A program made the position numbers and the translations under genes. A stretch of 64,000 bases of DNA from Frigoribacterium sp. VKM Ac-2836 (GTDB taxonomy: Bacteria; Actinomycetota; Actinomycetes; Actinomycetales; Microbacteriaceae), in contig NZ_JABRPK010000001.1 of NCBI RefSeq assembly GCF_013248995.1, positions 62,001 through 126,000 on the forward strand, written 5' to 3'. The notes under the pieces were generated by a model that saw only the letters and a program-made list of their open reading frames with translations, was not told the origin of the DNA and did no database searches. This document shows, in pieces, positions 1 to 64,000 of this stretch; within the stretch, counting starts at the first letter, position 1; each line of letters starts with the position of its first letter.

Positions 1-1255
1 GCAGCTCGGTGTTGACGGCGTAGTAGAGCTTCGAGCCGTCGAGCAGCGAGACGACGGCGACGTCGACGCCGAACTCCTTCTCGGCGCGGCGGGCCAGGTC
101 CTGCAGGGTGTCCGACCCGCCCGTGCTCGCGAGTTCGACGAGCGTCTCGGCGCCCGACCACTCGAAGGTGGGCTCGGGCAGCACCCGGCGCGGACGGGCA
201 GGAGGCGCGGTGTCGGTCGACGGAGCCGGCGCGGGTTCCGGCGCGGGCGGCCGGACCGCCTCGGCCCGGACGGCCTCGAGCCGTGCGGCTTCGGCCCGGA
301 CGGCCTCGAGCCGTGCGGCTTCGAGTCGGGCCGCTTCGAGTCGGGCCGCGATCGGGTCGACGGCCGCGGGGGCGGTCGCCGGGGGCACCGGGCTCGTCGC
401 CCCCGTGGGCGCCGGCGCCGCCACGGACGCCGCGAGTCGCGCCACCTCGAGCTGCGCGGCGACGCGCTCGGGCACCACCGGAACCACCGAGGTGCGTCCG
501 ATGTGCTCCACGGTCTCACCGCGGCGCACCACGTCGAGGATCGGGGCGACCCGGTCGGCGACCACGGCACCCCACTGCCGGTACATCGTCTCGCAGCCGT
601 GCGGTCGGCCCGGCTGGAGCTCGCCGGCCGGCAGGCGGAAGTACGAGGTGGACGGGTGCTGTGACGCGATCCGCTCGGTGATCTCGTTCATGCGGGCCGC
701 GTGCCGTTCGGCGACCGACCCGAAGGGGTTGTCGAACCGCGTCACCGAGCGCACGGGCTGCACGCCGACCAGCACGATGCGGGCGGTCGGATGGACGCGG
801 CGCGTGAGGTCGGTGACGAGCCTCGTGACGTCGCGCTGCCAGCCGTCGAGCGGGGTGAGCATGACGGCGTCGTTGAGCCCGAGCATCACGACGACCGTGT
901 CGTACAGGCTGAGGTCGTGGTCGCCGATCCACGAGCGGGCCGAGCCGGCGTTCATCATCTCGTCACCGATGTAGTCGACCGAGCAGGCCCGACCGGTGCT
1001 CTTCGAGGTCTCTTTCGCGATCTGTCCGGTGAGCGCCTGCTCGTGACTCGTCACGCCGAACCCGTGGGTCGGGCCCGTGCCGATCAGCAGCACGGTGTCG
1101 GGATCGGGGGAGTCGGCCCGGTACGTCGGCCGGCCGCGAGGTGAGGGCACGTGCCGCGAGCGAGAGAGGGTCCACAGGTAGAACAGGCGCATGGCGGGGC
1201 GCAATCGTTCGTAGCTTCGCGTCGGGTGCGCGGGTGTGTCGACCGTCCTGGTCAC
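1..1255 (-). CDS. SGNH-hydrolase-like domain fused to GAF domain, 3' end outside window
   Basis: The gene reads leftwards and leaves the window before its stop. The start is GTG at 1255, preceded by GAGGAG with 6-nt spacing; a -10-like TAGCCT lies at 1300-1305 on the minus strand. The N-terminal ~200 residues follow the SGNH fold: a first block GTGPTHGFG and a third block MLGLNDAV (the GxND signature). The usual GDS nucleophile motif is replaced, so hydrolase activity is doubtful. A long Ala/Arg/Glu-rich linker with DNA tandem repeats (261-350) follows, then the beginning of a GAF-like domain (FGVDVAVVSLLDGSKLYY). The architecture matches the complete paralogue at 19146-20351. Role unknown; a sensor or signalling function is inference from the GAF domain. 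Confidence 0.72.
   Translation of the reverse strand, partial: MTRTVDTPAHPTRSYERLRPAMRLFYLWTLSRSRHVPSPRGRPTYRADSPDPDTVLLIGTGPTHGFGVTSHEQALTGQIAKETSKSTGRACSVDYIGDEMMNAGSARSWIGDHDLSLYDTVVVMLGLNDAVMLTPLDGWQRDVTRLVTDLTRRVHPTARIVLVGVQPVRSVTRFDNPFGSVAERHAARMNEITERIASQHPSTSYFRLPAGELQPGRPHGCETMYRQWGAVVADRVAPILDVVRRGETVEHIGRTSVVPVVPERVAAQLEVARLAASVAAPAPTGATSPVPPATAPAAVDPIAARLEAARLEAARLEAVRAEAARLEAVRAEAVRPPAPEPAPAPSTDTAPPARPRRVLPEPTFEWSGAETLVELASTGGSDTLQDLARRAEKEFGVDVAVVSLLDGSKLYYAVNTEL
261..350. repeat. In-frame tandem repeats (30 bp x2, then 15 bp x2)
   Basis: Positions 261-290 and 291-320 are identical 30-mers. They are followed by two near-identical 15-mers at 321-350. They encode (minus strand) repeated RLEA/VRAEA units of the linker between the SGNH-like and GAF domains. 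Repeat number probably varies by slippage. Confidence 0.9.
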
Positions 1256-1446
1256 GTGATGCTCCTCGGGTGTCTCGCGGTGTGTCGTCCCCCCGTCCCA
1301 GGCTAGGCAGCGGTCCGAAGCCGGGCTGCCCCCAATGCGGGTCGACGGTGGCCCCCCTTCTGGTCTCAGGCCCGGCCGGCCCCCGGGTCCGAGGCGTTCC
1401 GCGCGAACCTGGACGCCGGAGGCGCGGGGCGAGCAGGCTGGAGGGC

Positions 1447-2076
1447 GTGACCACCGCAGACAGCACGGCCCCCGACGACGACCACGGCTCCGTCGCCACC
1501 GCCCTCGAGCTCGTGGCGGACGAGGTCGACGCCGCCGTCTCGGCGGTGCTCGACGCCGACGCCGGAGGGGACGACTCGTCCGACACGTCCGGTCAGCTCG
1601 ACGCCTTCGCCGACCTGATCGACGACGCCGAACGGGTCTTCGTCCACGGAGCCGGCCGTTCGGGTCTCGCCCTGCGGATGACCGCGATGCGACTCATGCA
1701 CCTCGGCCTCGAGGTGCACGTCGTCGGCGAGGTCACGACGCCCGCCATCGCCGACGGTGACGTGCTGCTCACCGCGAGCGGGTCGGGCACCACGTCCGGC
1801 ATCGTCGCGGCGGCCCGCACGGCCGTCGACGCCGGGGCCCGGGTGGCCGCGATCACGACCGCCGCCGACTCGCCGCTGGCCGACCTGGCCGAAGCCGTGC
1901 TCGTCGTGCCCGCCGCCGACAAGCAGGACCGCTCGGGCGCCGCGTCGGCGCAGTACGCCGGCGGGCTGTTCGAGCAGACGGTCGTGCTGCTCGGCGACGC
2001 CGTGTTCCACGCCCTCTGGAAGCGCTCCGGTGCCGATGCCGACGAGCTCTGGCCCCGGCACGCCAACCTCGAGTAG
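1447..2076 (+). CDS. hxlB: 6-phospho-3-hexuloisomerase-like SIS-domain protein
   Basis: Predicted soluble 209-residue protein with one SIS (sugar isomerase) fold. The phosphosugar-binding segments are visible as VFVHGAGRSGLALRM near residue 60 and LLTASGSGTTSGIVAAA near residue 100; a conserved ending FEQTVVLLGDAVFHALW matches the HxlB family. The family interconverts 3-hexulose-6-phosphate and fructose-6-phosphate in the ribulose monophosphate pathway. The partner synthase HxlA is not adjacent, so formaldehyde fixation cannot be claimed. The start is GTG at 1447; GGAGG sits only 2 nt upstream, so the start is uncertain. It is divergent from the SGNH-like/GAF gene. Confidence 0.82.
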   Translation: MTTADSTAPDDDHGSVATALELVADEVDAAVSAVLDADAGGDDSSDTSGQLDAFADLIDDAERVFVHGAGRSGLALRMTAMRLMHLGLEVHVVGEVTTPAIADGDVLLTASGSGTTSGIVAAARTAVDAGARVAAITTAADSPLADLAEAVLVVPAADKQDRSGAASAQYAGGLFEQTVVLLGDAVFHALWKRSGADADELWPRHANLE

Positions 2077-2104
2077 CCCTCCCGCGCCTCCGCACCACCT
2101 GCTG

Positions 2105-2138
2105 AACGACGCACCGTCGAGAAGGGCGGTGCGTCGTT
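2105..2138. terminator. Hairpin downstream of hxlB
   Basis: Perfect 12-bp arms AACGACGCACCG (2105-2116) and CGGTGCGTCGTT (2127-2138) with a 10-nt loop. There is no clear T tract, so it may be a weak or factor-assisted terminator. Confidence 0.55.
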
Positions 2139-2206
2139 CCGTTCGTGGTGCGCGCGATCCTGTGGACAACCGTCGCGGCGGCCCGAGGCTCTGCCACGGT
2201 GGCGGA

Positions 2207-3145
2207 GTGACCGAACGACCTCTCCCACCGCTCGTGCGGGTGTCCTCGATCGGCAACCAGAGCCGGGAGGCAGCCGGCCTCCGACGCCGTGCCGCGCGAG
2301 GTGAGGTGCGGGCGATCGCCACCGGGACGTACGTCGAGTCGTCCGCCTGGTCCGAGTTGACTCCCCGGCGACGGCACGTGCTGCGGGCTCGCGCCGTGGT
2401 CGACCGTCTCGACCCGGGTGTCGTCGTCTCGCACCGTTCGGCGGCCGCGGTGCACGACGTCCCCGTGATCGGTGACTGGCCTGAGCGGGTGCACGTCATC
2501 GACCCTCGACGGCGCTCGGCCCAGACCACGACGGGTGTCGTCCGTCACGCGGCGCCGCTCGCCCCCCACGAGGTGCGGGTCGCCCACGACCTGCGGGTGA
2601 CGTCCGCGGCACGCACCGCCCTCGACCTCGCCCTCACGTCGTCGTTCCGTGATGCCGTGGTCGCCGTCGACGGGGTCTTGCACAGGGGTTCGGCGACTCG
2701 CGGCGAACTGCTCGCCGGTCTCGACGCTCGGTCGACGGCTCGCGGATGCGTCGGAGCCCGTCGGGCGCTGGACTTTGCCGAGGCCGGGTCGGAATCGGCC
2801 GGCGAGTCCTGGTGCCGTGTGCTGTTGAGGCAGCTGGGGGCCCCCGGGCCCGTTCTGCAGAAAGCGTTCCCCTGGGCTCGGGGGCGCGACATCGTCGACT
2901 TCTGGTGGCCCGAGTTCGGCGTCGTGCTCGAGTTCGACGGTGTCTCGAAGTACACGAAAGCACGCTGGCTCAGGGGGAGGTCGCCGCAGCAGGTCGTCGT
3001 GGACGAGAAGGTCCGAGAGGACCGCATCCGTGACCGGCCGGAGGTCAGGGGCTTCGGTCGCACCGTCTGGGCCGAACTCGAGCGACCGGAACTGCTCCGG
3101 GCGGAGCTCATCCGGGTCGGACTCCCGCTCCGCACCATGCGGTGA
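2207..3145 (+). CDS. AbiEi-antitoxin-like N-terminus with DUF559 (PD-(D/E)XK-like) C-terminus
   Basis: 312 residues. The N-terminal part has the AbiEi-type winged-helix layout (GLRRRAARGEVRAIATGTYV, then RARAVVDRL and HRSAAAVHDVPV). The C-terminal ~110 residues resemble the Vsr/DUF559 nuclease fold: DIVDFWWPEFGVVLEFDG followed by EKVREDRIRDRPEV, with acidic residues on the core strands and a basic helix. This combination is common in Microbacteriaceae and is usually annotated as a type IV toxin-antitoxin AbiEi-family protein. No AbiEii toxin gene is next to it, so a working toxin-antitoxin pair is not supported. The GTG start lacks a strong ribosome site. An actinobacterial-type DnaA-box sequence lies at 2161-2169 upstream. 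Confidence 0.7.
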   Translation: MTERPLPPLVRVSSIGNQSREAAGLRRRAARGEVRAIATGTYVESSAWSELTPRRRHVLRARAVVDRLDPGVVVSHRSAAAVHDVPVIGDWPERVHVIDPRRRSAQTTTGVVRHAAPLAPHEVRVAHDLRVTSAARTALDLALTSSFRDAVVAVDGVLHRGSATRGELLAGLDARSTARGCVGARRALDFAEAGSESAGESWCRVLLRQLGAPGPVLQKAFPWARGRDIVDFWWPEFGVVLEFDGVSKYTKARWLRGRSPQQVVVDEKVREDRIRDRPEVRGFGRTVWAELERPELLRAELIRVGLPLRTMR

Positions 3146-3259
3146 GCGTGGAACCACCGGCATGCGTGGTGCGACGTCGAGTCCGTGGTGCGACCTCGGT
3201 GCTGGTGCGGGTGCGGGGTGCGGGTGCGTCGGGGCGACGTTTTACCCGCGTGAAACAAT

Positions 3260-3269
3260 TCGTATACAA
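3260..3269. promoter_or_regulatory. Candidate GntR/FCD operator 1
   Basis: TCGTATACAA matches the palindrome TTGTATACAA at 9 of 10 positions. Its centre is 30 bp (about three helical turns) from operator 2. It lies upstream of the peptide-transport operon that ends with a GntR/FCD gene. Confidence 0.5.
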
Positions 3270-3289
3270 AACTAGGGCGTGCGGCGGGA

Positions 3290-3299
3290 TTGTATGCAA
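3290..3299. promoter_or_regulatory. Candidate GntR/FCD operator 2
   Basis: TTGTATGCAA, extended to GATTGTATGCAATC (a near-perfect palindrome at 3288-3301). It is the second of two similar sites in the leader of the operon starting at 3343. Confidence 0.5.
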
Positions 3300-3342
3300 T
3301 CTGCGCTGCGCAGACCGATACCACCTGAGCATCGGAGGCCCG

Positions 3343-5070
3343 ATGGCCCGCCCACCCCGCCCGACCCGCGCCGCGACCGCGCCCGGCGCCGCGACCGCGC
3401 CCGGCGCCGCGACCGCGAGTGCACCCGCCGGCCGTCGCCGGCTGCACCGAGCTCTCGTGCTGCCGGCCCTCGCCGCCGCCGCGACGTTCGCGCTCGCGGC
3501 CTGCGTCCCCCAGCAGCCCGCGGGCACCAACCCGCCCGACAAGACCGACGTCACCACGGCACCCGTCGGCGACAGGACGATCGTCGAGGGCGGCGACCTC
3601 GTCATGGCGCTCTCGGCCGAGCCGGACGCCCTCGACCCCACGACGTCCTCGTCGCTCTACACGCGGTACGTCATGGAGACGGTCTGCCAGAAGCTGTACG
3701 ACATCGACGCCGACGGTGATCTGGTGCCGTTGCTGGCGACCGAGTTGCCGACGCTCTCGGACGGCGGGCTGACGGTCGACATCCCCGTGCGGACCGACGC
3801 CGTGTTCGCCGACGGCACTCCGCTCGACGCCGACGCCGTGGTCACGACGCTGCGTCGCCACCTCGACAAGCCCGACTCGTCCCGGGCCAGCGAGCTCGGT
3901 CCGGTCACCGGGGTCGAGGCGCGGGGCGCCGACACGGTGCGCCTGACCTACGAGCGTCCCTTCGCGCCGCTCACCGCGGCCCTCGCCGACCGCGCCGGCA
4001 TGATCATGTCGCCGACGGCGCTCGAGGCCGAGGGGGACGACTTCGGGGACGCCCCGGTCTGCGTCGGCCCGTACAAGTTCGTCGACCGCGTGCCGCAGAC
4101 CTCGATCTCGGTCGAGCGGGACCCGCTCTACTACGACGCCGAGGACGTCCACCTCGACACCATCACGTACCGCATCATCACCGACGCCAGCATCCGGGCC
4201 GCCAACGTCCGCGCGGGTGACGTCCAGGTCGCGGACTCGATGTCGACCATGGACGTCGACGCGCTGATGGCCGACGACGGTCTCACGGTGCTGCAGGTCG
4301 GCTCGTTCGGTTACCAGGGCGTGACGGTGAACATCGGCAACCAGGACGGCGTCGGCACGGACCCCGTGCAGCTCGACACCCCGCTGGCGAGCGACGTGCG
4401 CGTCCGGCAGGCGCTGGCCATGTCGATCGACCGCGACTCGCTCGTGCAGAGTGTCTTCGGAGGGTGGAACGACACCGCCTGCTCGCCCATCCCGCCCAGC
4501 AGTCCCTTCGTCACGCCCGCCAGCGAGGCCTGCCCGGCGTACGACCCCGAGGGGGCGAAGCGCCTCCTCGAGGAGGCCGGCGTGACGCTGCCCTACGAGA
4601 TCGAGATGCAGGCCAGCAACAACGCGGACACGCTCCGCGTCGTGCAGGCGCTGCAGGCCCAGGTCGCCGAGGGCGGGTTCCGCCTGTCGATCACGCCGGT
4701 CGAGTACTCGACCCTGCTCGACGTGCAGTCGCGTGGTGACTTCGACGCGCTACAGCTCGGCTGGTCGGGCCGCGTCGACCCGAACGGCAACATGGTCAAC
4801 TTCTTGCGCACCGGGGGTGGCAACAACTACTCGGGCTACAGCAACCCCCGGGTCGACGAGCTGCTGGCCGATGCCGCCGCGACCGTCGACGTCGACGAGC
4901 GCGCCGCGCTCTACGGCGAGGCCGTGACGCAGGTGCAAGAAGACGAACCGCTGATCTATCTGTATCGAACCCGGAGCCTGACCGCGCTGACGAACGAGGT
5001 CGCCGGGGTGTCCACCTACGCCGACGGCGTCGTACGTCTCAGCAACGCCGCGTTCGTCGAAGGGGAGTGA
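3343..5070 (+). CDS. ABC transporter peptide-binding lipoprotein, family 5 (DppA/GsiB-like)
   Basis: 575 residues. The lipoprotein signal ends in LAAC with the lipid-anchored Cys near residue 54, after an unusually long Ala/Pro/Thr N-terminal extension encoded partly by an 18-bp tandem repeat (3373-3408). The mature part has family-5 solute-binding features: GGDLVMALSAEPDALDPT near residue 87, the VCVGPYKF segment, and the C-terminal EDEPLIYLYR. It should capture short peptides outside the membrane for the downstream permeases. The ATG start has GGAGG 4 nt upstream. First gene of an overlapping six-gene operon; the cytosolic gamma-glutamyltransferase in it suggests gamma-glutamyl peptides or glutathione-like substrates (inference). 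Confidence 0.9.
   Translation: MARPPRPTRAATAPGAATAPGAATASAPAGRRRLHRALVLPALAAAATFALAACVPQQPAGTNPPDKTDVTTAPVGDRTIVEGGDLVMALSAEPDALDPTTSSSLYTRYVMETVCQKLYDIDADGDLVPLLATELPTLSDGGLTVDIPVRTDAVFADGTPLDADAVVTTLRRHLDKPDSSRASELGPVTGVEARGADTVRLTYERPFAPLTAALADRAGMIMSPTALEAEGDDFGDAPVCVGPYKFVDRVPQTSISVERDPLYYDAEDVHLDTITYRIITDASIRAANVRAGDVQVADSMSTMDVDALMADDGLTVLQVGSFGYQGVTVNIGNQDGVGTDPVQLDTPLASDVRVRQALAMSIDRDSLVQSVFGGWNDTACSPIPPSSPFVTPASEACPAYDPEGAKRLLEEAGVTLPYEIEMQASNNADTLRVVQALQAQVAEGGFRLSITPVEYSTLLDVQSRGDFDALQLGWSGRVDPNGNMVNFLRTGGGNNYSGYSNPRVDELLADAAATVDVDERAALYGEAVTQVQEDEPLIYLYRTRSLTALTNEVAGVSTYADGVVRLSNAAFVEGE
3373..3408. repeat. 18-bp tandem repeat x2 in the binding-protein leader
   Basis: GCGACCGCGCCCGGCGCC occurs at 3373-3390 and 3391-3408, with a partial third copy after it. 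It encodes the ATAPGA repeats before the lipoprotein signal peptide. Confidence 0.85.
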
Positions 5071-5074
5071 CCCG

Positions 5075-6028
5075 ATGACCCGTTACCTGCTCACCCGACT
5101 CTGGCAGTCGGCCGTCACGCTGGTGATCGCCTCGATCGTCGTGTTCTGGGGCGTGCGTCAGCTGCCCGGGGACCCGGCCCTGGCCCTCGCCGGAGAAGAG
5201 GCGACGCCCGAGCGCGTCGCAGCCATCCGGGCCGACCTCGGCCTCGACGACTCACTGCTCGTCCAGTACGGCCGCTTCGTCGGCAACTTCGTCCGTGGCG
5301 ATCTCGGCGAGTCCACCCGGACCGGCACCCCGGTCACCGAGTTGATCGGCGCCACCCTGCCGGTCACGCTGTGGCTCGCCCTCTACGCGATCGTCGTCGC
5401 CGTCGTCGTGGGCGTCGCCCTCGGTGTCGTGGCCGAGCGCTACCGCGGTCGCTGGCCCGAGTGGATGGCCAACGCCGCCGCCCTGGTCGGCCTCTCGGTG
5501 CCCAACTTCTGGCTCGGCATCCTCGCCATCCTCTGGCTGGCGGCCGGTCTCGGACTGTTCCCGGCGTCGGGCTACGTGCCCGTGGCCGAGAACCCGGCGA
5601 GCGCGTTCTACCACCTGACCCTGCCCGCCGTGATCCTCGGCACGAGCCTCGCCGCCGTCATCATGCGGCAGACCCGGGCCTCGATGATCGAGACGATGAA
5701 GACCGACTACGTGCGCACGGCACGGGCCAAGGGTCTCGGTAGGGGCCGGGTGCTGATGCGGTACGGCCTGCGCAACTCGATGATCGTGGTCGTGACGATC
5801 GTCGGCCTGCAGCTCGGCGGCCTCATCTCGGGCGCCGTGGTCACCGAGCGCATCTTCGCGCTTCCGGGCTTCGGCAAGCTCACGCTCGACTCGGTGTTCA
5901 CCCGTGACTACCCGGTGATCCAGGCCGTGGTGCTGATCATCACCGTCGGCTACATCGTGATCAACCTGGCGGTGGACGTCCTGTACTCCGTCATCAACCC
6001 GCGCATCAGGGTAGGAGGCGCATCGTGA
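5075..6028 (+). CDS. Dipeptide/glutathione-type ABC permease, DppB-like
   Basis: 317 residues with an N-terminal transmembrane helix (LLTRLWQSAVTLVIASIVVF), a periplasmic stretch, and the BPD_transp_1 permease core with five further helices. The ATPase-contacting EAA-like loop is visible as DYVRTARAKGLGRGRVL near residue 208. The C-terminal NPRIRVGG ending is typical of DppB/GsiC. It starts 4 nt after the binding-protein stop and overlaps the next permease by GTGA, indicating translational coupling. It forms the membrane channel with the next gene product. Confidence 0.92.
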   Translation: MTRYLLTRLWQSAVTLVIASIVVFWGVRQLPGDPALALAGEEATPERVAAIRADLGLDDSLLVQYGRFVGNFVRGDLGESTRTGTPVTELIGATLPVTLWLALYAIVVAVVVGVALGVVAERYRGRWPEWMANAAALVGLSVPNFWLGILAILWLAAGLGLFPASGYVPVAENPASAFYHLTLPAVILGTSLAAVIMRQTRASMIETMKTDYVRTARAKGLGRGRVLMRYGLRNSMIVVVTIVGLQLGGLISGAVVTERIFALPGFGKLTLDSVFTRDYPVIQAVVLIITVGYIVINLAVDVLYSVINPRIRVGGAS

Positions 6029-6912
6029 CCGTCATCGAGACACCCACCACCGCAGGGGCGGGACTCGGCTCGGGACGCGGACGCGTCTGGCGTGGCCTCG
6101 TCCGCAACAAGCTCGGCGTCACGGGCGGCGTCATGCTGCTCGTCGTCCTCGTCGCCGGCCTCGCCGCGCCGCTCATCGCCCCGTACGACCCGACCCGGGT
6201 GAACTTCGACCTGCCGTTCCAGGTGCCCGGAACGGTCGGCTACGTGCTCGGCACCGACGACCTCGGCCGCGACATCCTCTCGCGCACGGTCTACGGCATC
6301 CGCGTCTCGCTGCAGGTCGGCGTGCTCTCGGTGCTGCTGGCCGTCGTGGTCGGCACGCCGCTGGGTCTGCTGGCCGGCTACTGGCGCTGGCTCGACGGCG
6401 TCATCTCGCGACTCACCGACGTCATGCTGGCGTTCCCGTTCTTGATCATCGCCGTCGCGCTCGCCGCGATCAGCGGTCCGAGCCTGACGAACGCCGTGGT
6501 CGCCCTCGGCATCGCCCAGGTGCCGACGATGATCCGTGTGGTGCGGGGCGAGACCCTGCGCATCAAGTCGACCGACTTCGTCCTCGCCGCGACGACGATG
6601 GACGCGACGGGCCTGCGGGTGATCTTCCAGCACGTGCTGCCGAACTGCGTCTCGGCGATCATCGTGCAGGCCACGGTCATCATGCCGGTCGCCGTGATCG
6701 GCGAGGCCCTGCTGTCGTTCCTCGGGCTGGGCATCCAGCCGCCGACGGCCAGTCTGGGCATCATGCTCAGCGACGCGCAGCAGTACCTGGCGAAGGCGCC
6801 GTTCGCGGCCGTCGTGCCGGGTCTCGCGATCGCCGTGATCTGCCTGGGCTTCAACCTGTTCGGCGACGCCCTGCGCGACGCCCTCGACCCCACCGCCAGC
6901 GACCGGAAGTGA
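6025..6912 (+). CDS. Dipeptide/glutathione-type ABC permease, DppC-like
   Basis: 295 residues, GTG start overlapping the previous stop (GTGA) with AGGAGG just upstream. It has the DppC/GsiD features: an N-terminal helix (LGVTGGVMLLVVLVAGLAAP), YVLGTDDLGRDILSR before the permease core, a run of further helices, and an EAA-like loop (FVLAATTMDATGLRVI). It pairs with the DppB-like permease at 5075-6028. The C-terminal LFGDALRDALDP is the conserved end of this family. Confidence 0.92.
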   Translation: MTVIETPTTAGAGLGSGRGRVWRGLVRNKLGVTGGVMLLVVLVAGLAAPLIAPYDPTRVNFDLPFQVPGTVGYVLGTDDLGRDILSRTVYGIRVSLQVGVLSVLLAVVVGTPLGLLAGYWRWLDGVISRLTDVMLAFPFLIIAVALAAISGPSLTNAVVALGIAQVPTMIRVVRGETLRIKSTDFVLAATTMDATGLRVIFQHVLPNCVSAIIVQATVIMPVAVIGEALLSFLGLGIQPPTASLGIMLSDAQQYLAKAPFAAVVPGLAIAVICLGFNLFGDALRDALDPTASDRK

Positions 6913-6919
6913 CCCCCTC

Positions 6920-8840
6920 GTGACCTACACCACCCCCGACGAGTTCGTCACCCGCCCCGACCTGCACGGCACCTTCGGCATGACGTCGTCGACGCACTGG
7001 CTGGCGACGGCCTCGGCCCAGTCGGTCCTCGAGCGCGGCGGCAACGCGTTCGACGCGGCCGTGGCGGGCGCCTTCGTGCTGCACGTCGTCGAGCCGCACC
7101 TCAACGGCCCCGGCGGCGACCTCACCGCCATCTACGCGACGGCCGAGGCCCCCGACGCCCCGACGGTGCTCGTCGGCCAGGGCCCTGCCCCGGCCGCGGC
7201 GACCCGCGAGCACTACCTGGCCGAGGGCCTCGAGCTCGTTCCCGGGTCGGGGGCCCTCGCCGCCGCCGTCCCCGGTGCCGTCGACGCCTGGCTCAAGCTG
7301 CTGGCCGAGCACGGCACCTGGGCGTTGGCCGACGTCCTCGCCTACGCGATCGCCTACGCCCGCGACGGTCATCCGATCGTGGCGCGCGTGGCGACCACCA
7401 TCGAGACGGTCGCCGGCCTCTTCACCGAGCACTGGCCCACCTCGGCCGCCCAGTGGATGCCCGGCGGCGAGGTGCCGCGCGAGGGCGACCTGCTGACCAA
7501 CCCGGCCTACGCGGCCGTCCTCGACGAGCTGGTCGCGGCCGGGGAGGCCCTCGGGCCGGACGCGAGCCGCGAGGCGAAGATCGAGGAGGCGCGGGTCGAG
7601 TGGGGCAGCGGGCACGTCGCGCAGGCGATCGACGCGTTCGTCCGCACTCCGCACCGTCATTCGTCGGGCACCGACCACGCGGGCGTCATCACGGCCGCCG
7701 ACCTGGCCGCCTTCCGCGCCACGACCGAACCGGCGACCACCGTCGAGTTCCGGGGGCACACCGTCGCCAAGACCGGTGCCTGGGGTCAGGGGCCCGCGCT
7801 GCTGCAGGTGCTGGCCCTGCTCGAGCCGCTCGGGGACGAGCTGCTCGACCCCTCGACCGCCGACGGGGCCCACACGATCGTCGAGGCGCAGAAGCTCGCC
7901 ATGGCCGACCGCGAGGCCTGGTACGGCCCCGGCGACGTGCCCCTCGACACCCTCTTGTCCGCGGCCTACGCCGAGGAGCGCCGGGCACTGATCGGCGAGC
8001 GGGCGGCGCACGAGCTGCGACCCGGCGACGTCCCCGGGCGCGAGCCGTTCGCCCTGCCCACGATGCGCACCGAGTACCTCCCGCCCGCCCTCGGCGAGGC
8101 ACCCGTCGGCGTCGGCGAGCCCACGGTCGCCGCACCCGCCGCGCGCGCCGCGACGACCTCGGCCGCATCGAGGGTGCCCGTCGCGCCGGCCGAGGACGCC
8201 TCGCCGACCGGCACCGCGCCTCCTGCCGACCGCCTGGCCGAGCCGTTCACCGAGCCGACCGGCGAGACGAGGGGCGACACCTGTCACCTCGACGTCGTCG
8301 ACCGCTGGGGCAACGTCGTCTCGGCGACCCCGTCGGGTGGCTGGTTGCAGTCCTCACCGACCATCCCCGAGCTCGGTTTCTGCCTCGGCAGCCGGCTGCA
8401 GATGTCGTGGCTCGACGAGGGCACGGCCTCGACGCTCGAACCCGGAACGCGCCCGCGCACCACGCTGACGCCCACGCTCGTGCTGAAGGACGGCGAGCCC
8501 GTGGTCGCTCTGGGCTCGCCCGGCGGCGACCAGCAGGACCAGTGGCAGTTGCTCTACCTGCTGCGCACGATCGTCGGCGGCTACACGCCGCAGCAGGCGA
8601 TCGACGCCCCGGCCCTGCACACCACGTCGTTCCCCGGCAGCTTCTGGCCGCGCACCTGGGAGCCCGGAGGCGTCGTGGTCGAGGACCGCCTCGGCGACGA
8701 GGTCATCGACGCCCTGGTCGCCCGCGGCCACGTCGTCACCCGCGCCGGCGACTGGTCCCTGGGCCGACTGTCGAGCGTCTCGCGAGACCCCGAGACCGGC
8801 GTGCTCTCCGCCGCCGCCAACCCCCGAGGAGCCCAGGCCT

Positions 8841-8857
<17 letters not shown>
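6920..8857 (+). CDS. Gamma-glutamyltransferase-family Ntn hydrolase without signal peptide
   Basis: 645 residues. The large-subunit part begins FGMTSSTHWLATASA with ERGGNAFDAA. The small subunit would begin at Thr454 in RGDTCHLDVVDRWGN, where the family cleaves itself and uses the new N-terminal Thr as nucleophile; the downstream TLTPTLVLKDGEP and GSPGGDQQ segments fit. No signal peptide is seen, so it should act in the cytosol on imported peptides, unlike secreted GGTs (nearer to YwrD-like members). An Ala/Pro-rich insert of ~55 residues lies just before the cleavage site and carries one copy of the window's repeated decamer. The start is a weakly supported GTG; the 3' end overlaps the ATPase start. 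Confidence 0.85.
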
Positions 8858-10485
<1,628 letters not shown>

Positions 10486-10505
<20 letters not shown>

Positions 10506-11262
10506 GGGCCCGTCGCCCGTGGTCCTCGTCGACGCCCTGCGTCGCGAGATCGTCGAGGGCACCCTCGTGCCGGGGACGCGCATCACCGAGGCCTCGGTCG
10601 CCCGCCGCCACGGGGTCTCGCGCGTCCCGGTGCGAGAGGCGTTGCGGGCCCTCGAGGCCGAGGGCTTCGTCGAGTCGACGCCGAACGTGGGCAGCCGGGT
10701 CGCGGCGATCCCGGTCGACGAGGCCGACGACCTCTTCGCCGTGCGCGAGGCCCTCGAGATCTCGACGGCGCGGCGGGCTGCCCTGCGGGCGCGCGGACTC
10801 TTCGGCGAGCCGCGTCCGCCCGAGGACTGGTGGCGTACCCGGCGCATGCTGGGGCAGCTGCTCGACGACGGGGACGCCGCCGTCGAGGCCGGCGACCTCG
10901 ACCGTCTGGTCGAGCTCAACGACCGCTTCCACGTCGGCGTGGCGCATCTGAGCGGCAGCGCGACCCTGGCGACCCTGCTGCGGCAGCTGTCGAACAAGAT
11001 CGAGTGGCTCTACGCGCTCGACACCTTCTCGCGGGGCAAACGGCTGTGGCCGGACCACCGCCGCATCCTGGCGGCGATCGACGCCGGTGACGAGGCACGG
11101 GCCGCCGAGCTGATGGGCTGGCACGTGCGCGAGTCGCGCATCGGGTTCCTCGCCCGCTCCGAACCGGCCGACCGGGTGGCCGACCTGCGGGCCACGCCGC
11201 CCGCCCTGCCGCCCACGATCCAGACGCCCACCATCCCGACGCCCACGATCCCGACGGCCTGA
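10486..11262 (+). CDS. GntR-family regulator with FCD ligand domain
   Basis: About 258 residues if GTG 10486 is used (GGGAG ~9 nt upstream, inside the ATPase gene); GTG 10519 is an equally possible start. The winged helix is LRREIVEGTLVPGTRITE with VSRVPVREALRALEAEGF. The all-helical FCD domain keeps its metal or ligand residues (LNDRFHVGVAH, LWPDHRRIL, MGWHV). The C-terminal tail is an odd PTI(Q/P)T repeat encoded by 15-bp repeats. It closes the operon and probably controls it through the two TTGTATACAA-like palindromes at 3260-3299. Confidence 0.85.
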
Positions 11263-11434
11263 CCCGCGCCTCCCGGGCTCACCGCCAGCGGCACGTGCAC
11301 CGGCTGCACGTTCCCAGGCATCGGTCGGCGATCCTGCTTACTGTTCTCGGTCATGGACGAACCTCCCTCTCACATGCCCTGGCCTCTCCCACGCCTGACC
11401 GCTCGCGCGGTCGTCACAGACGGGGAGGGGCGAC

Positions 11435-12814
11435 ATGAATGACTGGGTCATGGTCGGCATCGGCCTCGTGCTCACCGTCGGCACCGGCTTCTTCGTCGCG
11501 TCCGAGTTCTCGCTGGTCAACCTCGACCGCAACGAGCTGGAGGCGCGGCGTGACCGGGGCGAGAAACGCCTCGGCCCCACGATCAAGGCGTTGCGCATCA
11601 CCTCGACGCACCTCTCCGGTGCGCAGCTCGGCATCACGCTCACCACGTTGCTGACCGGGTACACCTTCGAGCCCGCCATCAGCTCGATGCTGAGCGGCCC
11701 GCTCGGTTCCTTCGGCGTGCCCGCGGCGGTCGTGCCGGTCGTCGGCAGCATCGCGGGCATCGTTCTCGCCACGCTCTTCTCGATGGTGGTCGGCGAGCTC
11801 GTGCCGAAGAACTTCGCCCTCGCTTTGCCGCTGGCCACCGCGAAGTTCGTCGTGCCGTTCCAGGCGGCGTTCACGACCGTCTTCAAACCCCTCATCCTGC
11901 TCTTCAACAACACCGCGAACGCCGCCATCCGCGCCATGGGCATCGAGCCGAAAGAAGAGCTGTCGGGTGCCCGCTCGGCCGAAGAGCTGAGCTCGCTCGT
12001 GCGCCGATCGGCGCTCGAGGGGCAGCTCGACCAGGACCACGCGACCCTGTTGGGGCGCACCCTGCGTTTCTCGCAGCGCGACGCCTCCGAGGTGATGACG
12101 CCGCGCGTGCGCATGACGACCATCGCCTCCACCGGCACGGCCGCCGACATCGTCGAGGCCGCCTTGGCCTCGGGGTTCTCCCGGTTCCCGGTGATCGGTG
12201 ACGACAGCGACGACATCGTCGGCGTCGTGCACGTGAAGCACGCGTTCGCCGTCCCGCTTGCCGAACGCGCCTCCGTCGCCTCGACCTCGCTGATGCAGGA
12301 GGCGCGCTTCGTGCCCGAGAGCATGGGCACCGATTCGCTGCTCGGCCTGTTGCGCCACGGTGGGCTGCAGATGGCGGTCGTCCGTGACGAGTTCGGTGGT
12401 ACCGCGGGGCTCGTCACGCTCGAGGACGTCGTCGAGGAGCTCGTGGGCGAGCTCGAGGACGAGCACGACCGCGCTCGCGTGGGCATCGTGCGCCAGGCCG
12501 GCACCGTCCTCTTCGACGGTGCCCTCCGGCCCGACGAGTTGGCCGACCGGGCCGGCATCCGCGTGCCCGACGACGGTGACTACGAGACCGTGGCCGGGTT
12601 CGTGATCGACCGGCTCGACCGCCTGCCCGAGGTGGGCGACGAGGTCGCCCTCGAGAGCGGCAGCGGCAGCCTGCGGGTCGAACGCGTCGCGAACGGACGC
12701 CTCGAGCGCCTGCGGTTCGTGCCCGCCCCACCGGCCGACGGTCTCGACGCCGTCGCGCCCACCACCGAGCACGACCGCGTGGTCGCCTCGCTGACCGAAG
12801 GGGTGACCCGATGA
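11435..12814 (+). CDS. CNNM/hemolysin C-type membrane protein with CBS pair and CorC domain
   Basis: 459 residues: an N-terminal DUF21 (CNNM) membrane domain with about four helices (FFVASEFSLVNLDRNELEARRD, LLTGYTFEPAI, VVGELVPKNFAL), a tandem CBS pair starting EVMTPRVRMTT, and a C-terminal CorC_HlyC domain (LRPDELADRAGIRVPDDG). The family is linked to magnesium/cobalt homeostasis, probably as ion exporters. The ATG has GGGGAGGGG upstream. Its stop overlaps the start of the shorter paralogue (ATGA), so both subunits may be made together. Confidence 0.88.
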   Translation: MNDWVMVGIGLVLTVGTGFFVASEFSLVNLDRNELEARRDRGEKRLGPTIKALRITSTHLSGAQLGITLTTLLTGYTFEPAISSMLSGPLGSFGVPAAVVPVVGSIAGIVLATLFSMVVGELVPKNFALALPLATAKFVVPFQAAFTTVFKPLILLFNNTANAAIRAMGIEPKEELSGARSAEELSSLVRRSALEGQLDQDHATLLGRTLRFSQRDASEVMTPRVRMTTIASTGTAADIVEAALASGFSRFPVIGDDSDDIVGVVHVKHAFAVPLAERASVASTSLMQEARFVPESMGTDSLLGLLRHGGLQMAVVRDEFGGTAGLVTLEDVVEELVGELEDEHDRARVGIVRQAGTVLFDGALRPDELADRAGIRVPDDGDYETVAGFVIDRLDRLPEVGDEVALESGSGSLRVERVANGRLERLRFVPAPPADGLDAVAPTTEHDRVVASLTEGVTR

Positions 12815-13851
12815 ACGAGTACCTGCCCGGCATCCTCTGGCTCGTCGTGCTGCTGATCGTCAACGGCTTCTTCGTCGGCGCCGAGTTCGCCGTCATCTCG
12901 GCCCGCCGTTCGCAGATCGAACCGCGCGCCGAAGCCGGAAGCAAGGCCGCCAAGAAGACCCTCTGGGCGATGGAGCACGCGACGCTGATGCTGGCCACCA
13001 GCCAGTTGGGCATCACCGTCTGCTCGTTGGTCATCTTGAACGTCTCGGAGCCGGCGATCCACCACCTGCTCGAGATCCCGCTCGGTCTCACCAGCCTCTC
13101 GGCCGAGGCCATCGGCGTGGTCGCCTTCGTCGTGGCGCTCGTCCTCGTGACCTTCTTGCACGTCGTCGTCGGCGAGATGATCCCGAAGAACCTCTCGTTC
13201 TCGGTGCCCGATCGGGCGGCGCTCATCCTGGCACCCCCGCTGGTCTTCGTGGCCACCGTCTTCAAGCCGGTCATCTGGTCGCTCAACGCCGTCGCCAACG
13301 GCGTGCTGAGGGTGTTCGGGGTGCAACCAAAGGACGAGGCGACGAGCTCGTACACCCTCGACGAGGTCGCGACGATCGTGCAGCAGTCGACGCGCGAAGG
13401 GACGCTCATGGACTCGTCGGGCACCCTGTCGGCGGCCTTCGAGTTCACGACCCGCAAGGTGCGAGACGTCGAGGTGCCCCTCGACGAGATGGTGCACCTC
13501 GCGCCGGGGTCGACCCCGGCCGACGTGCAGCGGGCCGTGACGGCTCGGGGGTACTCGCGGTACGTGCTCACCGACGGTGACGGTCAGCCCACGGGCTACC
13601 TGCACCTGAAGGACGTCATGGACCTCACCGACGACGAGGCGTTCGAGGCGCCCGTGCCCGAGAAGCGCATCAGGCGCCTGGGCGCCGTGGGGCGCGACAC
13701 CGACCTCGAGGACGCCCTGGCCTCGATGCGTCGGGTCGGTGCGCACGTGGCCCGTTCCGTCTCGCCCGAGGGCGTGACGACGGGGGTGCTGTTCTTGGAG
13801 GACATCATCGAAGAACTCGTCGGCGAAGTGGACGACGTCACCGCGGTCTGA
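12811..13851 (+). CDS. CNNM-type membrane protein with CBS pair, lacking CorC domain
   Basis: 346 residues, paralogous to the preceding protein over the DUF21 domain (GFFVGAEFAVISARRSQIEP, VVGEMIPKNLSF) and the CBS region (YSRYVLTDGDGQPTGYLHLKD). It ends without the CorC_HlyC domain, so the pair is asymmetric; a hetero-oligomer is possible but unproven. Start codon overlaps the upstream stop. Followed by a convergent GntR gene after 33 nt of C/G-rich spacer. Confidence 0.87.
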   Translation: MNEYLPGILWLVVLLIVNGFFVGAEFAVISARRSQIEPRAEAGSKAAKKTLWAMEHATLMLATSQLGITVCSLVILNVSEPAIHHLLEIPLGLTSLSAEAIGVVAFVVALVLVTFLHVVVGEMIPKNLSFSVPDRAALILAPPLVFVATVFKPVIWSLNAVANGVLRVFGVQPKDEATSSYTLDEVATIVQQSTREGTLMDSSGTLSAAFEFTTRKVRDVEVPLDEMVHLAPGSTPADVQRAVTARGYSRYVLTDGDGQPTGYLHLKDVMDLTDDEAFEAPVPEKRIRRLGAVGRDTDLEDALASMRRVGAHVARSVSPEGVTTGVLFLEDIIEELVGEVDDVTAV

Positions 13852-13884
13852 CGGGCCCGGGCCCGGCCCGGCGTCCTCGTCCCC

Positions 13885-14544
13885 TCAGGCGACGGGGTCT
13901 CGGCCGGGCAGGGCGTGCAACTGCTGTGCGGCGAGTTCGGCCGCCAGGGGGTCGCCGGCTTCGGTCGCCTCGCGAAGGGCGACGAACGCGGCGGCCATCG
14001 ACTCCCAGTGCAGCACCTGGACGATGTCGGGCACGCGCAGCTTGTAGGCGAGGCCGTCGGTGACGTCGGTGCAGAGCTTGACCAGGGCGGCGTTGCCGCA
14101 ATGGTCGACGTAGGTCGTGAAGAGAGCGATGCCGTGGGCGTTGAGGGCCGGGCCGTCCTCGCGGTCGAGGTCGGACAGGCAGACGTCGATCATGCGGACG
14201 ATCTCTCGCGTGACACCGGCCGACAGGCGTGGCACGGCCAGGCGGGCCGCGCCTCCGAACAACACGCCGAGGGTCTGCACCGCCTCGACGGCCTCGTCGG
14301 CGTTGGGCATCGCGACCTTCGTGTAGCGGTTCGGAGCCATCTCGACGAGGCCGGCGCGGACCAGGTCGCCGAGGGCCTCGCGGATCGGCGTGCGTGAGAC
14401 CTGGAGCCACGCGATCAGCTCGTCGTCGTGCAGGCGTTCGCCGGGCTCGAGCGTGCCGTCGATGATCGCGTCACGGATGCGGGTGCGGACCGTGTCGCGC
14501 AGCAGCTGTCGCTCGGCAGCGGGGGGAGTGGCGGGAACGGGCAT
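13885..14544 (-). CDS. GntR-family transcriptional regulator
   Basis: 219 residues. The winged helix spans residues ~14-75 (VRTRIRDAIIDGTLEPGERL, VSRTPIREALGDLVRAGLVE), followed by a helical FCD-like domain (LNAHGIALFTTYVDHCGNAALV). The ATG at 14544 has a good AGGAGG-type site (TCCAGGAGGCCGC). It stands alone between the CNNM pair and glpD; the regulated genes are not evident. A palindromic operator was not recognised nearby. Confidence 0.83.
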   Translation of the reverse strand: MPVPATPPAAERQLLRDTVRTRIRDAIIDGTLEPGERLHDDELIAWLQVSRTPIREALGDLVRAGLVEMAPNRYTKVAMPNADEAVEAVQTLGVLFGGAARLAVPRLSAGVTREIVRMIDVCLSDLDREDGPALNAHGIALFTTYVDHCGNAALVKLCTDVTDGLAYKLRVPDIVQVLHWESMAAAFVALREATEAGDPLAAELAAQQLHALPGRDPVA

Positions 14545-14674
14545 GCGGCCTCCTGGATGATCGTGGTCGAGTGCTCGGCCAGAACTCTATCCGAGAAACG
14601 CCACATTTTGCCCATTGGGCACCGAAGGCGACATGTGTGATTCCCGCGATCGCATACGAGACCACCGAACGACG

Positions 14675-14705
14675 AAGCCCCGCCTCCTCGACGGGGGCGG
14701 GGCTT
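14675..14705 (-). terminator. Intrinsic terminator of glpD
   Basis: AAGCCCCGCC (14675-14684) and GGCGGGGCTT (14696-14705) form a perfect 10-bp stem with an 11-nt loop, about 20 nt beyond the glpD stop. Confidence 0.75.
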
Positions 14706-14725
14706 GTCGATCCGGGTCGGTTCTC

Positions 14726-16468
14726 TTACTTCGTGGTGACCGGGGCCGCCACGGGCACGTGCTGCGAGGCGACCTCGACGCCGTGCGCGTCCCGCAGGGT
14801 CGTCAGGGTCCGCTCGATCTCGTCGTCTCGCTGCTCGGTCGTCCAGCCGAGCGAGGCGGCCATGACGTCCGCGATCTCGGTGAGCAGCTCTATGGTGACG
14901 CCGCCGACGAACGCGAGGTTCGTGCGGCGCAAGACGACGTCGGCGAGGTGGACGGCGTCCTCGTGCTCGGCGAAGTAGGCGATCTCGGCGGTGGTCAGCG
15001 TGGGATCGGCCTCGAGAGGCTGCGACGGCTGGTCGAGCAGGACCTCGATGACCTCGGAGGCGCGGGTGCCGTAGCGGGTCAGCAGGCGGTCGACCTGGTC
15101 GCGGTCGAGCCCGTCCGTGTGCGCCGCCACCCAGGTGGTGCGGGCGCCCTCGGTCGTCGGGAATCCCTTGCCCCCGCCGATGGCCATGCCGGTCGTGTCG
15201 ACGGACCGCTTCACGCCCAGCTTGGTCGTCGCCTCGGTCGAGAGGTGGGCCGACAGGGCGCGGAAGGTCGTCCACTTGCCGCCGACGAGGCTGAGGACGG
15301 TCGTGCCGGGCAGCTCGGCGACCTCGGTCTCGACGATGCGGTAGTCACGCGACACGAAGCCGGCGGCGAGGTCGTCGTGCTTCGGCAGCGGGCGGACGCC
15401 CGAGTAGCGGTAGACGATGTGGTCACGGCTGAGCTCGATGTCGGGGTAGACGTGCTTGACCAGGTCGAAGAAGTAGTGCACCTCTTCTTCCGTGCAGACG
15501 GCGGGCTCCGCCATGTCCGCCTCGAGATCGGTCGTGCCGATGAGCACGCGGCCCTTGAGCGGGTAGATCAGGACGATCCGGCCGTCGTTGTTCTCGAAGA
15601 AGATCTCGCGACCGTTCGTGGCCTCGAGCAGCTCGGGGCTGTCGACGACGATGTGCGACCCCTTGGTGCCGCCCATGTACTGCGACTCGGCGCCGAAGGC
15701 CTTGTTGGTGAGGTCGGTCCAGGGGCCCGACGCGTTGACGACCACGTCGGCCGTGACCGTGAACTCGGTGCCGCTCACGACGTCACGGAGGGTCACCCCG
15801 CCCTCGGAGGTGCCGACGGCTTCGAGGTAGTTGGCGCTGCGAGCGTTGTCGCCCGCCGCGAGGCCGTCCTTCAGCACGTCGAGCGCGAGGCGCTCGGGCT
15901 CGTGCACCGACGCGTCGTAGTAGGTGCCCGTGTACTTGAGCGCCTTGTTGAGGTGGGGCATCTCGGCGAGTGCCTTCTTGCGCCCGAGGAACCTGTGACG
16001 CGGAACCGATCCGCCGTCGCGGGAGAACGAGTCGTACATCGTCATGCCGACCTTGATCAGCAGCGCGCCGCGCTCTTTCGTGGAGCGCTGCTTGTGCGTG
16101 AGCATGCGCAACGGGGCGTTCATGATGCCGCTGAACGTCGAGAAGATCGGCATCGTGGTCTGCAGGGGCTTGACGTAGTGCGGAGCGATCTTGAGCAGAC
16201 CGTTGCGCTCCTCGACGCTCTCGCGGACGAGGCGGAACTCGCCGTTCTCGAGGTAGCGGATGCCACCGTGGATCATGTGCGACGAGGCGGCGGAGGCGCC
16301 CGAGGCGTAGTCGGCACGCTCGACGAGCACGACGTCGACCCCCTGGAGGGCGAGGTCGCGGAAGGTCGCGATGCCGTTGATGCCACCGCCCACGACGAGC
16401 ACCTGTGCCGTCGGGCGGTCGACGATGCGCTGCACGTTGGGACGGATCGAGTCTGTCTTCTTCGACAT
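14726..16468 (-). CDS. glpD: Glycerol-3-phosphate dehydrogenase, FAD-dependent
   Basis: 580 residues. The N-terminal FAD motif is QVLVVGGGINGIATFRD near residue 23, followed by ASSHMIHGGIRYLENGEF and the GlpD signatures GGTKGSHIVV and YSGVRPLP. The C-terminal GlpA/D domain follows (ERTLTTLRDAHG at the end). It oxidises glycerol-3-phosphate to dihydroxyacetone phosphate and passes electrons to menaquinone at the membrane. The ATG has GAAAGAAG upstream. It diverges from a SorC-family regulator, and two palindromes in the shared region are likely operators. Its product is the acceptor substrate required by the ether-lipid enzymes encoded from 20821. Confidence 0.93.
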   Translation of the reverse strand: MSKKTDSIRPNVQRIVDRPTAQVLVVGGGINGIATFRDLALQGVDVVLVERADYASGASAASSHMIHGGIRYLENGEFRLVRESVEERNGLLKIAPHYVKPLQTTMPIFSTFSGIMNAPLRMLTHKQRSTKERGALLIKVGMTMYDSFSRDGGSVPRHRFLGRKKALAEMPHLNKALKYTGTYYDASVHEPERLALDVLKDGLAAGDNARSANYLEAVGTSEGGVTLRDVVSGTEFTVTADVVVNASGPWTDLTNKAFGAESQYMGGTKGSHIVVDSPELLEATNGREIFFENNDGRIVLIYPLKGRVLIGTTDLEADMAEPAVCTEEEVHYFFDLVKHVYPDIELSRDHIVYRYSGVRPLPKHDDLAAGFVSRDYRIVETEVAELPGTTVLSLVGGKWTTFRALSAHLSTEATTKLGVKRSVDTTGMAIGGGKGFPTTEGARTTWVAAHTDGLDRDQVDRLLTRYGTRASEVIEVLLDQPSQPLEADPTLTTAEIAYFAEHEDAVHLADVVLRRTNLAFVGGVTIELLTEIADVMAASLGWTTEQRDDEIERTLTTLRDAHGVEVASQHVPVAAPVTTK

Positions 16469-16550
16469 GGTCACTGCTTCTTTCGAGATGCGATGTCTGG
16501 TGGTGGTGACCGACTCGTCCTGCGGGCCGGTAGATTCATGGTCGTCCCGA

Positions 16551-16565
16551 TGCACACACGGTGCA
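16551..16565. promoter_or_regulatory. Candidate SorC operator 1
   Basis: TGCACACACGGTGCA, an inverted TGCAC/GTGCA repeat. It lies between glpD and the SorC gene, its centre about 21 bp (two helical turns) from operator 2. Confidence 0.5.
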
Positions 16566-16572
16566 ACGGATC

Positions 16573-16586
16573 TGCACGAACGTGCA
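16573..16586. promoter_or_regulatory. Candidate SorC operator 2 touching the ribosome site
   Basis: TGCACGAACGTGCA, a perfect 6-bp palindrome around AA. Its last base is the first base of the AAGGAGG ribosome site (16586-16592) of the SorC gene, suggesting autoregulation. Confidence 0.55.
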
Positions 16587-16597
16587 AGGAGGTCTCG

Positions 16598-17560
16598 TTG
16601 GCCGTCGGCGATCAGTCGGAACGCACGCAGGAAGCCCTGCGCGCCGCGCATCTGTACTACATGCAGGACCTCACGATGGAGGCGATCGCGCATGAGCTGC
16701 AGACGTCCCGCTCGTCGGTCTCGCGCCTCCTCAAGTCCGCTCGCGAGACGGGACTCGTCGACATCCAGATCAAGTCCCCGCTCGACCAGCCGACCGCCGT
16801 GGGCGAGGGGCTGCACCGGCGGTTCGGCGTGGTCGCCCACGTCGTCCCCGTGCCCGACCAGACGGGTGACGTCGACCGGCTCGACCGGGTCGCGCTCTCG
16901 GCTGCACGAACGCTCACCCAGTACGTCGACTCGAACATGGTCGTCGGGGTCGCCTGGGGCTCGACCGTCAGCGCGGTCAGCCGGTACCTGGTGCCCAAGA
17001 CGACGCACAACACCGTCTTCGTGCAGTTGAACGGGGCGGCCAACACCCGCACGACGGGCATCGAGTACGCCAGCGAGATCCTCCGGCGCTTCGGCCACGC
17101 GTACGGCGCCCTGATCCAGCAGTTCCCCGTGCCGGCGTTCTTCGACGACCCCGGCACGAAGCGGGCGCTGTGGCGGGAGCGCAGCACCCGTCGCGTCCTC
17201 TCGCTGCAGGGTGCCATGGACCTCGTCGTCTTCGGCGTCGGATCGCGCGAGGCGCACGTGCCCAGCCACGTCTACTCGGGCGGCTACCTCGAGCAGAGCG
17301 ACCACGAGAGCCTGGTCCACGACCACGTGGTGGGTGACGTCGCGACCGTGTTCTTCCGCGAGGACGGCTCGTCGGCCGACATCGAGCTCAACCAGCGCGC
17401 CACGGGCCCCGACCTGGCGACCATCCGGCGCACGCCGCGTCGCGTCTGCGTCGTCGCGGGCGAGGCGAAGGTGGCCAGCGTCCGGGGTGCGCTCGCCGCG
17501 GGCCTGGTCACCGACCTCATCCTCGACGAGGGGACGGCCAGGGCCCTCCTGGCCAGCTGA
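16598..17560 (+). CDS. SorC-family sugar-sensing transcriptional regulator
   Basis: 320 residues. The TTG start is chosen because a perfect AAGGAGG lies 5 nt upstream and the HTH follows shortly (LYYMQDLTMEAIAHEL, TSRSSVSRLLKSARETG). The rest is the SorC effector-binding domain (VGVAWGSTVSAVS near residue 110, DLVVFGVGS, VAGEAKVASVRGALAAGLV near the end), which senses phosphorylated sugars or polyols in this family. Its position opposite glpD suggests control of glycerol use, but the ligand is unknown. Candidate operators are at 16551-16586. Confidence 0.87.
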   Translation: MAVGDQSERTQEALRAAHLYYMQDLTMEAIAHELQTSRSSVSRLLKSARETGLVDIQIKSPLDQPTAVGEGLHRRFGVVAHVVPVPDQTGDVDRLDRVALSAARTLTQYVDSNMVVGVAWGSTVSAVSRYLVPKTTHNTVFVQLNGAANTRTTGIEYASEILRRFGHAYGALIQQFPVPAFFDDPGTKRALWRERSTRRVLSLQGAMDLVVFGVGSREAHVPSHVYSGGYLEQSDHESLVHDHVVGDVATVFFREDGSSADIELNQRATGPDLATIRRTPRRVCVVAGEAKVASVRGALAAGLVTDLILDEGTARALLAS

Positions 17561-17669
17561 GGACGGAGGCGCGGGCGGGGTACAGCGGGCCAGCCGCGAC
17601 CCAGCCCGGACGCGTAGACGGGACGGGTAGCACACCGGGCCCTCGACGGGCCCCGAGAGGAGCATCACC

Positions 17670-18236
17670 ATGGCCAGCACCGAACTCACCGGACGCCGCG
17701 TTCTCGCGATCGTCACCAACTACGGCGTCGAGCAGGACGAACTCGTCGTCCCCGTCGCGAAGCTGCGCGACCAGGGCGCGACCGTCGTCGTGGCCGGCGT
17801 CTCCACCGAGCCGATCGGGACGCTCGTCGGCGACAAGGACCCGGGCGAGACCGTCCGCCCCGACACCACGATCGCCGAGGTCGACGCCGCGGACCACGAC
17901 CTCCTGCTCGTGCCCGGCGGCACCATCAACGCCGACACCCTCCGCACCGAGGGTGACGCGGTCGACCTGATCAAGGCCTTCGCCGCGGCAGGCAAGCCGA
18001 TCGCCGCCATCTGCCACGGACCGTGGGCCCTCATCGAGGCGGGGCTCGTCCAGGGCAAGGAGCTGACGTCCTTCGCGTCGCTGCAGACCGACGTCCGCAA
18101 CGCCGGTGGCACCTGGGTCGACCGCTCGGTCGTGACGGACGTCGAGCAGGGCTTCACGCTCATCACCTCGCGTGACCCCGACGACCTCGACGACTTCGTC
18201 CGCGAAGCGTCGACGGCCCTCGCCGCGACGGCCTGA
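17670..18236 (+). CDS. DJ-1/PfpI-family protein (protease I/YhbO-like)
   Basis: 188 residues forming one class-I glutamine-amidotransferase-like domain. The nucleophile elbow is AAICHGPWAL with Cys near residue 116; the Glu of VEQDE near the N-terminus and the following His complete the usual site. Members are chaperone, glyoxalase or deglycase-type stress proteins, so the exact reaction is open. The ATG has GAGAGGAGC upstream. A strong terminator follows directly. Confidence 0.88.
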   Translation: MASTELTGRRVLAIVTNYGVEQDELVVPVAKLRDQGATVVVAGVSTEPIGTLVGDKDPGETVRPDTTIAEVDAADHDLLLVPGGTINADTLRTEGDAVDLIKAFAAAGKPIAAICHGPWALIEAGLVQGKELTSFASLQTDVRNAGGTWVDRSVVTDVEQGFTLITSRDPDDLDDFVREASTALAATA

Positions 18237-18242
18237 CCGGAC

Positions 18243-18304
18243 GACCCCCGGCCCGGCGCGTCGGTCCACCTCGGTGGGCAGACGCGCCGGGCCAGGGGTC
18301 TTTA
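18243..18304 (+). terminator. Strong intrinsic terminator after the DJ-1 gene
   Basis: Twenty-base arms at 18243-18262 and 18281-18300 pair at 19 of 20 positions, with an 18-nt loop and a TTTAAT tail. Confidence 0.88.
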
Positions 18305-18407
18305 ATGGGACGCAGGGTCCGTCGCGGCCCGTCCCCGAGGCGCACCGTCTTCGAGACGTACCGTCCCCGAGGAGCCCCGGCGTCCGACCGGTCGAGAGAG
18401 AGGCGCG

Positions 18408-19010
18408 ATGAAGTTCGGCAAGGCGAGCAAGGTCCCCTCCGAGCCGGCGACACCCGACCCGGTGGCCCTCGAGCGGGCCGTCTCCGAGGGCGTGCTCATC
18501 TCCCGTGCCGCCGCCGTCGTCTCGGTCGCCAACTCGATCGTCATCCGTGCCCTCCGGGACGACGAGCACTTCGACCACGAGCGCACCCGCGAGGCCGTGC
18601 GGACCATCCTCGGGCGTCTGGCGGCCGAGCAGCGTGAGCAGAACGAGCGCATCGGTGGCGAGCGTGCGAAGGCACTCAAGGCGAAGGGCCGGTCCCGGCA
18701 CCAACACGACTACCGCCGGGGTGACGACGACACCCTCTGGTTCCGTGAGAAGACCTACACGGCCGTCGCCGAGAGGTTGGACGATCTGCAGTCCGACGAC
18801 GACTTCGTCGACGGCATCGTGGCCTCGGCGGTCGACCGGGCGTGGGGCGACGTGGGCGCCGTGATCGTCACCAAGGTCTCGGCCGTCGAGGCGGTCGACC
18901 CGGCGTATCCCGACGAACGCGAGCAGCGCCTCCGTGAGTTCGTCGACGTCGACATCGCGCGGCTGCTGGCCCAGCCTCCGCCGGGGTCCGACGCGCCGCG
19001 CTCCACCTGA
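18408..19010 (+). CDS. Conserved actinobacterial hypothetical protein
   Basis: 200 residues, no signal peptide or membrane helix. The N-terminal third contains SEGVLISRAAAVVSVANSIV, the middle a charged helix (LAAEQREQNERIGGERAK) and a His-rich turn (RSRHQHDYRRGDDD), the end an acidic helix. The ATG follows GAGAGAGAGG. I recognise it only as a type of protein common in Microbacteriaceae without assigned function. It is isolated between a terminator and the SGNH-like/GAF gene. Confidence 0.75.
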   Translation: MKFGKASKVPSEPATPDPVALERAVSEGVLISRAAAVVSVANSIVIRALRDDEHFDHERTREAVRTILGRLAAEQREQNERIGGERAKALKAKGRSRHQHDYRRGDDDTLWFREKTYTAVAERLDDLQSDDDFVDGIVASAVDRAWGDVGAVIVTKVSAVEAVDPAYPDEREQRLREFVDVDIARLLAQPPPGSDAPRST

Positions 19011-19145
19011 TCCACGACTCCGTCCATCGGCCCCCGACCTGGGGCTTTCCCGGGCCTGACCGGGAGGACACCATGGGGGGACACGCTCGGCCCTCACCAC
19101 GCGGAGCCCTCGTCGATCAGGCCACCGCTGTGGGAGGAACCCGGC

Positions 19146-20351
19146 ATGAACCGTTTCGTGAGCCCCGTCGTGCGCGGGTTCATCCGTCAGCGCAACCGCT
19201 GGTTCGACCGTCGCCTCGGGTTGCCCCGGCCCGAGGGCGTGGCCCGGACGCACGCGCCCGGCACGAGCCCCGATCGCGTCCTGCTGTTCGGCAGCGGACC
19301 CGCCGTCGGGTGGGGCGTCCGCAGTCACGACCTGGGGCTCGCCGGCCATCTCGCTCGCGCGGTCTCGCTCGCGACCGGCCGTGGAGTCGACGTCGACGTC
19401 GTGGCCGACCCGGCCATGCGAACCGCCGACGCCAGACGTGTGCTCGGAGATCGTGACCTCACCCGCTACGACACGGTCGTCCTGGTGACCGGCATCAACG
19501 ACGCCCTCGAGATGACGGACGTGACGAGGTGGCGACGCGCCTTCGTCGACCTGCTCGTTCACATCGAGACCGAGACCGGAGGGGCGAGCAGCCCCGTGCT
19601 CGTCACGGGCGTCCAGTCACCCAGCGAGGTGACGGTGTTCCGCATCGCCGGCGGGGGTCTCGTCGACCGACACGCGGCCGAACTGAACGCGGTGATCCGC
19701 GACGTCTGCTCGACGCATCCCCGCGTGCACGTGCTCATGCCGCCCTCGCCGCTCTCGGGCCACGACGACCGCGACCGGCTGATCGCCAAGTACGCCCGCT
19801 GGGGCGAGGCGCAGGCCGAGATGCTCGCGCCCATGCTCGACGCCCAGATGTCCGCCGGTGGAGGGGTGGCCCGTGCCCGCCGGCACGCACCGCAGGCCGA
19901 GGTGGACCGGGTCGAGGCGATCCGGTCGCTCGGCCTGCTCGACACCGATCCCGAGGAGCGTTTCGACGACATCGTCGAGCGAGCCCGGACCCTGCTCGGG
20001 GCGAGCGGAGCCGCGTTCTCGCTCGTCACGGCGGACCGGACCTGGAACAAGGCGCTCGTCGGGGGCGGTGACCGCGAGATGCCGGCCGCGCTCTCGTTCT
20101 GCGCCCACACGGTCGCCGGGGGCCAGCCGTTCATCGTCGAGGACGCCTGGGCCGACGAGCGGTTCGGCGTGGCGGCTCCGGCCCGGTTCTATGCGGGGTA
20201 CCCCGTCGAGAGCCCGGAGGGCGTCCGCATCGGTGCCCTGTGCGTCGCCGATCCCGAGCCGCGCACGGTCGAGAGCGTCGACCTCGTCATGCTGCGCGAG
20301 CTCGCCCTCAGCGTGCAGCGCGAGCTCGCGAAGCAGGTCGTCGCGCGGTGA
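19146..20351 (+). CDS. SGNH-hydrolase-like domain fused to C-terminal GAF domain
   Basis: 401 residues, ATG with GGAGGAAC upstream. Residues ~55-235 follow the SGNH fold: LLFGSGPAVGWGV (block I), LVTGINDALEM (GxND, block III) and SPLSGHDD near the end. The canonical GDS nucleophile motif is GSG, so the catalytic Ser is displaced or missing. Residues ~250-400 form a GAF domain of the type EAIRSLGLLDTDPEERFDDI with FCAHTVAGGQPF and GALCVADPEPR. It is the full-length paralogue of the gene at the left window edge. Function unknown; a cytosolic sensor is the simplest guess, since no signal peptide is present. Confidence 0.82.
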   Translation: MNRFVSPVVRGFIRQRNRWFDRRLGLPRPEGVARTHAPGTSPDRVLLFGSGPAVGWGVRSHDLGLAGHLARAVSLATGRGVDVDVVADPAMRTADARRVLGDRDLTRYDTVVLVTGINDALEMTDVTRWRRAFVDLLVHIETETGGASSPVLVTGVQSPSEVTVFRIAGGGLVDRHAAELNAVIRDVCSTHPRVHVLMPPSPLSGHDDRDRLIAKYARWGEAQAEMLAPMLDAQMSAGGGVARARRHAPQAEVDRVEAIRSLGLLDTDPEERFDDIVERARTLLGASGAAFSLVTADRTWNKALVGGGDREMPAALSFCAHTVAGGQPFIVEDAWADERFGVAAPARFYAGYPVESPEGVRIGALCVADPEPRTVESVDLVMLRELALSVQRELAKQVVAR

Positions 20352-20362
20352 CCCCCGCGGTG

Positions 20363-20368
20363 CAGAAT
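20363..20368 (+). promoter_or_regulatory. -10-like box for a leaderless transcript
   Basis: CAGAAT with an upstream TG, ending 6 nt before the ATG at 20375, which has no ribosome site. Confidence 0.4.
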
Positions 20369-20374
20369 CGACGG

Positions 20375-20704
20375 ATGAGCGCCGAACCCCTCGTCACGCC
20401 CGACGGCCGCTATCTCGTGGTTCGCGGACGCCTGTGGCGGCGGACCGATCCCGGTCTCGACGAGACGACCCGCGCCTCCTTGGTCCACGAACTGATGGAG
20501 GCGCGGCGCGCGAAGAAGACGGCGCGGGCCGCCGAGGACGCTGCCGCCGTCGAAGCCGCCCGGGCCCGGGTCGACGCGGCCAAGACCTCGCTCGGCGAAC
20601 GCGGGCCGGTGTGGTGGGACGACGACGCCCCCGACGAGACCCGCCGCATGGCACGGAACACGCGCTACGCCGAGTGGTTCGCGGGCGTCGAGTCCACGAG
20701 CTGA
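20375..20704 (+). CDS. Small conserved hypothetical protein
   Basis: 109 residues, soluble and charged. Recognisable conserved segments are DGRYLVVRGRLWRRTDPGLDE, LVHELMEARRAKK, and the C-terminal GERGPVWWDDDAPDETRRMAR. Homologues of this type occur in actinobacteria and rhizobia without known function. The ATG has no Shine-Dalgarno sequence but a -10-like CAGAAT 6 nt upstream. Two copies of the window-wide decamer, in opposite orientation, lie 17 nt apart in its coding sequence (20470-20506). A large hairpin follows the gene. Confidence 0.75.
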   Translation: MSAEPLVTPDGRYLVVRGRLWRRTDPGLDETTRASLVHELMEARRAKKTARAAEDAAAVEAARARVDAAKTSLGERGPVWWDDDAPDETRRMARNTRYAEWFAGVESTS

Positions 20705-20726
20705 CTAGTGCGCGATGCGATGCACC

Positions 20727-20790
20727 CCGCACCACGAAGTGGACGCCACACCACGAGAAAACGTGGTGCGGTGTCCACTTCGTGGTGCGG
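20727..20790. repeat. 29-bp-stem intergenic hairpin
   Basis: Arms 20727-20755 and 20762-20790 are complementary at 27 of 29 positions, with the 6-nt loop AGAAAA. It lies between convergent genes and may stop transcription from both sides, but lacks T tracts. The outer end carries CGTGGTGCGG, seen in other intergenic palindromes of the window. Confidence 0.85.
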
Positions 20791-20820
20791 TGGCGGGTTG
20801 GTTGCCCGCCGCGGCCCGGA

Positions 20821-21168
20821 CTAGCGGCCCTGGCGCTTCTTGAACGGCTTGGGCTGCCCCTTGACGGCGGGAGTGCGGCCCTTGCCCTTGGACGCCTTGG
20901 CCTTGCCGCCGGCCGGAGGGGGCGGCGGCGGCGTCGGGGTGGACGGACTCGCCAGTTCGTCCTCGGCGACGACGACGGCCGCCTGGCCGGCCTTGGTCAA
21001 GCGGTAGGGGGTGGCGTCGCGATCGAACAACTTGGCACCGAACTCGAGCTCGAGCGCCTCGATCGACGACTCGAGCTTCTGGCGTGAGATGCCGAGCTTG
21101 TCGGCCGCGACCGGGAAGTGCAGCACCTCGGCGGCGACGAGGAAGTGTCTCAGGTGACTCGTCTTCAC
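20821..21168 (-). CDS. LysR-type HTH domain without effector domain, basic tail
   Basis: 115 residues. The first ~65 match a LysR-family winged helix (TSHLRHFLVAAEVLHFPVAA, LEFGAKLFDRDATPYRLTKAG). The LysR co-inducer domain is absent; instead there is a Pro run and a Lys/Arg/Gly-rich tail (KAKASKGKGRTPAVKGQPK). The GTG start overlaps the stop of the diiron gene (GTGA), so it is made with that protein. It could be a truncated regulator or a DNA-binding accessory factor; neither is shown. Confidence 0.75.
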   Translation of the reverse strand: MKTSHLRHFLVAAEVLHFPVAADKLGISRQKLESSIEALELEFGAKLFDRDATPYRLTKAGQAAVVVAEDELASPSTPTPPPPPPAGGKAKASKGKGRTPAVKGQPKPFKKRQGR

Positions 21169-21992
21169 GCGGTGGCGACCGAACCGCCGGTGGGGGAGTC
21201 CGCCCGGATGCCCAGGCCGTCGAGCGCCTTCTGGAAGATCGTCAGACCGCTCATGCCGGGCAGGTTCGAGATGTTCTGGTCGAGCTTGACCGCGGCCTTG
21301 CGTCCTTCTTCGCCGCTCATCAGCTGCCCGAAGACGAACTTCACGTCGTCGACCTCCATGATCGAGGAGCCCACCGGCGCCCAGACCTTCGACAGCAGGA
21401 AGCGCGTCAGCTTCTGAGCCTTCTTGCTCGCCAGCAAGCGCTCGCGGGCCTGCGAGACGTAGAACGCCACGTGGCGGGCCTCTTGCTTGGCGATGCGCTT
21501 CAGCAACTCGGCGAGGACGGGGTCCTGCTCGAGCTCGGCCATGCGCTTGTACGCCGACACGGCCGAGTACTCGTTGGCCGCGCCCCACGACATGTGGACG
21601 GCGACGAAGTCCGAACCGACGATCTTGCCCAGCAGACCCTGCTTGACCGGGTCGAGACGCTCGCGCCAGCCCAGCTTGAGCCGGTTCGCCCGCAGCTGGT
21701 CGTAGTCGACCGTGATGCCGTGCACCTCGAGGATCGCGGCCAGGGCCTCGCCGTGCCAGAACTCTTCGCGGTTCCACATGGTCATGAAGGTGGTCATCTC
21801 GTTCTCTTTGTGAGAAGGAGTCGTGAGCAGGTCACGGGTGTAGCAGACCGTGTGGTACTCGACGTCGGCCATGTACCGCAGCGTCCGCAGCGAGTCGGCC
21901 GACAGGGGGTTCTTACGGAAGTGGTCGAGGTCGAGGTCGTCCCAGCTCAGTCGTTCGGAGGTCGCCGCGAACTTGTCGATGTCGAAGGCCAT
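21165..21992 (-). CDS. Ferritin-like diiron protein with complete metal-site motif
   Basis: 275 residues, helical. The carboxylate diiron pattern is complete: Glu45 (MADVEYHT), Glu77-x-x-His80 (REEFWHGEAL), Glu141 (GAANEYSAV) and Glu171-x-x-His174 (KQEARHVAF). This arrangement is shared by acyl-ACP desaturases, aldehyde-deformylating oxygenases and related oxidases. It is encoded between the acyl-CoA reductase-HAD fusion and the LysR-HTH gene, opposite the alkyl-DHAP synthase operon, so a lipid substrate is likely. Desaturation of an alkyl ether is a speculative possibility. The paralogue at 24326-25147 lacks key ligands. Confidence 0.78.
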   Translation of the reverse strand: MAFDIDKFAATSERLSWDDLDLDHFRKNPLSADSLRTLRYMADVEYHTVCYTRDLLTTPSHKENEMTTFMTMWNREEFWHGEALAAILEVHGITVDYDQLRANRLKLGWRERLDPVKQGLLGKIVGSDFVAVHMSWGAANEYSAVSAYKRMAELEQDPVLAELLKRIAKQEARHVAFYVSQARERLLASKKAQKLTRFLLSKVWAPVGSSIMEVDDVKFVFGQLMSGEEGRKAAVKLDQNISNLPGMSGLTIFQKALDGLGIRADSPTGGSVATA

Positions 21993-22013
21993 GTGATGTC
22001 AGGAGGCGCGGGC

Positions 22014-24329
22014 TCAGGCCCTGCCTCCGTCTCCTTTCGCTGTGGTGCCGCTGGTGCCGCTGCGCGTCCAATCCCGGATGCTCCATCTTCTTCGGAGCGC
22101 TTCGCGTGCCAGATTGCTGTCGGGGTTGACCGCGTTCGGATGGCCGACCATCTCGAGCCAGGCGAGGTCGGCGAACGAGTCACCATAACCGTACGACCCC
22201 GAGAGGTCGATGTCGTTCGCCTGGGCGTACTGGCGCAGCCATGCGCCGCGGGCCTCGTCGACCAGGGGAGGTTGCGCGAGGTAGCCGGTGTAGACCCCGT
22301 CGCGCTGGTGCATCGTGCTCGCGACGACCTCGTCGAACAGGTGCGCCAGGGGAGTCGTCAAGGTGTCGATCGACCCCGTGACGAGCACGGTGCGGTGCCC
22401 GGCGGCGCGGTGCTCGGCCAGGCGGGCGAGCGCGTCCGGGAGCGTGTGGCGGAGGACCGTGTCGGCGTAACCGCGTGAGCGGACCACACCCGAGAGACGG
22501 GCCACGGGCATCCCCTCGTACCGACGCGAGAAGGTGCGGATGAACTCGCCGCGGTCGCGGCCCTCGGCGCGCAGGTAGCGAGGCAGCGAGGTGAGCAGGC
22601 TGGCGACCTCGCCGGGCCAGGCGGCCTTGCGGAACCCGGCCGACCGCACCCAGAGATACTGCTCGACGATGTTGCTGTCGAGCACGGTGCCCTCGAGGTC
22701 GAACACGGCCACGACGTCGTCGCGCCGCGGCAGGGCCCGCGTGTCGGCGACGACGGCCGACGCGGCGGGTCGCACCGAGAACGCCCGGGTCATCGAGGTG
22801 ATGGACGGGAAGTGCACCTCTTGGAAGTAGGCCTCCCAGTCGACGTCGGTCACGTCGAAGCCGATGTCGGCGGGCGAACCCACGGGAAGCCCGGCGTGCA
22901 GGGCGCGGGTGCGGCGGTCGTCGAAGATGATCTCGGACTGGACGTAGTGGCGGTAGAGGTCGGTCAGGCTCTGCAACGACTCGAGGTCGGCCCGGCGGGT
23001 CTGCACCCCGGCCAGGGCCGTGCGGGTGCGGAGCGTGCTCGGCATGCGGGTCAGCACGGCCTCGCGGACGTCGTTGACGCGGTTGGCGGTGCGGATGGCG
23101 CCCTCGACCTTCCGCACGCCCGGGAACTTCCAGTGCGGGGCCTCGATCGACGAGTGCTCGTCGCGCGGCAAGGGGTTCGCCGTGAAGAACGCCTTGAGGT
23201 TCTCGAACATGCGCAGGATCGAGAACGGGTTGCTGCCCCCTGAGCTGGCGTGGAAGTACTGGGGGCTGCCGGCCTCGACCGGGTTCGCGGCGACGGCGAG
23301 GATGACGTTGACGACGTAGTCGACCGGGATCACGTCGAGCACGCTGTCGGGCACCCCGGGGAACTCGGGCAGCAGTCCGCGGGCGTACGACATGATCAGC
23401 GGGTCGGCGACCTTGAAGCCGTCGATCCACCCGGGGTAGGGGTGCCGGTGCGCGCTCTCGACGATCGCCGGTCGGACGATCGACAGGCGGTGCCCGGCGT
23501 CGGCCCAGAGCTCTTCGGCGGCGCGCTCGGCGAACGCCTTGGTCAGCGTGTAGACGTCCGTCCAGCCGAGTGTCTCGGCCCTGGTCCGCCCGTAGTCGAC
23601 GAGACGGGCCTTGACCCAGGCGACACGCGCCTCCTCGGCCGCCGCGGCGACGGCCTGCGGGCCGGTCTTGCCGTGCGCCGCACGACCCTGCGCGAGGAAG
23701 GTGCGCAGTGTCTCGGGCTGGCGGGAGGCGGCCTCGACCCGGGCACGGGCGTCGGCGGCCGCGGAGCGCTCGACCCGCCAGTCGACGGAGTGGGCCAGGG
23801 ACGCCTCGGGGAACACGCCCTTGCGGATGCCGCCGACGTAGGCCGTCGAGACGTGGACCACGTGCGGGTCGGTGCCGGTCTTCCGCAGGGCCTCGTACAG
23901 CCCGACCGCCCCGCCGACGTTGGTCTCGAAGGCCTGGTCGATCGGCGGGTCGAACGACACGGTCGACGCACTGTGGATCACGACGTCGAGGTCGCCGGGC
24001 AGGTCGGGCAGGTCGCCGAGTCCGCTCTCGATCACGCGGAGTCGCTCGGCGAGGGCCTTCTCGACACCGTCGGACCCCATGTCTTCGCGCCAGGACGAGA
24101 ACACGGGCTTCTTCAGCAGATGCCGCAGGCGACCCTCGGCCGAGGTGCCGGCCTTGGGGCGGATCAGCAGGGTGACCGTGGTGCCGGGGTGTGACGCGAG
24201 GAGGCGCTCGAGGATGGCCTGGCCGACGAAGCCCGTGCCGCCGGTCAGCAGGACGTGCGAGTCGCCCAGGTCGACCCGGGTGGCGCCGGGCGTGCGGTCG
24301 GGCAGGGCGAGGCCGGGGGCGGAGCTCAT
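22014..24329 (-). CDS. Fatty acyl-CoA reductase fused to HAD-IB phosphatase
   Basis: 771 residues. Residues ~25-400 form an extended-SDR reductase of the fatty acyl-CoA reductase (male-sterility) type: LLTGGTGFVGQAILERLL, FETNVGG, VSTAYVGG, and the active-site pair Tyr260-x-x-x-Lys264 (DVYTLTKAF). Residues ~537-750 form a HAD phosphatase: AVFDLEGTVLDSN with Asp544 as nucleophile but Glu546 where most members have Asp, VTGSIDTLTTPL, and the metal motif YGYGDSFADLAWL. The reductase should make fatty aldehyde or alcohol, needed for ether-bond formation. The ATG overlaps the upstream stop (TCATGA on the plus strand). Confidence 0.87.
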   Translation of the reverse strand: MSSAPGLALPDRTPGATRVDLGDSHVLLTGGTGFVGQAILERLLASHPGTTVTLLIRPKAGTSAEGRLRHLLKKPVFSSWREDMGSDGVEKALAERLRVIESGLGDLPDLPGDLDVVIHSASTVSFDPPIDQAFETNVGGAVGLYEALRKTGTDPHVVHVSTAYVGGIRKGVFPEASLAHSVDWRVERSAAADARARVEAASRQPETLRTFLAQGRAAHGKTGPQAVAAAAEEARVAWVKARLVDYGRTRAETLGWTDVYTLTKAFAERAAEELWADAGHRLSIVRPAIVESAHRHPYPGWIDGFKVADPLIMSYARGLLPEFPGVPDSVLDVIPVDYVVNVILAVAANPVEAGSPQYFHASSGGSNPFSILRMFENLKAFFTANPLPRDEHSSIEAPHWKFPGVRKVEGAIRTANRVNDVREAVLTRMPSTLRTRTALAGVQTRRADLESLQSLTDLYRHYVQSEIIFDDRRTRALHAGLPVGSPADIGFDVTDVDWEAYFQEVHFPSITSMTRAFSVRPAASAVVADTRALPRRDDVVAVFDLEGTVLDSNIVEQYLWVRSAGFRKAAWPGEVASLLTSLPRYLRAEGRDRGEFIRTFSRRYEGMPVARLSGVVRSRGYADTVLRHTLPDALARLAEHRAAGHRTVLVTGSIDTLTTPLAHLFDEVVASTMHQRDGVYTGYLAQPPLVDEARGAWLRQYAQANDIDLSGSYGYGDSFADLAWLEMVGHPNAVNPDSNLAREALRRRWSIRDWTRSGTSGTTAKGDGGRA

Positions 24330-25147
24330 GAGGTCAGCTTTCTGGTCACGACGGCCGCGACGGTGGCGTCCATGCCCGGCAGGTCGGCGACGAGTGCGCC
24401 CACGCGGTCGGCGCGCAGGTGACCGTCGGCCCCGCCGAACACGGTGACGTCGAAGAAGGTGCGTTCGGAGTCGGCACGCTCGACGGCGCCGACTGGCCAC
24501 ACGGCCGTCAGCAAGGAGGCGCGGGTCATCTTCACCGAGCGGCGCGAGTCGCGCAGGCGCCAGTCGGCCTCGCTCGCGAAGAAGCGTTCGTGGCGGGCCT
24601 TCACCACCCGGGCCCGGTCGATCACGGTGGTCAGCGTCGGGTGACCCCCCAGCTCGTCGAGCCGGTCGTATGCCTCTCGGAGCACCCATTCGTCGACGGC
24701 ACCCGTCGTCGTGTGGACGGCGACGATCGGGGACCCCACGGTGATGGCCTGGAGGGCACGCGTGATGGGGCCGCGACGCTCGACGGCCTCGGAGGCGGCG
24801 TGGCGCTTCGGGCCCTCGGGCACGTCGCGGTTGCGGGGCTCGCCGTGGGCCTCGAGGACGGCGTCGAGGGCGTCGGCCAACCAGAATTTCTCGAACGCCC
24901 AGGTGACGAGGAACGCGGTGACCCTCGTGTCTTTGTGGGTGGCCGTGACCAGCAGGTTGCGCAGGTTCTCCATCGTGGCGCTCTCGAGCCGACCGAGGTG
25001 GCGGACGAGGCGTAGGGCGTCGGGATCGAGGGGCGTGTCGGTGAATCCGGACAGGTCGAGGTCGGGACGCCAGTTGCCCTGGGCCGTCCTGGTGAACTCG
25101 CGGATGTCGAAGTCGAGGTCGGTGCGCGGGGAATCTCTGGTCGTCAT
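24326..25147 (-). CDS. Ferritin-like paralogue with degraded diiron site
   Basis: 273 residues, aligned by eye along its length with the diiron protein at 21165-21992 (shared HKD/HKE, LEAHG, GSPIVAVH/GSDFVAVH, KARH/EARH). Only part of the metal site remains: Glu55, Glu153 and His186 are kept, but the positions of Glu77, His80 and Glu171 hold Lys87, Leu90 and Lys183. It therefore probably cannot bind two irons. First gene of the leftward operon, translationally coupled to the acyl-CoA reductase-HAD gene. A structural partner of the active paralogue is one possibility. Confidence 0.75.
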   Translation of the reverse strand: MTTRDSPRTDLDFDIREFTRTAQGNWRPDLDLSGFTDTPLDPDALRLVRHLGRLESATMENLRNLLVTATHKDTRVTAFLVTWAFEKFWLADALDAVLEAHGEPRNRDVPEGPKRHAASEAVERRGPITRALQAITVGSPIVAVHTTTGAVDEWVLREAYDRLDELGGHPTLTTVIDRARVVKARHERFFASEADWRLRDSRRSVKMTRASLLTAVWPVGAVERADSERTFFDVTVFGGADGHLRADRVGALVADLPGMDATVAAVVTRKLTS

Positions 25148-25232
25148 GACAGGTGATCCTCCGGGGCAGAAGTGGACGAGGCGAGAAGGGCCTCGAACGG
25201 GTCTCGATGCGCGCAGTCTGCTCTCAGCACCG

Positions 25233-25238
25233 TATCGT
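25233..25238 (+). promoter_or_regulatory. -10 box of the SDR-acyltransferase-AGPS operon
   Basis: TATCGT ends 7 nt before the ATG at 25246. No ribosome site is present, suggesting leaderless mRNA. Confidence 0.5.
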
Positions 25239-25245
25239 AAGCGGC

Positions 25246-26025
25246 ATGGCTGTAGCGCTCGTCACCGGGGGCACGTCCGGCATCGGAGCCGAATTCGCCC
25301 GCCAACTCTCCATGCGCGGCTGGGACATCGTCCTGGTCGCTCGTGACCTCACCCGACTCGACGAGACGGCGACCGCGCTGCGCGCGCTCGGGCGTGACGT
25401 CGAGGTCGTCGCGGCCGACCTCGGCGACCGTCGCGACGTCGACCGGGTGGCGGAGCGGCTGGCCGATCCGACCCGTCCCGTCGACCTCCTGGTGAACAAT
25501 GCCGGTTTCGGCATGCACACCCCGCTGACCTCCCCCGACGTCGCCGCGCACGACCTCGCGTTCGAGGTCATGTGCCGAGCCGTCCTCGTGCTCTCGGGCG
25601 CCGCCGCCCGGTCGATGCGCGAGCGCGGGCACGGCCGGATCGTCAACGTGTCGAGTACCGCGGGCCTCATGGCCATGGGCAGCTACTCGGCCATCAAGGC
25701 GTGGGTGACCTCGTACAGCGAGGGCCTCTCGGTCGAGCTGAAGGGCACCGGCGTGGGCGTCACGGCCCTGCTGCCGGGCTGGGTGCGGACCGAGTTCCAT
25801 CAGCGCGCCGGCATAAAGTCGTCGTCGATACCCAACGCCCTGTGGCTCAGCGCCGAACAACTCGTCGTCGCGTGCCTGCGCGACGTCGACAAAGGCAAGG
25901 TGATCTCCATGCCCACGCTTCGGTACAAGGTGCTGATGGGATTGGTCCGGCATGCCCCGAAGGGTGCCGTCCGCGCCGTCTCGGGGGCGATCTCGTCGAG
26001 CCGCCGCAAGCCAGGGGGGCAGTGA
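25246..26025 (+). CDS. Short-chain dehydrogenase/reductase, candidate acyl/alkyl-DHAP reductase
   Basis: 259 residues of classical SDR type: NADP-binding VTGGTSGIGAEFARQL, NNAGFGMHTPL, catalytic Ser in VNVSSTAG, and the YSAIK active-site motif. The C-terminus is basic. In the eukaryotic ether-lipid pathway an SDR reduces the ketone of alkyl-DHAP; this gene sits directly before an acyltransferase and an alkyl-DHAP synthase and overlaps the next start region, so the same role is proposed. Alternative: a general SDR for another lipid ketone. The start is ATG 25246 with a -10 box 7 nt upstream. Confidence 0.8.
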   Translation: MAVALVTGGTSGIGAEFARQLSMRGWDIVLVARDLTRLDETATALRALGRDVEVVAADLGDRRDVDRVAERLADPTRPVDLLVNNAGFGMHTPLTSPDVAAHDLAFEVMCRAVLVLSGAAARSMRERGHGRIVNVSSTAGLMAMGSYSAIKAWVTSYSEGLSVELKGTGVGVTALLPGWVRTEFHQRAGIKSSSIPNALWLSAEQLVVACLRDVDKGKVISMPTLRYKVLMGLVRHAPKGAVRAVSGAISSSRRKPGGQ

Positions 26026-26027
26026 GC

Positions 26028-26981
26028 GTGCGAAACGATCGTGACGGGCGCCGCGAGCACGCACGCCTCGACGCCGTGGCCCAGCGGGTGGACGACGTCA
26101 GGGCCGACGTGGCGCAGCGCGCGGGCGACGTGGCCCAGCGCGCCGGCGGCGTGGCGAGCGACGTCCGCGACCGGTTCAGTTCGCGTCGGCACGCCATGGC
26201 GCGCTACGTCGCCCAGCGCATGGTCCTGAAACCGACGATCTGGTCGATCACCGACGTGACCGTCATCGACCGTGACCGCGTCGAGGGCCTGACCGGCGGA
26301 TTCATCGTCGTCGCGAACCACTCGAGCCACCTGGACGCCCCGCTCATCCTGGGAGCACTGCCCCGCAAGCTGGCCCGCTACCTCGCCACCGGCGCCGCGG
26401 CCGACTACTTCTTCGACGTGCCCTGGCGTCGTCAGCTGACCGAACTGTTCTTCAACGCCTTCCCGGTGCAGCGGGGCTCGGGGACGCCGGCGTCCGCGGC
26501 CGACGCGGCCCGCGCCTCCTCGTCCGGTGCGTCGGCGGGGTCGACGCCGCAGAGTTCGGCCCGTCGGCGGGCCGCGGCCAAGGCGGCCGCCCGAGGCCGC
26601 CAGGGACAGCCCACCGTCAGTGCGCGATCGCTGTTGCAGCGCGGCTACCCGGTGCTGGTGTTCCCCGAGGGGACCCGTTCGAAGGACGGCGCGGTCGCCG
26701 CGTTCAAGCCCGGTGCCGCCGCCCTCGCCTCGGCCTGCGGCGTACCGGTGGTCCCGCTCGCCCTGATCGGTGCCAACATCGCCCAGCCCCGGGGTCGCAG
26801 TTGGCCTCGACCCGGTCGACTGCCCGTCGGGGTCGCGTTCGGCGACCCGATGCGGCCCCACGACGGCGAGTCCGTCACCGACTTCTCGACGCGCGTGCGC
26901 ACCGAGATCCTGCGTCTGAAGGACGCCAACACCGCCCGCATCCTGGGCCCGTCAGACCCGCTCGAAGGAGAACGCCCGTGA
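26028..26981 (+). CDS. PlsC-type acyltransferase, candidate DHAP acyltransferase
   Basis: About 317 residues from GTG 26028 (GTG 26022 is possible). The acyltransferase motifs are clear: NHSSHLDAPL (HX4D), the middle AFPVQR segment, VFPEGTRS, and VPVVPLALIG. The N-terminus is a repetitive helical stretch (VDDVRADVAQRAGDVAQRAG). Between motifs lies an unusual Ala/Ser/Arg-rich insert of ~45 residues carrying a copy of the window-wide decamer. The enzyme should acylate a glycerol- or DHAP-type acceptor at the membrane; the neighbouring alkyl-DHAP synthase makes DHAP the preferred guess. Its stop overlaps the next start (GTGA). Confidence 0.82.
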   Translation: MRNDRDGRREHARLDAVAQRVDDVRADVAQRAGDVAQRAGGVASDVRDRFSSRRHAMARYVAQRMVLKPTIWSITDVTVIDRDRVEGLTGGFIVVANHSSHLDAPLILGALPRKLARYLATGAAADYFFDVPWRRQLTELFFNAFPVQRGSGTPASAADAARASSSGASAGSTPQSSARRRAAAKAAARGRQGQPTVSARSLLQRGYPVLVFPEGTRSKDGAVAAFKPGAAALASACGVPVVPLALIGANIAQPRGRSWPRPGRLPVGVAFGDPMRPHDGESVTDFSTRVRTEILRLKDANTARILGPSDPLEGERP

Positions 26982-28675
26982 CCGACGTCCAGCAGAAGAA
27001 GAGCCCCGCCGTCGACGGCGTCAAGCACATGAAGTGGTGGGGTTGGGGCGTCGAGGGTGTCGCGTTCCACCACGACGACAAGCCCGCCTTCGCCCCCTTC
27101 GTCAAGAAGATCGTGGGCGTCGAGCTGTCGCAGGGTCACGACACCGGCCTCTCGTTCGACGACCTCGACGTGCCCGCCTCGCGGGTCGGCACCGAGGTGC
27201 TCGACTCGCTCGTCCAGATCGTGGGTGACGGCCAGGTCGTCACCGAGGACCACGACCGGGTCGTCCACACCTACGGCAAGAGCATCCGCGACCTGATCCG
27301 CATCCGCGCGGGGCGTCTCGACCGCGTCCCCGACGTGGTCGTCTACCCGGCCGACGAGGACGAGATCCAACGGATCGTCGACCTCGCCGTCGCGAGCGAC
27401 CTCGTGCTGATCCCGTTCGGCGGCGGCAGCAACATCGTCGGCAGCCTCGAACCGTTGCCCGCCGAGGAGCGCACGGTGGTCTCGCTCGACATGGGGCGCC
27501 TCGACAAGGTGCTCGACATCGACGAGGACGGCGGACTCGCGCGCATCCAGGCCGGTGGCCAAGGCCCCGACCTCGAAGAGCAGTTGAACGCCCGCGGCTG
27601 GACCCTCGGGCACTTCCCCGACAGCTTCACCCACTCGACCATGGGCGGGTGGGTCGCGACCCGGTCGTCGGGCATGCAGAGCGACAAGTACGGCGACATC
27701 GCCGACATCACCAAGGGCTTGCGGGTGGTCCGCCCCGGTGGCGTGCTCTCGATCCGCGCCGTGCCCAGCGCCTCGACCGGGCCGTCACTGCGCGAGATGA
27801 TCATCGGCAGCGAAGGGCGCCTGGGCGTCATCACCGAGGTCACGGCCCAGGTGCACCGCCTGCCCGAGAAGCGCGAGATCCTCGCCTACCTGTTCCCGTC
27901 GTGGCACGACGGCCTCGCCGCCATGCAGGCCATCGCCGAGAGCGACGTCAGCCCCTCGGTCACCCGCGTCAGCGACGCGCACGAGACGGCGTTCTCGTTC
28001 GCCACGTCGAAGCCGGGCAAGGGCATCTCGCAGAAGGTCACCGACGCCCTGCCGCTGCTGTTGAAGGCCAAGGGCTGGGACGTCGACGCCATGTGCCTGT
28101 CGTTCATCGGCTACGAGGGCAGCCCCGAGCACGTGGCCCACACGCAGAAGGCCGTCGCCAAGATCGTCAAGGCGAACAAGGGCATGAGCGTCGGCAAAGG
28201 ACCGGGCAAGCTCTACGACCAGAAGAAGTTCGACACGCCCTACCTGCGCGACTTCTTCATGGACCACGGAGGCGCGGCGGACGTCTCCGAGACCGCCGCG
28301 CCCTGGTCGAAGCTGCGCCTCGTGTCGTCGCGGGTCTACGCGGCGGCGAACCAGGCGTTCGACCAGATCGGCAAGCAGGGCTGGATCATGGGTCACCTGT
28401 CGCACTCGTACCACTCGGGGGCGTGCCTCTACTTCACCTTCGCGTTCGAGCACGGAGACGACGCCGAGGCCGAGTACGACGTGGTCAAGCACGCCATCCA
28501 GCAGGCCTTCATCGACACCGGGGCCACCGTCTCGCACCACCACGGCGTCGGGCTGGAGCACCAGCCGTGGCTCGCGCAGGACGTCTCGCCCGAGGGCGTG
28601 GCCGTCATGCAGGGGCTGTTCGACTCGGCCGACCCGGGTCGCGTGTTCAACCCCGGGAAGGTGACGGGCGCCTAG
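26978..28675 (+). CDS. Alkyldihydroxyacetonephosphate synthase-like FAD enzyme
   Basis: 565 residues, GTG start with AAGGAG upstream. Alkyl-DHAP synthase (AGPS) hallmarks are present in order: HMKWWGWG at the N-terminus, the FAD-binding IPFGGGSNIVGSLEP near residue 145, GHFPDSFTHSTMGGWVATRS near 211, MIIGSEGRLGVITEV, and the triple-His HHHGVG at 520-522 with HQPWL after it. In AGPS this enzyme swaps the acyl chain of acyl-DHAP for a fatty alcohol, creating the ether bond. A generic FAD oxidase such as a D-lactate dehydrogenase is less likely because of the N-terminal and His motifs. Last gene of a coupled three-gene operon. Confidence 0.88.
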   Translation: MTDVQQKKSPAVDGVKHMKWWGWGVEGVAFHHDDKPAFAPFVKKIVGVELSQGHDTGLSFDDLDVPASRVGTEVLDSLVQIVGDGQVVTEDHDRVVHTYGKSIRDLIRIRAGRLDRVPDVVVYPADEDEIQRIVDLAVASDLVLIPFGGGSNIVGSLEPLPAEERTVVSLDMGRLDKVLDIDEDGGLARIQAGGQGPDLEEQLNARGWTLGHFPDSFTHSTMGGWVATRSSGMQSDKYGDIADITKGLRVVRPGGVLSIRAVPSASTGPSLREMIIGSEGRLGVITEVTAQVHRLPEKREILAYLFPSWHDGLAAMQAIAESDVSPSVTRVSDAHETAFSFATSKPGKGISQKVTDALPLLLKAKGWDVDAMCLSFIGYEGSPEHVAHTQKAVAKIVKANKGMSVGKGPGKLYDQKKFDTPYLRDFFMDHGGAADVSETAAPWSKLRLVSSRVYAAANQAFDQIGKQGWIMGHLSHSYHSGACLYFTFAFEHGDDAEAEYDVVKHAIQQAFIDTGATVSHHHGVGLEHQPWLAQDVSPEGVAVMQGLFDSADPGRVFNPGKVTGA

Positions 28676-29007
28676 TCCTCGCGCCGCGCCTCCTGCGCTG
28701 CCGCCCCGCCACGCCACGCCACGAAATGGTCACAGCACCGCGATTAGTCCTGGTGCTGTGACCATCTCACGGTGTCCTCCGACCGGACGTGTCTCGTGCA
28801 CAGGGGGGACGACGTGAATCCCGTCCACAGGGAGGCGCTGGTCGACGCTCGAGGGCGGTGGGCGCGGACAGGGTGGGGGCATGACCGCTGCGCTTCCACT
28901 CCTGGGTGGCGGGGTGACGGGGACACACAGGGGCACGGCGCAGGGAGGCTGCCTAAGATGAGCATCGATTCGTCCGCACGGACCCTGTTCACGGAAGAGA
29001 CCCACGC
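28676..29007. other. Intergenic region between the AGPS-like gene and cysK
   Basis: 332 bp without a convincing gene. It holds one decamer copy (28684-28693), a 14-bp palindrome (28726-28765), a GGAGGCGCTGG variant (28831-28841), and a -10-like TAAGAT (28954-28959) in front of cysK. Confidence 0.6.
28726..28765. repeat. Intergenic palindrome with 14-bp perfect arms
   Basis: ATGGTCACAGCACC (28726-28739) pairs with GGTGCTGTGACCAT (28752-28765) around a 12-nt loop. It could terminate the AGPS operon, but no T tract is seen. Confidence 0.75.
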
Positions 29008-29946
29008 ATGCCCGGAATCCACGCCGACATCACCTCGGCCTTCGGCAACACCCCGCTCGTGAAGCTCAACTCACTGCCCGCCGAAGGCGGTGCCGAGGTG
29101 CTGGCGAAGCTCGAGTTCTACAACCCGGGCGCCAGCGTCAAGGACCGTCTCGGCGTCGCCATCGTCGACGCCGCCGAGGCATCCGGTGACCTGAAGCCCG
29201 GTGGAACGATCGTCGAGGGCTCGAGCGGCAACACCGGCATCTCGCTCGCCCTGGTCGGGGCGGCCCGGGGCTACCGGGTGATCGTGACGATGCCCGAGAC
29301 GATGAGCGTCGAACGACGCACCGTCATGAAGGCCTACGGCGCCGAGATCGTCCTGACCCCCGGCCCCGAGGGGATGAAGGGCGCCGTCGAGCGCGCGAAG
29401 CAGATCGCTGCCGAGACCGAGAACGCCATCTGGGCGCAGCAGTTCGAGACCCGGGCCAACGCCGAGATCCACCGGCGTACGACGGCCGCCGAGATCCTGC
29501 GCGACACCGATGGCGAGATCGACTTCTTCGTCGCGGGCGTCGGCACCGGCGGCACGATCACGGGCGTCGGTCAGGTGCTGCATGAGAAGGTCCCGGGCGT
29601 GAAGGTCGTCGCCGTCGAGCCCGCCGACTCGCCGCTGCTGAGCGAGGGCAAGGCCGGGCCGCACAAGATCCAGGGCATCGGGGCGAACTTCGTCCCCGAG
29701 GTGCTCGACCGTTCGCAGATCGACGAGGTGTTCCCCGTGCAGCTCGAGGACGCCCTGCGCGTGGCCCGTGACCTGGCCAGCCGAGAGGGCATCCTCTCGG
29801 GCATCTCGTCGGGCGCCATCATCCACGCCGCGCTCGAGATCGCGAAGCGACCCGAGAACGCCGGCAAGCGCATCGTGGCGATCGTCTGCGACACGGGCGA
29901 GCGCTACCTGTCGACGGTGCTCTTCCAGGACCTCGCGGACGCCTGA
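29008..29946 (+). CDS. cysK: Cysteine synthase A (O-acetylserine sulfhydrylase)
   Basis: 312 residues, a PLP fold-type II enzyme. Lys45 in [10 protein letters not shown] binds [17 protein letters not shown] and [13 protein letters not shown] are the substrate and phosphate loops. The C-terminal [13 protein letters not shown] is typical of CysK. It joins sulfide to O-acetylserine in the cytosol. The acetyltransferase gene starts 2 nt after its stop, so both steps of cysteine synthesis are co-transcribed. Confidence 0.95.
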
Positions 29947-29947
29947 C

Positions 29948-30499
29948 GTGCACCTGGTCGCCCGCCTGCGGGAGGACCTCGACACCGTCACGGGGCGGGA
30001 CCCGGCCGCTCGAGGACGCCTCGAGACGGCCCTGGTCTACTCGGGCCTGCACGCCGTCTGGGCGCATCGCGTCACCTCGCGACTCTGGCGTGCGGGGCCG
30101 GCACCGCGCCTCCTCGGGTCCCGGTTCGCCGCCCGGGTGATCTCGCAGCTCGCCCGGTCGGCGACCGGCGTCGAGATCCACCCCGGGGCGCGCCTCGGGG
30201 CCCGTCTGTTCATCGACCACGGCATGGGCGTCGTCATCGGTGAGACCGCGGTGGTCGGGGACGACTGCACGATCTTCCACGGCGTGACCCTCGGCGGCAA
30301 GGGACGAGGAGGCGCGCTCGGCCGCCGGCACCCCACCGTCGGCGACGGCGTGATGATCGGTGCCGGCGCGGCCGTGCTCGGCGGCGTCACCGTGGGCAGC
30401 GGCAGCGTCGTCGGAGCCAACGCGGTGGTGACGAAGGACGTCCCGGCGGGCTCCGTGGCCGTCGGTGTCCCCGCCGTCGCCCGACCCCGCCGACCCTGA
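29948..30499 (+). CDS. cysE: Serine O-acetyltransferase
   Basis: 183 residues, the short CysE type. A left-handed beta-helix of hexapeptide repeats is evident: [49 protein letters not shown]. The active-site His and Asp lie in [14 protein letters not shown]. It makes O-acetylserine from serine and acetyl-CoA for CysK, with which it may form the cysteine synthase complex. The GTG start is chosen because it follows the cysK stop directly. Confidence 0.93.
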
Positions 30500-30532
30500 C
30501 GACGCCGCACGTGACGACGCTGCCGGGTCCGG

Positions 30533-31294
30533 TCAGCGGCGGGGCTCCCAGCGGAAGAACTTCATGGCGGCGACGGCACCGAGGGCGGCCCAGACCAGCG
30601 TCGGAGCCAGCAGCACGGGCACGAGCGACAGGTCGCCGCCGTTCCAGGCAAGGGTGATCAGCTCCATCAGCCCACCGCCCGGCAGGATGCGCTTCAGCCA
30701 CAGAAGGTCGTCGGCACCCGTGATCGTCCACCAGATCGCCACGCCGAGCGTGATCAGGTAGAGCGGCATGGTCGTGTACTGCGCGTGCTCCGGCGAGGTG
30801 CTGAAACCCGCCGTGGCCAGGGCGAAGCCGGCGAACATGGCCTCGGCGATCAGGACGGCCGCGACGAGCAGCCCGGCGTGGACCGGGGGTTCGCGCAGGC
30901 TCAGGACGCCGAGCACGATGGCGAGTTGCGCGACGCTGATCGCCACGACGGGCAGCACGAGGCCGGCGATGATCCCCGCGTCGCCGACCGATCCGCTGCG
31001 CAACCGCTTCAGGTAGAGCGACTGCCGACGGGCCGCGAGGGTGGTTGTCGCGGTGATGTAGACGCCGAGGCCCACCATGCCGATGATCTGGACGCCGGCG
31101 AGCATGCCGGCTGTGCCGTACGAGTCGAAAGCGTAGGTGACGGCCCCGAATCCCAGGGGCAGGAGCAGGGCGCAGAGCGCGACGGTTCGGTTGCGAACGA
31201 GCATGCGCAGCTCGGCGAGGGCGATGGCGAGCGGGCCGGGACGACGGCGTGACGCCGTCGACGGGGTGGCGGAGGCGCTGGTCACGGTGGTCAT
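30533..31294 (-). CDS. ABC-2 type exporter permease
   Basis: 253 residues with six predicted transmembrane helices (starting near VALCALLLPLGFGAVTY, GMVGLGVYITATTTLAARR, LVLPVVAISVAQLAIVLG). The conserved YLKRLRSG motif of DesK-linked ABC-2 permeases is visible. It pairs with the ATPase gene just upstream in the same leftward operon, which diverges from the DesKR-like two-component genes. Likely exports a lipid, drug or peptide; substrate unknown. Confidence 0.88.
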   Translation of the reverse strand: MTTVTSASATPSTASRRRPGPLAIALAELRMLVRNRTVALCALLLPLGFGAVTYAFDSYGTAGMLAGVQIIGMVGLGVYITATTTLAARRQSLYLKRLRSGSVGDAGIIAGLVLPVVAISVAQLAIVLGVLSLREPPVHAGLLVAAVLIAEAMFAGFALATAGFSTSPEHAQYTTMPLYLITLGVAIWWTITGADDLLWLKRILPGGGLMELITLAWNGGDLSLVPVLLAPTLVWAALGAVAAMKFFRWEPRR

Positions 31295-31358
31295 GGGGGG
31301 TCCTTTCGGAGCGGGGCGGAGCGGAGCGGGGCGGGGCGGGTTCTGGGCGACCGGACGG

Positions 31359-32300
31359 TCAGGAGGCGCGGCTCAGCTCTCGGAACACGTCGTCGAGTCC
31401 CGACTCGTGCACCGTGAGCCGGGCCAGCGTGCGGTCGGCCTCGGCCGCCCAGCCGAGCAACAGCCCGAGGTCGCGTTGGGCGTCGACGGTCTCGACCACG
31501 ACGAGGTCGTTCTCGGTCCGGGCGACGGCCAGCGGCAGGCCGTCGAGCGGGCCGGGGGCCACGAAGCGGATAGAGGTCGTGCTGCCGGCCGTGAGGTCGG
31601 CGACGGTCCCTTCGCGTCGGATGCGCCCTCCGTGCATCAGGCCGATGCGGTCGGAGTTCTCGGCGGCTTCTTCGAGATAGTGGGTGGTCAGGAGGAACGT
31701 GACCCCCGCCTCCCGCAGTTCGGTGACGACGGCCCACAGGGCGTCGCGTGCCGCGGGGTCGAGCCCGGTGGTGGGTTCGTCGAGGAAGACCAGTTCGGGC
31801 GTGCCCCAGACGGCCGCCGCGAAGTCGACCCGTCGACGCTCGCCGCCCGACAGCTGGGCGACACGGGCCGTCGCCTTGTGGTCGATGCCGACCAGGCCGA
31901 GCACGCGGTCGACGTCGTCGTCGCGACCCGAGACGGCGCCCGACAGCAGGACGCTCTCGCGCACGGTCAGCTCGGGGGCCAGACCGGAGTCCTGCAGCAT
32001 GGTGCCGATCCGGGGCCGGATGCGCCGGCGGTCGGTCGGATCGCCACCGAGGACCTCGACCCGGCCCGCCTCGGCCGTGCGATGCCCCTCGAGCACCTCG
32101 AGCGTGGTCGTCTTGCCCGCACCGTTCGTGCCCAACAGGGCGTAGAGCTCACCGCGACGGACGGTCAGGTCGACGCCGTCCACGGCGGTGAAGGAGCCGT
32201 ACGAGCAGGTGAGGCCGCGCGTCGAGATGACGACGTCGCCGCGTTCGGCGGAGCCCGGCGTGACGGCCGGTCGGGGCGTGGTGTCGATGGAGTTCGTCAT
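31359..32300 (-). CDS. ABC exporter ATPase
   Basis: 313 residues: Walker A GTNGAGKTTTLEVL, Q-loop TMLQDSG, signature LSGGERRR, Walker B LVFLDEPTTGLD, switch His TTHYLEEA, then a ~80-residue C-terminal extension typical of drug or lipid exporters. The final codons (SRAS) and the stop lie on a copy of the window-wide decamer. It works with the permease at 30533-31294. The ATG at 32300 faces the sensor kinase gene. Confidence 0.92.
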   Translation of the reverse strand: MTNSIDTTPRPAVTPGSAERGDVVISTRGLTCSYGSFTAVDGVDLTVRRGELYALLGTNGAGKTTTLEVLEGHRTAEAGRVEVLGGDPTDRRRIRPRIGTMLQDSGLAPELTVRESVLLSGAVSGRDDDVDRVLGLVGIDHKATARVAQLSGGERRRVDFAAAVWGTPELVFLDEPTTGLDPAARDALWAVVTELREAGVTFLLTTHYLEEAAENSDRIGLMHGGRIRREGTVADLTAGSTTSIRFVAPGPLDGLPLAVARTENDLVVVETVDAQRDLGLLLGWAAEADRTLARLTVHESGLDDVFRELSRAS

Positions 32301-32419
32301 GACCTCGACGATCTCGCGTCGGACGCGTCGCGGGTAGTGCCGACGTGGCACCTGTGGATGGTGACATCGGTCATGCACAGGCATGACATCGCGAGGGTCC
32401 GGTCCTGCGGCGCCTCCGT

Positions 32420-32425
32420 TAGCGT
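32420..32425 (+). promoter_or_regulatory. -10 box, leaderless sensor-kinase transcript
   Basis: TAGCGT ends 6 nt before the ATG at 32432; no ribosome site is present. Confidence 0.55.
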
Positions 32426-32431
32426 GGACGC

Positions 32432-33568
32432 ATGCCCCGCCTCCCGCTGACCGTGCGCCCCCGATCGGGCGGTCGGCGGCCACCGCTGGCCCGCATGCGG
32501 CGCTACGTCACCTGGTCGTTCGTGGCGCTCGCCGTCTTCACCACCCTCGTGCTGCTCGCGACGCTGGTGGCCGAGCGCGCCTCCCCGTGGCTGCTGGCGG
32601 CTTCCGCGGCGGCCGGCGTGCTCGTCACGGTCCACTCGTTCTTCTGGGAAGGCAGCCCGCCCGTCCTGCTGACCGCCGGGGGTCTCGTCGTGTCGTACGG
32701 GGTGTGGCTGGCGGTGCCGCTCGGGGGGCACACCACCCTGTTGCTGTTCTTCTTCGGTCTGACGGTGGGTTACCTGACGACGACGCCCCCTTTCGCTTCC
32801 TGGCGGTGGGCCGTCGTCGCGGTGGTCGCCGCCCTCGTCCCGGTCGTCGTCACCGGGGCGGACGAGCCCGCTCGGCTCGTGGGTCTGTCATTGGCGGTCA
32901 CGATCGGCCTGCTGTCGCTCTACGCGATCTGCCGCCTGAACCGGTACGGCTTCGACCTCTACCTCGAGATCGACTCGGCCCGCGAGACGCAGTCCGAGCT
33001 CGCCGTCATGCGAGAGAGGTACCGGTTCTCGGCCGATCTGCACGACATCCAGGGCCAGGCGCTGCACGTCAGTCGCCTGCAGCTACAGCTCGCCGACAAG
33101 ACCCTCGACCGTGACCCGGTCGCCGCACGACAGCACCTCCGCGAGGCCGAGCAGCTGATCGTGCAGACGATCGCCGAGACCCGCCGGCTGGCCTACGGCG
33201 AACGCACCCTCACGCTGGCGGGCGAGCTCGCCAACTCGACCGAGCTGATCCGGGCCGCCGGCATCGTCCTGGACGTCACGGGTCGGGCACCGGTGGGGCA
33301 CCCGGCCGACGACCTGTTCGGTCACACGGTGCGTGAGGCCACGACCAATCTGCTGCGGCACGCCCAGGCCGAGCACGTCACGATCGACCTGGCCGACGAC
33401 GCGGTCGTCGTGGTGAACGACGGGGCGAGCACGCCGATCCGGGGGCTGAGCGGCCTGGCGCGTCTGGCCGATCGCTTCGCCGAGGTCGGGGGCACGCTGA
33501 CCACGAGCCACCACGAGGGCGTCTTCCGCACCGAGGCCCGGGCACCGCGATCGAGGAGTGCCGAGTGA
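32432..33568 (+). CDS. DesK-like sensor histidine kinase (HisKA_3)
   Basis: 378 residues with an N-terminal block of five to six membrane helices, then the dimerisation and phosphorylation helix with His204 in SADLHDIQGQALHV, and a short HATPase domain (VREATTNLLRHAQAE, VVVVNDGAST, LARLADRFAEVGG). In the family, such kinases sense membrane or envelope state and phosphorylate a NarL-type partner. It is divergent from the ABC-2 exporter operon, the usual arrangement for a system that controls its exporter. Confidence 0.9.
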   Translation: MPRLPLTVRPRSGGRRPPLARMRRYVTWSFVALAVFTTLVLLATLVAERASPWLLAASAAAGVLVTVHSFFWEGSPPVLLTAGGLVVSYGVWLAVPLGGHTTLLLFFFGLTVGYLTTTPPFASWRWAVVAVVAALVPVVVTGADEPARLVGLSLAVTIGLLSLYAICRLNRYGFDLYLEIDSARETQSELAVMRERYRFSADLHDIQGQALHVSRLQLQLADKTLDRDPVAARQHLREAEQLIVQTIAETRRLAYGERTLTLAGELANSTELIRAAGIVLDVTGRAPVGHPADDLFGHTVREATTNLLRHAQAEHVTIDLADDAVVVVNDGASTPIRGLSGLARLADRFAEVGGTLTTSHHEGVFRTEARAPRSRSAE

Positions 33569-34167
33569 TCCGCGTGCTGCTGGCCGACGACGAGACGTTG
33601 CTGCGGCGGTCGATCGCCGCCCTGCTCGACCTGGCCGACGACATCGAGGTCGTGGCTCAGGCCGCGGACGGCCTCGAAGCCGTCCGCTTGACCGCCGAGC
33701 ACGAGCCCGACGTGGTCTTGCTCGACCTCGAGATGCCCGGCATGGACGGAATCGAGGCCGCGACCATCATCCTCGCGCGGCGACCCGACCAGGCCGTCGT
33801 GCTGTTGACGCGACATGGTCGCCCGGGGGTGTTGAAGCGGGCGCTGACCGCGGGCGTCCGGGGGTTCCTGCCCAAATCGGTCGACCCCGACGAACTGCAG
33901 CGGGTCATCGTGCAGGTGCACGGCGGGCGTCGGTACATCGACGCCGACATCTCGGCATCGGCCATGATGGACGACTGCCCGCTGACCGACCGCGAGCTCG
34001 ACGCCCTGCGCCTGACGACCGACGGCTTCTCGGTACGCGAGATCAGCGCACGCTTGCACCTGGCTTCGGGCACGGTGCGCAACTACCTGTCGTCCGCGAT
34101 GCAGAAGACGGGCAGCTCGTCGCGGCACACCGCCGCCCGCTTGGCGCGAGAACGCGGCTGGCTCTGA
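33565..34167 (+). CDS. NarL/FixJ-type response regulator (DesR-like)
   Basis: 200 residues. The receiver domain has the acidic pair ADDE and the phospho-acceptor Asp54 in VVLLDLEMPGMDG. The C-terminal LuxR-type HTH is LTDRELDALRLTTDGFSVREISARL, with TVRNYLSSAMQKTG. The GTG start overlaps the kinase stop (GTGA). It probably regulates the divergent ABC-2 exporter operon. Confidence 0.92.
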   Translation: MIRVLLADDETLLRRSIAALLDLADDIEVVAQAADGLEAVRLTAEHEPDVVLLDLEMPGMDGIEAATIILARRPDQAVVLLTRHGRPGVLKRALTAGVRGFLPKSVDPDELQRVIVQVHGGRRYIDADISASAMMDDCPLTDRELDALRLTTDGFSVREISARLHLASGTVRNYLSSAMQKTGSSSRHTAARLARERGWL

Positions 34168-34209
34168 CCGACGGTGCGGCGGGGCACCTGGGGGGTCAGT
34201 AGTCAGCCG

Positions 34210-35385
34210 TCAGGCGTTGGTGAGTTCGCGCCCGCGCGATCCGTCGGTCGCCGAGGAGGCACGGCGGGGCTCGCGGGGCTCGAAGCGTCCCTTGAGCTTC
34301 AGGGCGGGTTTCTCGACGAAGTGATGCGAGAGCACCGACGTGCCGATCGCGAACGCGAGCACGAGGACGATGCCGAGGGCCCCTTGGACGAAGGGTTCGA
34401 CGAGTGCGATGAAGACGACGTGCCAGAGGTACAGGGGGTACGAGATCGCCCGTCCGAACCAGGCGACCGGTGCCAGGGACAACACCCACGCGACGGGGGA
34501 CGACGCGGTGACCAGGCCGCCGATCAGGAGCACGGAGGCGACCCCGACGGCGGGCAGCATCACGGCGAAGGTGAGCACGCTCTGCTGCCAACCCGACCCG
34601 ATGACGAACAACGAGCCGACGACGCCGCCGAGACCGAGCCAGGTGGACAGGGCACCCCAGCGACCGGCGAGGGCGGTCCGCACCCGCTCGGACCGGAGGA
34701 CAAGCGCGAGTGCGCAGCCCATCAGCAACGGGGCCACGTTGAGGACGGGGCTGAAGTAGATGTCGGGGGTCGCGCTGCCCGACGGGCGGTCGTAGAGGAA
34801 CCACGTCGCCACCGCCGAGGCGACGATGACGACCGACAGCCCGGCGACCAGGGCTCGGCGCTTGACCGCGACGGCGAGGAGGAGCACGAGCACGGGCGGC
34901 CAGACGAGGTAGAACTGTTCTTCCATCGACAGGCTCCACATCGGGGCGAAGACGCCCTGGGACGTGTCGAAGAAGGCGCGGGCGAGGTTGCCCGTGTAGG
35001 TCAGGGCGATCAGGGCGGCACCGATGGGACCGAGGGTCGAGCCTTGGTAGTCGCCGACGAGCCACCACAGAGCCACGCCGACCACGACCACGGCCAGCAA
35101 TGTGGGGTACAGCCGCAGCAGACGTCGCACCCAGAACCGACCGAGGCGGATGCGTCCCGTCGTGGCGTGCTCGCGGAGCAGAAGAGTAGTGATCAGGTAG
35201 CCCGACAGCACGAAGAAGACGTTGACGCCCACGAACCCGCTGCCGAATCCCGGCACGTGCAGGTGGTACAGGACGACCAGGACGATGGCCATCGTGCGCA
35301 GTCCGTCGAGGGGCAGCACGCGATCCCGGCGCGTGGCCGATACGGGGCGCGCGGTCGGCTCCGTGGTCGGCAGGGCTGAGGGCAT
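34210..35385 (-). CDS. OafA/YrhL-type membrane acyltransferase
   Basis: 391 residues with about ten membrane helices and the acyltransferase-3 signatures: PLDGLRTMAIVLVVLYHLH near the N-terminus, GFVGVNVFFVLSGYLITTLL, the RLYPTL loop, and MWSLSMEEQFYLVWP. The family O-acylates surface polysaccharides, peptidoglycan or lipids. It could modify a cell-surface glycan such as that made by the cluster at 54618-62963 (inference). No SGNH extension is present. Confidence 0.88.
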   Translation of the reverse strand: MPSALPTTEPTARPVSATRRDRVLPLDGLRTMAIVLVVLYHLHVPGFGSGFVGVNVFFVLSGYLITTLLLREHATTGRIRLGRFWVRRLLRLYPTLLAVVVVGVALWWLVGDYQGSTLGPIGAALIALTYTGNLARAFFDTSQGVFAPMWSLSMEEQFYLVWPPVLVLLLAVAVKRRALVAGLSVVIVASAVATWFLYDRPSGSATPDIYFSPVLNVAPLLMGCALALVLRSERVRTALAGRWGALSTWLGLGGVVGSLFVIGSGWQQSVLTFAVMLPAVGVASVLLIGGLVTASSPVAWVLSLAPVAWFGRAISYPLYLWHVVFIALVEPFVQGALGIVLVLAFAIGTSVLSHHFVEKPALKLKGRFEPREPRRASSATDGSRGRELTNA

Positions 35386-35423
35386 CGTTGCAGTGTGCCT
35401 CAGTATCCTTGGTGCCGCCCGAA

Positions 35424-35458
35424 CGAGCAGGGCCAGGTTCGCTTCCCGGCCCTGCTCG
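35424..35458 (-). terminator. Terminator of the MFS gene
   Basis: CGAGCAGGGCC (35424-35434) and GGCCCTGCTCG (35448-35458) form a perfect 11-bp stem, 25 nt past the MFS stop. Confidence 0.7.
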
Positions 35459-35482
35459 TCGCGCGTGACGACCCGGGTGGTC

Positions 35483-36991
35483 CTAGCCGCGCTGCTGCGG
35501 GACGCGACGCGGCAGGGCGAACACCAGCACGAACGAGGCCAGGGCGAAGATCGCGCTGACGAGCATCGCGTGGGCCGCCGCGTCGGTGAACCCGGTGGCG
35601 ACGTCGGCCGGCGTGCGGCCCGAGATGGTGAGCGTGCCGAACAGCACGCTGCCGATGATGGCGATGCCGACGGCCGAACCGATGCGTTGGATGGCCGAGA
35701 TGACGGCGCTGGCCGATCCGGCGTCCTGCCGGTCGACGGTGGCCACGATGAACTGCACGTTCGGAGCGATGAAGAAACCGTTGCCGAGGCCGGCGAGCAG
35801 CAGCGGCACGAGCAGCATCCAGTTGGTCAGATCGGCGGCGTCGACGGTGACGAGCACGAGCCACATCCAGGTCAGGCCGATCGTGACGAGTGCCGTGCCG
35901 AGGATCAGCACGCCTCGCCCGAGCCGGGCGGCGACCCGGTTGCTCTGGGAGGAGCTGATGATGCTGCCGACCGCGAACGGGATCGCCACGGCGCCCGAGG
36001 CCAGTGCGCTGTTGCCGAGGCCCGACTGCCAGAGCAGCGAGATGGTGAAGAAGATGCTGGTGAAGGCCGCGAAGTAGACGAGCGCGAGCACGACGCCGCC
36101 GGTGAACGACGGGTGCGAGAAGAGCTTGGGCGGGACGAGGGGGGTCTTGCCGCGCTTCGTGTACGCGACCTCCCACAGGCCGAAGAGGGCGAGCAGGACG
36201 ACGCCTGCGGCGATGGTCAGGTAGGTCCACAGGGGCCAGCCCTCGTCCTGCCCCTGGATCAGCGGGACGAGCAGGGCGACGAAGGCTCCCGAGACCAGCA
36301 CCAGACCGATCCAGTCGAGCCCGCGGTCCGGGCGGGGCACCGACTCGTCGCGCTTGGGCAGCAGGACGGCGGCGGCGATCAGGGTGATGACGCCGAAGGG
36401 CAGGTTGACGTAGAACACGAGACGCCAACCGTTCTCGTCACCGAACGCCTGGATGATCAGACCGCCGATGATCGGGCCGAGCGCCGACGAGACGCCGATC
36501 ACGGCACCCATGATGGCGAAGGCCTTGCCGCGCGAGCGGCCGGGGAACAGCAACTGAATGAACGCCGTGACGGCGGGGACGAAGATGCCGCCGGCCAGAC
36601 CCTGCACGACGCGGAAGACGACGAGCTGGGTGTCGTCCTGGGCGAGACCACAGGCGAGCGATGCGAGCGTGAAGAGCAGCACGCCCGTGAAGTAGACCCA
36701 CTTGTGGCCGATGCGGTCGCCGATCCGGCCGGCGGGGATCAGCGCGAGCCCGAAGGCGAGCGCGTAGCCCGAGATGATCCACGACAGGGTCGACTCCGAG
36801 GCGTCGAGCGTCGTGCGGATCGTCGGGAGGGCCACGTTGACGATCGTCGTGTCGAGCAGGGCGATGAACATGCCGAGCAGCAAGGCGACGAGCGCGTACC
36901 AGGCATGACGAGGCACGCCGGCGGGCTGGCCGGGACCGGCCCCGGGGGAGGACGGCGACGAGGCGCCGGTCGGAGCGGAGGCGTGGGTCAT
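35483..36991 (-). CDS. DHA2-family MFS drug exporter
   Basis: 502 residues, 14 predicted membrane helices. DHA2 signatures are present: LLLGMFIALLDTTIVNVALP in helix 1, IPAGRIGDRIGHKWVY between helices 2 and 3, and the motif-C region VIGVSSALGPIIGGLI in helix 5. It should export drugs or similar compounds by proton antiport. The start ATG 36991 is preceded on its strand by GAAAGG. No regulator is adjacent. Confidence 0.9.
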   Translation of the reverse strand: MTHASAPTGASSPSSPGAGPGQPAGVPRHAWYALVALLLGMFIALLDTTIVNVALPTIRTTLDASESTLSWIISGYALAFGLALIPAGRIGDRIGHKWVYFTGVLLFTLASLACGLAQDDTQLVVFRVVQGLAGGIFVPAVTAFIQLLFPGRSRGKAFAIMGAVIGVSSALGPIIGGLIIQAFGDENGWRLVFYVNLPFGVITLIAAAVLLPKRDESVPRPDRGLDWIGLVLVSGAFVALLVPLIQGQDEGWPLWTYLTIAAGVVLLALFGLWEVAYTKRGKTPLVPPKLFSHPSFTGGVVLALVYFAAFTSIFFTISLLWQSGLGNSALASGAVAIPFAVGSIISSSQSNRVAARLGRGVLILGTALVTIGLTWMWLVLVTVDAADLTNWMLLVPLLLAGLGNGFFIAPNVQFIVATVDRQDAGSASAVISAIQRIGSAVGIAIIGSVLFGTLTISGRTPADVATGFTDAAAHAMLVSAIFALASFVLVFALPRRVPQQRG

Positions 36992-37118
36992 GGGGGTGGC
37001 CTTTCGGGCGGCGGCACGGGCCGTGAGGCGAGGCGGGGAGGGCGTGGGGCGAGGCGGGAAGCCAGGGGCGGCACGAGGCCGGAGCGCGTGACGTCGGCGT
37101 CGGGGCGGGCGCGGGACG

Positions 37119-37157
37119 CAGGAGGCGCTGGTCACCGACCAGCGCCTCCTGATTTTT
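37119..37157 (+). terminator. Rho-independent terminator built from the decamer-related motif
   Basis: CAGGAGGCGCTGGTC (37119-37133), loop ACC, GACCAGCGCCTCCTG (37137-37151), then ATTTTTG. A perfect 15-bp stem with a T tract, yet both flanking genes read leftwards, so no plus-strand gene ends here. Confidence 0.7.
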
Positions 37158-37200
37158 GCACGTTCTGCACCCGAGCGCGCACCGCCGTCGCTCTGCCTGC

Positions 37201-37338
37201 GCAATTCGCGACACCTCGGTGGCGACATGCCGCGCGGTGGCGAAATTGAGCGGCGTGTCGCCCTCTCGATGTCGCGAATTGCACACCCGGAGGCGCGGTG
37301 CCGGTCGCGAATTGCCCGCCCGGAGGTGCGGCGCGAAC
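37201..37338. repeat. TCGCGAATTGC repeat cluster
   Basis: GCAATTCGCGACA (37201-37213) is the inverse of TGTCGCGAATTGC (37270-37282). A third copy begins at 37308. Copies two and three are each followed by CCCGGAGG(C/T)GCGG, giving a ~37-bp tandem repeat that contains the window-wide decamer. Confidence 0.75.
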
Positions 37339-37368
37339 TTTTCCCGTCTCTGCTGAGGCGACGTCGAA

Positions 37369-37393
37369 GGGCCCCGCCGGTACGGCGGGGCCC
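37369..37393 (-). terminator. Hairpin after the PRC-barrel gene
   Basis: GGGCCCCGCCG and CGGCGGGGCCC pair perfectly around GTA, about 23 nt beyond the PRC-barrel stop. Confidence 0.7.
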
Positions 37394-37415
37394 TACGACG
37401 AACGAGGTGTCGAGG

Positions 37416-37772
37416 TCAGCGGCGGCCGAGGCGACGTTCGCCGGCCGTGCCGGTCTGGTACACGAGGCCGTAGTGCTCGAACACGGCGGGCTCGCGGGCC
37501 GCCTCGAGTTCTCCGTCGGTCTCGATCGACGGAGCGTCCTTGATGAGCTTCTTGGCGAACTGCACCTTGAGGTGCTTGGGGGCGACGACCGCGCCCTGCA
37601 ACGGCACGAAGACCAGGCGCGAGCGGCCGAGCAGGCCGGCCGTCACGGTGGCGAAGGCGGGCTGGTCGGCGGCGGTGTCGAAGTAGATGCTCTCGAGCGA
37701 GCCGACCTTGTCACCGTCGGGGTCGACGACCGGCATGCCGATCCAGTCGCGGATATTCTCGGCTTCGAACAT
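37416..37772 (-). CDS. PRC-barrel domain protein
   Basis: 118 residues. The N-terminal ~75 form a PRC barrel (IRDWIGMPVVDPDGDKVG, IYFDTAADQPAFATV, RLVFVPLQGAVVAPKH). Such domains occur in RNA-processing and membrane-associated proteins; the specific role is unknown. The ATG has AGGAGGCAC upstream, and a -10-like TAGCCT lies about 50 nt upstream of the start. Confidence 0.88.
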   Translation of the reverse strand: MFEAENIRDWIGMPVVDPDGDKVGSLESIYFDTAADQPAFATVTAGLLGRSRLVFVPLQGAVVAPKHLKVQFAKKLIKDAPSIETDGELEAAREPAVFEHYGLVYQTGTAGERRLGRR

Positions 37773-37845
37773 GGTGTGCCTCCTCTGGCGCGGGCCGCGT
37801 CCCGGCCCGTCGAATCCGAGGCTAGTGGTGCCCGGCCCCGAGCGC

Positions 37846-38541
37846 TCAGGCGGGGAAGCGCCCGCGCAGGGCCTTCTCGGCGAAGCCCCGCACCTCGTCG
37901 GTCAGCCTCAGCCGGTCGGGCCCGTCGACGGCGGCCAGCAGGGCTTCGGCACGGTCCGGCTCGAGCCCGGTGAAGGCCTCGCCGATCGTCACCCCGTGCG
38001 ACGGCCGCGACAGCACGCTGACCCCGTCTCCTGCCTCGACGGGCCCCGCTTTCACCACCCGCAGGTAGGTGCCCGGGCGGCCTTCGGCGAAGAACCGCTT
38101 GACCCATCGGGTCTCGCCCAGGTGCCGGGCGAACGTGCCGCAGGGGACGCGTGGCTTGGTGACCTCGAGCACGAGGGTCTCGCCCACCGCCCAGCGTTCT
38201 CCGATCACGGCGCCCGTCACGTCGACCCCGGTCGTCCGCAGGTTCTCGCCGAACAGCCCGGGCGTCACCTCACGGCCGAGCAGCTCGGCGAAGTGGGAGG
38301 CGTCCTCGTCGGCGTACACGTACACCGCCTGGTCGAGGCCGCCGTGGTGCTTGCGATCGGCTTGCAGGTCGGCCCGCAGGCCCAGGGGCCGCACGTGCAC
38401 GGGCCCGTCCACGGCGCGCTTGTCGATGGCGGTCACACCGATCGTGCCCGAGTCGGGCAGCAGAGCGGACACGCGGCAGACGGCGGTGACGGTGGCCGCG
38501 ACGACGGTGGCAGGGGCGACGGTGGCGGGGGCGACGGTCAT
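37846..38541 (-). CDS. MOSC-domain protein
   Basis: 231 residues from ATG 38541 (ATG 38550 also possible; neither has an ideal ribosome site). The MOSC features are VHVRPLGLRADLQADRKHHGG, QAVYVYADED, LFGENLRTTG and the conserved Cys in KPRVPCGTFARHLG. The family carries sulfur or molybdenum cofactors and reduces N-hydroxylated compounds or acts on 6-hydroxylaminopurine (YiiM-like). The N-terminus has an APATV repeat encoded by 15-bp repeats. Confidence 0.88.
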   Translation of the reverse strand: MTVAPATVAPATVVAATVTAVCRVSALLPDSGTIGVTAIDKRAVDGPVHVRPLGLRADLQADRKHHGGLDQAVYVYADEDASHFAELLGREVTPGLFGENLRTTGVDVTGAVIGERWAVGETLVLEVTKPRVPCGTFARHLGETRWVKRFFAEGRPGTYLRVVKAGPVEAGDGVSVLSRPSHGVTIGEAFTGLEPDRAEALLAAVDGPDRLRLTDEVRGFAEKALRGRFPA

Positions 38542-38696
38542 GCCCTCCATCGTGGCGGACGACGCGACCGACGGGTAGCGCCGGCCCGCGCCTCCTCGGT
38601 CTGCGTCCCCCCACCGCCCCACGACGGGTGTCACCCGATTGCGGGCTGGCTGCCCATCGGGCAACCTGCCAGGCTCGGCGCGACGAAAGGGATGAC

Positions 38697-40292
38697 ATGG
38701 TTCACGGCGGCTACGCGGTCATCGACGTCGAGACGACAGGCCTCTGGCCCGGGCGGCACCACCGGGTCATCGAGGTCGGCATCGTGCACCTCGACGCCCA
38801 CGGCGATGTCGAGGCGTCGTTCGAGACGGTCGTCGACCCCTCGCGGGATCTCGGGCCCATCCACGTGCACGGCCTCCGCAGCGCGGACGTGCGCGGGGCA
38901 CCGCGGTTCGAGCACATCGTCGACGATCTCTGCGACCACCTGCGCGGCCGAGTCGTCGTCGCGCACAACGCCCGCTTCGAGGCGCAGTTCCTCGCGGCGG
39001 AGTTCGCGCGCCTGGGGCTGGTCTCGCCGCTCGGACCCGACGGGGCCGGTGCCCTGTGCACGATGAAACTCGGGCCCACCTACCTGCCCGGTGCCGGCCG
39101 GACGCTCGCCGACTGCTGCGCCGCCATCGACGTCGACCTCACGGTGGCGCACGAGTCGTTGGCGGACGCGACCGCGACGGCTCGCCTGCTGGCCGCCTAC
39201 CTGCGCATGGGCGACGCCCAGTCGGCCTGGTGGCAGGACTGGGGTCGATACGCCGCGCTGCAGCAGTGGCCGACGGCCGAGACCCCGAGGACGACGCCGA
39301 ACCCCCGGTACGCAGGAGGCGCGGGCGGCGCCGACGACGGAGGCCACGGTCCCGGTCGCGCGGCCTGGCGATCCCGGCGCCGGGTCGTCCGCGTGCCCGA
39401 GTTCGCCTCCGCTCCGTCGGCGGGCGCGGTGCTCTCGGCGTCCGGTGCCGTGGCCCCCACCGCTCCCGCGGCGGTGCCCCCGGCGAGCCCCACGGGCAGC
39501 ATGCACCTGACGGGCCCCGTCGACCTCGATCTCGACCGCGACGTCTACGGCTTGCCCGTCGAACCGGCGCCGGCCGAGCCGCGGTTCCTCGAGCGGGCCA
39601 CCGAACTCCTGCCCCAGCTCGACCTCGACCGTCGGCAGAACCAGTACGCGGCGATGCTCGACAAGGCACTGTCCGGCGGCTACCTCTCGACGGACGAGGC
39701 CGGCAACCTCGCGACCCTCGCCGAGGAACTCGACCTGGACGAGTCGGCGCGGGCCCTGCTGCACGACCGCTACTTCTCGTCGCTGGTCTCGACCGTGTGG
39801 GCGCACGACGTGCTCTCGGACGACGAGCGGCGGCAGGTCGACGCGGTGGCCGAGTTGCTCGGCATCGCACCGCACCGACGCGATGCCGCTCTCGTGCCTT
39901 CGGTGCTCGAGCGCGCCCCCCGCCCCGCGGACGAGGACGAGCTCGACGAGTTCGAGGTCATCGAGGGGCTCGACGAGACCCTGGGGGTCGCATCCGAGAT
40001 CCGTACGCCGACCCTGGCCCGGCCCGACGTCGGCCCGTTGGCGCCCGGCGCGCAGGTCGCGCTCACGGGACCGCTGAGTCAAGGACGGGAGGCCCTGTCG
40101 CGCACGCTCGAGCGGGCCGGTCTGGTGGTGTGGCCGGCGGTGACGACCGCGACCTCGCTGGTCGTCGCGGCGGACGTCGCCAGCGCCTCGGGCAAGGTCC
40201 GCAAAGCCCTGCGCTACGGCGTCCCGGTGGTCGACGAGACGCAGCTGCCGTTCGTGCTGGCCCGCTCGCGCCGATCGCGCACCGCCGCCTGA
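38697..40292 (+). CDS. DEDDh 3'-5' exonuclease with C-terminal BRCT domain
   Basis: 531 residues. The N-terminal exonuclease domain (~1-170) resembles DNA polymerase III epsilon: VIDVETTGLWPG (DxE), VVAHNARFEAQFL, and HESLADATATARLL (HxxxxD). A Pro/Ala/Gly-rich linker follows (~200-285), with one decamer copy. The middle contains a helical TerB-like segment (MLDKALSGGYLSTDEAGNL). The end is a BRCT domain (LAPGAQVALTGPL, LVVAADVASASGKVRKAL). It probably trims DNA during repair. The ATG at 38697 has GAAAGGGA upstream. Confidence 0.88.
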   Translation: MVHGGYAVIDVETTGLWPGRHHRVIEVGIVHLDAHGDVEASFETVVDPSRDLGPIHVHGLRSADVRGAPRFEHIVDDLCDHLRGRVVVAHNARFEAQFLAAEFARLGLVSPLGPDGAGALCTMKLGPTYLPGAGRTLADCCAAIDVDLTVAHESLADATATARLLAAYLRMGDAQSAWWQDWGRYAALQQWPTAETPRTTPNPRYAGGAGGADDGGHGPGRAAWRSRRRVVRVPEFASAPSAGAVLSASGAVAPTAPAAVPPASPTGSMHLTGPVDLDLDRDVYGLPVEPAPAEPRFLERATELLPQLDLDRRQNQYAAMLDKALSGGYLSTDEAGNLATLAEELDLDESARALLHDRYFSSLVSTVWAHDVLSDDERRQVDAVAELLGIAPHRRDAALVPSVLERAPRPADEDELDEFEVIEGLDETLGVASEIRTPTLARPDVGPLAPGAQVALTGPLSQGREALSRTLERAGLVVWPAVTTATSLVVAADVASASGKVRKALRYGVPVVDETQLPFVLARSRRSRTAA

Positions 40293-40307
40293 CGACGAGG
40301 CCCGCGG

Positions 40308-40430
40308 CTAGAGCCCCGGGTCGTCCTGGAGGTGGTCCTCGGTGTCGAGTGACGGCCACCCGGTCGAGTCGTCGGAGGCTGTCGCGTCGAGCGGAGTGCG
40401 GGGCATGGGTTCCGTCGGATCGAGGTGCAC
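40308..40430 (-). CDS. Possible small acidic protein (40 residues)
   Basis: An open frame from GTG 40430 with GGGAG 5 nt upstream to TAG at 40308. The predicted product is acidic (DPTEPMPRTPLDATASDD at the start, DTEDHLQDDPGL at the end). The frame stays open farther upstream without a better start. No homologue is recognised; it may be just the tail of unannotated sequence. Confidence 0.3.
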   Translation of the reverse strand: MHLDPTEPMPRTPLDATASDDSTGWPSLDTEDHLQDDPGL

Positions 40431-40537
40431 GGGGACTCCCGTCAGTCCGCCCGCGAGCTGCGAGAGGGGGGCGACCGGGGTCTGGGGCTGCGAGGCCCCA
40501 CCGTACGCGCCTCGGAGGCCTGCGCCTAACGCTGCGG

Positions 40538-41251
40538 TCAGACGGTCAGGCGTCGCGCCACGACAGCGGCCGCTACTTCGACCAACGGGAGGCGGTTCGA
40601 CCGCGCGTGCCGACGGATGCGCTGGAACGCCTCGTCCATGTCGACGGACTGCGTGTACGACACGACGCCCTTGGCCTGCTCGATCACGACACGACCGTCG
40701 AGGGCTCGTTGCAGTTGTTCGCGGGTCGAGTCGACCTCGCGCAGGGCACGCTCTTGCAGGATGCTGATGGTCGCCACGTCGGCCAGCGCTTGGGCGGCCG
40801 TCGCGTCGTCCTCGTTGAGGGTGCCGGTCGAGTCGCGGAACAGGTTCAGCGAGCCCAACGTCTGGTCGCGCAGCCTCAGCGGGATGGCGTGCACCGAGCC
40901 GTAGCCCGAGTCGCGCGCCAGGTCGGCGAAGACCGGCCAGCGGTCGTCGATCTCGCCGAGGTCGGGGACCGAGACGACGGTGCCGGTGGAGTACGACTCG
41001 ACGCAGGGCCCTTCGCCGGCGCGCAACTGCAACAGGCCGACGAGCTTGCTGCGTTCGTTGGTCGAGGCGATCACCTCGAGGTCGCCGGTCGAGCCGACGA
41101 GGATGATTCCGGCGTCCGAGGCGTCGAAGAGGGAGGTGGTGCGCTCGACCAGCATCTGCAACACGTCGATGGTGTCGAAGCCGGTCACGAGCGAGTCAGC
41201 GAGCGTGACGAAGGTCTGCAGGAGCTGGGTCTCTCTGTCGCGGTCGGTCAC
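40538..41251 (-). CDS. GAF-ANTAR transcription antiterminator
   Basis: 237 residues. The GAF domain (~15-150: DIDVLQ-like start FDTIDVLQMLVERTTSL, LLQLRAGEGPCVESY) precedes an ANTAR RNA-binding domain (LDGRVVIEQAKGVVSYTQSV, FQRIRRHARSNRLPL). ANTAR proteins bind hairpin pairs in mRNA leaders to prevent termination. The GTG at 41251 has no ribosome site but a TAGGCT -10 box 7 nt away, suggesting a leaderless mRNA. It lies in tandem with a second GAF-ANTAR gene; target RNAs were not identified. Confidence 0.87.
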   Translation of the reverse strand: MTDRDRETQLLQTFVTLADSLVTGFDTIDVLQMLVERTTSLFDASDAGIILVGSTGDLEVIASTNERSKLVGLLQLRAGEGPCVESYSTGTVVSVPDLGEIDDRWPVFADLARDSGYGSVHAIPLRLRDQTLGSLNLFRDSTGTLNEDDATAAQALADVATISILQERALREVDSTREQLQRALDGRVVIEQAKGVVSYTQSVDMDEAFQRIRRHARSNRLPLVEVAAAVVARRLTV

Positions 41252-41258
41252 GGGCGTC

Positions 41259-41264
41259 AGCCTA
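41259..41264 (-). promoter_or_regulatory. -10 box, leaderless GAF-ANTAR transcript
   Basis: TAGGCT on the minus strand, 7 nt before the GTG at 41251. Confidence 0.5.
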
Positions 41265-41294
41265 GGCCGTGTCGCCGACGACCGTTGCCGGACG

Positions 41295-41978
41295 TCACGA
41301 GAAGTCGAGCCTCCGCAGCACGATGTCGCTCGCGATCTCGCGGAGCGGTCGCCCACTGGACCAGGCGTGGCCGCGGATGACGAGGAGGGCTTCGTCGACC
41401 CCCACGCCGAGCTGCATCATGACCATTCCCGAGGCCTGGTGCACCTCGCGGGGGAAGGTCGTCGGGAAGAGGCTGTCGTCCCCGGACTCGAGCGCGTCGA
41501 GCGCCCGGGTGAGGACGCTCTTCCCGGCGATGCAGGCGAGGGTCCGGGCTTGGTCGACCTCGTCGTCGGTGAGTTCGCGGCGCTCGTCACAGTAGAGGTC
41601 CACGGCGCCGAGGTCGAGGCGACCGTACGAGAGGGGGAAAGCGGCGACGCTCACGACACCGGCCTCGGTCAGGGCTGCCGCGGCGGCCGGCCAGGCCGTC
41701 GGCGGAGCAGTGGCGAGATCGTGTTCGACCACCGGGCGGTTCGTGCTGTGGGCCTGCCAGCACGGGCCCTCGCCGAGGTCGAACTGGATCTCGTCGCGGC
41801 GTGCCGACACCGGATCGCTCGAGCACACCGGGCCGGTGCCGAGAGGTCCGCTGAGTGTGGAGACCGCCGCGCCGGACACGCCGAAGGTCTTGCGGAACGG
41901 GAGGCACAGGTCGCTGCCCGCCGTGGTGGCTCGGGCGAGGGCGGCGGCCGCAGCCCGGACGACGCGCGCCTCAGCCAC
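41295..41978 (-). CDS. Second GAF-ANTAR regulator
   Basis: 227 residues from GTG 41978, chosen because GGAAGG lies about 5 nt upstream; GTG 42011 is an alternative. The GAF region (GVSGAAVSTLSG, DEIQFDLGEGPCWQAH, YGRLDLGAVDLYCDE) is followed by an ANTAR-like helical end (VHQASGMVMMQLGVGVDEAL, HAWSSGRPLREIA). It lies directly upstream of the first GAF-ANTAR gene, with 43 nt between them containing that gene's own -10 box. Confidence 0.82.
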   Translation of the reverse strand: MAEARVVRAAAAALARATTAGSDLCLPFRKTFGVSGAAVSTLSGPLGTGPVCSSDPVSARRDEIQFDLGEGPCWQAHSTNRPVVEHDLATAPPTAWPAAAAALTEAGVVSVAAFPLSYGRLDLGAVDLYCDERRELTDDEVDQARTLACIAGKSVLTRALDALESGDDSLFPTTFPREVHQASGMVMMQLGVGVDEALLVIRGHAWSSGRPLREIASDIVLRRLDFS

Positions 41979-42200
41979 GTCGAGCCTTCCGCGCGTCGCT
42001 CGACGAGGCACGGGGTGGAGACGGGTACACGAGTTCCTCCACTAAGGCCTGGGGCCATCGGGACGACTCTAGTCGGTCCGGGCTCCGACACGCTGGCGGC
42101 GGATGGTGCCACGATCGACGCCGTCGGCACGCCCGCGTCGTCTGGCACGGGCGGCTCACCGCGACCGACGTCCACCCCGCCGCACCCCGGCGGTAGGGCG

Positions 42201-42206
42201 TAGCGT
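42201..42206 (+). promoter_or_regulatory. -10 box, leaderless transcript
   Basis: TAGCGT ends 6 nt before the ATG at 42213. Confidence 0.5.
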
Positions 42207-42212
42207 GCGGGC

Positions 42213-42368
42213 ATGACCCACGACAACGGCATCCCCGACGGCTCGACCGACATCACCGACGACGACAAGAAGTACACCGAGGACCTGGCCGACGGGTCGA
42301 AGGAAGATCTCGTCGACGACTCCGAGCAGAGTGACGACAGCGAGGTCTCGGACGGCAAGGACCAGTAG
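42213..42368 (+). CDS. Small highly acidic protein (51 residues)
   Basis: A short gene between the GAF-ANTAR pair and the AI-2E gene. The product is almost entirely Asp/Glu/Ser/Lys (DGSTDITDDDKKYTEDL, LVDDSEQSDDSEVSDG), with no hydrophobic core, and is probably disordered. The start ATG has a TAGCGT -10 box 6 nt upstream, supporting a real leaderless gene. Function unknown; resembles other acidic small proteins of this window (46265-46462). Confidence 0.6.
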   Translation: MTHDNGIPDGSTDITDDDKKYTEDLADGSKEDLVDDSEQSDDSEVSDGKDQ

Positions 42369-42453
42369 CCGCCCGGCCCCGGAACAGACTCCACCGTTCT
42401 GACGCGAGGGCCGTCATTCGCGGCGGTCTCGGCCCCCGGCGCGCCCGACACGC

Positions 42454-42459
42454 CAGGAT
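42454..42459 (+). promoter_or_regulatory. -10-like box, leaderless AI-2E gene
   Basis: CAGGAT ends 6 nt before the ATG at 42466. Confidence 0.35.
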
Positions 42460-42465
42460 GGACGG

Positions 42466-43590
42466 ATGCCCTCGTCACCCCGTGCCCGTCTCGTCCGTCG
42501 ATCGGCCGGTACGGCCACGAAGACGGACACGCCGCCCAGTCCGATGCAGCGCCCCAAGGCGTTCCGGTTCGGACTGATCGCGACCCTCGGCGGAGGACTC
42601 GGTGTCGGCATCATCGTCGCGCTCATGGCCCTCTCGACGATCCTCGTCTACATCGGCCTCGCGTTCTTCCTGGCGCTCGCCTTCGAGCCGGTCGTCCGAC
42701 GCCTCGCCCGGGCCGGCGCGCCCCGCTGGGTCGGGGTGATCGTCGCCGTGGTGCTGGTCGTCGGGGTCGTCGTGGGCATCGTCGCCGCCGTGGTCCCGGC
42801 CCTGGTCGAGCAGATCGGGCACGTCGTGCGGACCGCGCCCGGCGCCCTGCAAGAACTGTCCCGTCAGCCGTGGGTGCAGCAGGCCGTCGAGACCGTCGGA
42901 TTCGACGTCGACGTCGACGACGCCGTCGGGGCCATCACCTCGTACCTGCTCGACCCCGACCAGTTGCTCGCCCTCGGTGGGGGACTGCTGGCCGTGGGGC
43001 AGGGGATCACCAACGCCATCACCGCGGTGATCGTCGTCGCGATACTCACCCTCTACTTCGCGATCACGCTGCCGCAGATGCTGCGTTCGCTCAGCCGCGC
43101 CGTGCCGCGCAGCCATCGCGAGAACGTCATGAGCATCTCGGACGAGATCTTCCTGTCCGTCGGCCGCTACGTCGCCGGGCAGGTCGCACTCGCCGCGATC
43201 AACGCGGTGTTCGTCTTCATCGTGCTGACGATCGCCGGCGGACCGGTGCCGGTGCTCTTCGCGACCCTGGCCTTCCTCGGGGCGTTGATCCCCGTGGTCG
43301 GCACCGTCGTGGCCTACGCGATCATCATCGCCGCCACCATCACCGTCTCGCCGGTGACCGCGATCGTCGTCGGCATCGTGCTGCTCGTCTACGCCCAGGT
43401 CGAGGCCTACGTGCTCACCCCGCGCGTGATGTCCAAGGCCGTGGCGGTACCGGGGGCTCTCGTCATCGTGGCGGCGTTCGGCGGTGGGGCGCTCGGCGGA
43501 GTCCTGGGCGCCCTCGTCGCGATCCCGATCGCCACGGCCGGAGTGGTCGTCTTCGAGCGGGTCGTCGTGCCTCGGCAGCAGCGCGTCTAG
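42466..43590 (+). CDS. AI-2E family transporter-like membrane protein
   Basis: 374 residues with about seven to eight membrane helices in the AI-2E pattern: two N-terminal helices ending ALAFEPVVRRLARAG, a soluble helical segment (LVEQIGHVVRTAPGALQEL), and the C-terminal bundle with GALIPVVGTVVAYAII and VEAYVLTPRVMSKAV. Family members export autoinducer-2 or act as Na+/H+ antiporters, so the substrate is open. Monocistronic, probably leaderless. Confidence 0.87.
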   Translation: MPSSPRARLVRRSAGTATKTDTPPSPMQRPKAFRFGLIATLGGGLGVGIIVALMALSTILVYIGLAFFLALAFEPVVRRLARAGAPRWVGVIVAVVLVVGVVVGIVAAVVPALVEQIGHVVRTAPGALQELSRQPWVQQAVETVGFDVDVDDAVGAITSYLLDPDQLLALGGGLLAVGQGITNAITAVIVVAILTLYFAITLPQMLRSLSRAVPRSHRENVMSISDEIFLSVGRYVAGQVALAAINAVFVFIVLTIAGGPVPVLFATLAFLGALIPVVGTVVAYAIIIAATITVSPVTAIVVGIVLLVYAQVEAYVLTPRVMSKAVAVPGALVIVAAFGGGALGGVLGALVAIPIATAGVVVFERVVVPRQQRV

Positions 43591-43718
43591 ACGTACTGAG
43601 CCGTCGGGTCGACGTCACGCGGTCTGCCGAAGTCGTGCCGTGGTCGCAACCGAGAGAGAGATCTCGGAGCGTGGGGCTCGGGGGGTCTCGAGGTCTAGGC
43701 AGCCGCGCCGTGCGGCGC

Positions 43719-43724
43719 TACGGT
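43719..43724 (+). promoter_or_regulatory. -10 box, leaderless hydrolase gene
   Basis: TACGGT ends 7 nt before the ATG at 43732. Confidence 0.5.
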
Positions 43725-43731
43725 GGCCCGC

Positions 43732-44583
43732 ATGAGCGCTGGACGAGTGGACGTGACCCTGTCGGACGGCTCCACGCTGGCGGTCACGAGGTGGCCGGGC
43801 GACGGGCCCACGGTGGTCATGCTGCACGCGGGCGTCGCCGACCGACGGAGCTGGACGGCCGTCGCCGACGAACTCGCGGGCGACGGGCTCGACCTCGTCG
43901 CCTACGACCGCCGGGGCTTCGGCGAGAGTCCGGCCGCGCCCGAGAACAGCCCGGCCACGCATCTCGGCGACCTCGTCGAGGTGCTCGACCACCTCGGCGT
44001 CGACCGGGCGGTCCTCGTCGGCAACTCGATGGGCGGCGCGCTCGCGCTCGACCTCGCCGTGACCGAGCCCGAGCGTCTGGCGGGCGTGCTGCTGATCGGC
44101 GCGGCGGTCAGCGGCATGACCGACGAGGACACGCCGTTCGACTGGACGCCCGATCCGGCGTCGACTCCACTGATGGAGGCCCTCGACGGTGCGTCGGGCA
44201 TCGGCGACGTGACGGAGCAGGTCCGCCTGCTCGCCCACCTCTGGCTGGACGGTCCCACCTCCGAGGAGGGGCGGGTCACCGGAGCCCCGCGAGAGCTGTT
44301 CGCCCTCATGAACGAGCGCATCCTCGAGGTCGCCGCCCCGGACGGGGCCGGCGAAGCGGGGCTGGACACCTGGAGTCGTCTCGACGAGGTGCAGACCCCG
44401 GTCCTGGTGACCTGGGGTGCACTCGACATCCCTGCCGACGAGCCGTTCTACGCCGAGACGGCGCGACGTCTCGGACGGGGGCCGGGTCGGGTGCTGCCAG
44501 GCGTCGCGCACCTGCCCGGACTCGAGCGGCCCGAGGCCGTGGCCGACCTCGTCCGCGAGGTCGTCGCAGCCTCCCTGCGCTGA
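43732..44583 (+). CDS. Alpha/beta hydrolase
   Basis: 283 residues. The oxyanion region is VVMLHAGVADRRSW, the nucleophile elbow VGNSMGGALAL, and the catalytic His lies in VLPGVAHLPGLERPEAV near the C-terminus; the acid is probably in WGALDIPAD. It is a soluble esterase, lactonase or C-C hydrolase; substrate unknown. ATG 43732 is chosen over GTG 43723 because of the -10 box 7 nt upstream. Confidence 0.87.
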   Translation: MSAGRVDVTLSDGSTLAVTRWPGDGPTVVMLHAGVADRRSWTAVADELAGDGLDLVAYDRRGFGESPAAPENSPATHLGDLVEVLDHLGVDRAVLVGNSMGGALALDLAVTEPERLAGVLLIGAAVSGMTDEDTPFDWTPDPASTPLMEALDGASGIGDVTEQVRLLAHLWLDGPTSEEGRVTGAPRELFALMNERILEVAAPDGAGEAGLDTWSRLDEVQTPVLVTWGALDIPADEPFYAETARRLGRGPGRVLPGVAHLPGLERPEAVADLVREVVAASLR

Positions 44584-44643
44584 GGCGGTCCGACAGGCCT
44601 CGGCAGTCGGGCGAGGTGTGCCCACGGGAGGGTGCTGCCGAGT

Positions 44644-44711
44644 GGGGGCCCGGCGGATTCAGGACGCCGGACCCCCATGGCCACGTCGACGCCGTCGAGA
44701 GTCTCGACGGC
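44644..44711. terminator. Two adjacent hairpins after the alpha/beta hydrolase
   Basis: GGGGGCCCGGCG/CGCCGGACCCCC (44644-44676, 11 of 12 pairs) and GCCGTCGAGA/TCTCGACGGC (44691-44711, perfect). They probably end the hydrolase transcript. Confidence 0.55.
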
Positions 44712-44805
44712 TGAGCATGGCAGGGCTGGCGGGGTCTGGGCCTACGAGGAATGTAGCGCCCCGGGGGCTCGACGTGAAGGGGGTTAGGTGAAGCCGTGCA
44801 GGACG

Positions 44806-45045
44806 TCAGCCGAGGGGGCCCGTGGGGGCTCCCGAAGCCGGAGGAGCCGTCGGGCCCGCCGGGCCGTCGTCCGCGAGCAGGAGGTCGATGCGGAGCTCGC
44901 GTTCACGCGTGTAGGCGGTCAGGGCCCGGATCACCCAGAGAAGGGTGCGGACGAGCAGGACTCCGAGGGTGAGGGCGAGGGCGATCACCACCACGAAGAA
45001 CACGGGGTAGAGGATGCCGACGATCGAATAGCCGTTGGAGAACAT
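44806..45045 (-). CDS. Small membrane protein
   Basis: 79 residues. One or two hydrophobic helices (IVGILYPVFFVVVIALALTL, LLVRTLLWVIRAL) are followed by a charged segment (YTRERELRIDLLLADDG) and a Pro/Ala/Gly tail. The ATG has no ribosome site but a TAGCGT -10 box 6 nt upstream (45052-45057, minus strand). Function unknown. Confidence 0.7.
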   Translation of the reverse strand: MFSNGYSIVGILYPVFFVVVIALALTLGVLLVRTLLWVIRALTAYTRERELRIDLLLADDGPAGPTAPPASGAPTGPLG

Positions 45046-45051
45046 CCCCCG

Positions 45052-45057
45052 ACGCTA
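45052..45057 (-). promoter_or_regulatory. -10 box, leaderless membrane-protein gene
   Basis: TAGCGT on the minus strand, 6 nt before the ATG at 45045. Confidence 0.5.
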
Positions 45058-45070
45058 GATCACGGGAGAG

Positions 45071-45106
45071 GCCGAGGGGCTCCACCTCGCGGTGGAGCCC
45101 CTCGGC
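45071..45106. terminator. Hairpin, half of which is duplicated across the mini-island
   Basis: GCCGAGGGGCTCCACC and GGTGGAGCCCCTCGGC form a perfect 16-bp stem around TCGC. Its loop and right arm belong to the 44-bp direct repeat. It probably originally ended the acidic-protein gene now at 46265-46462. Confidence 0.8.
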
Positions 45107-45126
45107 ACGCTGGCTCACTCCTCGGC
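45083..45126. repeat. 44-bp direct repeat, left copy of the mini-island
   Basis: It matches 46233-46276 at all but the three positions 45111-45113. It contains the right arm of the terminator and the last four codons and stop of the acidic-protein gene, so it looks like a duplicated integration target. Confidence 0.85.
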
Positions 45127-45287
45127 TCTGGGTGGCTCGTGGGGCCTCGCGGGAAATATAAATAGATATATCCGTCGTCCGAGGGAGGCCCAAGGGTTGT
45201 GCGCTGCACCAGGGTGGTTCACGCTGCTCCGCATTCTGCGGGCGGAACGAGAGGCACGTGCCGTCTCACATGAGTAGGAGACCAGTT

Positions 45288-45398
45288 ATGAAAAAGGCAA
45301 TGAGAACGGCCCTCACGGGCGGGGTCGGGGTGGTTCTGGCACTGGGGCTCATGTCACCCGCCGCGGCGGCACAGGACGTCGAGAAAATCCCCTTGTAA
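45288..45398 (+). CDS. Signal-peptide ORF, probably 5' part of a frameshifted secreted protein
   Basis: 36 residues: MKKAMRTALTGG, a hydrophobic core (VGVVLALGLMSP), an AAAA-Q cleavage region, then QDVEKIPL and stop. AGGAG lies 7 nt upstream of the ATG. The following ORF (45401) is in another frame and lacks its own export signal, so one base change near 45384-45395 would join them into a single ~195-residue secreted protein. Confidence 0.65.
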   Translation: MKKAMRTALTGGVGVVLALGLMSPAAAAQDVEKIPL

Positions 45399-45400
45399 CC

Positions 45401-45868
45401 ATGAGCTCGCACGACTCCGGGGACTCGTACGCCACCTATACGTTGACGCCGGGAAAATACGAGGACGGCACCGGAAGGGTCTTCGCACAGGCCACCGCGA
45501 AGACCTACTCGTGCACGGGAACGAGTGACCGGCCTCACTGGTCGCGGGGTGCCGCGTCGGTGATCTCGAAAACCCGAGTCTCGTGCACCGGCCCAGCGGG
45601 CAGCAAGATCCCGGTACGGGTCTACTCGGTCCTGGCTCGCACCTCATCGAACAACGTGAAGTCTCTGAGAAGCGTGGCCGAGACGAGTTACGTTCAGAAC
45701 GTCGCTGTCGGTGGATCTCGGCAAACGTGGTACGTGCCACTTGAGAGGAGTTCAACCAAGCTCAACAAGGGCTACTACTACCGGGCCGCGCATTCACAGC
45801 ACGTGGCTCCGCCTCTTATTGGCGGGGCTGTGAGAAGCGGTCGTTCTGAGTTCGTTCTGGTGAAGTAG
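45401..45868 (+). pseudogene. Mature part of a small secreted protein, out of frame with its signal peptide
   Basis: 155 residues if read from ATG 45401, 2 nt after the stop of the signal-peptide ORF and in a different frame. It has two Cys (TYSCTGTS and RVSCTGPAG) and repeated beta-like, Tyr/Ser/Thr-rich stretches, suggesting an extracellular beta domain with one disulfide. Base composition is lower in GC than neighbouring genes. It could be a frameshift mutation or, less likely, translationally coupled expression without export. No family is recognised. Confidence 0.5.
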
Positions 45869-45909
45869 TACGGAGTTGAGAGGAAGTGACCGTGAGCCTG
45901 CGGTCTGCG

Positions 45910-46194
45910 TCACGGTGCCTCCGGGCCAGCGAGACGCGTCAGGGTGACTGATCCATTCGAAGCAACCTGCTCTGCGTACAGGGTGAAGAGGACTTCCGGC
46001 CTGGTCGATGTCGCCCAGGCCAATGCTTGCCGCACGTCCTTAACTCCCGTCAGGCGCCATTCCTCGGACGCGAAGGCCACAGGCCGCGGCGGGGTTCCTT
46101 CGACATCGATGTCTCGGCGCCAGAAATCAATCCGATAGGACGACGGCTCCGTCTCGCTCACCGCTGATCTCGGATCGATAATGAATGCGTCCAT
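45910..46194 (-). CDS. Small conserved hypothetical protein in the mini-island
   Basis: 94 residues with the pattern SSYRIDFWRRDIDVEG, EEWRLTGVKDVRQALAWA, VLFTLYAEQV, LTRLAGPEAP. I recognise this as a small soluble protein type seen in actinobacteria without assigned function. It is convergent with the secreted-protein ORF (42 nt between stops). The pairing of a small secreted protein with a small cytosolic one is reminiscent of effector-immunity pairs, but nothing else supports that. Confidence 0.6.
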   Translation of the reverse strand: MDAFIIDPRSAVSETEPSSYRIDFWRRDIDVEGTPPRPVAFASEEWRLTGVKDVRQALAWATSTRPEVLFTLYAEQVASNGSVTLTRLAGPEAP

Positions 46195-46232
46195 CAGGCC
46201 ATTTCATCCGCAATTGGCCTCGAAGTAAAAAT

Positions 46233-46276
46233 CACCTCGCGGTGGAGCCCCTCGGCACGCCAACTCACTCCTCGGC
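46233..46276. repeat. 44-bp direct repeat, right copy of the mini-island
   Basis: Right-hand partner of 45083-45126. It keeps the true 3' end of the acidic-protein gene but only half of the terminator hairpin. Confidence 0.85.
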
Positions 46277-46462
46277 GTCGGCCGGGCTCTCGTCGGCCTG
46301 CGCGGTCTCGTCCATGCGGTCGCGCAGCTGGTCGGCCATCGAGGCCGCCCCCTCGTCGCCGTGATCTGCCTCGACCTGTTCGATCAGGCCGCTCAGCTTC
46401 TCCTGGTCCGTGGCCTCGGTGGCGCCGTCCATGACGGGCTCTGTCTGCTTCTCGTCGCTCAT
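46265..46462 (-). CDS. Small acidic protein (65 residues)
   Basis: The product is Glu/Asp/Ala-rich (TEPVMDGATEATDQEKLSG, LIEQVEADHGDEGAASMAD, SPADAEE end) and probably partly helical. The ATG has a TAGCGT -10 box 7 nt upstream (46470-46475, minus strand). The last codons fall in the right 44-bp repeat, so the mini-island entered at its 3' end without destroying it. Function unknown. Confidence 0.7.
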   Translation of the reverse strand: MSDEKQTEPVMDGATEATDQEKLSGLIEQVEADHGDEGAASMADQLRDRMDETAQADESPADAEE

Positions 46463-46469
46463 GGGCCGG

Positions 46470-46475
46470 ACGCTA
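46470..46475 (-). promoter_or_regulatory. -10 box, leaderless acidic-protein gene
   Basis: TAGCGT on the minus strand, 7 nt before the ATG at 46462. Confidence 0.5.
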
Positions 46476-46668
46476 CGCCCTGGGGGTCCGCGCTGCCTGG
46501 AGCCGCGCCTCCGGACGGGGCCGTCGACTCGACCGGCAAGTCGAGGGGTAGCATGCCCGGCCCGCGACGGGTGGGGTACGCACAGGCCGGGCATCGGCTG
46601 GCAGACCTGCGCGTGTCGTCCCGCACCTGTCTGGAGTGGAATCCTGCCCCACCGGAACCGAGGACCAC

Positions 46669-48375
46669 ATGAGCACCACGAAACCCACCGCACCCAGCCG
46701 CACCGCCCAGGCCGACCGTCGCGACGACATCACGCGCGCCGCCGCGGACCTGTTCGGCTGGACCGACCTCCACCCCGCCCAGCTCGAGGCCCTGGAGGCG
46801 GTGGTCGCCGGTCGGGACACCCTCGCGATCATGCCGACCGGCTTCGGCAAGTCGGCGATCTACCAGGTGGCCGGCGCCGTGCTCGACGGGCCGACCGTCG
46901 TCGTCTCGCCCCTGATCGCGCTGCAGGCGGACCAGATCGCCGGCCTCGTCGGTCGACCCGACGCCCCGCCCGCCGTCGCCATCAACTCGGGCCACACCGA
47001 CGCCGAGAACGACACAGGCTGGGACCGGCTCGCGGCCGGCGAGGTCACCTACGTCTTCCTCGCCCCCGAACAGCTCGCCCGGGACGAGACCGTCGAGCGC
47101 CTGCGGGATGCCGGCGTCGCCCTCGTCGTCGTCGACGAGGCGCATTGCGTGTCGTCGTGGGGCCACGACTTCCGTCCCGACTACCTGCACCTCGGCGAGG
47201 TCGTCGAGCGCCTGGGCGGGCCGACCGTGCTGGCGTTGACGGCGACCGGGTCGGGGCCGGTGCGCGACGAGATCGTCGAGCGCCTGCGCCTCGACGACCC
47301 GCTCGTGCTGAGCCACGGCTTCGACCGGCCCAACCTCGCGCTCGAGGTCGTGCGACACGAGGACGACGACGAGAAGGTCCGGGCCGTCGTCGAGCAGGTG
47401 GCCGCGTCGACGACGCCGGGCATCGTCTACGTCGCCACCCGCAAGGCCACCGAGCACTACGCCCGGGCGATCGCCGAGCGTTGCCCCGACCGCACCGTCG
47501 TCGGGTACCACGGCGGCCAGCGCTCGGCCGAGCGGGGCGAGCTGCACGAGCGGTTCCACGCGGGCGAGGTCGACGTGGTCGTGGCGACGAGCGCGTTCGG
47601 CATGGGCATCGACAAGCCCGACGTGCGGTTCGTCGTGCACGCCGACGTGCCCGACTCCCTCGACGCGTACTACCAAGAGATCGGTCGGGCCGGGCGTGAC
47701 GGCGACCCGGCCGTCGCGACCCTGCACTACCGGCCAGAGGACCTCTCGCTGCGGTCGTTCTTCGCCTCGGGGCTGCCGGGGCGGGCCGATCTGCGCGGCG
47801 TCTTCACCGCGCTCTCGGCGGCCGGCCGCCCCGTCCGGCGGTCGGAGGTGTCCGACCAGCTGGCGCTCGGGGCCCGCACGGTCTCCCGTCTCGTCGACCT
47901 GCTTCTCGAGGGCGGTGCCCTGTCCGAGTCGTCGAGCGGGTTCGAGCCGGTCGCGGGCTTCGACGCGAAGGGTGCGGCCGAGGCGGCCCGAGGGGTCGCC
48001 GTCACGCGCGAGCGGGTCGAGCGGTCGCGCATCGAGATGATGCGCACCTTCGCCGAGGCACCCGGCTGCCGACGCCACTTCTTGCTCGGCTACTTCGGCG
48101 AGCAATCGCCCGAGCGGTGCGGCAACTGCGACGGGTGCCGGGCCGCCGCGCGGGCCGGTGACACCGAGGAGGCGCGGGAAGGCGAGCCGGGCGACGTCAC
48201 CGACACCGCGCCTCCTGCGTTCGCGAACGACGCTCGCGTCGTCCACGCGACCTGGGGCGAGGGCACCGTGATGAGCACGGACGCGGACCGCATGACGGTG
48301 TTCTTCGAGAGCGAGGGCTACAAGGTCCTGGCCGTGGCCGACGTCCTCGAGCACGAGCTGCTCACACCGGCCTGA
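46669..48375 (+). CDS. recQ: RecQ-family ATP-dependent DNA helicase
   Basis: 568 residues from ATG 46669 (GAGGA upstream). Helicase motifs: DTLAIMPTGFGKSAIYQ (I), VVVDEAHCVSSWGHDFRPDY (II), LALTATGS (III), VATSAFGMGIDKPDVRFVVH (V) and YYQEIGRAGRDG (VI). The zinc region is CRRHFLLGYF...CGNCDGC, followed by a linker and a short C-terminal domain (VVHATWGEGTVMSTDADRM) instead of HRDC. It unwinds DNA 3' to 5' in recombination repair. The linker contains two inverted decamer copies 28 nt apart. Confidence 0.9.
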   Translation: MSTTKPTAPSRTAQADRRDDITRAAADLFGWTDLHPAQLEALEAVVAGRDTLAIMPTGFGKSAIYQVAGAVLDGPTVVVSPLIALQADQIAGLVGRPDAPPAVAINSGHTDAENDTGWDRLAAGEVTYVFLAPEQLARDETVERLRDAGVALVVVDEAHCVSSWGHDFRPDYLHLGEVVERLGGPTVLALTATGSGPVRDEIVERLRLDDPLVLSHGFDRPNLALEVVRHEDDDEKVRAVVEQVAASTTPGIVYVATRKATEHYARAIAERCPDRTVVGYHGGQRSAERGELHERFHAGEVDVVVATSAFGMGIDKPDVRFVVHADVPDSLDAYYQEIGRAGRDGDPAVATLHYRPEDLSLRSFFASGLPGRADLRGVFTALSAAGRPVRRSEVSDQLALGARTVSRLVDLLLEGGALSESSSGFEPVAGFDAKGAAEAARGVAVTRERVERSRIEMMRTFAEAPGCRRHFLLGYFGEQSPERCGNCDGCRAAARAGDTEEAREGEPGDVTDTAPPAFANDARVVHATWGEGTVMSTDADRMTVFFESEGYKVLAVADVLEHELLTPA

Positions 48376-48396
48376 CCCGGGCGTCGAGTCCGCTCG

Positions 48397-49092
48397 TCAG
48401 GCCGGCTCGGCCGCGGCGGCGAGCACGGTGGCGATCGTGCGCGGGTGGGCCAGAACCCGGAAGTGACCGCCCGCGTGCAGGCGGACGTTGACGGCGCCGG
48501 GCAGTTCGCTGCCCTCGGGGATGTGTGGGTCGAACTCGCCGTAGACCGAGGTGATGCGGGCGTTGGCCGAGTCGTCCCGTGCGAGCAACATCGTCGTCGC
48601 ATCGCGCGGCGAGAAGGCCCGCAGGGCGGGCAGCACCAGCCACGTGGCGTACCGCGACCCCGAGAACGGCGAGCAGACGGCGACCATGGACCGTACCCGG
48701 CGCGTCTCGTCGAGCAGCGCCATGACGTACTTGCCGATCAGGCCGCCTTTGCTGTGGGCGACGATCACGACGTCGGTGAGCCCGTGCCCGAGCAGGTACG
48801 CCGCGACGTCGCGAGCGGTGGCCTCGACCGGACGGCTGTTCCAGCGCAGGTCGTCCAGCACGTGCACGGGGTGGCCCTCGGCGTGCAGGCGCTCGATCAT
48901 CGGGCGCAGGAACGCCCAGGTCTCCCAGACGCCGGGGATCACGAGCACGGGCCGCCCGGTGCCGTCGAGGTAGCGCTCGGGGTCGCGCGGGCTCGTGACG
49001 GCCCGCACCTGCCACACGGCGGCGTAGCCGTAGTCCTGCACCCACCAGACGGCGTGGCGGACGAGCCGGCCGGGGGCGAGGTGGTGGAGCAC
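48397..49092 (-). CDS. Esterase/lipase-like alpha/beta hydrolase
   Basis: About 231 residues. GTG 49092 is preferred because a TAGGGT -10 box ends 6 nt upstream; GTG 49095 is one codon earlier. The fold shows VLVIPGVWETWAFL, the nucleophile elbow VIVAHSKGGLIGKYVM, VCSPFSGSRYA, and the catalytic His in HAGGHFRVLAHP. Resembles triacylglycerol-lipase-like proteins with an AHSKGG elbow. No signal peptide. Convergent with recQ (21-nt gap). Confidence 0.85.
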   Translation of the reverse strand: MLHHLAPGRLVRHAVWWVQDYGYAAVWQVRAVTSPRDPERYLDGTGRPVLVIPGVWETWAFLRPMIERLHAEGHPVHVLDDLRWNSRPVEATARDVAAYLLGHGLTDVVIVAHSKGGLIGKYVMALLDETRRVRSMVAVCSPFSGSRYATWLVLPALRAFSPRDATTMLLARDDSANARITSVYGEFDPHIPEGSELPGAVNVRLHAGGHFRVLAHPRTIATVLAAAAEPA

Positions 49093-49098
49093 CACTCG

Positions 49099-49104
49099 AC
49101 CCTA
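49099..49104 (-). promoter_or_regulatory. -10 box of the esterase gene
   Basis: TAGGGT on the minus strand, 6 nt before GTG 49092. Confidence 0.45.
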
Positions 49105-49131
49105 GGCGGGCCGGGTGCCGGACGTCTCGGG

Positions 49132-50157
49132 TCAGACGCTGTCGGGGTCGAGGACGAGGGTCGTGCCCTCGAAGAGGTGCTGTGCGTCGTCGATGACCTG
49201 CAGCCCCTGGTTCATGAAGAGCAACGCGGAGACCGAGATGCCGAAGCGAAGGGCGACGACGTCGATCAGGTCGTCGGGTGCGACGGTGTACCGCTTGGGT
49301 GCGCCGGACGACGTGGTCGCTTCGAGGGTCCCCGTGGCGAAGGCCACCGCGCCCGAGTCGACCGGGACGATGTTCGTCTGCCGCGGTGGCACCGACCAGC
49401 CGACCGGTGCGACGGCGAGGACCTTGCCGTTCGCGATCTCGACGGGGACGTCCGAGGAGGTGCTGGTCGAGTAGACGACGAGGGTCGAGAGATACGACGG
49501 CTGGCTGACGGAGCCGAACGTGCCAGAGGCCGCCACCGGGGTCGTGGTGGACGCGCCGAGCTGGACGCTCCCGTCGCCCCCGTACGAGGTGCCGTCGCCG
49601 ACCGAGGGCGCGACCGGGAAGAACGCGACCGCGACCGGGACGGGCAGGCTCGACGTCGCGCCGGTCAGTTCGGACGTGTAGGTGTCGTCGCCGACGGCCA
49701 CCACCCGGTAGTGGAAGTGGACGCTTCCCTTGGGCGAGGCGACGTCGCCCTCGGCGACCACCGTCCCGGCCGCGACCGGCGTGATGAACGGTGCCGGCAC
49801 GGCGGCGTCCTGCGGTGGAGGGGTCGCCGCCCGGGGCGACGGCGACGGGGTGGTCGTCGGCGTGGGCGACGGGGTCGCGCTCGGGGTGGGCGTCGCGGTG
49901 CGGGCGACCGTCGTCGGGCGCGCCGACTCGGTCGGGGCACCGGCCGCGAACGGGGCCGAGCCGCCCGTGACGAGGACGGCGCCCACGACGACCGACACGA
50001 GTGCCACGCCCGCGACGACACCCCCGACGATCGCGAGACGGCGACGGCCGGACCGGGGTGCGGAGTCTGTGTCTGTGTCGCTGTCGGAGACGCGGGGTGC
50101 GAAGAGTTCGTGACCGGGCGTGACGTCGTCGTCCGCCCCCGGAGTGTGTCGTGCCAT
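49132..50157 (-). CDS. Membrane-anchored protein with C-terminal LysM-like domain
   Basis: 341 residues: a cytosolic N-terminus, one membrane helix (LAIVGGVVAGVALVSVVVGA), a Pro/Thr/Ser spacer (TPTPSATPSPTPTTTPSPSP), a central extracellular region of unknown fold, and a C-terminal LysM-type segment (KRYTVAPDDLIDVVALRFG, LLFMNQGLQVID). LysM modules bind peptidoglycan, so it may sit in the cell wall. The start ATG 50157 is followed by an acidic Asp/Thr stretch. Confidence 0.78.
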   Translation of the reverse strand: MARHTPGADDDVTPGHELFAPRVSDSDTDTDSAPRSGRRRLAIVGGVVAGVALVSVVVGAVLVTGGSAPFAAGAPTESARPTTVARTATPTPSATPSPTPTTTPSPSPRAATPPPQDAAVPAPFITPVAAGTVVAEGDVASPKGSVHFHYRVVAVGDDTYTSELTGATSSLPVPVAVAFFPVAPSVGDGTSYGGDGSVQLGASTTTPVAASGTFGSVSQPSYLSTLVVYSTSTSSDVPVEIANGKVLAVAPVGWSVPPRQTNIVPVDSGAVAFATGTLEATTSSGAPKRYTVAPDDLIDVVALRFGISVSALLFMNQGLQVIDDAQHLFEGTTLVLDPDSV

Positions 50158-50336
50158 GGTGCCCCCTCGGCGATGATCCTAGGGGACGGGGTGGGCCGGG
50201 TCGAGACCGATCGCTCCGGTACCGGGTCGGGTACGAACCTGGAACAGCCTGTGAACCCCGGCGGCCGGTGGGCACCCGGCCTACGGTCACGGGAGTACCG
50301 GGTCAGTCCGGTCGACCGACAACCAGGAGGTACGTC

Positions 50337-50513
50337 ATGTCCGTTGGCGACAAGGCAAAAGATTTCGTCCAGAAGACCGCCGGCAAGGCCGAAGAGGCCG
50401 TCGGCAAGCGCACGGACGACGAAGAGCTCACGAAGCAGGGCCACAAGGACCAGCACATGGGCGAAGAGCGTCTCGAGACCGAGAAGGCCAAGGACGACCT
50501 CGGCCAGAGCTGA
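50337..50513 (+). CDS. CsbD-family stress protein
   Basis: 58 residues, charged and helical: SVGDKAKDFVQKTAGKAEEA, then DEELTKQGHKDQHMGEERL. CsbD-like proteins are small general-stress proteins of unclear biochemical function. The ATG has an excellent CAGGAGGT site 6 nt upstream, and a strong terminator follows, so it is an isolated highly expressible unit. Confidence 0.9.
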   Translation: MSVGDKAKDFVQKTAGKAEEAVGKRTDDEELTKQGHKDQHMGEERLETEKAKDDLGQS

Positions 50514-50540
50514 TCGTCCTGCCGGCCTCGGCCGGCTCCA

Positions 50541-50580
50541 CGAAGGGCCCGACATCCACGGATGTCGGGCCCTTCGTTGT
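50541..50580 (+). terminator. Intrinsic terminator of the CsbD gene
   Basis: CGAAGGGCCCGACATC (50541-50556) and GATGTCGGGCCCTTCG (50561-50576) pair perfectly around CACG, followed by TTGTTG-type sequence. Confidence 0.88.
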
Positions 50581-50655
50581 CGACCCGGGAAGCCCGGTCG
50601 CACGATCGACGATGCAGTGTGTGCACGAAAAGGCCGTCCGTGCTTCGGTGAGAGG

Positions 50656-51339
50656 ATGAACCGTTCGTCGCGTGCCCTGATCCCCGCCGCCACCCTCGCG
50701 GCCTCCCTCGCCCTCGTTCTGTCGGCCTGCTCGTCGGGCGGCACGGAGACGACGGCGGCTCCCACCGTGACCGTCTCGGCCTCACCGTCGACCGGCACGT
50801 CGACGCCCACGTCGACGCCCACGTCGACTGCGACCGCGACGCCCGGCCCCGACGGCGCGTCCGGTGGCGGCGGGGACCTGGGTGACGGTGTCGGCGGGGA
50901 CGCGTCCTCACGCTGCACGGTGGGCGAGCTCACCGCGGGGATCGCCGACGGAGGCGGGGGTGCGGCCGGCAGCTACGGCGTCGCCATCGTCCTGACGAAC
51001 AGTGGTCAGCGCTCCTGCACGCTGCAGGGCTGGCCGGGCGTCTCGTTCGTGGGCGACGGGAACGGCACCCAGATAGGCGCCTCGGCCGTGCTCGACCGCT
51101 CGACCGCGCACGAGACCCACACCCTCGCCCCCGGCGGAGAGGTACAGACCATCGTGCGGATCACCCAGACGGGCAACTACGACGCGGACGAGTGCCGGCC
51201 CCAGGCCACCGACGGTTTCCGGATCTACCCGCCCGGCTCGCTCGAGTCGATCTTCGTGCCCGCGTCGGGGGCGAGCTACGAGGCGTGCGCGAACGCGCAG
51301 GTGCAGCAGTTGACGGTCGGCGCCCTCGCCACCTTCTGA
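50656..51339 (+). CDS. DUF4232 lipoprotein
   Basis: 227 residues. Lipoprotein signal with Cys25 (VLSACSSGG), then a Thr/Ser/Pro spacer (TSTPTSTPTSTATATPGPDG), a Gly-rich stretch, and a DUF4232 domain (ASSRCTVGELTAGI, VLTNSGQRSCTLQGWPGVSF, two further Cys). Such proteins are exported and lipid-anchored in actinobacteria; function unknown. ATG 50656 follows GAGAGG closely. Confidence 0.87.
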   Translation: MNRSSRALIPAATLAASLALVLSACSSGGTETTAAPTVTVSASPSTGTSTPTSTPTSTATATPGPDGASGGGGDLGDGVGGDASSRCTVGELTAGIADGGGGAAGSYGVAIVLTNSGQRSCTLQGWPGVSFVGDGNGTQIGASAVLDRSTAHETHTLAPGGEVQTIVRITQTGNYDADECRPQATDGFRIYPPGSLESIFVPASGASYEACANAQVQQLTVGALATF

Positions 51340-51427
51340 CGTTCTCCCGGCCCCTCCGGCATCCCCTCGGAGCAGAGCCGCCCGCGACCGTCGGGTGCTC
51401 TCCGCCGGCCTCGACTCCGACCCCGGT

Positions 51428-51514
51428 GTCGGCAATTCCGGGCTGCTGCTGCGGTGGGGTGACGGGATCGGCGTGGGACCGGCGCGCCGGCGCCCGGAGC
51501 CAGGACTTGCCGAC
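51428..51514. repeat. 87-bp palindromic element, copy 1
   Basis: It begins GTCGGCAATTCCGGGCTG and ends CCAGGACTTGCCGAC, the ends being inverted repeats. The first 26 bp match copy 2 (53684-53769) except at one base; the middle differs. It lies in the gap between two convergent genes. Confidence 0.8.
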
Positions 51515-51594
51515 AGGCGGTCGGGTGGGGGTGAGCTCGGGACCACCCGACGGGCCGGGGCCGTCCTGTCGACGCGACCCGTGCCTCCTGACGT

Positions 51595-52278
51595 CTAGAG
51601 ACGGGCTTCGGTCCGCCTCGGCTTCAGCCGTGAAGGGGCGTCCGAGGCCGCGAGCCACTCGCAGGTGAACGTGCCGCGGTAGCCGAAGAGGAAGCCGAAG
51701 CGATGGTTGCGCACCTCGAGGTCGACGTGGAACGACCGGTCGTCCTCGGACCACCACTCGTGCAGCTCGGCCCGGCCGCTGAAGAGCAGCGGGAAGCGGA
51801 ACGAGACCGGGCCCTCGTGGAAACGCTGTGCCCCGGACCGCAGAACGAGGCCACCACGGTCGTCGACCGCGAGGTCGAGGTCGACCGCGAGGTGCTGGTG
51901 GGTGCCGAGGTAGTCGAGCACCCGCCCCTCGTCGAGCACCATGGTCGCGTCGAAGCGGACCGGGCGACGATCGGCGCGGCGGCGCGGCACCGTGTACGAG
52001 CGGACGAACGTGACGGTCTCGCGACCGAGACCGTCGCGGTACGGGTAGTTCTCGATGACGAAGGGCACGTCACGGCCGACGTCGGGCACCAGGATGTTGC
52101 GCAACCTGCCGATCTGCAGGAACGGGACCGTCCACCACGGGCCCCTCCGGATCGACGACATGACGCCCCGGCCCACGCAGGCCTCGCCCGAGTCCAGGCC
52201 GACGCCGAAGCGGCGCTGCATCATCGGGTGCAGGCGGGCGAACTCGTCGCCCAGGGCCTGCTCGAAGATCGAGGTCAT
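51595..52278 (-). CDS. DUF4166 protein
   Basis: 227 residues: FARLHPMMQRRFGVGLDSGE near the start, then GPWWTVPFLQIGRLRNILVP, YRDGLGRETVTFVRSY, and a C-terminal FGFLFGYRGTFTCEW. This is the DUF4166 pattern, often found beside lipid- or surface-related genes. The start overlaps the stop of the SRPBCC gene (ATGA), so both are co-translated. Function unknown. Confidence 0.85.
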   Translation of the reverse strand: MTSIFEQALGDEFARLHPMMQRRFGVGLDSGEACVGRGVMSSIRRGPWWTVPFLQIGRLRNILVPDVGRDVPFVIENYPYRDGLGRETVTFVRSYTVPRRRADRRPVRFDATMVLDEGRVLDYLGTHQHLAVDLDLAVDDRGGLVLRSGAQRFHEGPVSFRFPLLFSGRAELHEWWSEDDRSFHVDLEVRNHRFGFLFGYRGTFTCEWLAASDAPSRLKPRRTEARL

Positions 52279-52910
52279 CGGGGTGACCGCCTCGCGGGGT
52301 CGGGCAGGGCGGCCAGGGTGACCGGCGCCTCCTTCAGATGGTCGCTCGTGCGTGAGCCGCCCGCGGGCGCACGACGGGTGCGGGAGGCGCGGGGTCGGTC
52401 CGGACGCCAGAACGCGACGGCGCTCGCGAGGGGCCATCTCTCGGGATCGCGACCGGTCTCGAGCCAGAGCCGCAGACGATCGAAGCTGAAGGCCGTGGCC
52501 CAGCCGAGCAGTGGGCGGACGACCAGGTCGAGCGGACCCCAACCCGACTCGTAGTCGTAACCGGTCACGAAGCGCGTCCGGCCGTCGGCCGTCGGCAGGT
52601 AGCGCCAGTACCCGCGCCCGGCACGGATCGGCGAGAGGACGTCGTCGGTCGCGAAGCGCAGGGCAGAGGTGCGTGAGCCGTCGGGACCGTGGCGCTCGCC
52701 GATGCTGACGCCCGTACCCGCGACGGTGTGGAAGGGCGTCCGGCGGACGTAGCGGAACGGGGTCGAGCCGTCGTCGTCCGGCGGCCCGGGGGTGATGCTC
52801 GAGAAGCGGACGTCCCAGCGGACGTGCTGTGCCGGGTCCTGCGTGGCCGCCCAGACCCGGTCGAGGTCGGCGTCGATCACGGTCTCGACATAGATCTGAC
52901 GTTTCCCCAC
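52275..52910 (-). CDS. SRPBCC (START-like) protein
   Basis: 211 residues. A START-like lipid-binding fold is suggested by RQIYVETVIDADLDRVWAAT, HVRWDVRFSSITPG, and the repeated FRYVRRTPF/GRGYWRYLP strands, ending in LGWATAFSFDRLRLWLETG. The C-terminal ~35 residues are a basic low-complexity tail carrying a decamer copy (encoding RASRTRRAP). The GTG start has a TACCCT -10 box 7 nt upstream. Paired with DUF4166. Confidence 0.8.
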   Translation of the reverse strand: MGKRQIYVETVIDADLDRVWAATQDPAQHVRWDVRFSSITPGPPDDDGSTPFRYVRRTPFHTVAGTGVSIGERHGPDGSRTSALRFATDDVLSPIRAGRGYWRYLPTADGRTRFVTGYDYESGWGPLDLVVRPLLGWATAFSFDRLRLWLETGRDPERWPLASAVAFWRPDRPRASRTRRAPAGGSRTSDHLKEAPVTLAALPDPARRSPR

Positions 52911-52917
52911 GATCGTG

Positions 52918-52923
52918 AGGGTA
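52918..52923 (-). promoter_or_regulatory. -10 box of the SRPBCC-DUF4166 operon
   Basis: TACCCT on the minus strand, 7 nt before the GTG at 52910. Confidence 0.5.
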
Positions 52924-52975
52924 GGGCATGGTGACGGTCCGGGGAACGTCGCGGAACGCGGGTCGCGGCCGGTTC

Positions 52976-52981
52976 TAGGCT
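52976..52981 (+). promoter_or_regulatory. -10 box of the maleylpyruvate isomerase-like gene
   Basis: TAGGCT ends 6 nt before the GTG at 52988. Together with the box at 52918 it makes a compact divergent pair of leaderless promoters. Confidence 0.5.
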
Positions 52982-52987
52982 CGCCCC

Positions 52988-53617
52988 GTGGACGAGAGCT
53001 TCGAGACGGACCGCGTCGCGTTCGGGGCGGCGGCCCGATGGTTCGCCGAGACGGTGCACGAGCTCGACCGGGTACCGGCGCGGTGGGACGACCCCGCCCT
53101 CGGCGAGTGGAGCCGCAGGGACCTCGTCGGCCACACGTCCAGGGCCGTGCTCACGGTCGAGCAGTACGTGCGGCCGGGGTCGTCGGACTCCGACTCGCGC
53201 ACCGTCCACTACTACCGGGCGGTCCGGGGCGGACGCGCCGATCCGGACGAGGTCGCGGACAGGGGACGGCGGGCGGGACGAGACCTCGGCGTCGACCTGC
53301 CCGCGAGCGTGGACGCCCTCGTGCGACGGGTGACCGGCATGGTGGCCGGACGGGCCGCGGACGCCCGGGTGGAGACCCCGGTGGGCGAGTGGCGGCTCGA
53401 GGCGTACCTGCCCACACGTGTCGTCGAGCTCGTCGTCCACACGGGCGACCTCCGGACGGCGGGCGGGCTCGGCGGACAGGCGCCCGAGGTCGCGAGTCGG
53501 CGGGCGCTGGTCGTGCTCGGCGCCCTCGTGGCCGATGCTCCGTCGGCTGACGCGCCGCGCCTCCTGGGGGCCCTGACGGGTCGCTCGGCGCTCTCCGCCG
53601 GCTACACGGTGCTGTGA
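52988..53617 (+). CDS. Mycothiol-dependent maleylpyruvate isomerase-family protein
   Basis: 209 residues. The DinB-like metal-binding helical bundle is seen in AAARWFAETVHELDRV, WSRRDLVGHTSRAVLTVEQY and VVELVVHTGDLRTA, with His residues at the usual positions (GHTSR, VVHTGDL). Named for mycothiol-dependent maleylpyruvate isomerase, but most members have other or unknown roles. A GTG start with a -10 box 6 nt upstream points to a leaderless transcript. Confidence 0.82.
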   Translation: MDESFETDRVAFGAAARWFAETVHELDRVPARWDDPALGEWSRRDLVGHTSRAVLTVEQYVRPGSSDSDSRTVHYYRAVRGGRADPDEVADRGRRAGRDLGVDLPASVDALVRRVTGMVAGRAADARVETPVGEWRLEAYLPTRVVELVVHTGDLRTAGGLGGQAPEVASRRALVVLGALVADAPSADAPRLLGALTGRSALSAGYTVL

Positions 53618-53683
53618 CGGGGACGCCTCGCCTGTCGTCGGGCGGCGGCCACGTGCCCGGGCCCGCGAGGCGTCGGGGTCGGC

Positions 53684-53769
53684 GTCGGCAATTCCGGGCT
53701 GGTGCTGCGCCGAGGTTCCAGGATCGTGCGGAACGGATGCAGCCGCAGCAGGAACCAGGATTTGCCGAC
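53684..53769. repeat. 86-bp palindromic element, copy 2
   Basis: It begins GTCGGCAATTCCGGGCTG and ends ACCAGGATTTGCCGAC, with inner TGCTGCG/CGCAGCA arms also paired. Intergenic, again between convergent genes. Just downstream are three GGCACGAC units (53769-53797). Confidence 0.8.
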
Positions 53770-53875
53770 GGCACGACGGCACGACGGCACGACGGCGGCT
53801 GCCGCGTAGGGCTCGACCGCGAGAGCAGGAGGCGCGACGACGAGAGACCGCGGAGCGGGTCGGGCCGGTGCCGCC

Positions 53876-54511
53876 TCAGGCCCGGGGCCGGTCGAAACGG
53901 GCGCCCGCGGGCTTGTTTCCGAGCAGCGACAGGATGAAGATGACGAATCCGCCGAGGTAGGGGACGATGTTCAGCAGTAACAACCACCCGCTGAGGTCGA
54001 TGTCGTGGAGTCGGCGGGCGCCGAGGGACAAGAACGGCACGATCGTGCCGAAGAGCAGGATCGCGAAGACGAAACCGACGGGGATGAAACCCGGTCCGGG
54101 CTCCAGGGTGCCGTCGTAGTCCGTCGTGCTACCCGGGAGACCCGCGAGGAGGCCGACGACGCCGAACACGAGGTAGAGGACCGAGTTCGCGAGGACCACC
54201 CACCAGTACTCGCTGCGGCTGGCCCGCCCCGTGAAATCGGCGTACTTCTGGAAGAACCGCTTGACCGCCACGACCGGACCGGCACCGTACAGCGGTGCCC
54301 AGAGGGGGACGGCCCCACCGGGGCCGGAGGGCGGGCCCTGCGGCTGCCCGTAGGGCGGCTGCCCGTACGCGGGTTGTGCGTACCCGGCCTGCTGCTGCGG
54401 GTAACCAGCGGGGGGCTGCCCGTACGGAGGCTGCTGCCCGTATGGAGGCTGCTGCCCGTACGGCGGCACCGCCCCGCCCTGCTGGTCCGCTCCGTCGTTG
54501 CGATCGGTCAT
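53876..54511 (-). CDS. DUF805 membrane protein with PYGQ-repeat N-terminus
   Basis: 211 residues. The N-terminal ~75 are a Pro/Tyr/Gly/Gln repeat (PPYGQQPPYGQQ and variants), probably disordered. The DUF805 domain follows, with FTGRASRSEYWWVVL, helices near SVLYLVFGVVGLLAGLPG and FIPVGFVFAILLFGTIV, the conserved LGARRLHDIDLSGWLLL, and a last helix. Function unknown; membrane-located. The ATG has GGGGGAT upstream. Confidence 0.88.
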   Translation of the reverse strand: MTDRNDGADQQGGAVPPYGQQPPYGQQPPYGQPPAGYPQQQAGYAQPAYGQPPYGQPQGPPSGPGGAVPLWAPLYGAGPVVAVKRFFQKYADFTGRASRSEYWWVVLANSVLYLVFGVVGLLAGLPGSTTDYDGTLEPGPGFIPVGFVFAILLFGTIVPFLSLGARRLHDIDLSGWLLLLNIVPYLGGFVIFILSLLGNKPAGARFDRPRA

Positions 54512-54568
54512 GAGATCCCCCTCATCCGTGCCGCCCACCGCGACCCCGCCACCCTATCGAGACGCAGC

Positions 54569-54611
54569 GCCCGCCCGCCCGTCCGCCTGGCGGGGGCGCG
54601 GGCGGGCGGGC
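54569..54611 (-). terminator. GC-rich hairpin after the GT2 gene
   Basis: GCCCGCCCGCCCG (54569-54581) and CGGGCGGGCGGGC (54599-54611) pair perfectly, just beyond the stop at 54618 of the leftward glycan operon. Confidence 0.65.
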
Positions 54612-54617
54612 CCGGGG

Positions 54618-56204
54618 TCAGCCCCAGCCGCCGAGGTAGGCCGCCACGCTCGGCTCGCCCGTGACGGGCGTCAGCCAGTCCACGGAGGCGCGGTGCGAGA
54701 CGAACGCGACGCCCGCTCCCCAGCGCCGGGCGCGCAGGGCGGCGCGACGCGACTCGACGGTCGCCAGTACGCGACCCGACGGGTCCGTCAGCTCGATCGT
54801 GCCGAGTGCTCCCACGCCGACCGCGTCCGTCGCCGTCCGGAGGTCGCGCGCGACGTCCTCCCCGAGCCCGACGGCTGCGGCCACCGCCCGTGCCCGGGCA
54901 TCGTCCGGCCCGTGAGCGTCGACGTCGGGCAGCACGCGCACGGGTCCGTCGAGGGTCACGACGACCCGGGCGCTGCCGAGTGCCGCCGCCGCCGCGTCCG
55001 ACGATCGGCCCAGCACCCGCTGGTCCGCCTCGAACACCGGGGCCACGTCGTCCGGCACCACGACCGTCGCGTCCGGCATGGCCGCCAACACGCTGTCCAC
55101 CGCCACGAACGCCGCCCCCGCCGAGGTCGGCATCCCGGCGGCGGCGACCAGCTCGACGCACACGTCGACGGTGCGACTGCGCACCCCGAACCCACGGGAG
55201 CCGCGCACCGCGATCAGGTCGGCGAGGCGCAGCGTCTCGCCGTTCTTCTCGGCCTGGCGCCGGGCCTGCTCGTCCTCGCGGGCCGCCCGCCCGGCCGCCG
55301 AGGTCGCCGAGCTCGCCGCGTCCGTGTCCGTGTCCGAACCCGACCCGCGCCCCGCCCAGTCCGGCCCGTCGTGCCAGGCCACCGCTTCCGGGACGTGCGC
55401 GAAGACGCCGCCGGCGAGCCACGCGCGGTGAGCCCACTCCCAGTCCTCGCCGCCGTAGCTCGTGAACGACTCGTCGAAGCCCCCGACCTGGTCGAAGAAC
55501 CAGCGTGAGCAGCAGGTGACCGCGCCGATCAGGTGGCGGTACGAGCGGTCGTCGGCATGCAACAGGTCGGCCGACCAGCCGTACGCCTGTTGCAGCCACC
55601 GCGGCTGTTCGAGCTCGTGGGCCGGCCCGGCCAGCTCGACCGGCTTGGACACCGGCACGACGCCGTCTCCGTCTCCGCCGCCACCGCCGCCGCCGCCACC
55701 GCCGACACCGCCGCCGCTCAGCACCCCCGCGAAGTCCGCGTGTTTGCGCTGTCCGACCGTGACGGCCTCGGGTGCGAGCGCTGGCAACCGGGTCAGGCGC
55801 AGCACGTAGTCCGGTTCGGGCGACGTGTCGGCGTCGACGAAGCAGAGCACCGATCCCGACGACGCGGCGACCCCGACGTTGCGGGCGGCCGAGAGCCGGA
55901 ACCCGCGGTCCTCCTGCACGATCAGCCGCACCCCGTCGGGCACCGAGGGGGCGGTGGGCGAGCCGTCGTCGACGACGATCACCTCGAGTCGTTCGGCCGG
56001 GTAGCTCTGCCGGGCGAGTGCCGCCAGCGTCCGGTCGAGCTCGGCCTGCTGCCGGTAGTGGACGACCACCACGGACACGAGCGGCGGCAGCTCGGGCCAC
56101 ACCCCGTCGAGGGCGTCCCACACGTTGCCCACGACGAACCGCCCGCCCGCAGGAGGCGCGGTGCCGGTCCCGACCGAGGCCGACGACCCGGCGTCGCGGC
56201 TCAC
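54618..56204 (-). CDS. Family-2 glycosyltransferase with long C-terminal extension
   Basis: 528 residues. The GT-A domain shows PLVSVVVVHYRQQAELDRTL, VIVVDDGSP, FRLSAARNVG, the DxD-type VLCFVDADTSP, and FTSYGGEDWEWAHRAWL near residue 260. A poly-Gly loop (ten Gly in a row, GCC repeats near 55680-55715) interrupts the domain. The ~230-residue C-terminus has VDVCVELVAAAGMP and repeated Ala/Val/Asp stretches of unknown role. The GTG start overlaps the upstream stop. Last gene of the leftward operon; sugar unknown. Confidence 0.83.
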   Translation of the reverse strand: MSRDAGSSASVGTGTAPPAGGRFVVGNVWDALDGVWPELPPLVSVVVVHYRQQAELDRTLAALARQSYPAERLEVIVVDDGSPTAPSVPDGVRLIVQEDRGFRLSAARNVGVAASSGSVLCFVDADTSPEPDYVLRLTRLPALAPEAVTVGQRKHADFAGVLSGGGVGGGGGGGGGGDGDGVVPVSKPVELAGPAHELEQPRWLQQAYGWSADLLHADDRSYRHLIGAVTCCSRWFFDQVGGFDESFTSYGGEDWEWAHRAWLAGGVFAHVPEAVAWHDGPDWAGRGSGSDTDTDAASSATSAAGRAAREDEQARRQAEKNGETLRLADLIAVRGSRGFGVRSRTVDVCVELVAAAGMPTSAGAAFVAVDSVLAAMPDATVVVPDDVAPVFEADQRVLGRSSDAAAAALGSARVVVTLDGPVRVLPDVDAHGPDDARARAVAAAVGLGEDVARDLRTATDAVGVGALGTIELTDPSGRVLATVESRRAALRARRWGAGVAFVSHRASVDWLTPVTGEPSVAAYLGGWG

Positions 56205-57400
56205 CAGCGCACCCCCTCGGCCCACCACGCCGTGTAGGCGTCGGCGACCTCGTCGAGCCCGGGCAGGGTGCGGGCGTCGTCCTCGAGCCAGGTCGACGCC
56301 GGGTCGACCAGGGCCGTGGCGATCGCCGCCGCCAGTCCGCCCTCGGGGTAGAGCGTGAGCGTGCCGGGTCGCAGCGTCGCCATCTCGCGTGAGTAGCGCG
56401 TGTCGGGTACGAGCGGACGTCGGCCGGCCGCGATCCAGGTCGCGATCGACCCGGACGCCGACACGTGCTGGTGGGCTGCCACGGGCACCGACGCGCGTCG
56501 GGCCCGGTCCACCAGCGTCGCGTCGTCGAGGTAGCCGGTCGCGCCGAACGGCACGCCGAGCGCGGCGGCCTCGTCGACCAGCTGCTGCAGTTCGGCGTCG
56601 TGACCCGAGGAGGCGCGGCCCAGGGCCACGACGCCCGTCGCGTGCGCGTCCGGTCGTGTCGCCCCGCTGCCGTGCCGCGTGCCGTCGGTGCCGGGCCGGG
56701 CGGCCGCGAGTCCGGCCACGGCCGCCACGACCTCGGCGTGCCCCTTGCCCGGGTAGAAGAACCCGATGATTGCCACGTCGCCGTCCGGCTCGGGGCGTCG
56801 GTCGGGCAGCGGGTGCCGGTCGACGGGCAGGGGGATCACCGCGACCGGACCGTCGAAGGCGACCCACTCGCGCAAGAGGGAGCGCTCGTGCTCGCTGTTG
56901 ACGACCACGCCCCGCGCGGCGGCGACCACGCGACCGTAGGCCTCGCCGCGCCTCCTGAGGTTGCGCTCGCCGTCCGAGGGCTGGGGCAGGTCGTGCAGGG
57001 TGATCGTGAGCGCCGTCGTGGCGGCCAGGTGTTCGACGACGTCGGCCGCGGCGGACGGCGAGGGGCCCCAGAGCCGGTCGGTGAACTGGAGGTGGGCCCG
57101 GGGCACGGTGACGTCGTCGGGTCCGTGGTCCGGGCGGGTGTCGCCGGAGCGGGCCGTGTCGTCCGGCGTGTCGAGGAGGTCGGCGACGTCGAGGGCGAGG
57201 CGGCGCCCGGTGCGGGCCTCGACCGTGGCGGAGATCTGGGCCGCGTAGGTCGCGACCCCGTGCTGGGGGTCGTGGTGCGTGACGACCACCGGCAGCTCGG
57301 CGAGGGCGGCCGTCGCCGCGGCTCCACCCGCGGCCGCCGACCGGGCCGCGTGGCGGGTCGTCACCGCGGCGACCGTGGCGTCGACCGCGTCCCGGCTCAC
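56201..57400 (-). CDS. Glycosyltransferase, GT4-like
   Basis: 399 residues. GT-B features: PVVVTHHDPQHGVATYAAQI near the N-terminus, ALTITLHDLPQPSDGERN, GVVVNSEHERSLLREW, VAVIPLPVD, and IIGFFYPGKGHAEVV starting the second domain. Two decamer copies (56608-56617 and 56946-56955) lie in its sequence, one in a linker (LGRASSGHD). GTGA overlaps at both ends couple it to its neighbours. It should extend a surface glycan in the cytosol. Confidence 0.8.
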   Translation of the reverse strand: MSRDAVDATVAAVTTRHAARSAAAGGAAATAALAELPVVVTHHDPQHGVATYAAQISATVEARTGRRLALDVADLLDTPDDTARSGDTRPDHGPDDVTVPRAHLQFTDRLWGPSPSAAADVVEHLAATTALTITLHDLPQPSDGERNLRRRGEAYGRVVAAARGVVVNSEHERSLLREWVAFDGPVAVIPLPVDRHPLPDRRPEPDGDVAIIGFFYPGKGHAEVVAAVAGLAAARPGTDGTRHGSGATRPDAHATGVVALGRASSGHDAELQQLVDEAAALGVPFGATGYLDDATLVDRARRASVPVAAHQHVSASGSIATWIAAGRRPLVPDTRYSREMATLRPGTLTLYPEGGLAAAIATALVDPASTWLEDDARTLPGLDEVADAYTAWWAEGVRW

Positions 57401-58344
57401 GCGGCACCCCACAGGGCGAACGTGTCGGCGTGCCGGGCGAGTGCGGCCGTGACGGCGTCCGGGTGCTCGGCGTACCAGGCGAGGTGCGCACGACGGACCT
57501 CGTCGACGTCGACGCGCTCGCCGCCGACGACCCAGTGGTCGGTCGACTCGTCGTCGAGGCCCCAGGCGTCGACCACGGCCTGCTCGCGAGGGGCGTGCAC
57601 GCTCGACAGCACCGGTCGGCCCGGGTCGACCACGTGCTCGCCCAGTCCGGCCCGCTCGCGGACGCGCGACGCGAGCGCCGTCCAGACCGGGTTGCCGGGG
57701 TGGTTCAGGGTGCGCATCTGGTCGAAGCGCGGGGTGCCCGACCCGTCCCCGGCCGTCCCGGCCTCGAACAGGTCGGAGGCGACGACGGTGTCGTGGGCGA
57801 CCTCTCGCCTGCGCAACTCGGCCAGCGAGAGCTCGGCGACCGACCGCACGACGGCGGGCGTCAGGGCGTCGGCCGCGAGGGGACGTCCTGCGGCCTCGGC
57901 GATCAGCCGGACGTCGTGGTACTCGACCACGGGTGGCACGAGCGAGGCATCGCTCGGCGGGCGGACGATGACGTGTGCGGGGTAGAGGCCCGCGAACCGC
58001 ACGACGGGCACCCGGACGACCTGCGCCTCCCGGGGGAGCATCGCGGCCAGCTGGGCCGTGCCGAGCGGCAGGTCGTGGTAGCCGTCGCGCACCGGCTGCG
58101 AGACGAGCAGGCGCGTCCGGCCGAGCCACCGCTCCAGCTGCGGCAGGTCGGCGGCCGTGAGCTCGTGCACCGGGGGCATCCGGACGGTCGTGAGGCCCGC
58201 ACCGTCGAGGAAGATGCGCAACGACTCGGCCTGGCAGTTGCCCACGACGAGGGCTGTCGCGCCGTCGCCCTCGGGCTCGCTCAGGCCGTAGAAATCGCCG
58301 TAGTGACGAGTTCGACCGTCGGGTTCAGTTCGCTGTTCGGACAT
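57397..58344 (-). CDS. WcbI-like polysaccharide biosynthesis protein
   Basis: 315 residues. The N-terminal ALVVGNCQAESLRIFLDGAG matches the WcbI family of capsule proteins, proposed acetyltransferases; LLVSQPVRDGYHDLPLGTAQL, VRFAGLYPAHVIVRPP and TLNHPGNPVW are further family features. First gene of the leftward glycosyltransferase operon, starting at ATG 58344 in a 212-bp divergent promoter region. It supports a capsule or exopolysaccharide role for the locus. Confidence 0.83.
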   Translation of the reverse strand: MSEQRTEPDGRTRHYGDFYGLSEPEGDGATALVVGNCQAESLRIFLDGAGLTTVRMPPVHELTAADLPQLERWLGRTRLLVSQPVRDGYHDLPLGTAQLAAMLPREAQVVRVPVVRFAGLYPAHVIVRPPSDASLVPPVVEYHDVRLIAEAAGRPLAADALTPAVVRSVAELSLAELRRREVAHDTVVASDLFEAGTAGDGSGTPRFDQMRTLNHPGNPVWTALASRVRERAGLGEHVVDPGRPVLSSVHAPREQAVVDAWGLDDESTDHWVVGGERVDVDEVRRAHLAWYAEHPDAVTAALARHADTFALWGAA

Positions 58345-58395
58345 GCTTCCCTCCGGCCCGCACCCGGAACGGACAAAGGGGGGCGTGCGGGCCTA

Positions 58396-58408
58396 TGTTG
58401 AGTCAACA
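58396..58408. promoter_or_regulatory. Perfect palindrome in the divergent glycan promoter
   Basis: TGTTGAGTCAACA, 6-bp arms around G, between the two divergent glycosyltransferase operons. A candidate shared operator; the regulator is not known. Confidence 0.45.
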
Positions 58409-58556
58409 GCGACTTCCCCGGTCGCGTCATCCTTTCCCGCCGCCTGCCCCGGCGCATCTCACCCGCATCGTCGCGGGTGCTCGTCGTCCCTCCGGTCCAG
58501 GCCTCGCGCGCCCGACCGGTCACGGCGGGCGATCCGATCACGCCGAGGAGGCTCCG

Positions 58557-59771
58557 ATGACCCACGACGCCCCGAGTCCGCCGGCCCCCGCGTCCGCCGG
58601 CACCGCCGTCGACGACCTGCGGCGCGTCGACCCGATCCGCGTCGCGTCCGTGCCCGCCGGCCACCCGTACGTCCGTTCGCTGCTCGACCCGCTCGACCGT
58701 GCCGGTCGCGTCGTGCACCTCGCGGACCCGCTGCCCGACCCGGCCGAGCCGACGCGTTGGTGGCCCCCGGTGGTGCTCGACGCCGCCTGGTTGCGTGCCC
58801 ACGTCGACGAGGTCGACGTGGTGCACGTGCACTTCGGCACCGAGTCGTACCCGACCGAGCACCTCGTGGCCGTGGTCGAGGCCCTGCGCGATCTGCGCCT
58901 CCCGCTCGTCTACACGGTGCACGACCTGACGAACCCGCAGCTCGTCGACCAGGCGCCCCACCTCGAGCACCTCGACGTGCTGATCCCGGCCGCCGACGAG
59001 CTGATCACCCTGACCGACGCGGCGGCCGACGAGGTCGAGACCCGGTGGGGTCGACGCCCGACCGTCATCGCGCACCCCGCCATCGCCGACGCCGACGCCG
59101 AGCTGCCCGTCGGCACGCCGGGCGACACGGTGGTCGTGGGGGTCCACCTGCGCGACCTGCGACCGAACGTCGCCGGCCTCGAGACCGTGCGCACCCTGCT
59201 CGCCGCGGTCGACGCCCTGCGCGCCGCGGGTGCCGCCGTGGAGGCGCGGGTCGACCTCAACGAGCGCGTGCGCGACCCCGAGCAGGCGGCGCGCATCCGC
59301 GAGCTGGTCCGTGCCGCCGGCCCGGGGGCGACCCTGGCCGAGCACCCTCGACTGACGGACGCCGACCTCGAGCGGTCGCTCGCCGACCTGGACGTCTCGG
59401 TTCTGCCCTACCGCCACGGCACGCACTCGGGATGGGTCGAGCTGTGCTGGGATCTCGCCGTTCCGGTCGCGGCACCCCGCGTCGGCCACGCGGCCGCGCA
59501 ACACCCCGACGCCGGCTCGACCGCCTCGTTCGACCTCGACGACCCCGCGTCCCTGGCCGCGGCCCTGATCGCCCTCGTCAGCCCGCACGCGGTCGACGAG
59601 ACCGCCGACGCCCACGACGACCCGGCCCGTGTGCCGGCCTCGCGGCGTGGCAGCCCCCAGCGCGCCACGCTGCAGCGGCAGCGTCGGTCCCTGCGTCGAC
59701 GGCAGCGGAGCGACGTGGCCGCCGCGCACCTCGCCGTGTACGAGCGGGCCCTCGCGGCGGTGACGGCGTGA
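58557..59771 (+). CDS. Glycosyltransferase, GT-B type
   Basis: 404 residues from ATG 58557 (GAGGAGGC upstream). Features: VASVPAGHPYVRSLLDPLD, VVHVHFGTESYPTEHLV, LPLVYTVHDLTNPQ, then VHLRDLRPNVAGLETV in the second domain and the acceptor-site-like LPYRHGTHSGWVELCWD. The C-terminus is basic (RRSLRRRQRS). First gene of the rightward operon of four coupled transferases. Confidence 0.83.
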   Translation: MTHDAPSPPAPASAGTAVDDLRRVDPIRVASVPAGHPYVRSLLDPLDRAGRVVHLADPLPDPAEPTRWWPPVVLDAAWLRAHVDEVDVVHVHFGTESYPTEHLVAVVEALRDLRLPLVYTVHDLTNPQLVDQAPHLEHLDVLIPAADELITLTDAAADEVETRWGRRPTVIAHPAIADADAELPVGTPGDTVVVGVHLRDLRPNVAGLETVRTLLAAVDALRAAGAAVEARVDLNERVRDPEQAARIRELVRAAGPGATLAEHPRLTDADLERSLADLDVSVLPYRHGTHSGWVELCWDLAVPVAAPRVGHAAAQHPDAGSTASFDLDDPASLAAALIALVSPHAVDETADAHDDPARVPASRRGSPQRATLQRQRRSLRRRQRSDVAAAHLAVYERALAAVTA

Positions 59772-61003
59772 CCCGCGCCTCCCGGCCCCTGCGCATCGTC
59801 GTGGTGGCGCCGCTGCGCTACCCGATCCGCGAGCCGTTCGCCGGTGGCCTCGAGTCGTCCGTGCACCACCAGGTGCGCACCCTGCGCGAACGCGGTCACC
59901 GTGTCTCGCTGATCGCGACCGAGGGGTCGGACCACCTCGACCAGAGCCCACCCGAGTTCGTGCTGCCCGCCGTCGTCTTCGACGACCCGGCCGAGGCCAC
60001 CGACACGACCTACCCCGCCGGCTATCTCGAGCGGGCGTTGCCGGCGCTCGAACGCGCCCTGCGGTATGTCGCCGACCACTCGGACGACTACGACATCGTC
60101 GACAACCACAGCCTGCACGGCGTCCCGCTCGCCCGGGCGGACGACATCGGCGTCCCCATGGTCAGCACCCTGCACACGCCGACCCTGCCCGACATGCTCG
60201 CCGCGCATCGTTCGTCGGACGGGCCCCGCAGCCGATTCATCGCCGTCAGCGGTCACACCGCGGCCGCCTGGGCGGCCGAAGGCGTCGAGGCCACCGTGCT
60301 GCCGAACGGCGTCGACACCGAACGCTGGTGCTTCGGACCAGGAGGCGAGGACCTCGTCTGGTCCGGCCGCATCGTCCCCGAGAAGGGACTGCACCTCGCC
60401 CTCGAGGTTGCGCGTCGCGCCGGTCGTCGCCTCGTCATCGCCGGCCGCATCGGCGACGTCGACTACTTCGAGACCGAGATCGCCCCGCACCTCGGCGTCA
60501 CCGCCCACTACGTCGGCGAACTGCGCCAGCCCGAGCTCGCCGCGCTCGTCGGCCACAGCGGCTGCGCCCTCGTCACGCCCGTGTGGGAGGAGCCCTTCGG
60601 CCTCGTCATCGCGGAGGCGCTGGTCACCGGCACGCCGGTCGTCTCGTTCGCCGTCGGGGGAGTCCCCGAGGTCGTGGCGGGTTCGGTCGGGGCCGCCCTG
60701 GTCCCCGCGGGCGACCTGGACGGCATGGCCCGGGCGGCGGAGGACCTGCTCCGTCGCGTCGGGACGAACGCCGACGCGCGCCGCACGGTGCGGGAGGACG
60801 CGGTCGACCGGTTCTCGCTGCGGGCCCGGGCCGCCGTGCTCGAGCGGTCCTACGCCGAGGTCGTGGCCTCGGACCGTCGCGGGGCGGTCACCGCGGCGGA
60901 GGCGATCGTCGTGGGGGGCCGGCAACGCGCCTCCTCGTCCCTCACCGGCGGCGTGTCCGCCGTCCGCCCGGCCGGCACGGGACGTCGGGTGGTGACGGCG
61001 TGA
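59768..61003 (+). CDS. GT4-family glycosyltransferase
   Basis: 411 residues. Clear GT4 signatures: VVVAPLRYPIREPFAGGLES near the N-terminus, VSTLHTPTLPDML, AVSGHTAAAWAAEGV, TVLPNGVDTERW, LVWSGRIVPEKGLHLAL, and the EX7E donor motif in WEEPFGLVIAEALVTG. The GTG start overlaps the upstream stop; the second codons coincide with a decamer copy (encoding TRASRP). Another variant, GGAGGCGCTGGTCAC, lies at 60613-60627. Confidence 0.88.
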   Translation: MTRASRPLRIVVVAPLRYPIREPFAGGLESSVHHQVRTLRERGHRVSLIATEGSDHLDQSPPEFVLPAVVFDDPAEATDTTYPAGYLERALPALERALRYVADHSDDYDIVDNHSLHGVPLARADDIGVPMVSTLHTPTLPDMLAAHRSSDGPRSRFIAVSGHTAAAWAAEGVEATVLPNGVDTERWCFGPGGEDLVWSGRIVPEKGLHLALEVARRAGRRLVIAGRIGDVDYFETEIAPHLGVTAHYVGELRQPELAALVGHSGCALVTPVWEEPFGLVIAEALVTGTPVVSFAVGGVPEVVAGSVGAALVPAGDLDGMARAAEDLLRRVGTNADARRTVREDAVDRFSLRARAAVLERSYAEVVASDRRGAVTAAEAIVVGGRQRASSSLTGGVSAVRPAGTGRRVVTA

Positions 61004-62130
61004 GCTCGTCGTCCGCACGCCCGCTCGTGGGCTGGTACGTGCACCACCACGGTGCCGGGCACCGCACCCGCTTCTCGGCCGTCCGGCCGCACCTCGACGC
61101 CGACGTCGTCGTGTTCAGCTCGCTCGCCGCCCCCGCCGACCTGCCGGCCGACACGACCTGGGTCGAGCTCGAGCGTGACGACGCCCCGACCACCGGTGCC
61201 GACGGCGTGGTCCGTCATCCCGCCGATGCCTCACCGACCGTGGGCGGCCTGTTGCACTGGGCTCCCGTCGGGCACCCCGGTCACACCGCTCGCCTCGGAC
61301 GGATCGCCGCGACGATCGCCGGTGCCGCGGCCGAGGGCCGTCCCCTCGCCGCGATGGTCGTCGACGTGTCGGTCGAGGTGACCCTCTTCGCACGACTGCT
61401 CGGTGTCGAGGTCGTCGTCGTGTCGCAGCCCGGTGACCGCACCGACGAGCCCCACCGGCTCGCCTACGACGCCGCGTCGCGTGTCATCGCGCCCTGGCCC
61501 GCCGGGACGCACGACTCGTCGGCCCTCGACCGCGTCGCCGACACCGTGCGCTGGGTCGGTGGCATCTCACGGCAGGACGGACGCCGGGCGTCCACCCCGG
61601 ACCCCGTGGTCGTGCCCGGCAGTGTGCTCTTCGTCGGTGGGGCCGGCGGCACCGACCACGACGACCTCTGGGTCTCGGTCGCCCGCGCCGCCCGGGCCAC
61701 GCCCGGCACGACCTGGTCGACCCTCGGCCTCGACAGCTGGGTGGACGATCCCGGGGCCGCGATGGCCGCGGCCGAGGTCGTCGTGACCTGGGCCGGGCAG
61801 AACACGGTCGCCGACCTGGCCGCCCTCGGCGCACGGGCGGTGGTGGTGCCGCAGACCCGACCCTTCGACGAGCAGCTCACGACCGCCCGGGCCCTCGACC
61901 GTGCCGGTCTCGCCGTCGTGTCGTCGACCTGGCCCGCCGACGACGAGTGGCCGTCGCTGATCGAGCGGGCACGAGGTCTCCGACCCGACTGGTCCGCGTG
62001 GCAGGTCGAGGGGGGCGCTGCTCGCGCGGCGGCGGTGGTCGCCGAGGTGGCCGGTCGCGGCACGCAGGCCGTCGGCCCCCAAGGCGCCACCGCCGTCGTC
62101 CGCGACGACCCGGCCGGGGTGCTCTCGTGA
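61000..62130 (+). CDS. GT28/MGT-like glycosyltransferase
   Basis: 376 residues. The start GWYVHHHGAGHRTRF has the glycine-histidine pattern of MurG/GT28-type enzymes; VLFVGGAGGTDHDD opens the second domain, and VVTWAGQNTVADLAALGAR with VVVPQTRPFDEQ forms the donor site. GTGA overlaps at both ends. Likely adds a sugar in the same glycan pathway as its neighbours. Confidence 0.8.
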   Translation: MSSSSARPLVGWYVHHHGAGHRTRFSAVRPHLDADVVVFSSLAAPADLPADTTWVELERDDAPTTGADGVVRHPADASPTVGGLLHWAPVGHPGHTARLGRIAATIAGAAAEGRPLAAMVVDVSVEVTLFARLLGVEVVVVSQPGDRTDEPHRLAYDAASRVIAPWPAGTHDSSALDRVADTVRWVGGISRQDGRRASTPDPVVVPGSVLFVGGAGGTDHDDLWVSVARAARATPGTTWSTLGLDSWVDDPGAAMAAAEVVVTWAGQNTVADLAALGARAVVVPQTRPFDEQLTTARALDRAGLAVVSSTWPADDEWPSLIERARGLRPDWSAWQVEGGAARAAAVVAEVAGRGTQAVGPQGATAVVRDDPAGVLS

Positions 62131-62963
62131 CCGTCGTCGTCGTGACCCTCGCGTCCGCCGTCCGCATGAAGCACGTCGCGAACCAGCTGCGATTCGTCCG
62201 GCAGGTCGCACCCGACGCCGGGCACGTGGTCGTCTGGCTCGACGAGACGCCGGCTCCCGACGTGCCCGCCCTGGCCGGTGTGACGACCCTGCACGTGCCG
62301 CCCGGGCCCGACGGTCTGCGCCTCGCCGCCGGACGTAACCGCGGAGCCGACGCGGCCCTCGGCCACGGTGCCACGCTGCTCGTGTTCCTCGACGCGGACT
62401 GCGTCCCGGGCACCGACCTGTTCCGGTTCTACGAGCAGGCGGCCCTCGAGCACCCGGGAGCCCTGCTGGGCGGGCCCGTCACCTACCTGCCCGAGGGGTT
62501 CGTCCTCGGCACGGGCGAGGGCCTCGACGACGCGACCGCCCCGCACGCGGCGCGACCCGCGCCTCCTGCGGGGTCGACGGTCGTGGCCGGCGCCGAGGAC
62601 TACCCGCTGTTCTGGTCGCTCTCGTTCGCCGTGACGCCCGCGACCTGGGCCCGGCTCGGCGGTTTCGACGAACGGTTCGAGGGCTACGGCGGCGAGGACA
62701 CCGACTTCGCCTTCACCGCCCGCTCGCTCGACGTGCCGCTGGTCTGGGTCGGCGGAGCCCACGCGTACCACCAGTACCACGCCACCTCGGCGCCCCCGTG
62801 GCGGCACCTGGGCGACGTCGTCCGCAACGGCGGGTTGTTCGCCGAGCGGTGGGGCGAGTGGCCGATGGGTGGTTGGCTCGACGCCTTCGAGCGGGCGGGC
62901 GCGGTGCGGCGCACCGCCGGCGGCGGCTGGGCGCTCGTCGAGGGCGCGGCCGTCCCGAGCTGA
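62127..62963 (+). CDS. Family-2 glycosyltransferase (galactosyltransferase-like C-terminus)
   Basis: 278 residues: TVVVVTLASAVRMKHVANQL, the GRNRGADAA motif, LLVFLDADCVPGTD (DxD), and the C-terminal LGGFDERFEGYGGEDTDFAF typical of GT2/GT7-type enzymes. A short linker (RPAPPAGSTV) is encoded by a decamer copy. Last gene of the rightward glycan operon; an intergenic palindrome (62988-63051) follows. Confidence 0.85.
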   Translation: MTVVVVTLASAVRMKHVANQLRFVRQVAPDAGHVVVWLDETPAPDVPALAGVTTLHVPPGPDGLRLAAGRNRGADAALGHGATLLVFLDADCVPGTDLFRFYEQAALEHPGALLGGPVTYLPEGFVLGTGEGLDDATAPHAARPAPPAGSTVVAGAEDYPLFWSLSFAVTPATWARLGGFDERFEGYGGEDTDFAFTARSLDVPLVWVGGAHAYHQYHATSAPPWRHLGDVVRNGGLFAERWGEWPMGGWLDAFERAGAVRRTAGGGWALVEGAAVPS

Positions 62964-62987
62964 CCTGCTCGCGTCGACGAGCCGTAA

Positions 62988-63051
62988 TCGCACCGCCGAC
63001 TGAGGGTCGAACCGTCGATGTGGGCGGTGCGATGTTCAGTCGGTGGTGCGA
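62988..63051. repeat. Intergenic palindrome with GTGGTGCGA end
   Basis: TCGCACCGCCGACTGA (62988-63003) pairs with TCAGTCGGTGGTGCGA (63036-63051) at 15 of 16 positions. An alternative inner pairing uses GGCGGTGCGAT. It lies between convergent genes. Confidence 0.75.
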
Positions 63052-63084
63052 CACCGACCCGAGGAAGCGGTCGGAGCCGACGGC

Positions 63085-63369
63085 TCAGTCGAGCGTGCCC
63101 TGGTCAGACGACTTCTTGTGGGCGATGGCGTCGCGTTCGGCGGCGAGCGACGCGACGGTGGCCGGGTCGAGGGCGTCGTAGTCGACGAACGGGTCGGGCT
63201 GGCCGGTCTTGCCGGCCACGACCGCCGAGTACGCCGAGACGGCGAGCCGCAGCTTGGCGGTGGCCCGCCCGGCGCGCTTGCTCGACAGCGGTTTCTCTTG
63301 CATGACCTTGCTGTGGTGGTCGAGCGCCTCGACGAGGTCGCGGTGGGCCGTCTTGAGCTTTTTCGCCAT
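63085..63369 (-). CDS. Small conserved hypothetical protein
   Basis: 94 residues, helical and charged: MAKKLKTAHRDLVEALDHHS, KRAGRATAKLRLAVSAYSAV, FVDYDALDPATVASLAAERD. No membrane helix or known motif. Looks like a small DNA- or ribosome-associated protein by charge only; no function assigned. Convergent with the glycan operon. Confidence 0.7.
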   Translation of the reverse strand: MAKKLKTAHRDLVEALDHHSKVMQEKPLSSKRAGRATAKLRLAVSAYSAVVAGKTGQPDPFVDYDALDPATVASLAAERDAIAHKKSSDQGTLD

Positions 63370-63523
63370 GTGATGATCATGCCCACCCGGGGCCGATCTG
63401 CCAACACGGCCGCGGCAACGGGGACCGGCCGGGGGACAGGCCGAAGCGGCGGGGGAGACGAGGCCCGGGTGCTTTCACAGCGGGCGGCCACACTGCCGTA
63501 ACCTCCGGGGCGGACCATCAGGC

Positions 63524-63853
63524 ATGATCTCGCTGACCGGAGTCATCCGCCCCACCGACGAGGTGGCCGTGCTGCACGTCGTCGAGCAGAAGCTGCGGCG
63601 GCAGTTCCCGTCGCTCAGCGCCGCGTCCGAGGTGCTGGTGCTGCAGGCCTGGGGCCTGCCCGTCCGTGTGACCGAGCAGTTGGCACGGCTGCGGCTGGAC
63701 GTCGTCGTCGGCGACCGGGACGAGGCGGCGAGCTTCCGCGACACGGTCGGCGCCGAGCTGCGCGGCTGGTCGGGGTCCGGCTCGCTGCGGGTCGACTGGA
63801 CCGAGGACGTCCTGCCCGTCGTCGCACCCGCCACGCTCGGCGAGGTCGGCTGA
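63524..63853 (+). CDS. Small hypothetical protein
   Basis: 109 residues: MISLTGVIRPTDEVAVLHVV, LRRQFPSLSAASEVLVLQAW, LRLDVVVGDRDEAASFRDTV. Alternating strands and helices suggest a compact alpha/beta fold; no family is recognised. A -10-like TAACCT lies at 63499-63504. Codon and base use match the surroundings. Confidence 0.6.
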   Translation: MISLTGVIRPTDEVAVLHVVEQKLRRQFPSLSAASEVLVLQAWGLPVRVTEQLARLRLDVVVGDRDEAASFRDTVGAELRGWSGSGSLRVDWTEDVLPVVAPATLGEVG

Positions 63854-63964
63854 GCCGGGCGACCGGGGTCGCGGGCGACGCGACCACCGGGGTTTCCCGG
63901 CCCGCGCCTCCTATGCTTCCCCTCGACAGGGGCCGCCCGAGCCCCGCTCGCCGAGGGGGCGCTC

Positions 63965-64000
63965 ATGACCGACGACGGACGCGCGGAGCGAGCACCCGAC
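63965..64000 (+). CDS. Start of a gene cut by the right window edge
   Basis: ATG 63965 is preceded by a purine-rich GAGGGGGCG. Only twelve codons are visible (MTDDGRAERAPD), so no function can be given. Confidence 0.45.
   Translation, partial: MTDDGRAERAPD

Follow-up and report, generated by a model that had tools for sequence, protein, structure and literature searches.

REP elements with a RAYT (TnpA-REP) gene are short, palindromic and extragenic, are present in many copies and in arrays, and flank their cognate gene. The internal eliminated sequences of Paramecium have a free middle and a length quantized by about one helical turn, and the DNA uptake sequences of Neisseria show genus and species dialects, form inverted pairs after genes and are tolerated in frame within genes. 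Unlike the elements described here, in which no excision is seen, the Paramecium sequences are eukaryotic, have TA ends and are excised, whereas the Neisseria sequences number thousands genome-wide, compared with tens of clustered copies with a fixed pair length here. According to PMC7319586, the S. agalactiae AbiEi protein binds its own promoter at a pair of inverted 23-bp repeats, spaced by 3 bp, and bends the DNA, and the pairs of M. tuberculosis Rv2827c are 13 bp apart, so that the spacing of the two known cases differs by 10 bp. The elements of Frigoribacterium analyzed here are probably the paired recognition boxes of a fusion protein made of an AbiEi-like half and a Vsr-type nuclease domain, whose binding and cutting of these boxes we infer. 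Searches of the open-access literature, as distinct from subscription papers and preprints, turned up neither this element nor repeats linked to AbiEi–Vsr proteins.

The window, namely the whole 64-kb stretch analyzed (C1:62001-126000 of a 3.27-Mb genome), contains two elements, each composed of paired inverted half-sites and an unrelated middle. Element 1 (51428..51514, 87 bp, no strand assigned) has its left half-site at 51428..51453 on the plus strand, with an outer box at positions 1-14 and an inner box at about 20-26, and its right half-site at 51489..51514 on the minus strand. Element 2 (53684..53769, 86 bp, no strand assigned) has the same geometry and a different middle, with half-sites at 53684..53709 on the plus strand and at 53744..53769 on the minus strand; all four half-sites are delimited by the half-site logo and arm comparison. 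R1, a covariance model built from 54 copies, gives element 1 a score of 61.6 bits (E 2.0e-10) in its own genome and element 2 a score of 72.8 bits (E 5.1e-13), the top match of that genome. The left ends of the two elements are identical over 18 bp, and the right ends, when reverse-complemented, read GTCGGCAA(G/A)TCCTGG. With 0-1 mismatch, the four element ends are the sole matches to the pattern GTCGGCAAWTCCNGG in the 64 kb, and with up to three mismatches there are 22 matches versus 13.25 (sd 2.87, largest 20) in 100 shuffles of the window.

A sequence-only reading of this DNA had described a two-copy palindromic element with REP- or MITE-like organization, and its positions, near-equal lengths, common ends, different middles and convergent-gene setting of both copies, the last assessed with a crude codon-usage gene finder, agree with the present analysis. 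The palindrome holds as far as the inverted ends are concerned, but the symmetry is not perfect, since arm positions 9 and 13 are unpaired within each copy. The family extends well beyond two copies: the genome-wide search for paired ends that the reading called for finds 17 distinct elements in the own genome (R1, E<=0.01) as well as weaker ones, and so its own refuting case, two copies only, does not apply. A short tandem GGCACGAC-type repeat lies immediately 3' of element 2 at 53770-53796. Beside element 2, a 37-bp non-coding segment at 53813-53849 is 97 percent kept in three other genomes (G010, G013 and G015), and kilobases of differing DNA lie beyond it there.

A half-site reads GTCGGCAAnTCC(T/G)G, followed by the inner box near positions 20-26. 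Among positions 1-12, the invariance in the half-site logo is by construction for the 11 that the search pattern held constant, and a G is found at position 21 in 118/118 half-sites of the 84-87 class. A scan of the Frigoribacterium loci that allowed any length from 60 to 111 bp finds 159 distinct copies, all of which are 75-76, 84-87 or 95-98 bp long (75 bp, 12; 76 bp, 6; 84 bp, 3; 85 bp, 19; 86 bp, 54; 87 bp, 40; 95 bp, 1; 96 bp, 10; 97 bp, 1; 98 bp, 13), although these counts are not independent because related copies share their length by descent. The same scan of 644 kb of reversed sequence finds 0 copies. A search with exact ends finds no pair at 35-65 bp, and at 97 to 127 bp it finds just the 98-bp copies and two composites of neighboring ends. 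Lengths off the classes are seen in one exact 88-bp copy in G015 and in weak R1 matches of 65, 82, 83, 89 and 94 bp. Nested arrays additionally contain half-site pairs of 122 bp, and genes contain pairs of 224, 360 and 414 bp. The length classes differ by about one helical turn, and one orthologous site carries different classes in different species (86; 87; 85/96/85; 75; 87x3; 75; 87x2; 86x2; 87; 87/97/98). Each element would thus consist of two inverted half-sites of about 23-26 bp with outer ends about 75, 86 or 97 bp apart. At such distances, two bound protein monomers would face the same side of the helix, and the spacer between them, whose sequence would be irrelevant, would be sharply bent.

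The exact paired pattern is present in 16 of 60 genomes, namely all 16 Frigoribacterium genomes and 0/44 others. Among public species genomes, it is present in 52 stretches, of which 50 are from Frigoribacterium and the other two are one proteobacterial and one acidobacterial MAG contig (L048 and L079), which score 28-36 bits with R1 and are excluded from the half-site, placement, length and site-group counts. The L048 match lies within a longer inverted repeat close to a contig end and is perhaps an assembly artefact. The number of R1 strand matches per genome varies from 10 to 75 across the 16 Frigoribacterium genomes. Of 89 placed copies, 72 are intergenic (42 tandem, 28 convergent and 2 divergent), 7 overlap genes and 10 lie at locus edges. 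As many as five elements share an array, separated by 4 to 293 bp. In G006, six 75-bp copies of a TCAGG dialect form a tandem array of about 150-bp units (L158 298-1140), unlike the other copies in this Frigoribacterium genome, which use TCCTG. Changes in copy number within a site look like tandem duplication and decay; such duplication accounts for arrays only, not for boxes with unrelated middles at new places.

The dispersed, multi-copy and mostly extragenic distribution and the conserved ends bear out one part of the REP- or MITE-like reading. Inverted ends, many copies, arrays and clustering near one locus would also be expected of MITE-like or REP-like elements mobilized by an unseen transposase, which is nevertheless a very improbable origin. 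The Y1_Tnp domain (PF01797), to which the transposase search was confined, is found in 0/16 Frigoribacterium genomes versus 5/14 control genomes; the RAYT-like gene with matching ends that the sequence-only reading had proposed to look for is therefore lacking, while a putative DNA-processing gene carries the same elements. Direct flank matches of 2-9 bp at 142 elements are near chance, with no consistent length of target-site duplication; matches of 3-5 bp are in slight excess, and a single 9-bp match occurs. The middles of different copies are hardly more alike than shuffles: their median identity in Frigoribacterium is 0.40 versus 0.38 when shuffled, and the 2.9 percent of pairs with an identity of at least 0.75 are what orthologues and tandem copies would be expected to give. 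In other genera, the identity is 0.35-0.45 versus 0.33-0.37 when shuffled. Moreover, 14 of 31 site groups are orthologous sites common to at least two species, and the middle at the place of a 98-bp copy aligns to species without the ends, both of which argue against a MITE. In contrast to REP elements with a RAYT, there is no Y1 transposase here, a single end (GTCGGCAAnTCC..) is not self-complementary and forms no hairpin, so that pairing is between the two ends, the middle is free in sequence and fixed in length, and half-sites also lie in coding sequence. Among other candidate origins, a cassette- or integron-like exchange was rejected, as the flanks vary through gene turnover that is not bounded by elements, and three viral_contigs scans for a phage origin gave 0 matches.

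The elements avoid divergent spaces, where only 2/72 intergenic copies lie compared with 19 percent of intergenic bases, in keeping with RNA-level hairpins, such as bidirectional terminators or processing stems in 3' regions. Such a role is improbable, however. Both window copies do fold, as the sequence-only reading had suggested checking, with z from -1.2 to -5.1 over the four strands, and the folding is better than shuffles for some strands, as expected of a hairpin. There is a weak pairing excess at arm positions 9, 14 and 15, with shuffles as high in 0.3 (9), 0.9 (14), 0.7 (15) and 3.8 percent (17) of cases in the per-position arm test, whereas no pairing excess is seen at 13, 16, 18-20 and 22-26, and among 54 copies the two arms disagree at position 9 in 15, at position 13 in 12 and at position 14 in 9. 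An RNA hairpin would not explain why the length changes by whole turns, Rfam has no match in the window, and the regional clustering of the elements also speaks against it. The evidence is not clean, and it leans toward two independently read half-sites rather than an RNA stem.

The elements lie on either side of a gene of about 320 codons at a locus by glyS and at two others. Pfam places AbiEi_4 above the cut-off in 2/4 copies of its product and matches MTES_1575 REase in 4/4 below the cut-off; PMC3710099 describes MTES_1575 as a Vsr-type REase. NCBIfam gives nothing useful, and PADLOC gives AbiEi models only. The acidic, H and DRxKD positions, which are of catalytic type, are invariant in 19 aligned homologues. 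In an AlphaFold2 model with a mean pLDDT of 84.8, residues 1-177 match AbiEi 6y8q (Foldseek E 2.8e-4; VIA Z 7.7 over 176 residues, a Z below 8 being weak by itself), and residues 182-280 match the homing endonuclease I-Bth0305I (3r3p, Z 11.9) and Vsr (1cw0, Z 9.8), suggesting that the protein is a predicted fusion of an AbiEi-antitoxin-like half to a Vsr/homing-endonuclease-type domain with putative nuclease activity. Residues 295-322 have a pLDDT below 50, and this low-confidence tail is encoded by the second element: (V/A)(G/C)NS, one reading frame of GTCGG[CA]AACTC, is found there in 10/19 aligned proteins. In six Frigoribacterium species the end motifs are absent at the tail-coding place, yet the coding sequence between them aligns; G004 was left out of this comparison because its frame runs on. 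On the other side of the gene, the closest upstream element stops 102-128 bp short of the start in six copies (L090, L215, L225, L218, L229 and L047).

In a protein tree, the 18 Frigoribacterium rows form one clade (97/99) whose internal order is not settled by the tree, and since this clade includes the second- and third-locus copies, the gene has been copied within the genus. In G000, which has the module, the neighbors at the third locus are about 1.4 kb apart, and in G008, which does not, 0.2 kb apart; the alignment of the two is too diverged for a precise junction to be read. No AbiEi–Vsr homologue is found in the 64-kb window; the own genome's second nuclease begins, as read in L145, at about C1 196.3 kb, which places the window copies 80.5-82.9 kb away.

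Elements are found beside 17 of 18 homologues from four genera at loci of at least 8 kb, a count that is not blind, since the DNA of most of them was chosen for holding elements. Among seven homologues from stretches taken by coordinate, six have elements, but the position of those six stretches had itself been set by elements. Of 24 random genes, 20 also lie by an inverted repeat of 13/15 or better, and so such a repeat barely discriminates. The only homologue seen in the G008 and G173 stretches outside the clusters, and the only one from DNA not chosen by elements, is a distant AbiEi–Vsr paralogue with 29 percent identity to the first aligned row (L276 8561-9547, G008 about 1.359 Mb); no element of the GTCGGCAAnTCC family lies beside it, and it may have a site of its own. 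Among the matches listed, all four other sites of G008 lie no more than 58 kb from the gene (binomial P 9e-6 with a 90-kb limit), and 11/17 sites of G015 are at most 90 kb away from either of two nuclease loci (P 5e-8); the 90-kb limit was set after seeing the data, the second G015 locus is deduced from its 98-bp element alone, and the counts omit the array flanking the nuclease itself and one 29-bp match in G008. The remaining 6/17 sites of G015 among the matches listed are far from both nuclease loci, including a 75-bp group 1.3 Mb away, and for some 75-bp groups there is no homologue in the DNA examined. Exact half-sites occur in 3/60 stretches of G008 (1.2 Mb), all at 1.76-1.84 Mb, and in 0/20 stretches of G173 (400 kb) outside its cluster.

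If the nuclease gene were merely in the same region, the elements could instead be a chromosomal site with a host function, its half-sites being read by some regulatory, segregation or nucleoid protein. The vertical conservation of intergenic sites beside housekeeping genes, such as those that we take to be leuA and glyS, the half-sites kept in frame inside genes and the change of dialect at all sites together would fit such a function. It is unlikely, however, because Frigoribacterium nuclease copies at two other loci have elements at equal relative places, and because other sites cluster around the second nuclease locus too. The clusters are near the antipode of dnaA in G008 and G173, but a role in the replication terminus or a macrodomain was rejected, because the clusters are some 0.3 Mb away from dif-like sites that share 23 (L263, G008 2153950) and 22 (L254, G173 1532697) of 28 bases with Frankia alni. 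Earlier dif scans had found none and GC skew was too noisy; the matches in G186 are 0.7-0.8 Mb from the antipode of dnaA.

A fusion of a DNA binder and a nuclease, a pair of half-sites before its own gene and nearby pairs in one-turn steps are most simply explained as a nuclease and its boxes. The AbiEi half would bind the half-sites, bend the DNA and regulate its own gene. The boxes, most likely those of the nuclease, would serve autoregulation, expected from the element about 100-130 bp before the nuclease start, and perhaps local spread; a second element often encodes the C-terminal tail of the nuclease, and further elements would lie mostly within about 90 kb. The arrangement resembles the AbiEi operators of S. 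agalactiae abiE and M. tuberculosis Rv2827c in having an inverted site pair before the gene of a protein with an AbiEi-like fold and differs from them in a spacing of presumably about 29, 40 or 51 bp between 23-bp halves, in the fused nuclease domain and in the many copies away from the promoter. The catalytic-domain fold is that of Vsr-type homing endonucleases such as I-Bth0305I, with invariant catalytic-type residues, but here the gene is not in an intron or intein, the presumed sites are many and dispersed, and there is an N-terminal AbiEi part. Cutting and repair, a speculative step, could copy half-sites into nearby DNA. There is accordingly room for a tentative suggestion of a self-spreading system, in which a sequence-specific AbiEi–Vsr nuclease might write its own paired half-site into neighboring DNA through cutting and repair, including in-frame copies within genes, while the spacing would be held to whole turns and site dialect and protein would co-evolve by lineage. 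If the sites spread, the system would parallel that of REP elements while relying on a nuclease of quite another kind. The analysis ties an uncharacterized actinobacterial AbiEi–nuclease protein to a defined DNA site, which makes its activity directly testable; the one-turn steps predict that the DNA is bent between two bound monomers, and the dialects are natural swaps for mapping recognition.

R1 at E<=0.001 finds matches in 18 of 199 Microbacteriaceae genomes, four of them Frigoribacterium, and in 9/85 genera. The elements of the other genera have the lengths of the Frigoribacterium classes and their own half-site dialect, GTCG[AG][ACG]AANTCAGG. A search for inverted 15-mers starting with GTCG in 20 stretches from 8 genomes of 4 genera, placed on R1 matches, finds 72 pairs with <=3 mismatches, compared with 8 pairs in all in the reversed control. 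Pairs with <=1 mismatch number 32 in three genera, and 30 of them are 75 (2), 85 (1), 86 (16), 87 (9) or 98 bp (2) long, the other two being 122-bp pairs in nested arrays; in the fourth genus the pairs match less well and measure 85-87 and 95-96 bp. G085 carries the dialect GTCGGAAACTCAGGA, G208 and G154 carry GTCGGAAACTCAGGC, and G173 carries GTCGACAACTCAGGA. At position 15, 23/24 half-sites of G085 have A and 24/24 of G208 and G154, which are of the same genus, have C; all sites of a genome change dialect in concert.

Nested symmetric arrays are found at L227 2192700-2193010 (G036) and L222 859540-859740 (G208), where two to three left half-sites are followed by an equal number of right ones at regular 36- or 44-bp steps. 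Half-sites also lie in frame within two genes, presumably nadB and nifS, at L217 1243344-1246631 (G173), L225 2685120-2685625 (G154) and L223 871690-872140 (G208); there they form the inverted pairs of 224, 360 and 414 bp and direct repeats 42 bp apart, and they encode protein linkers and tails.
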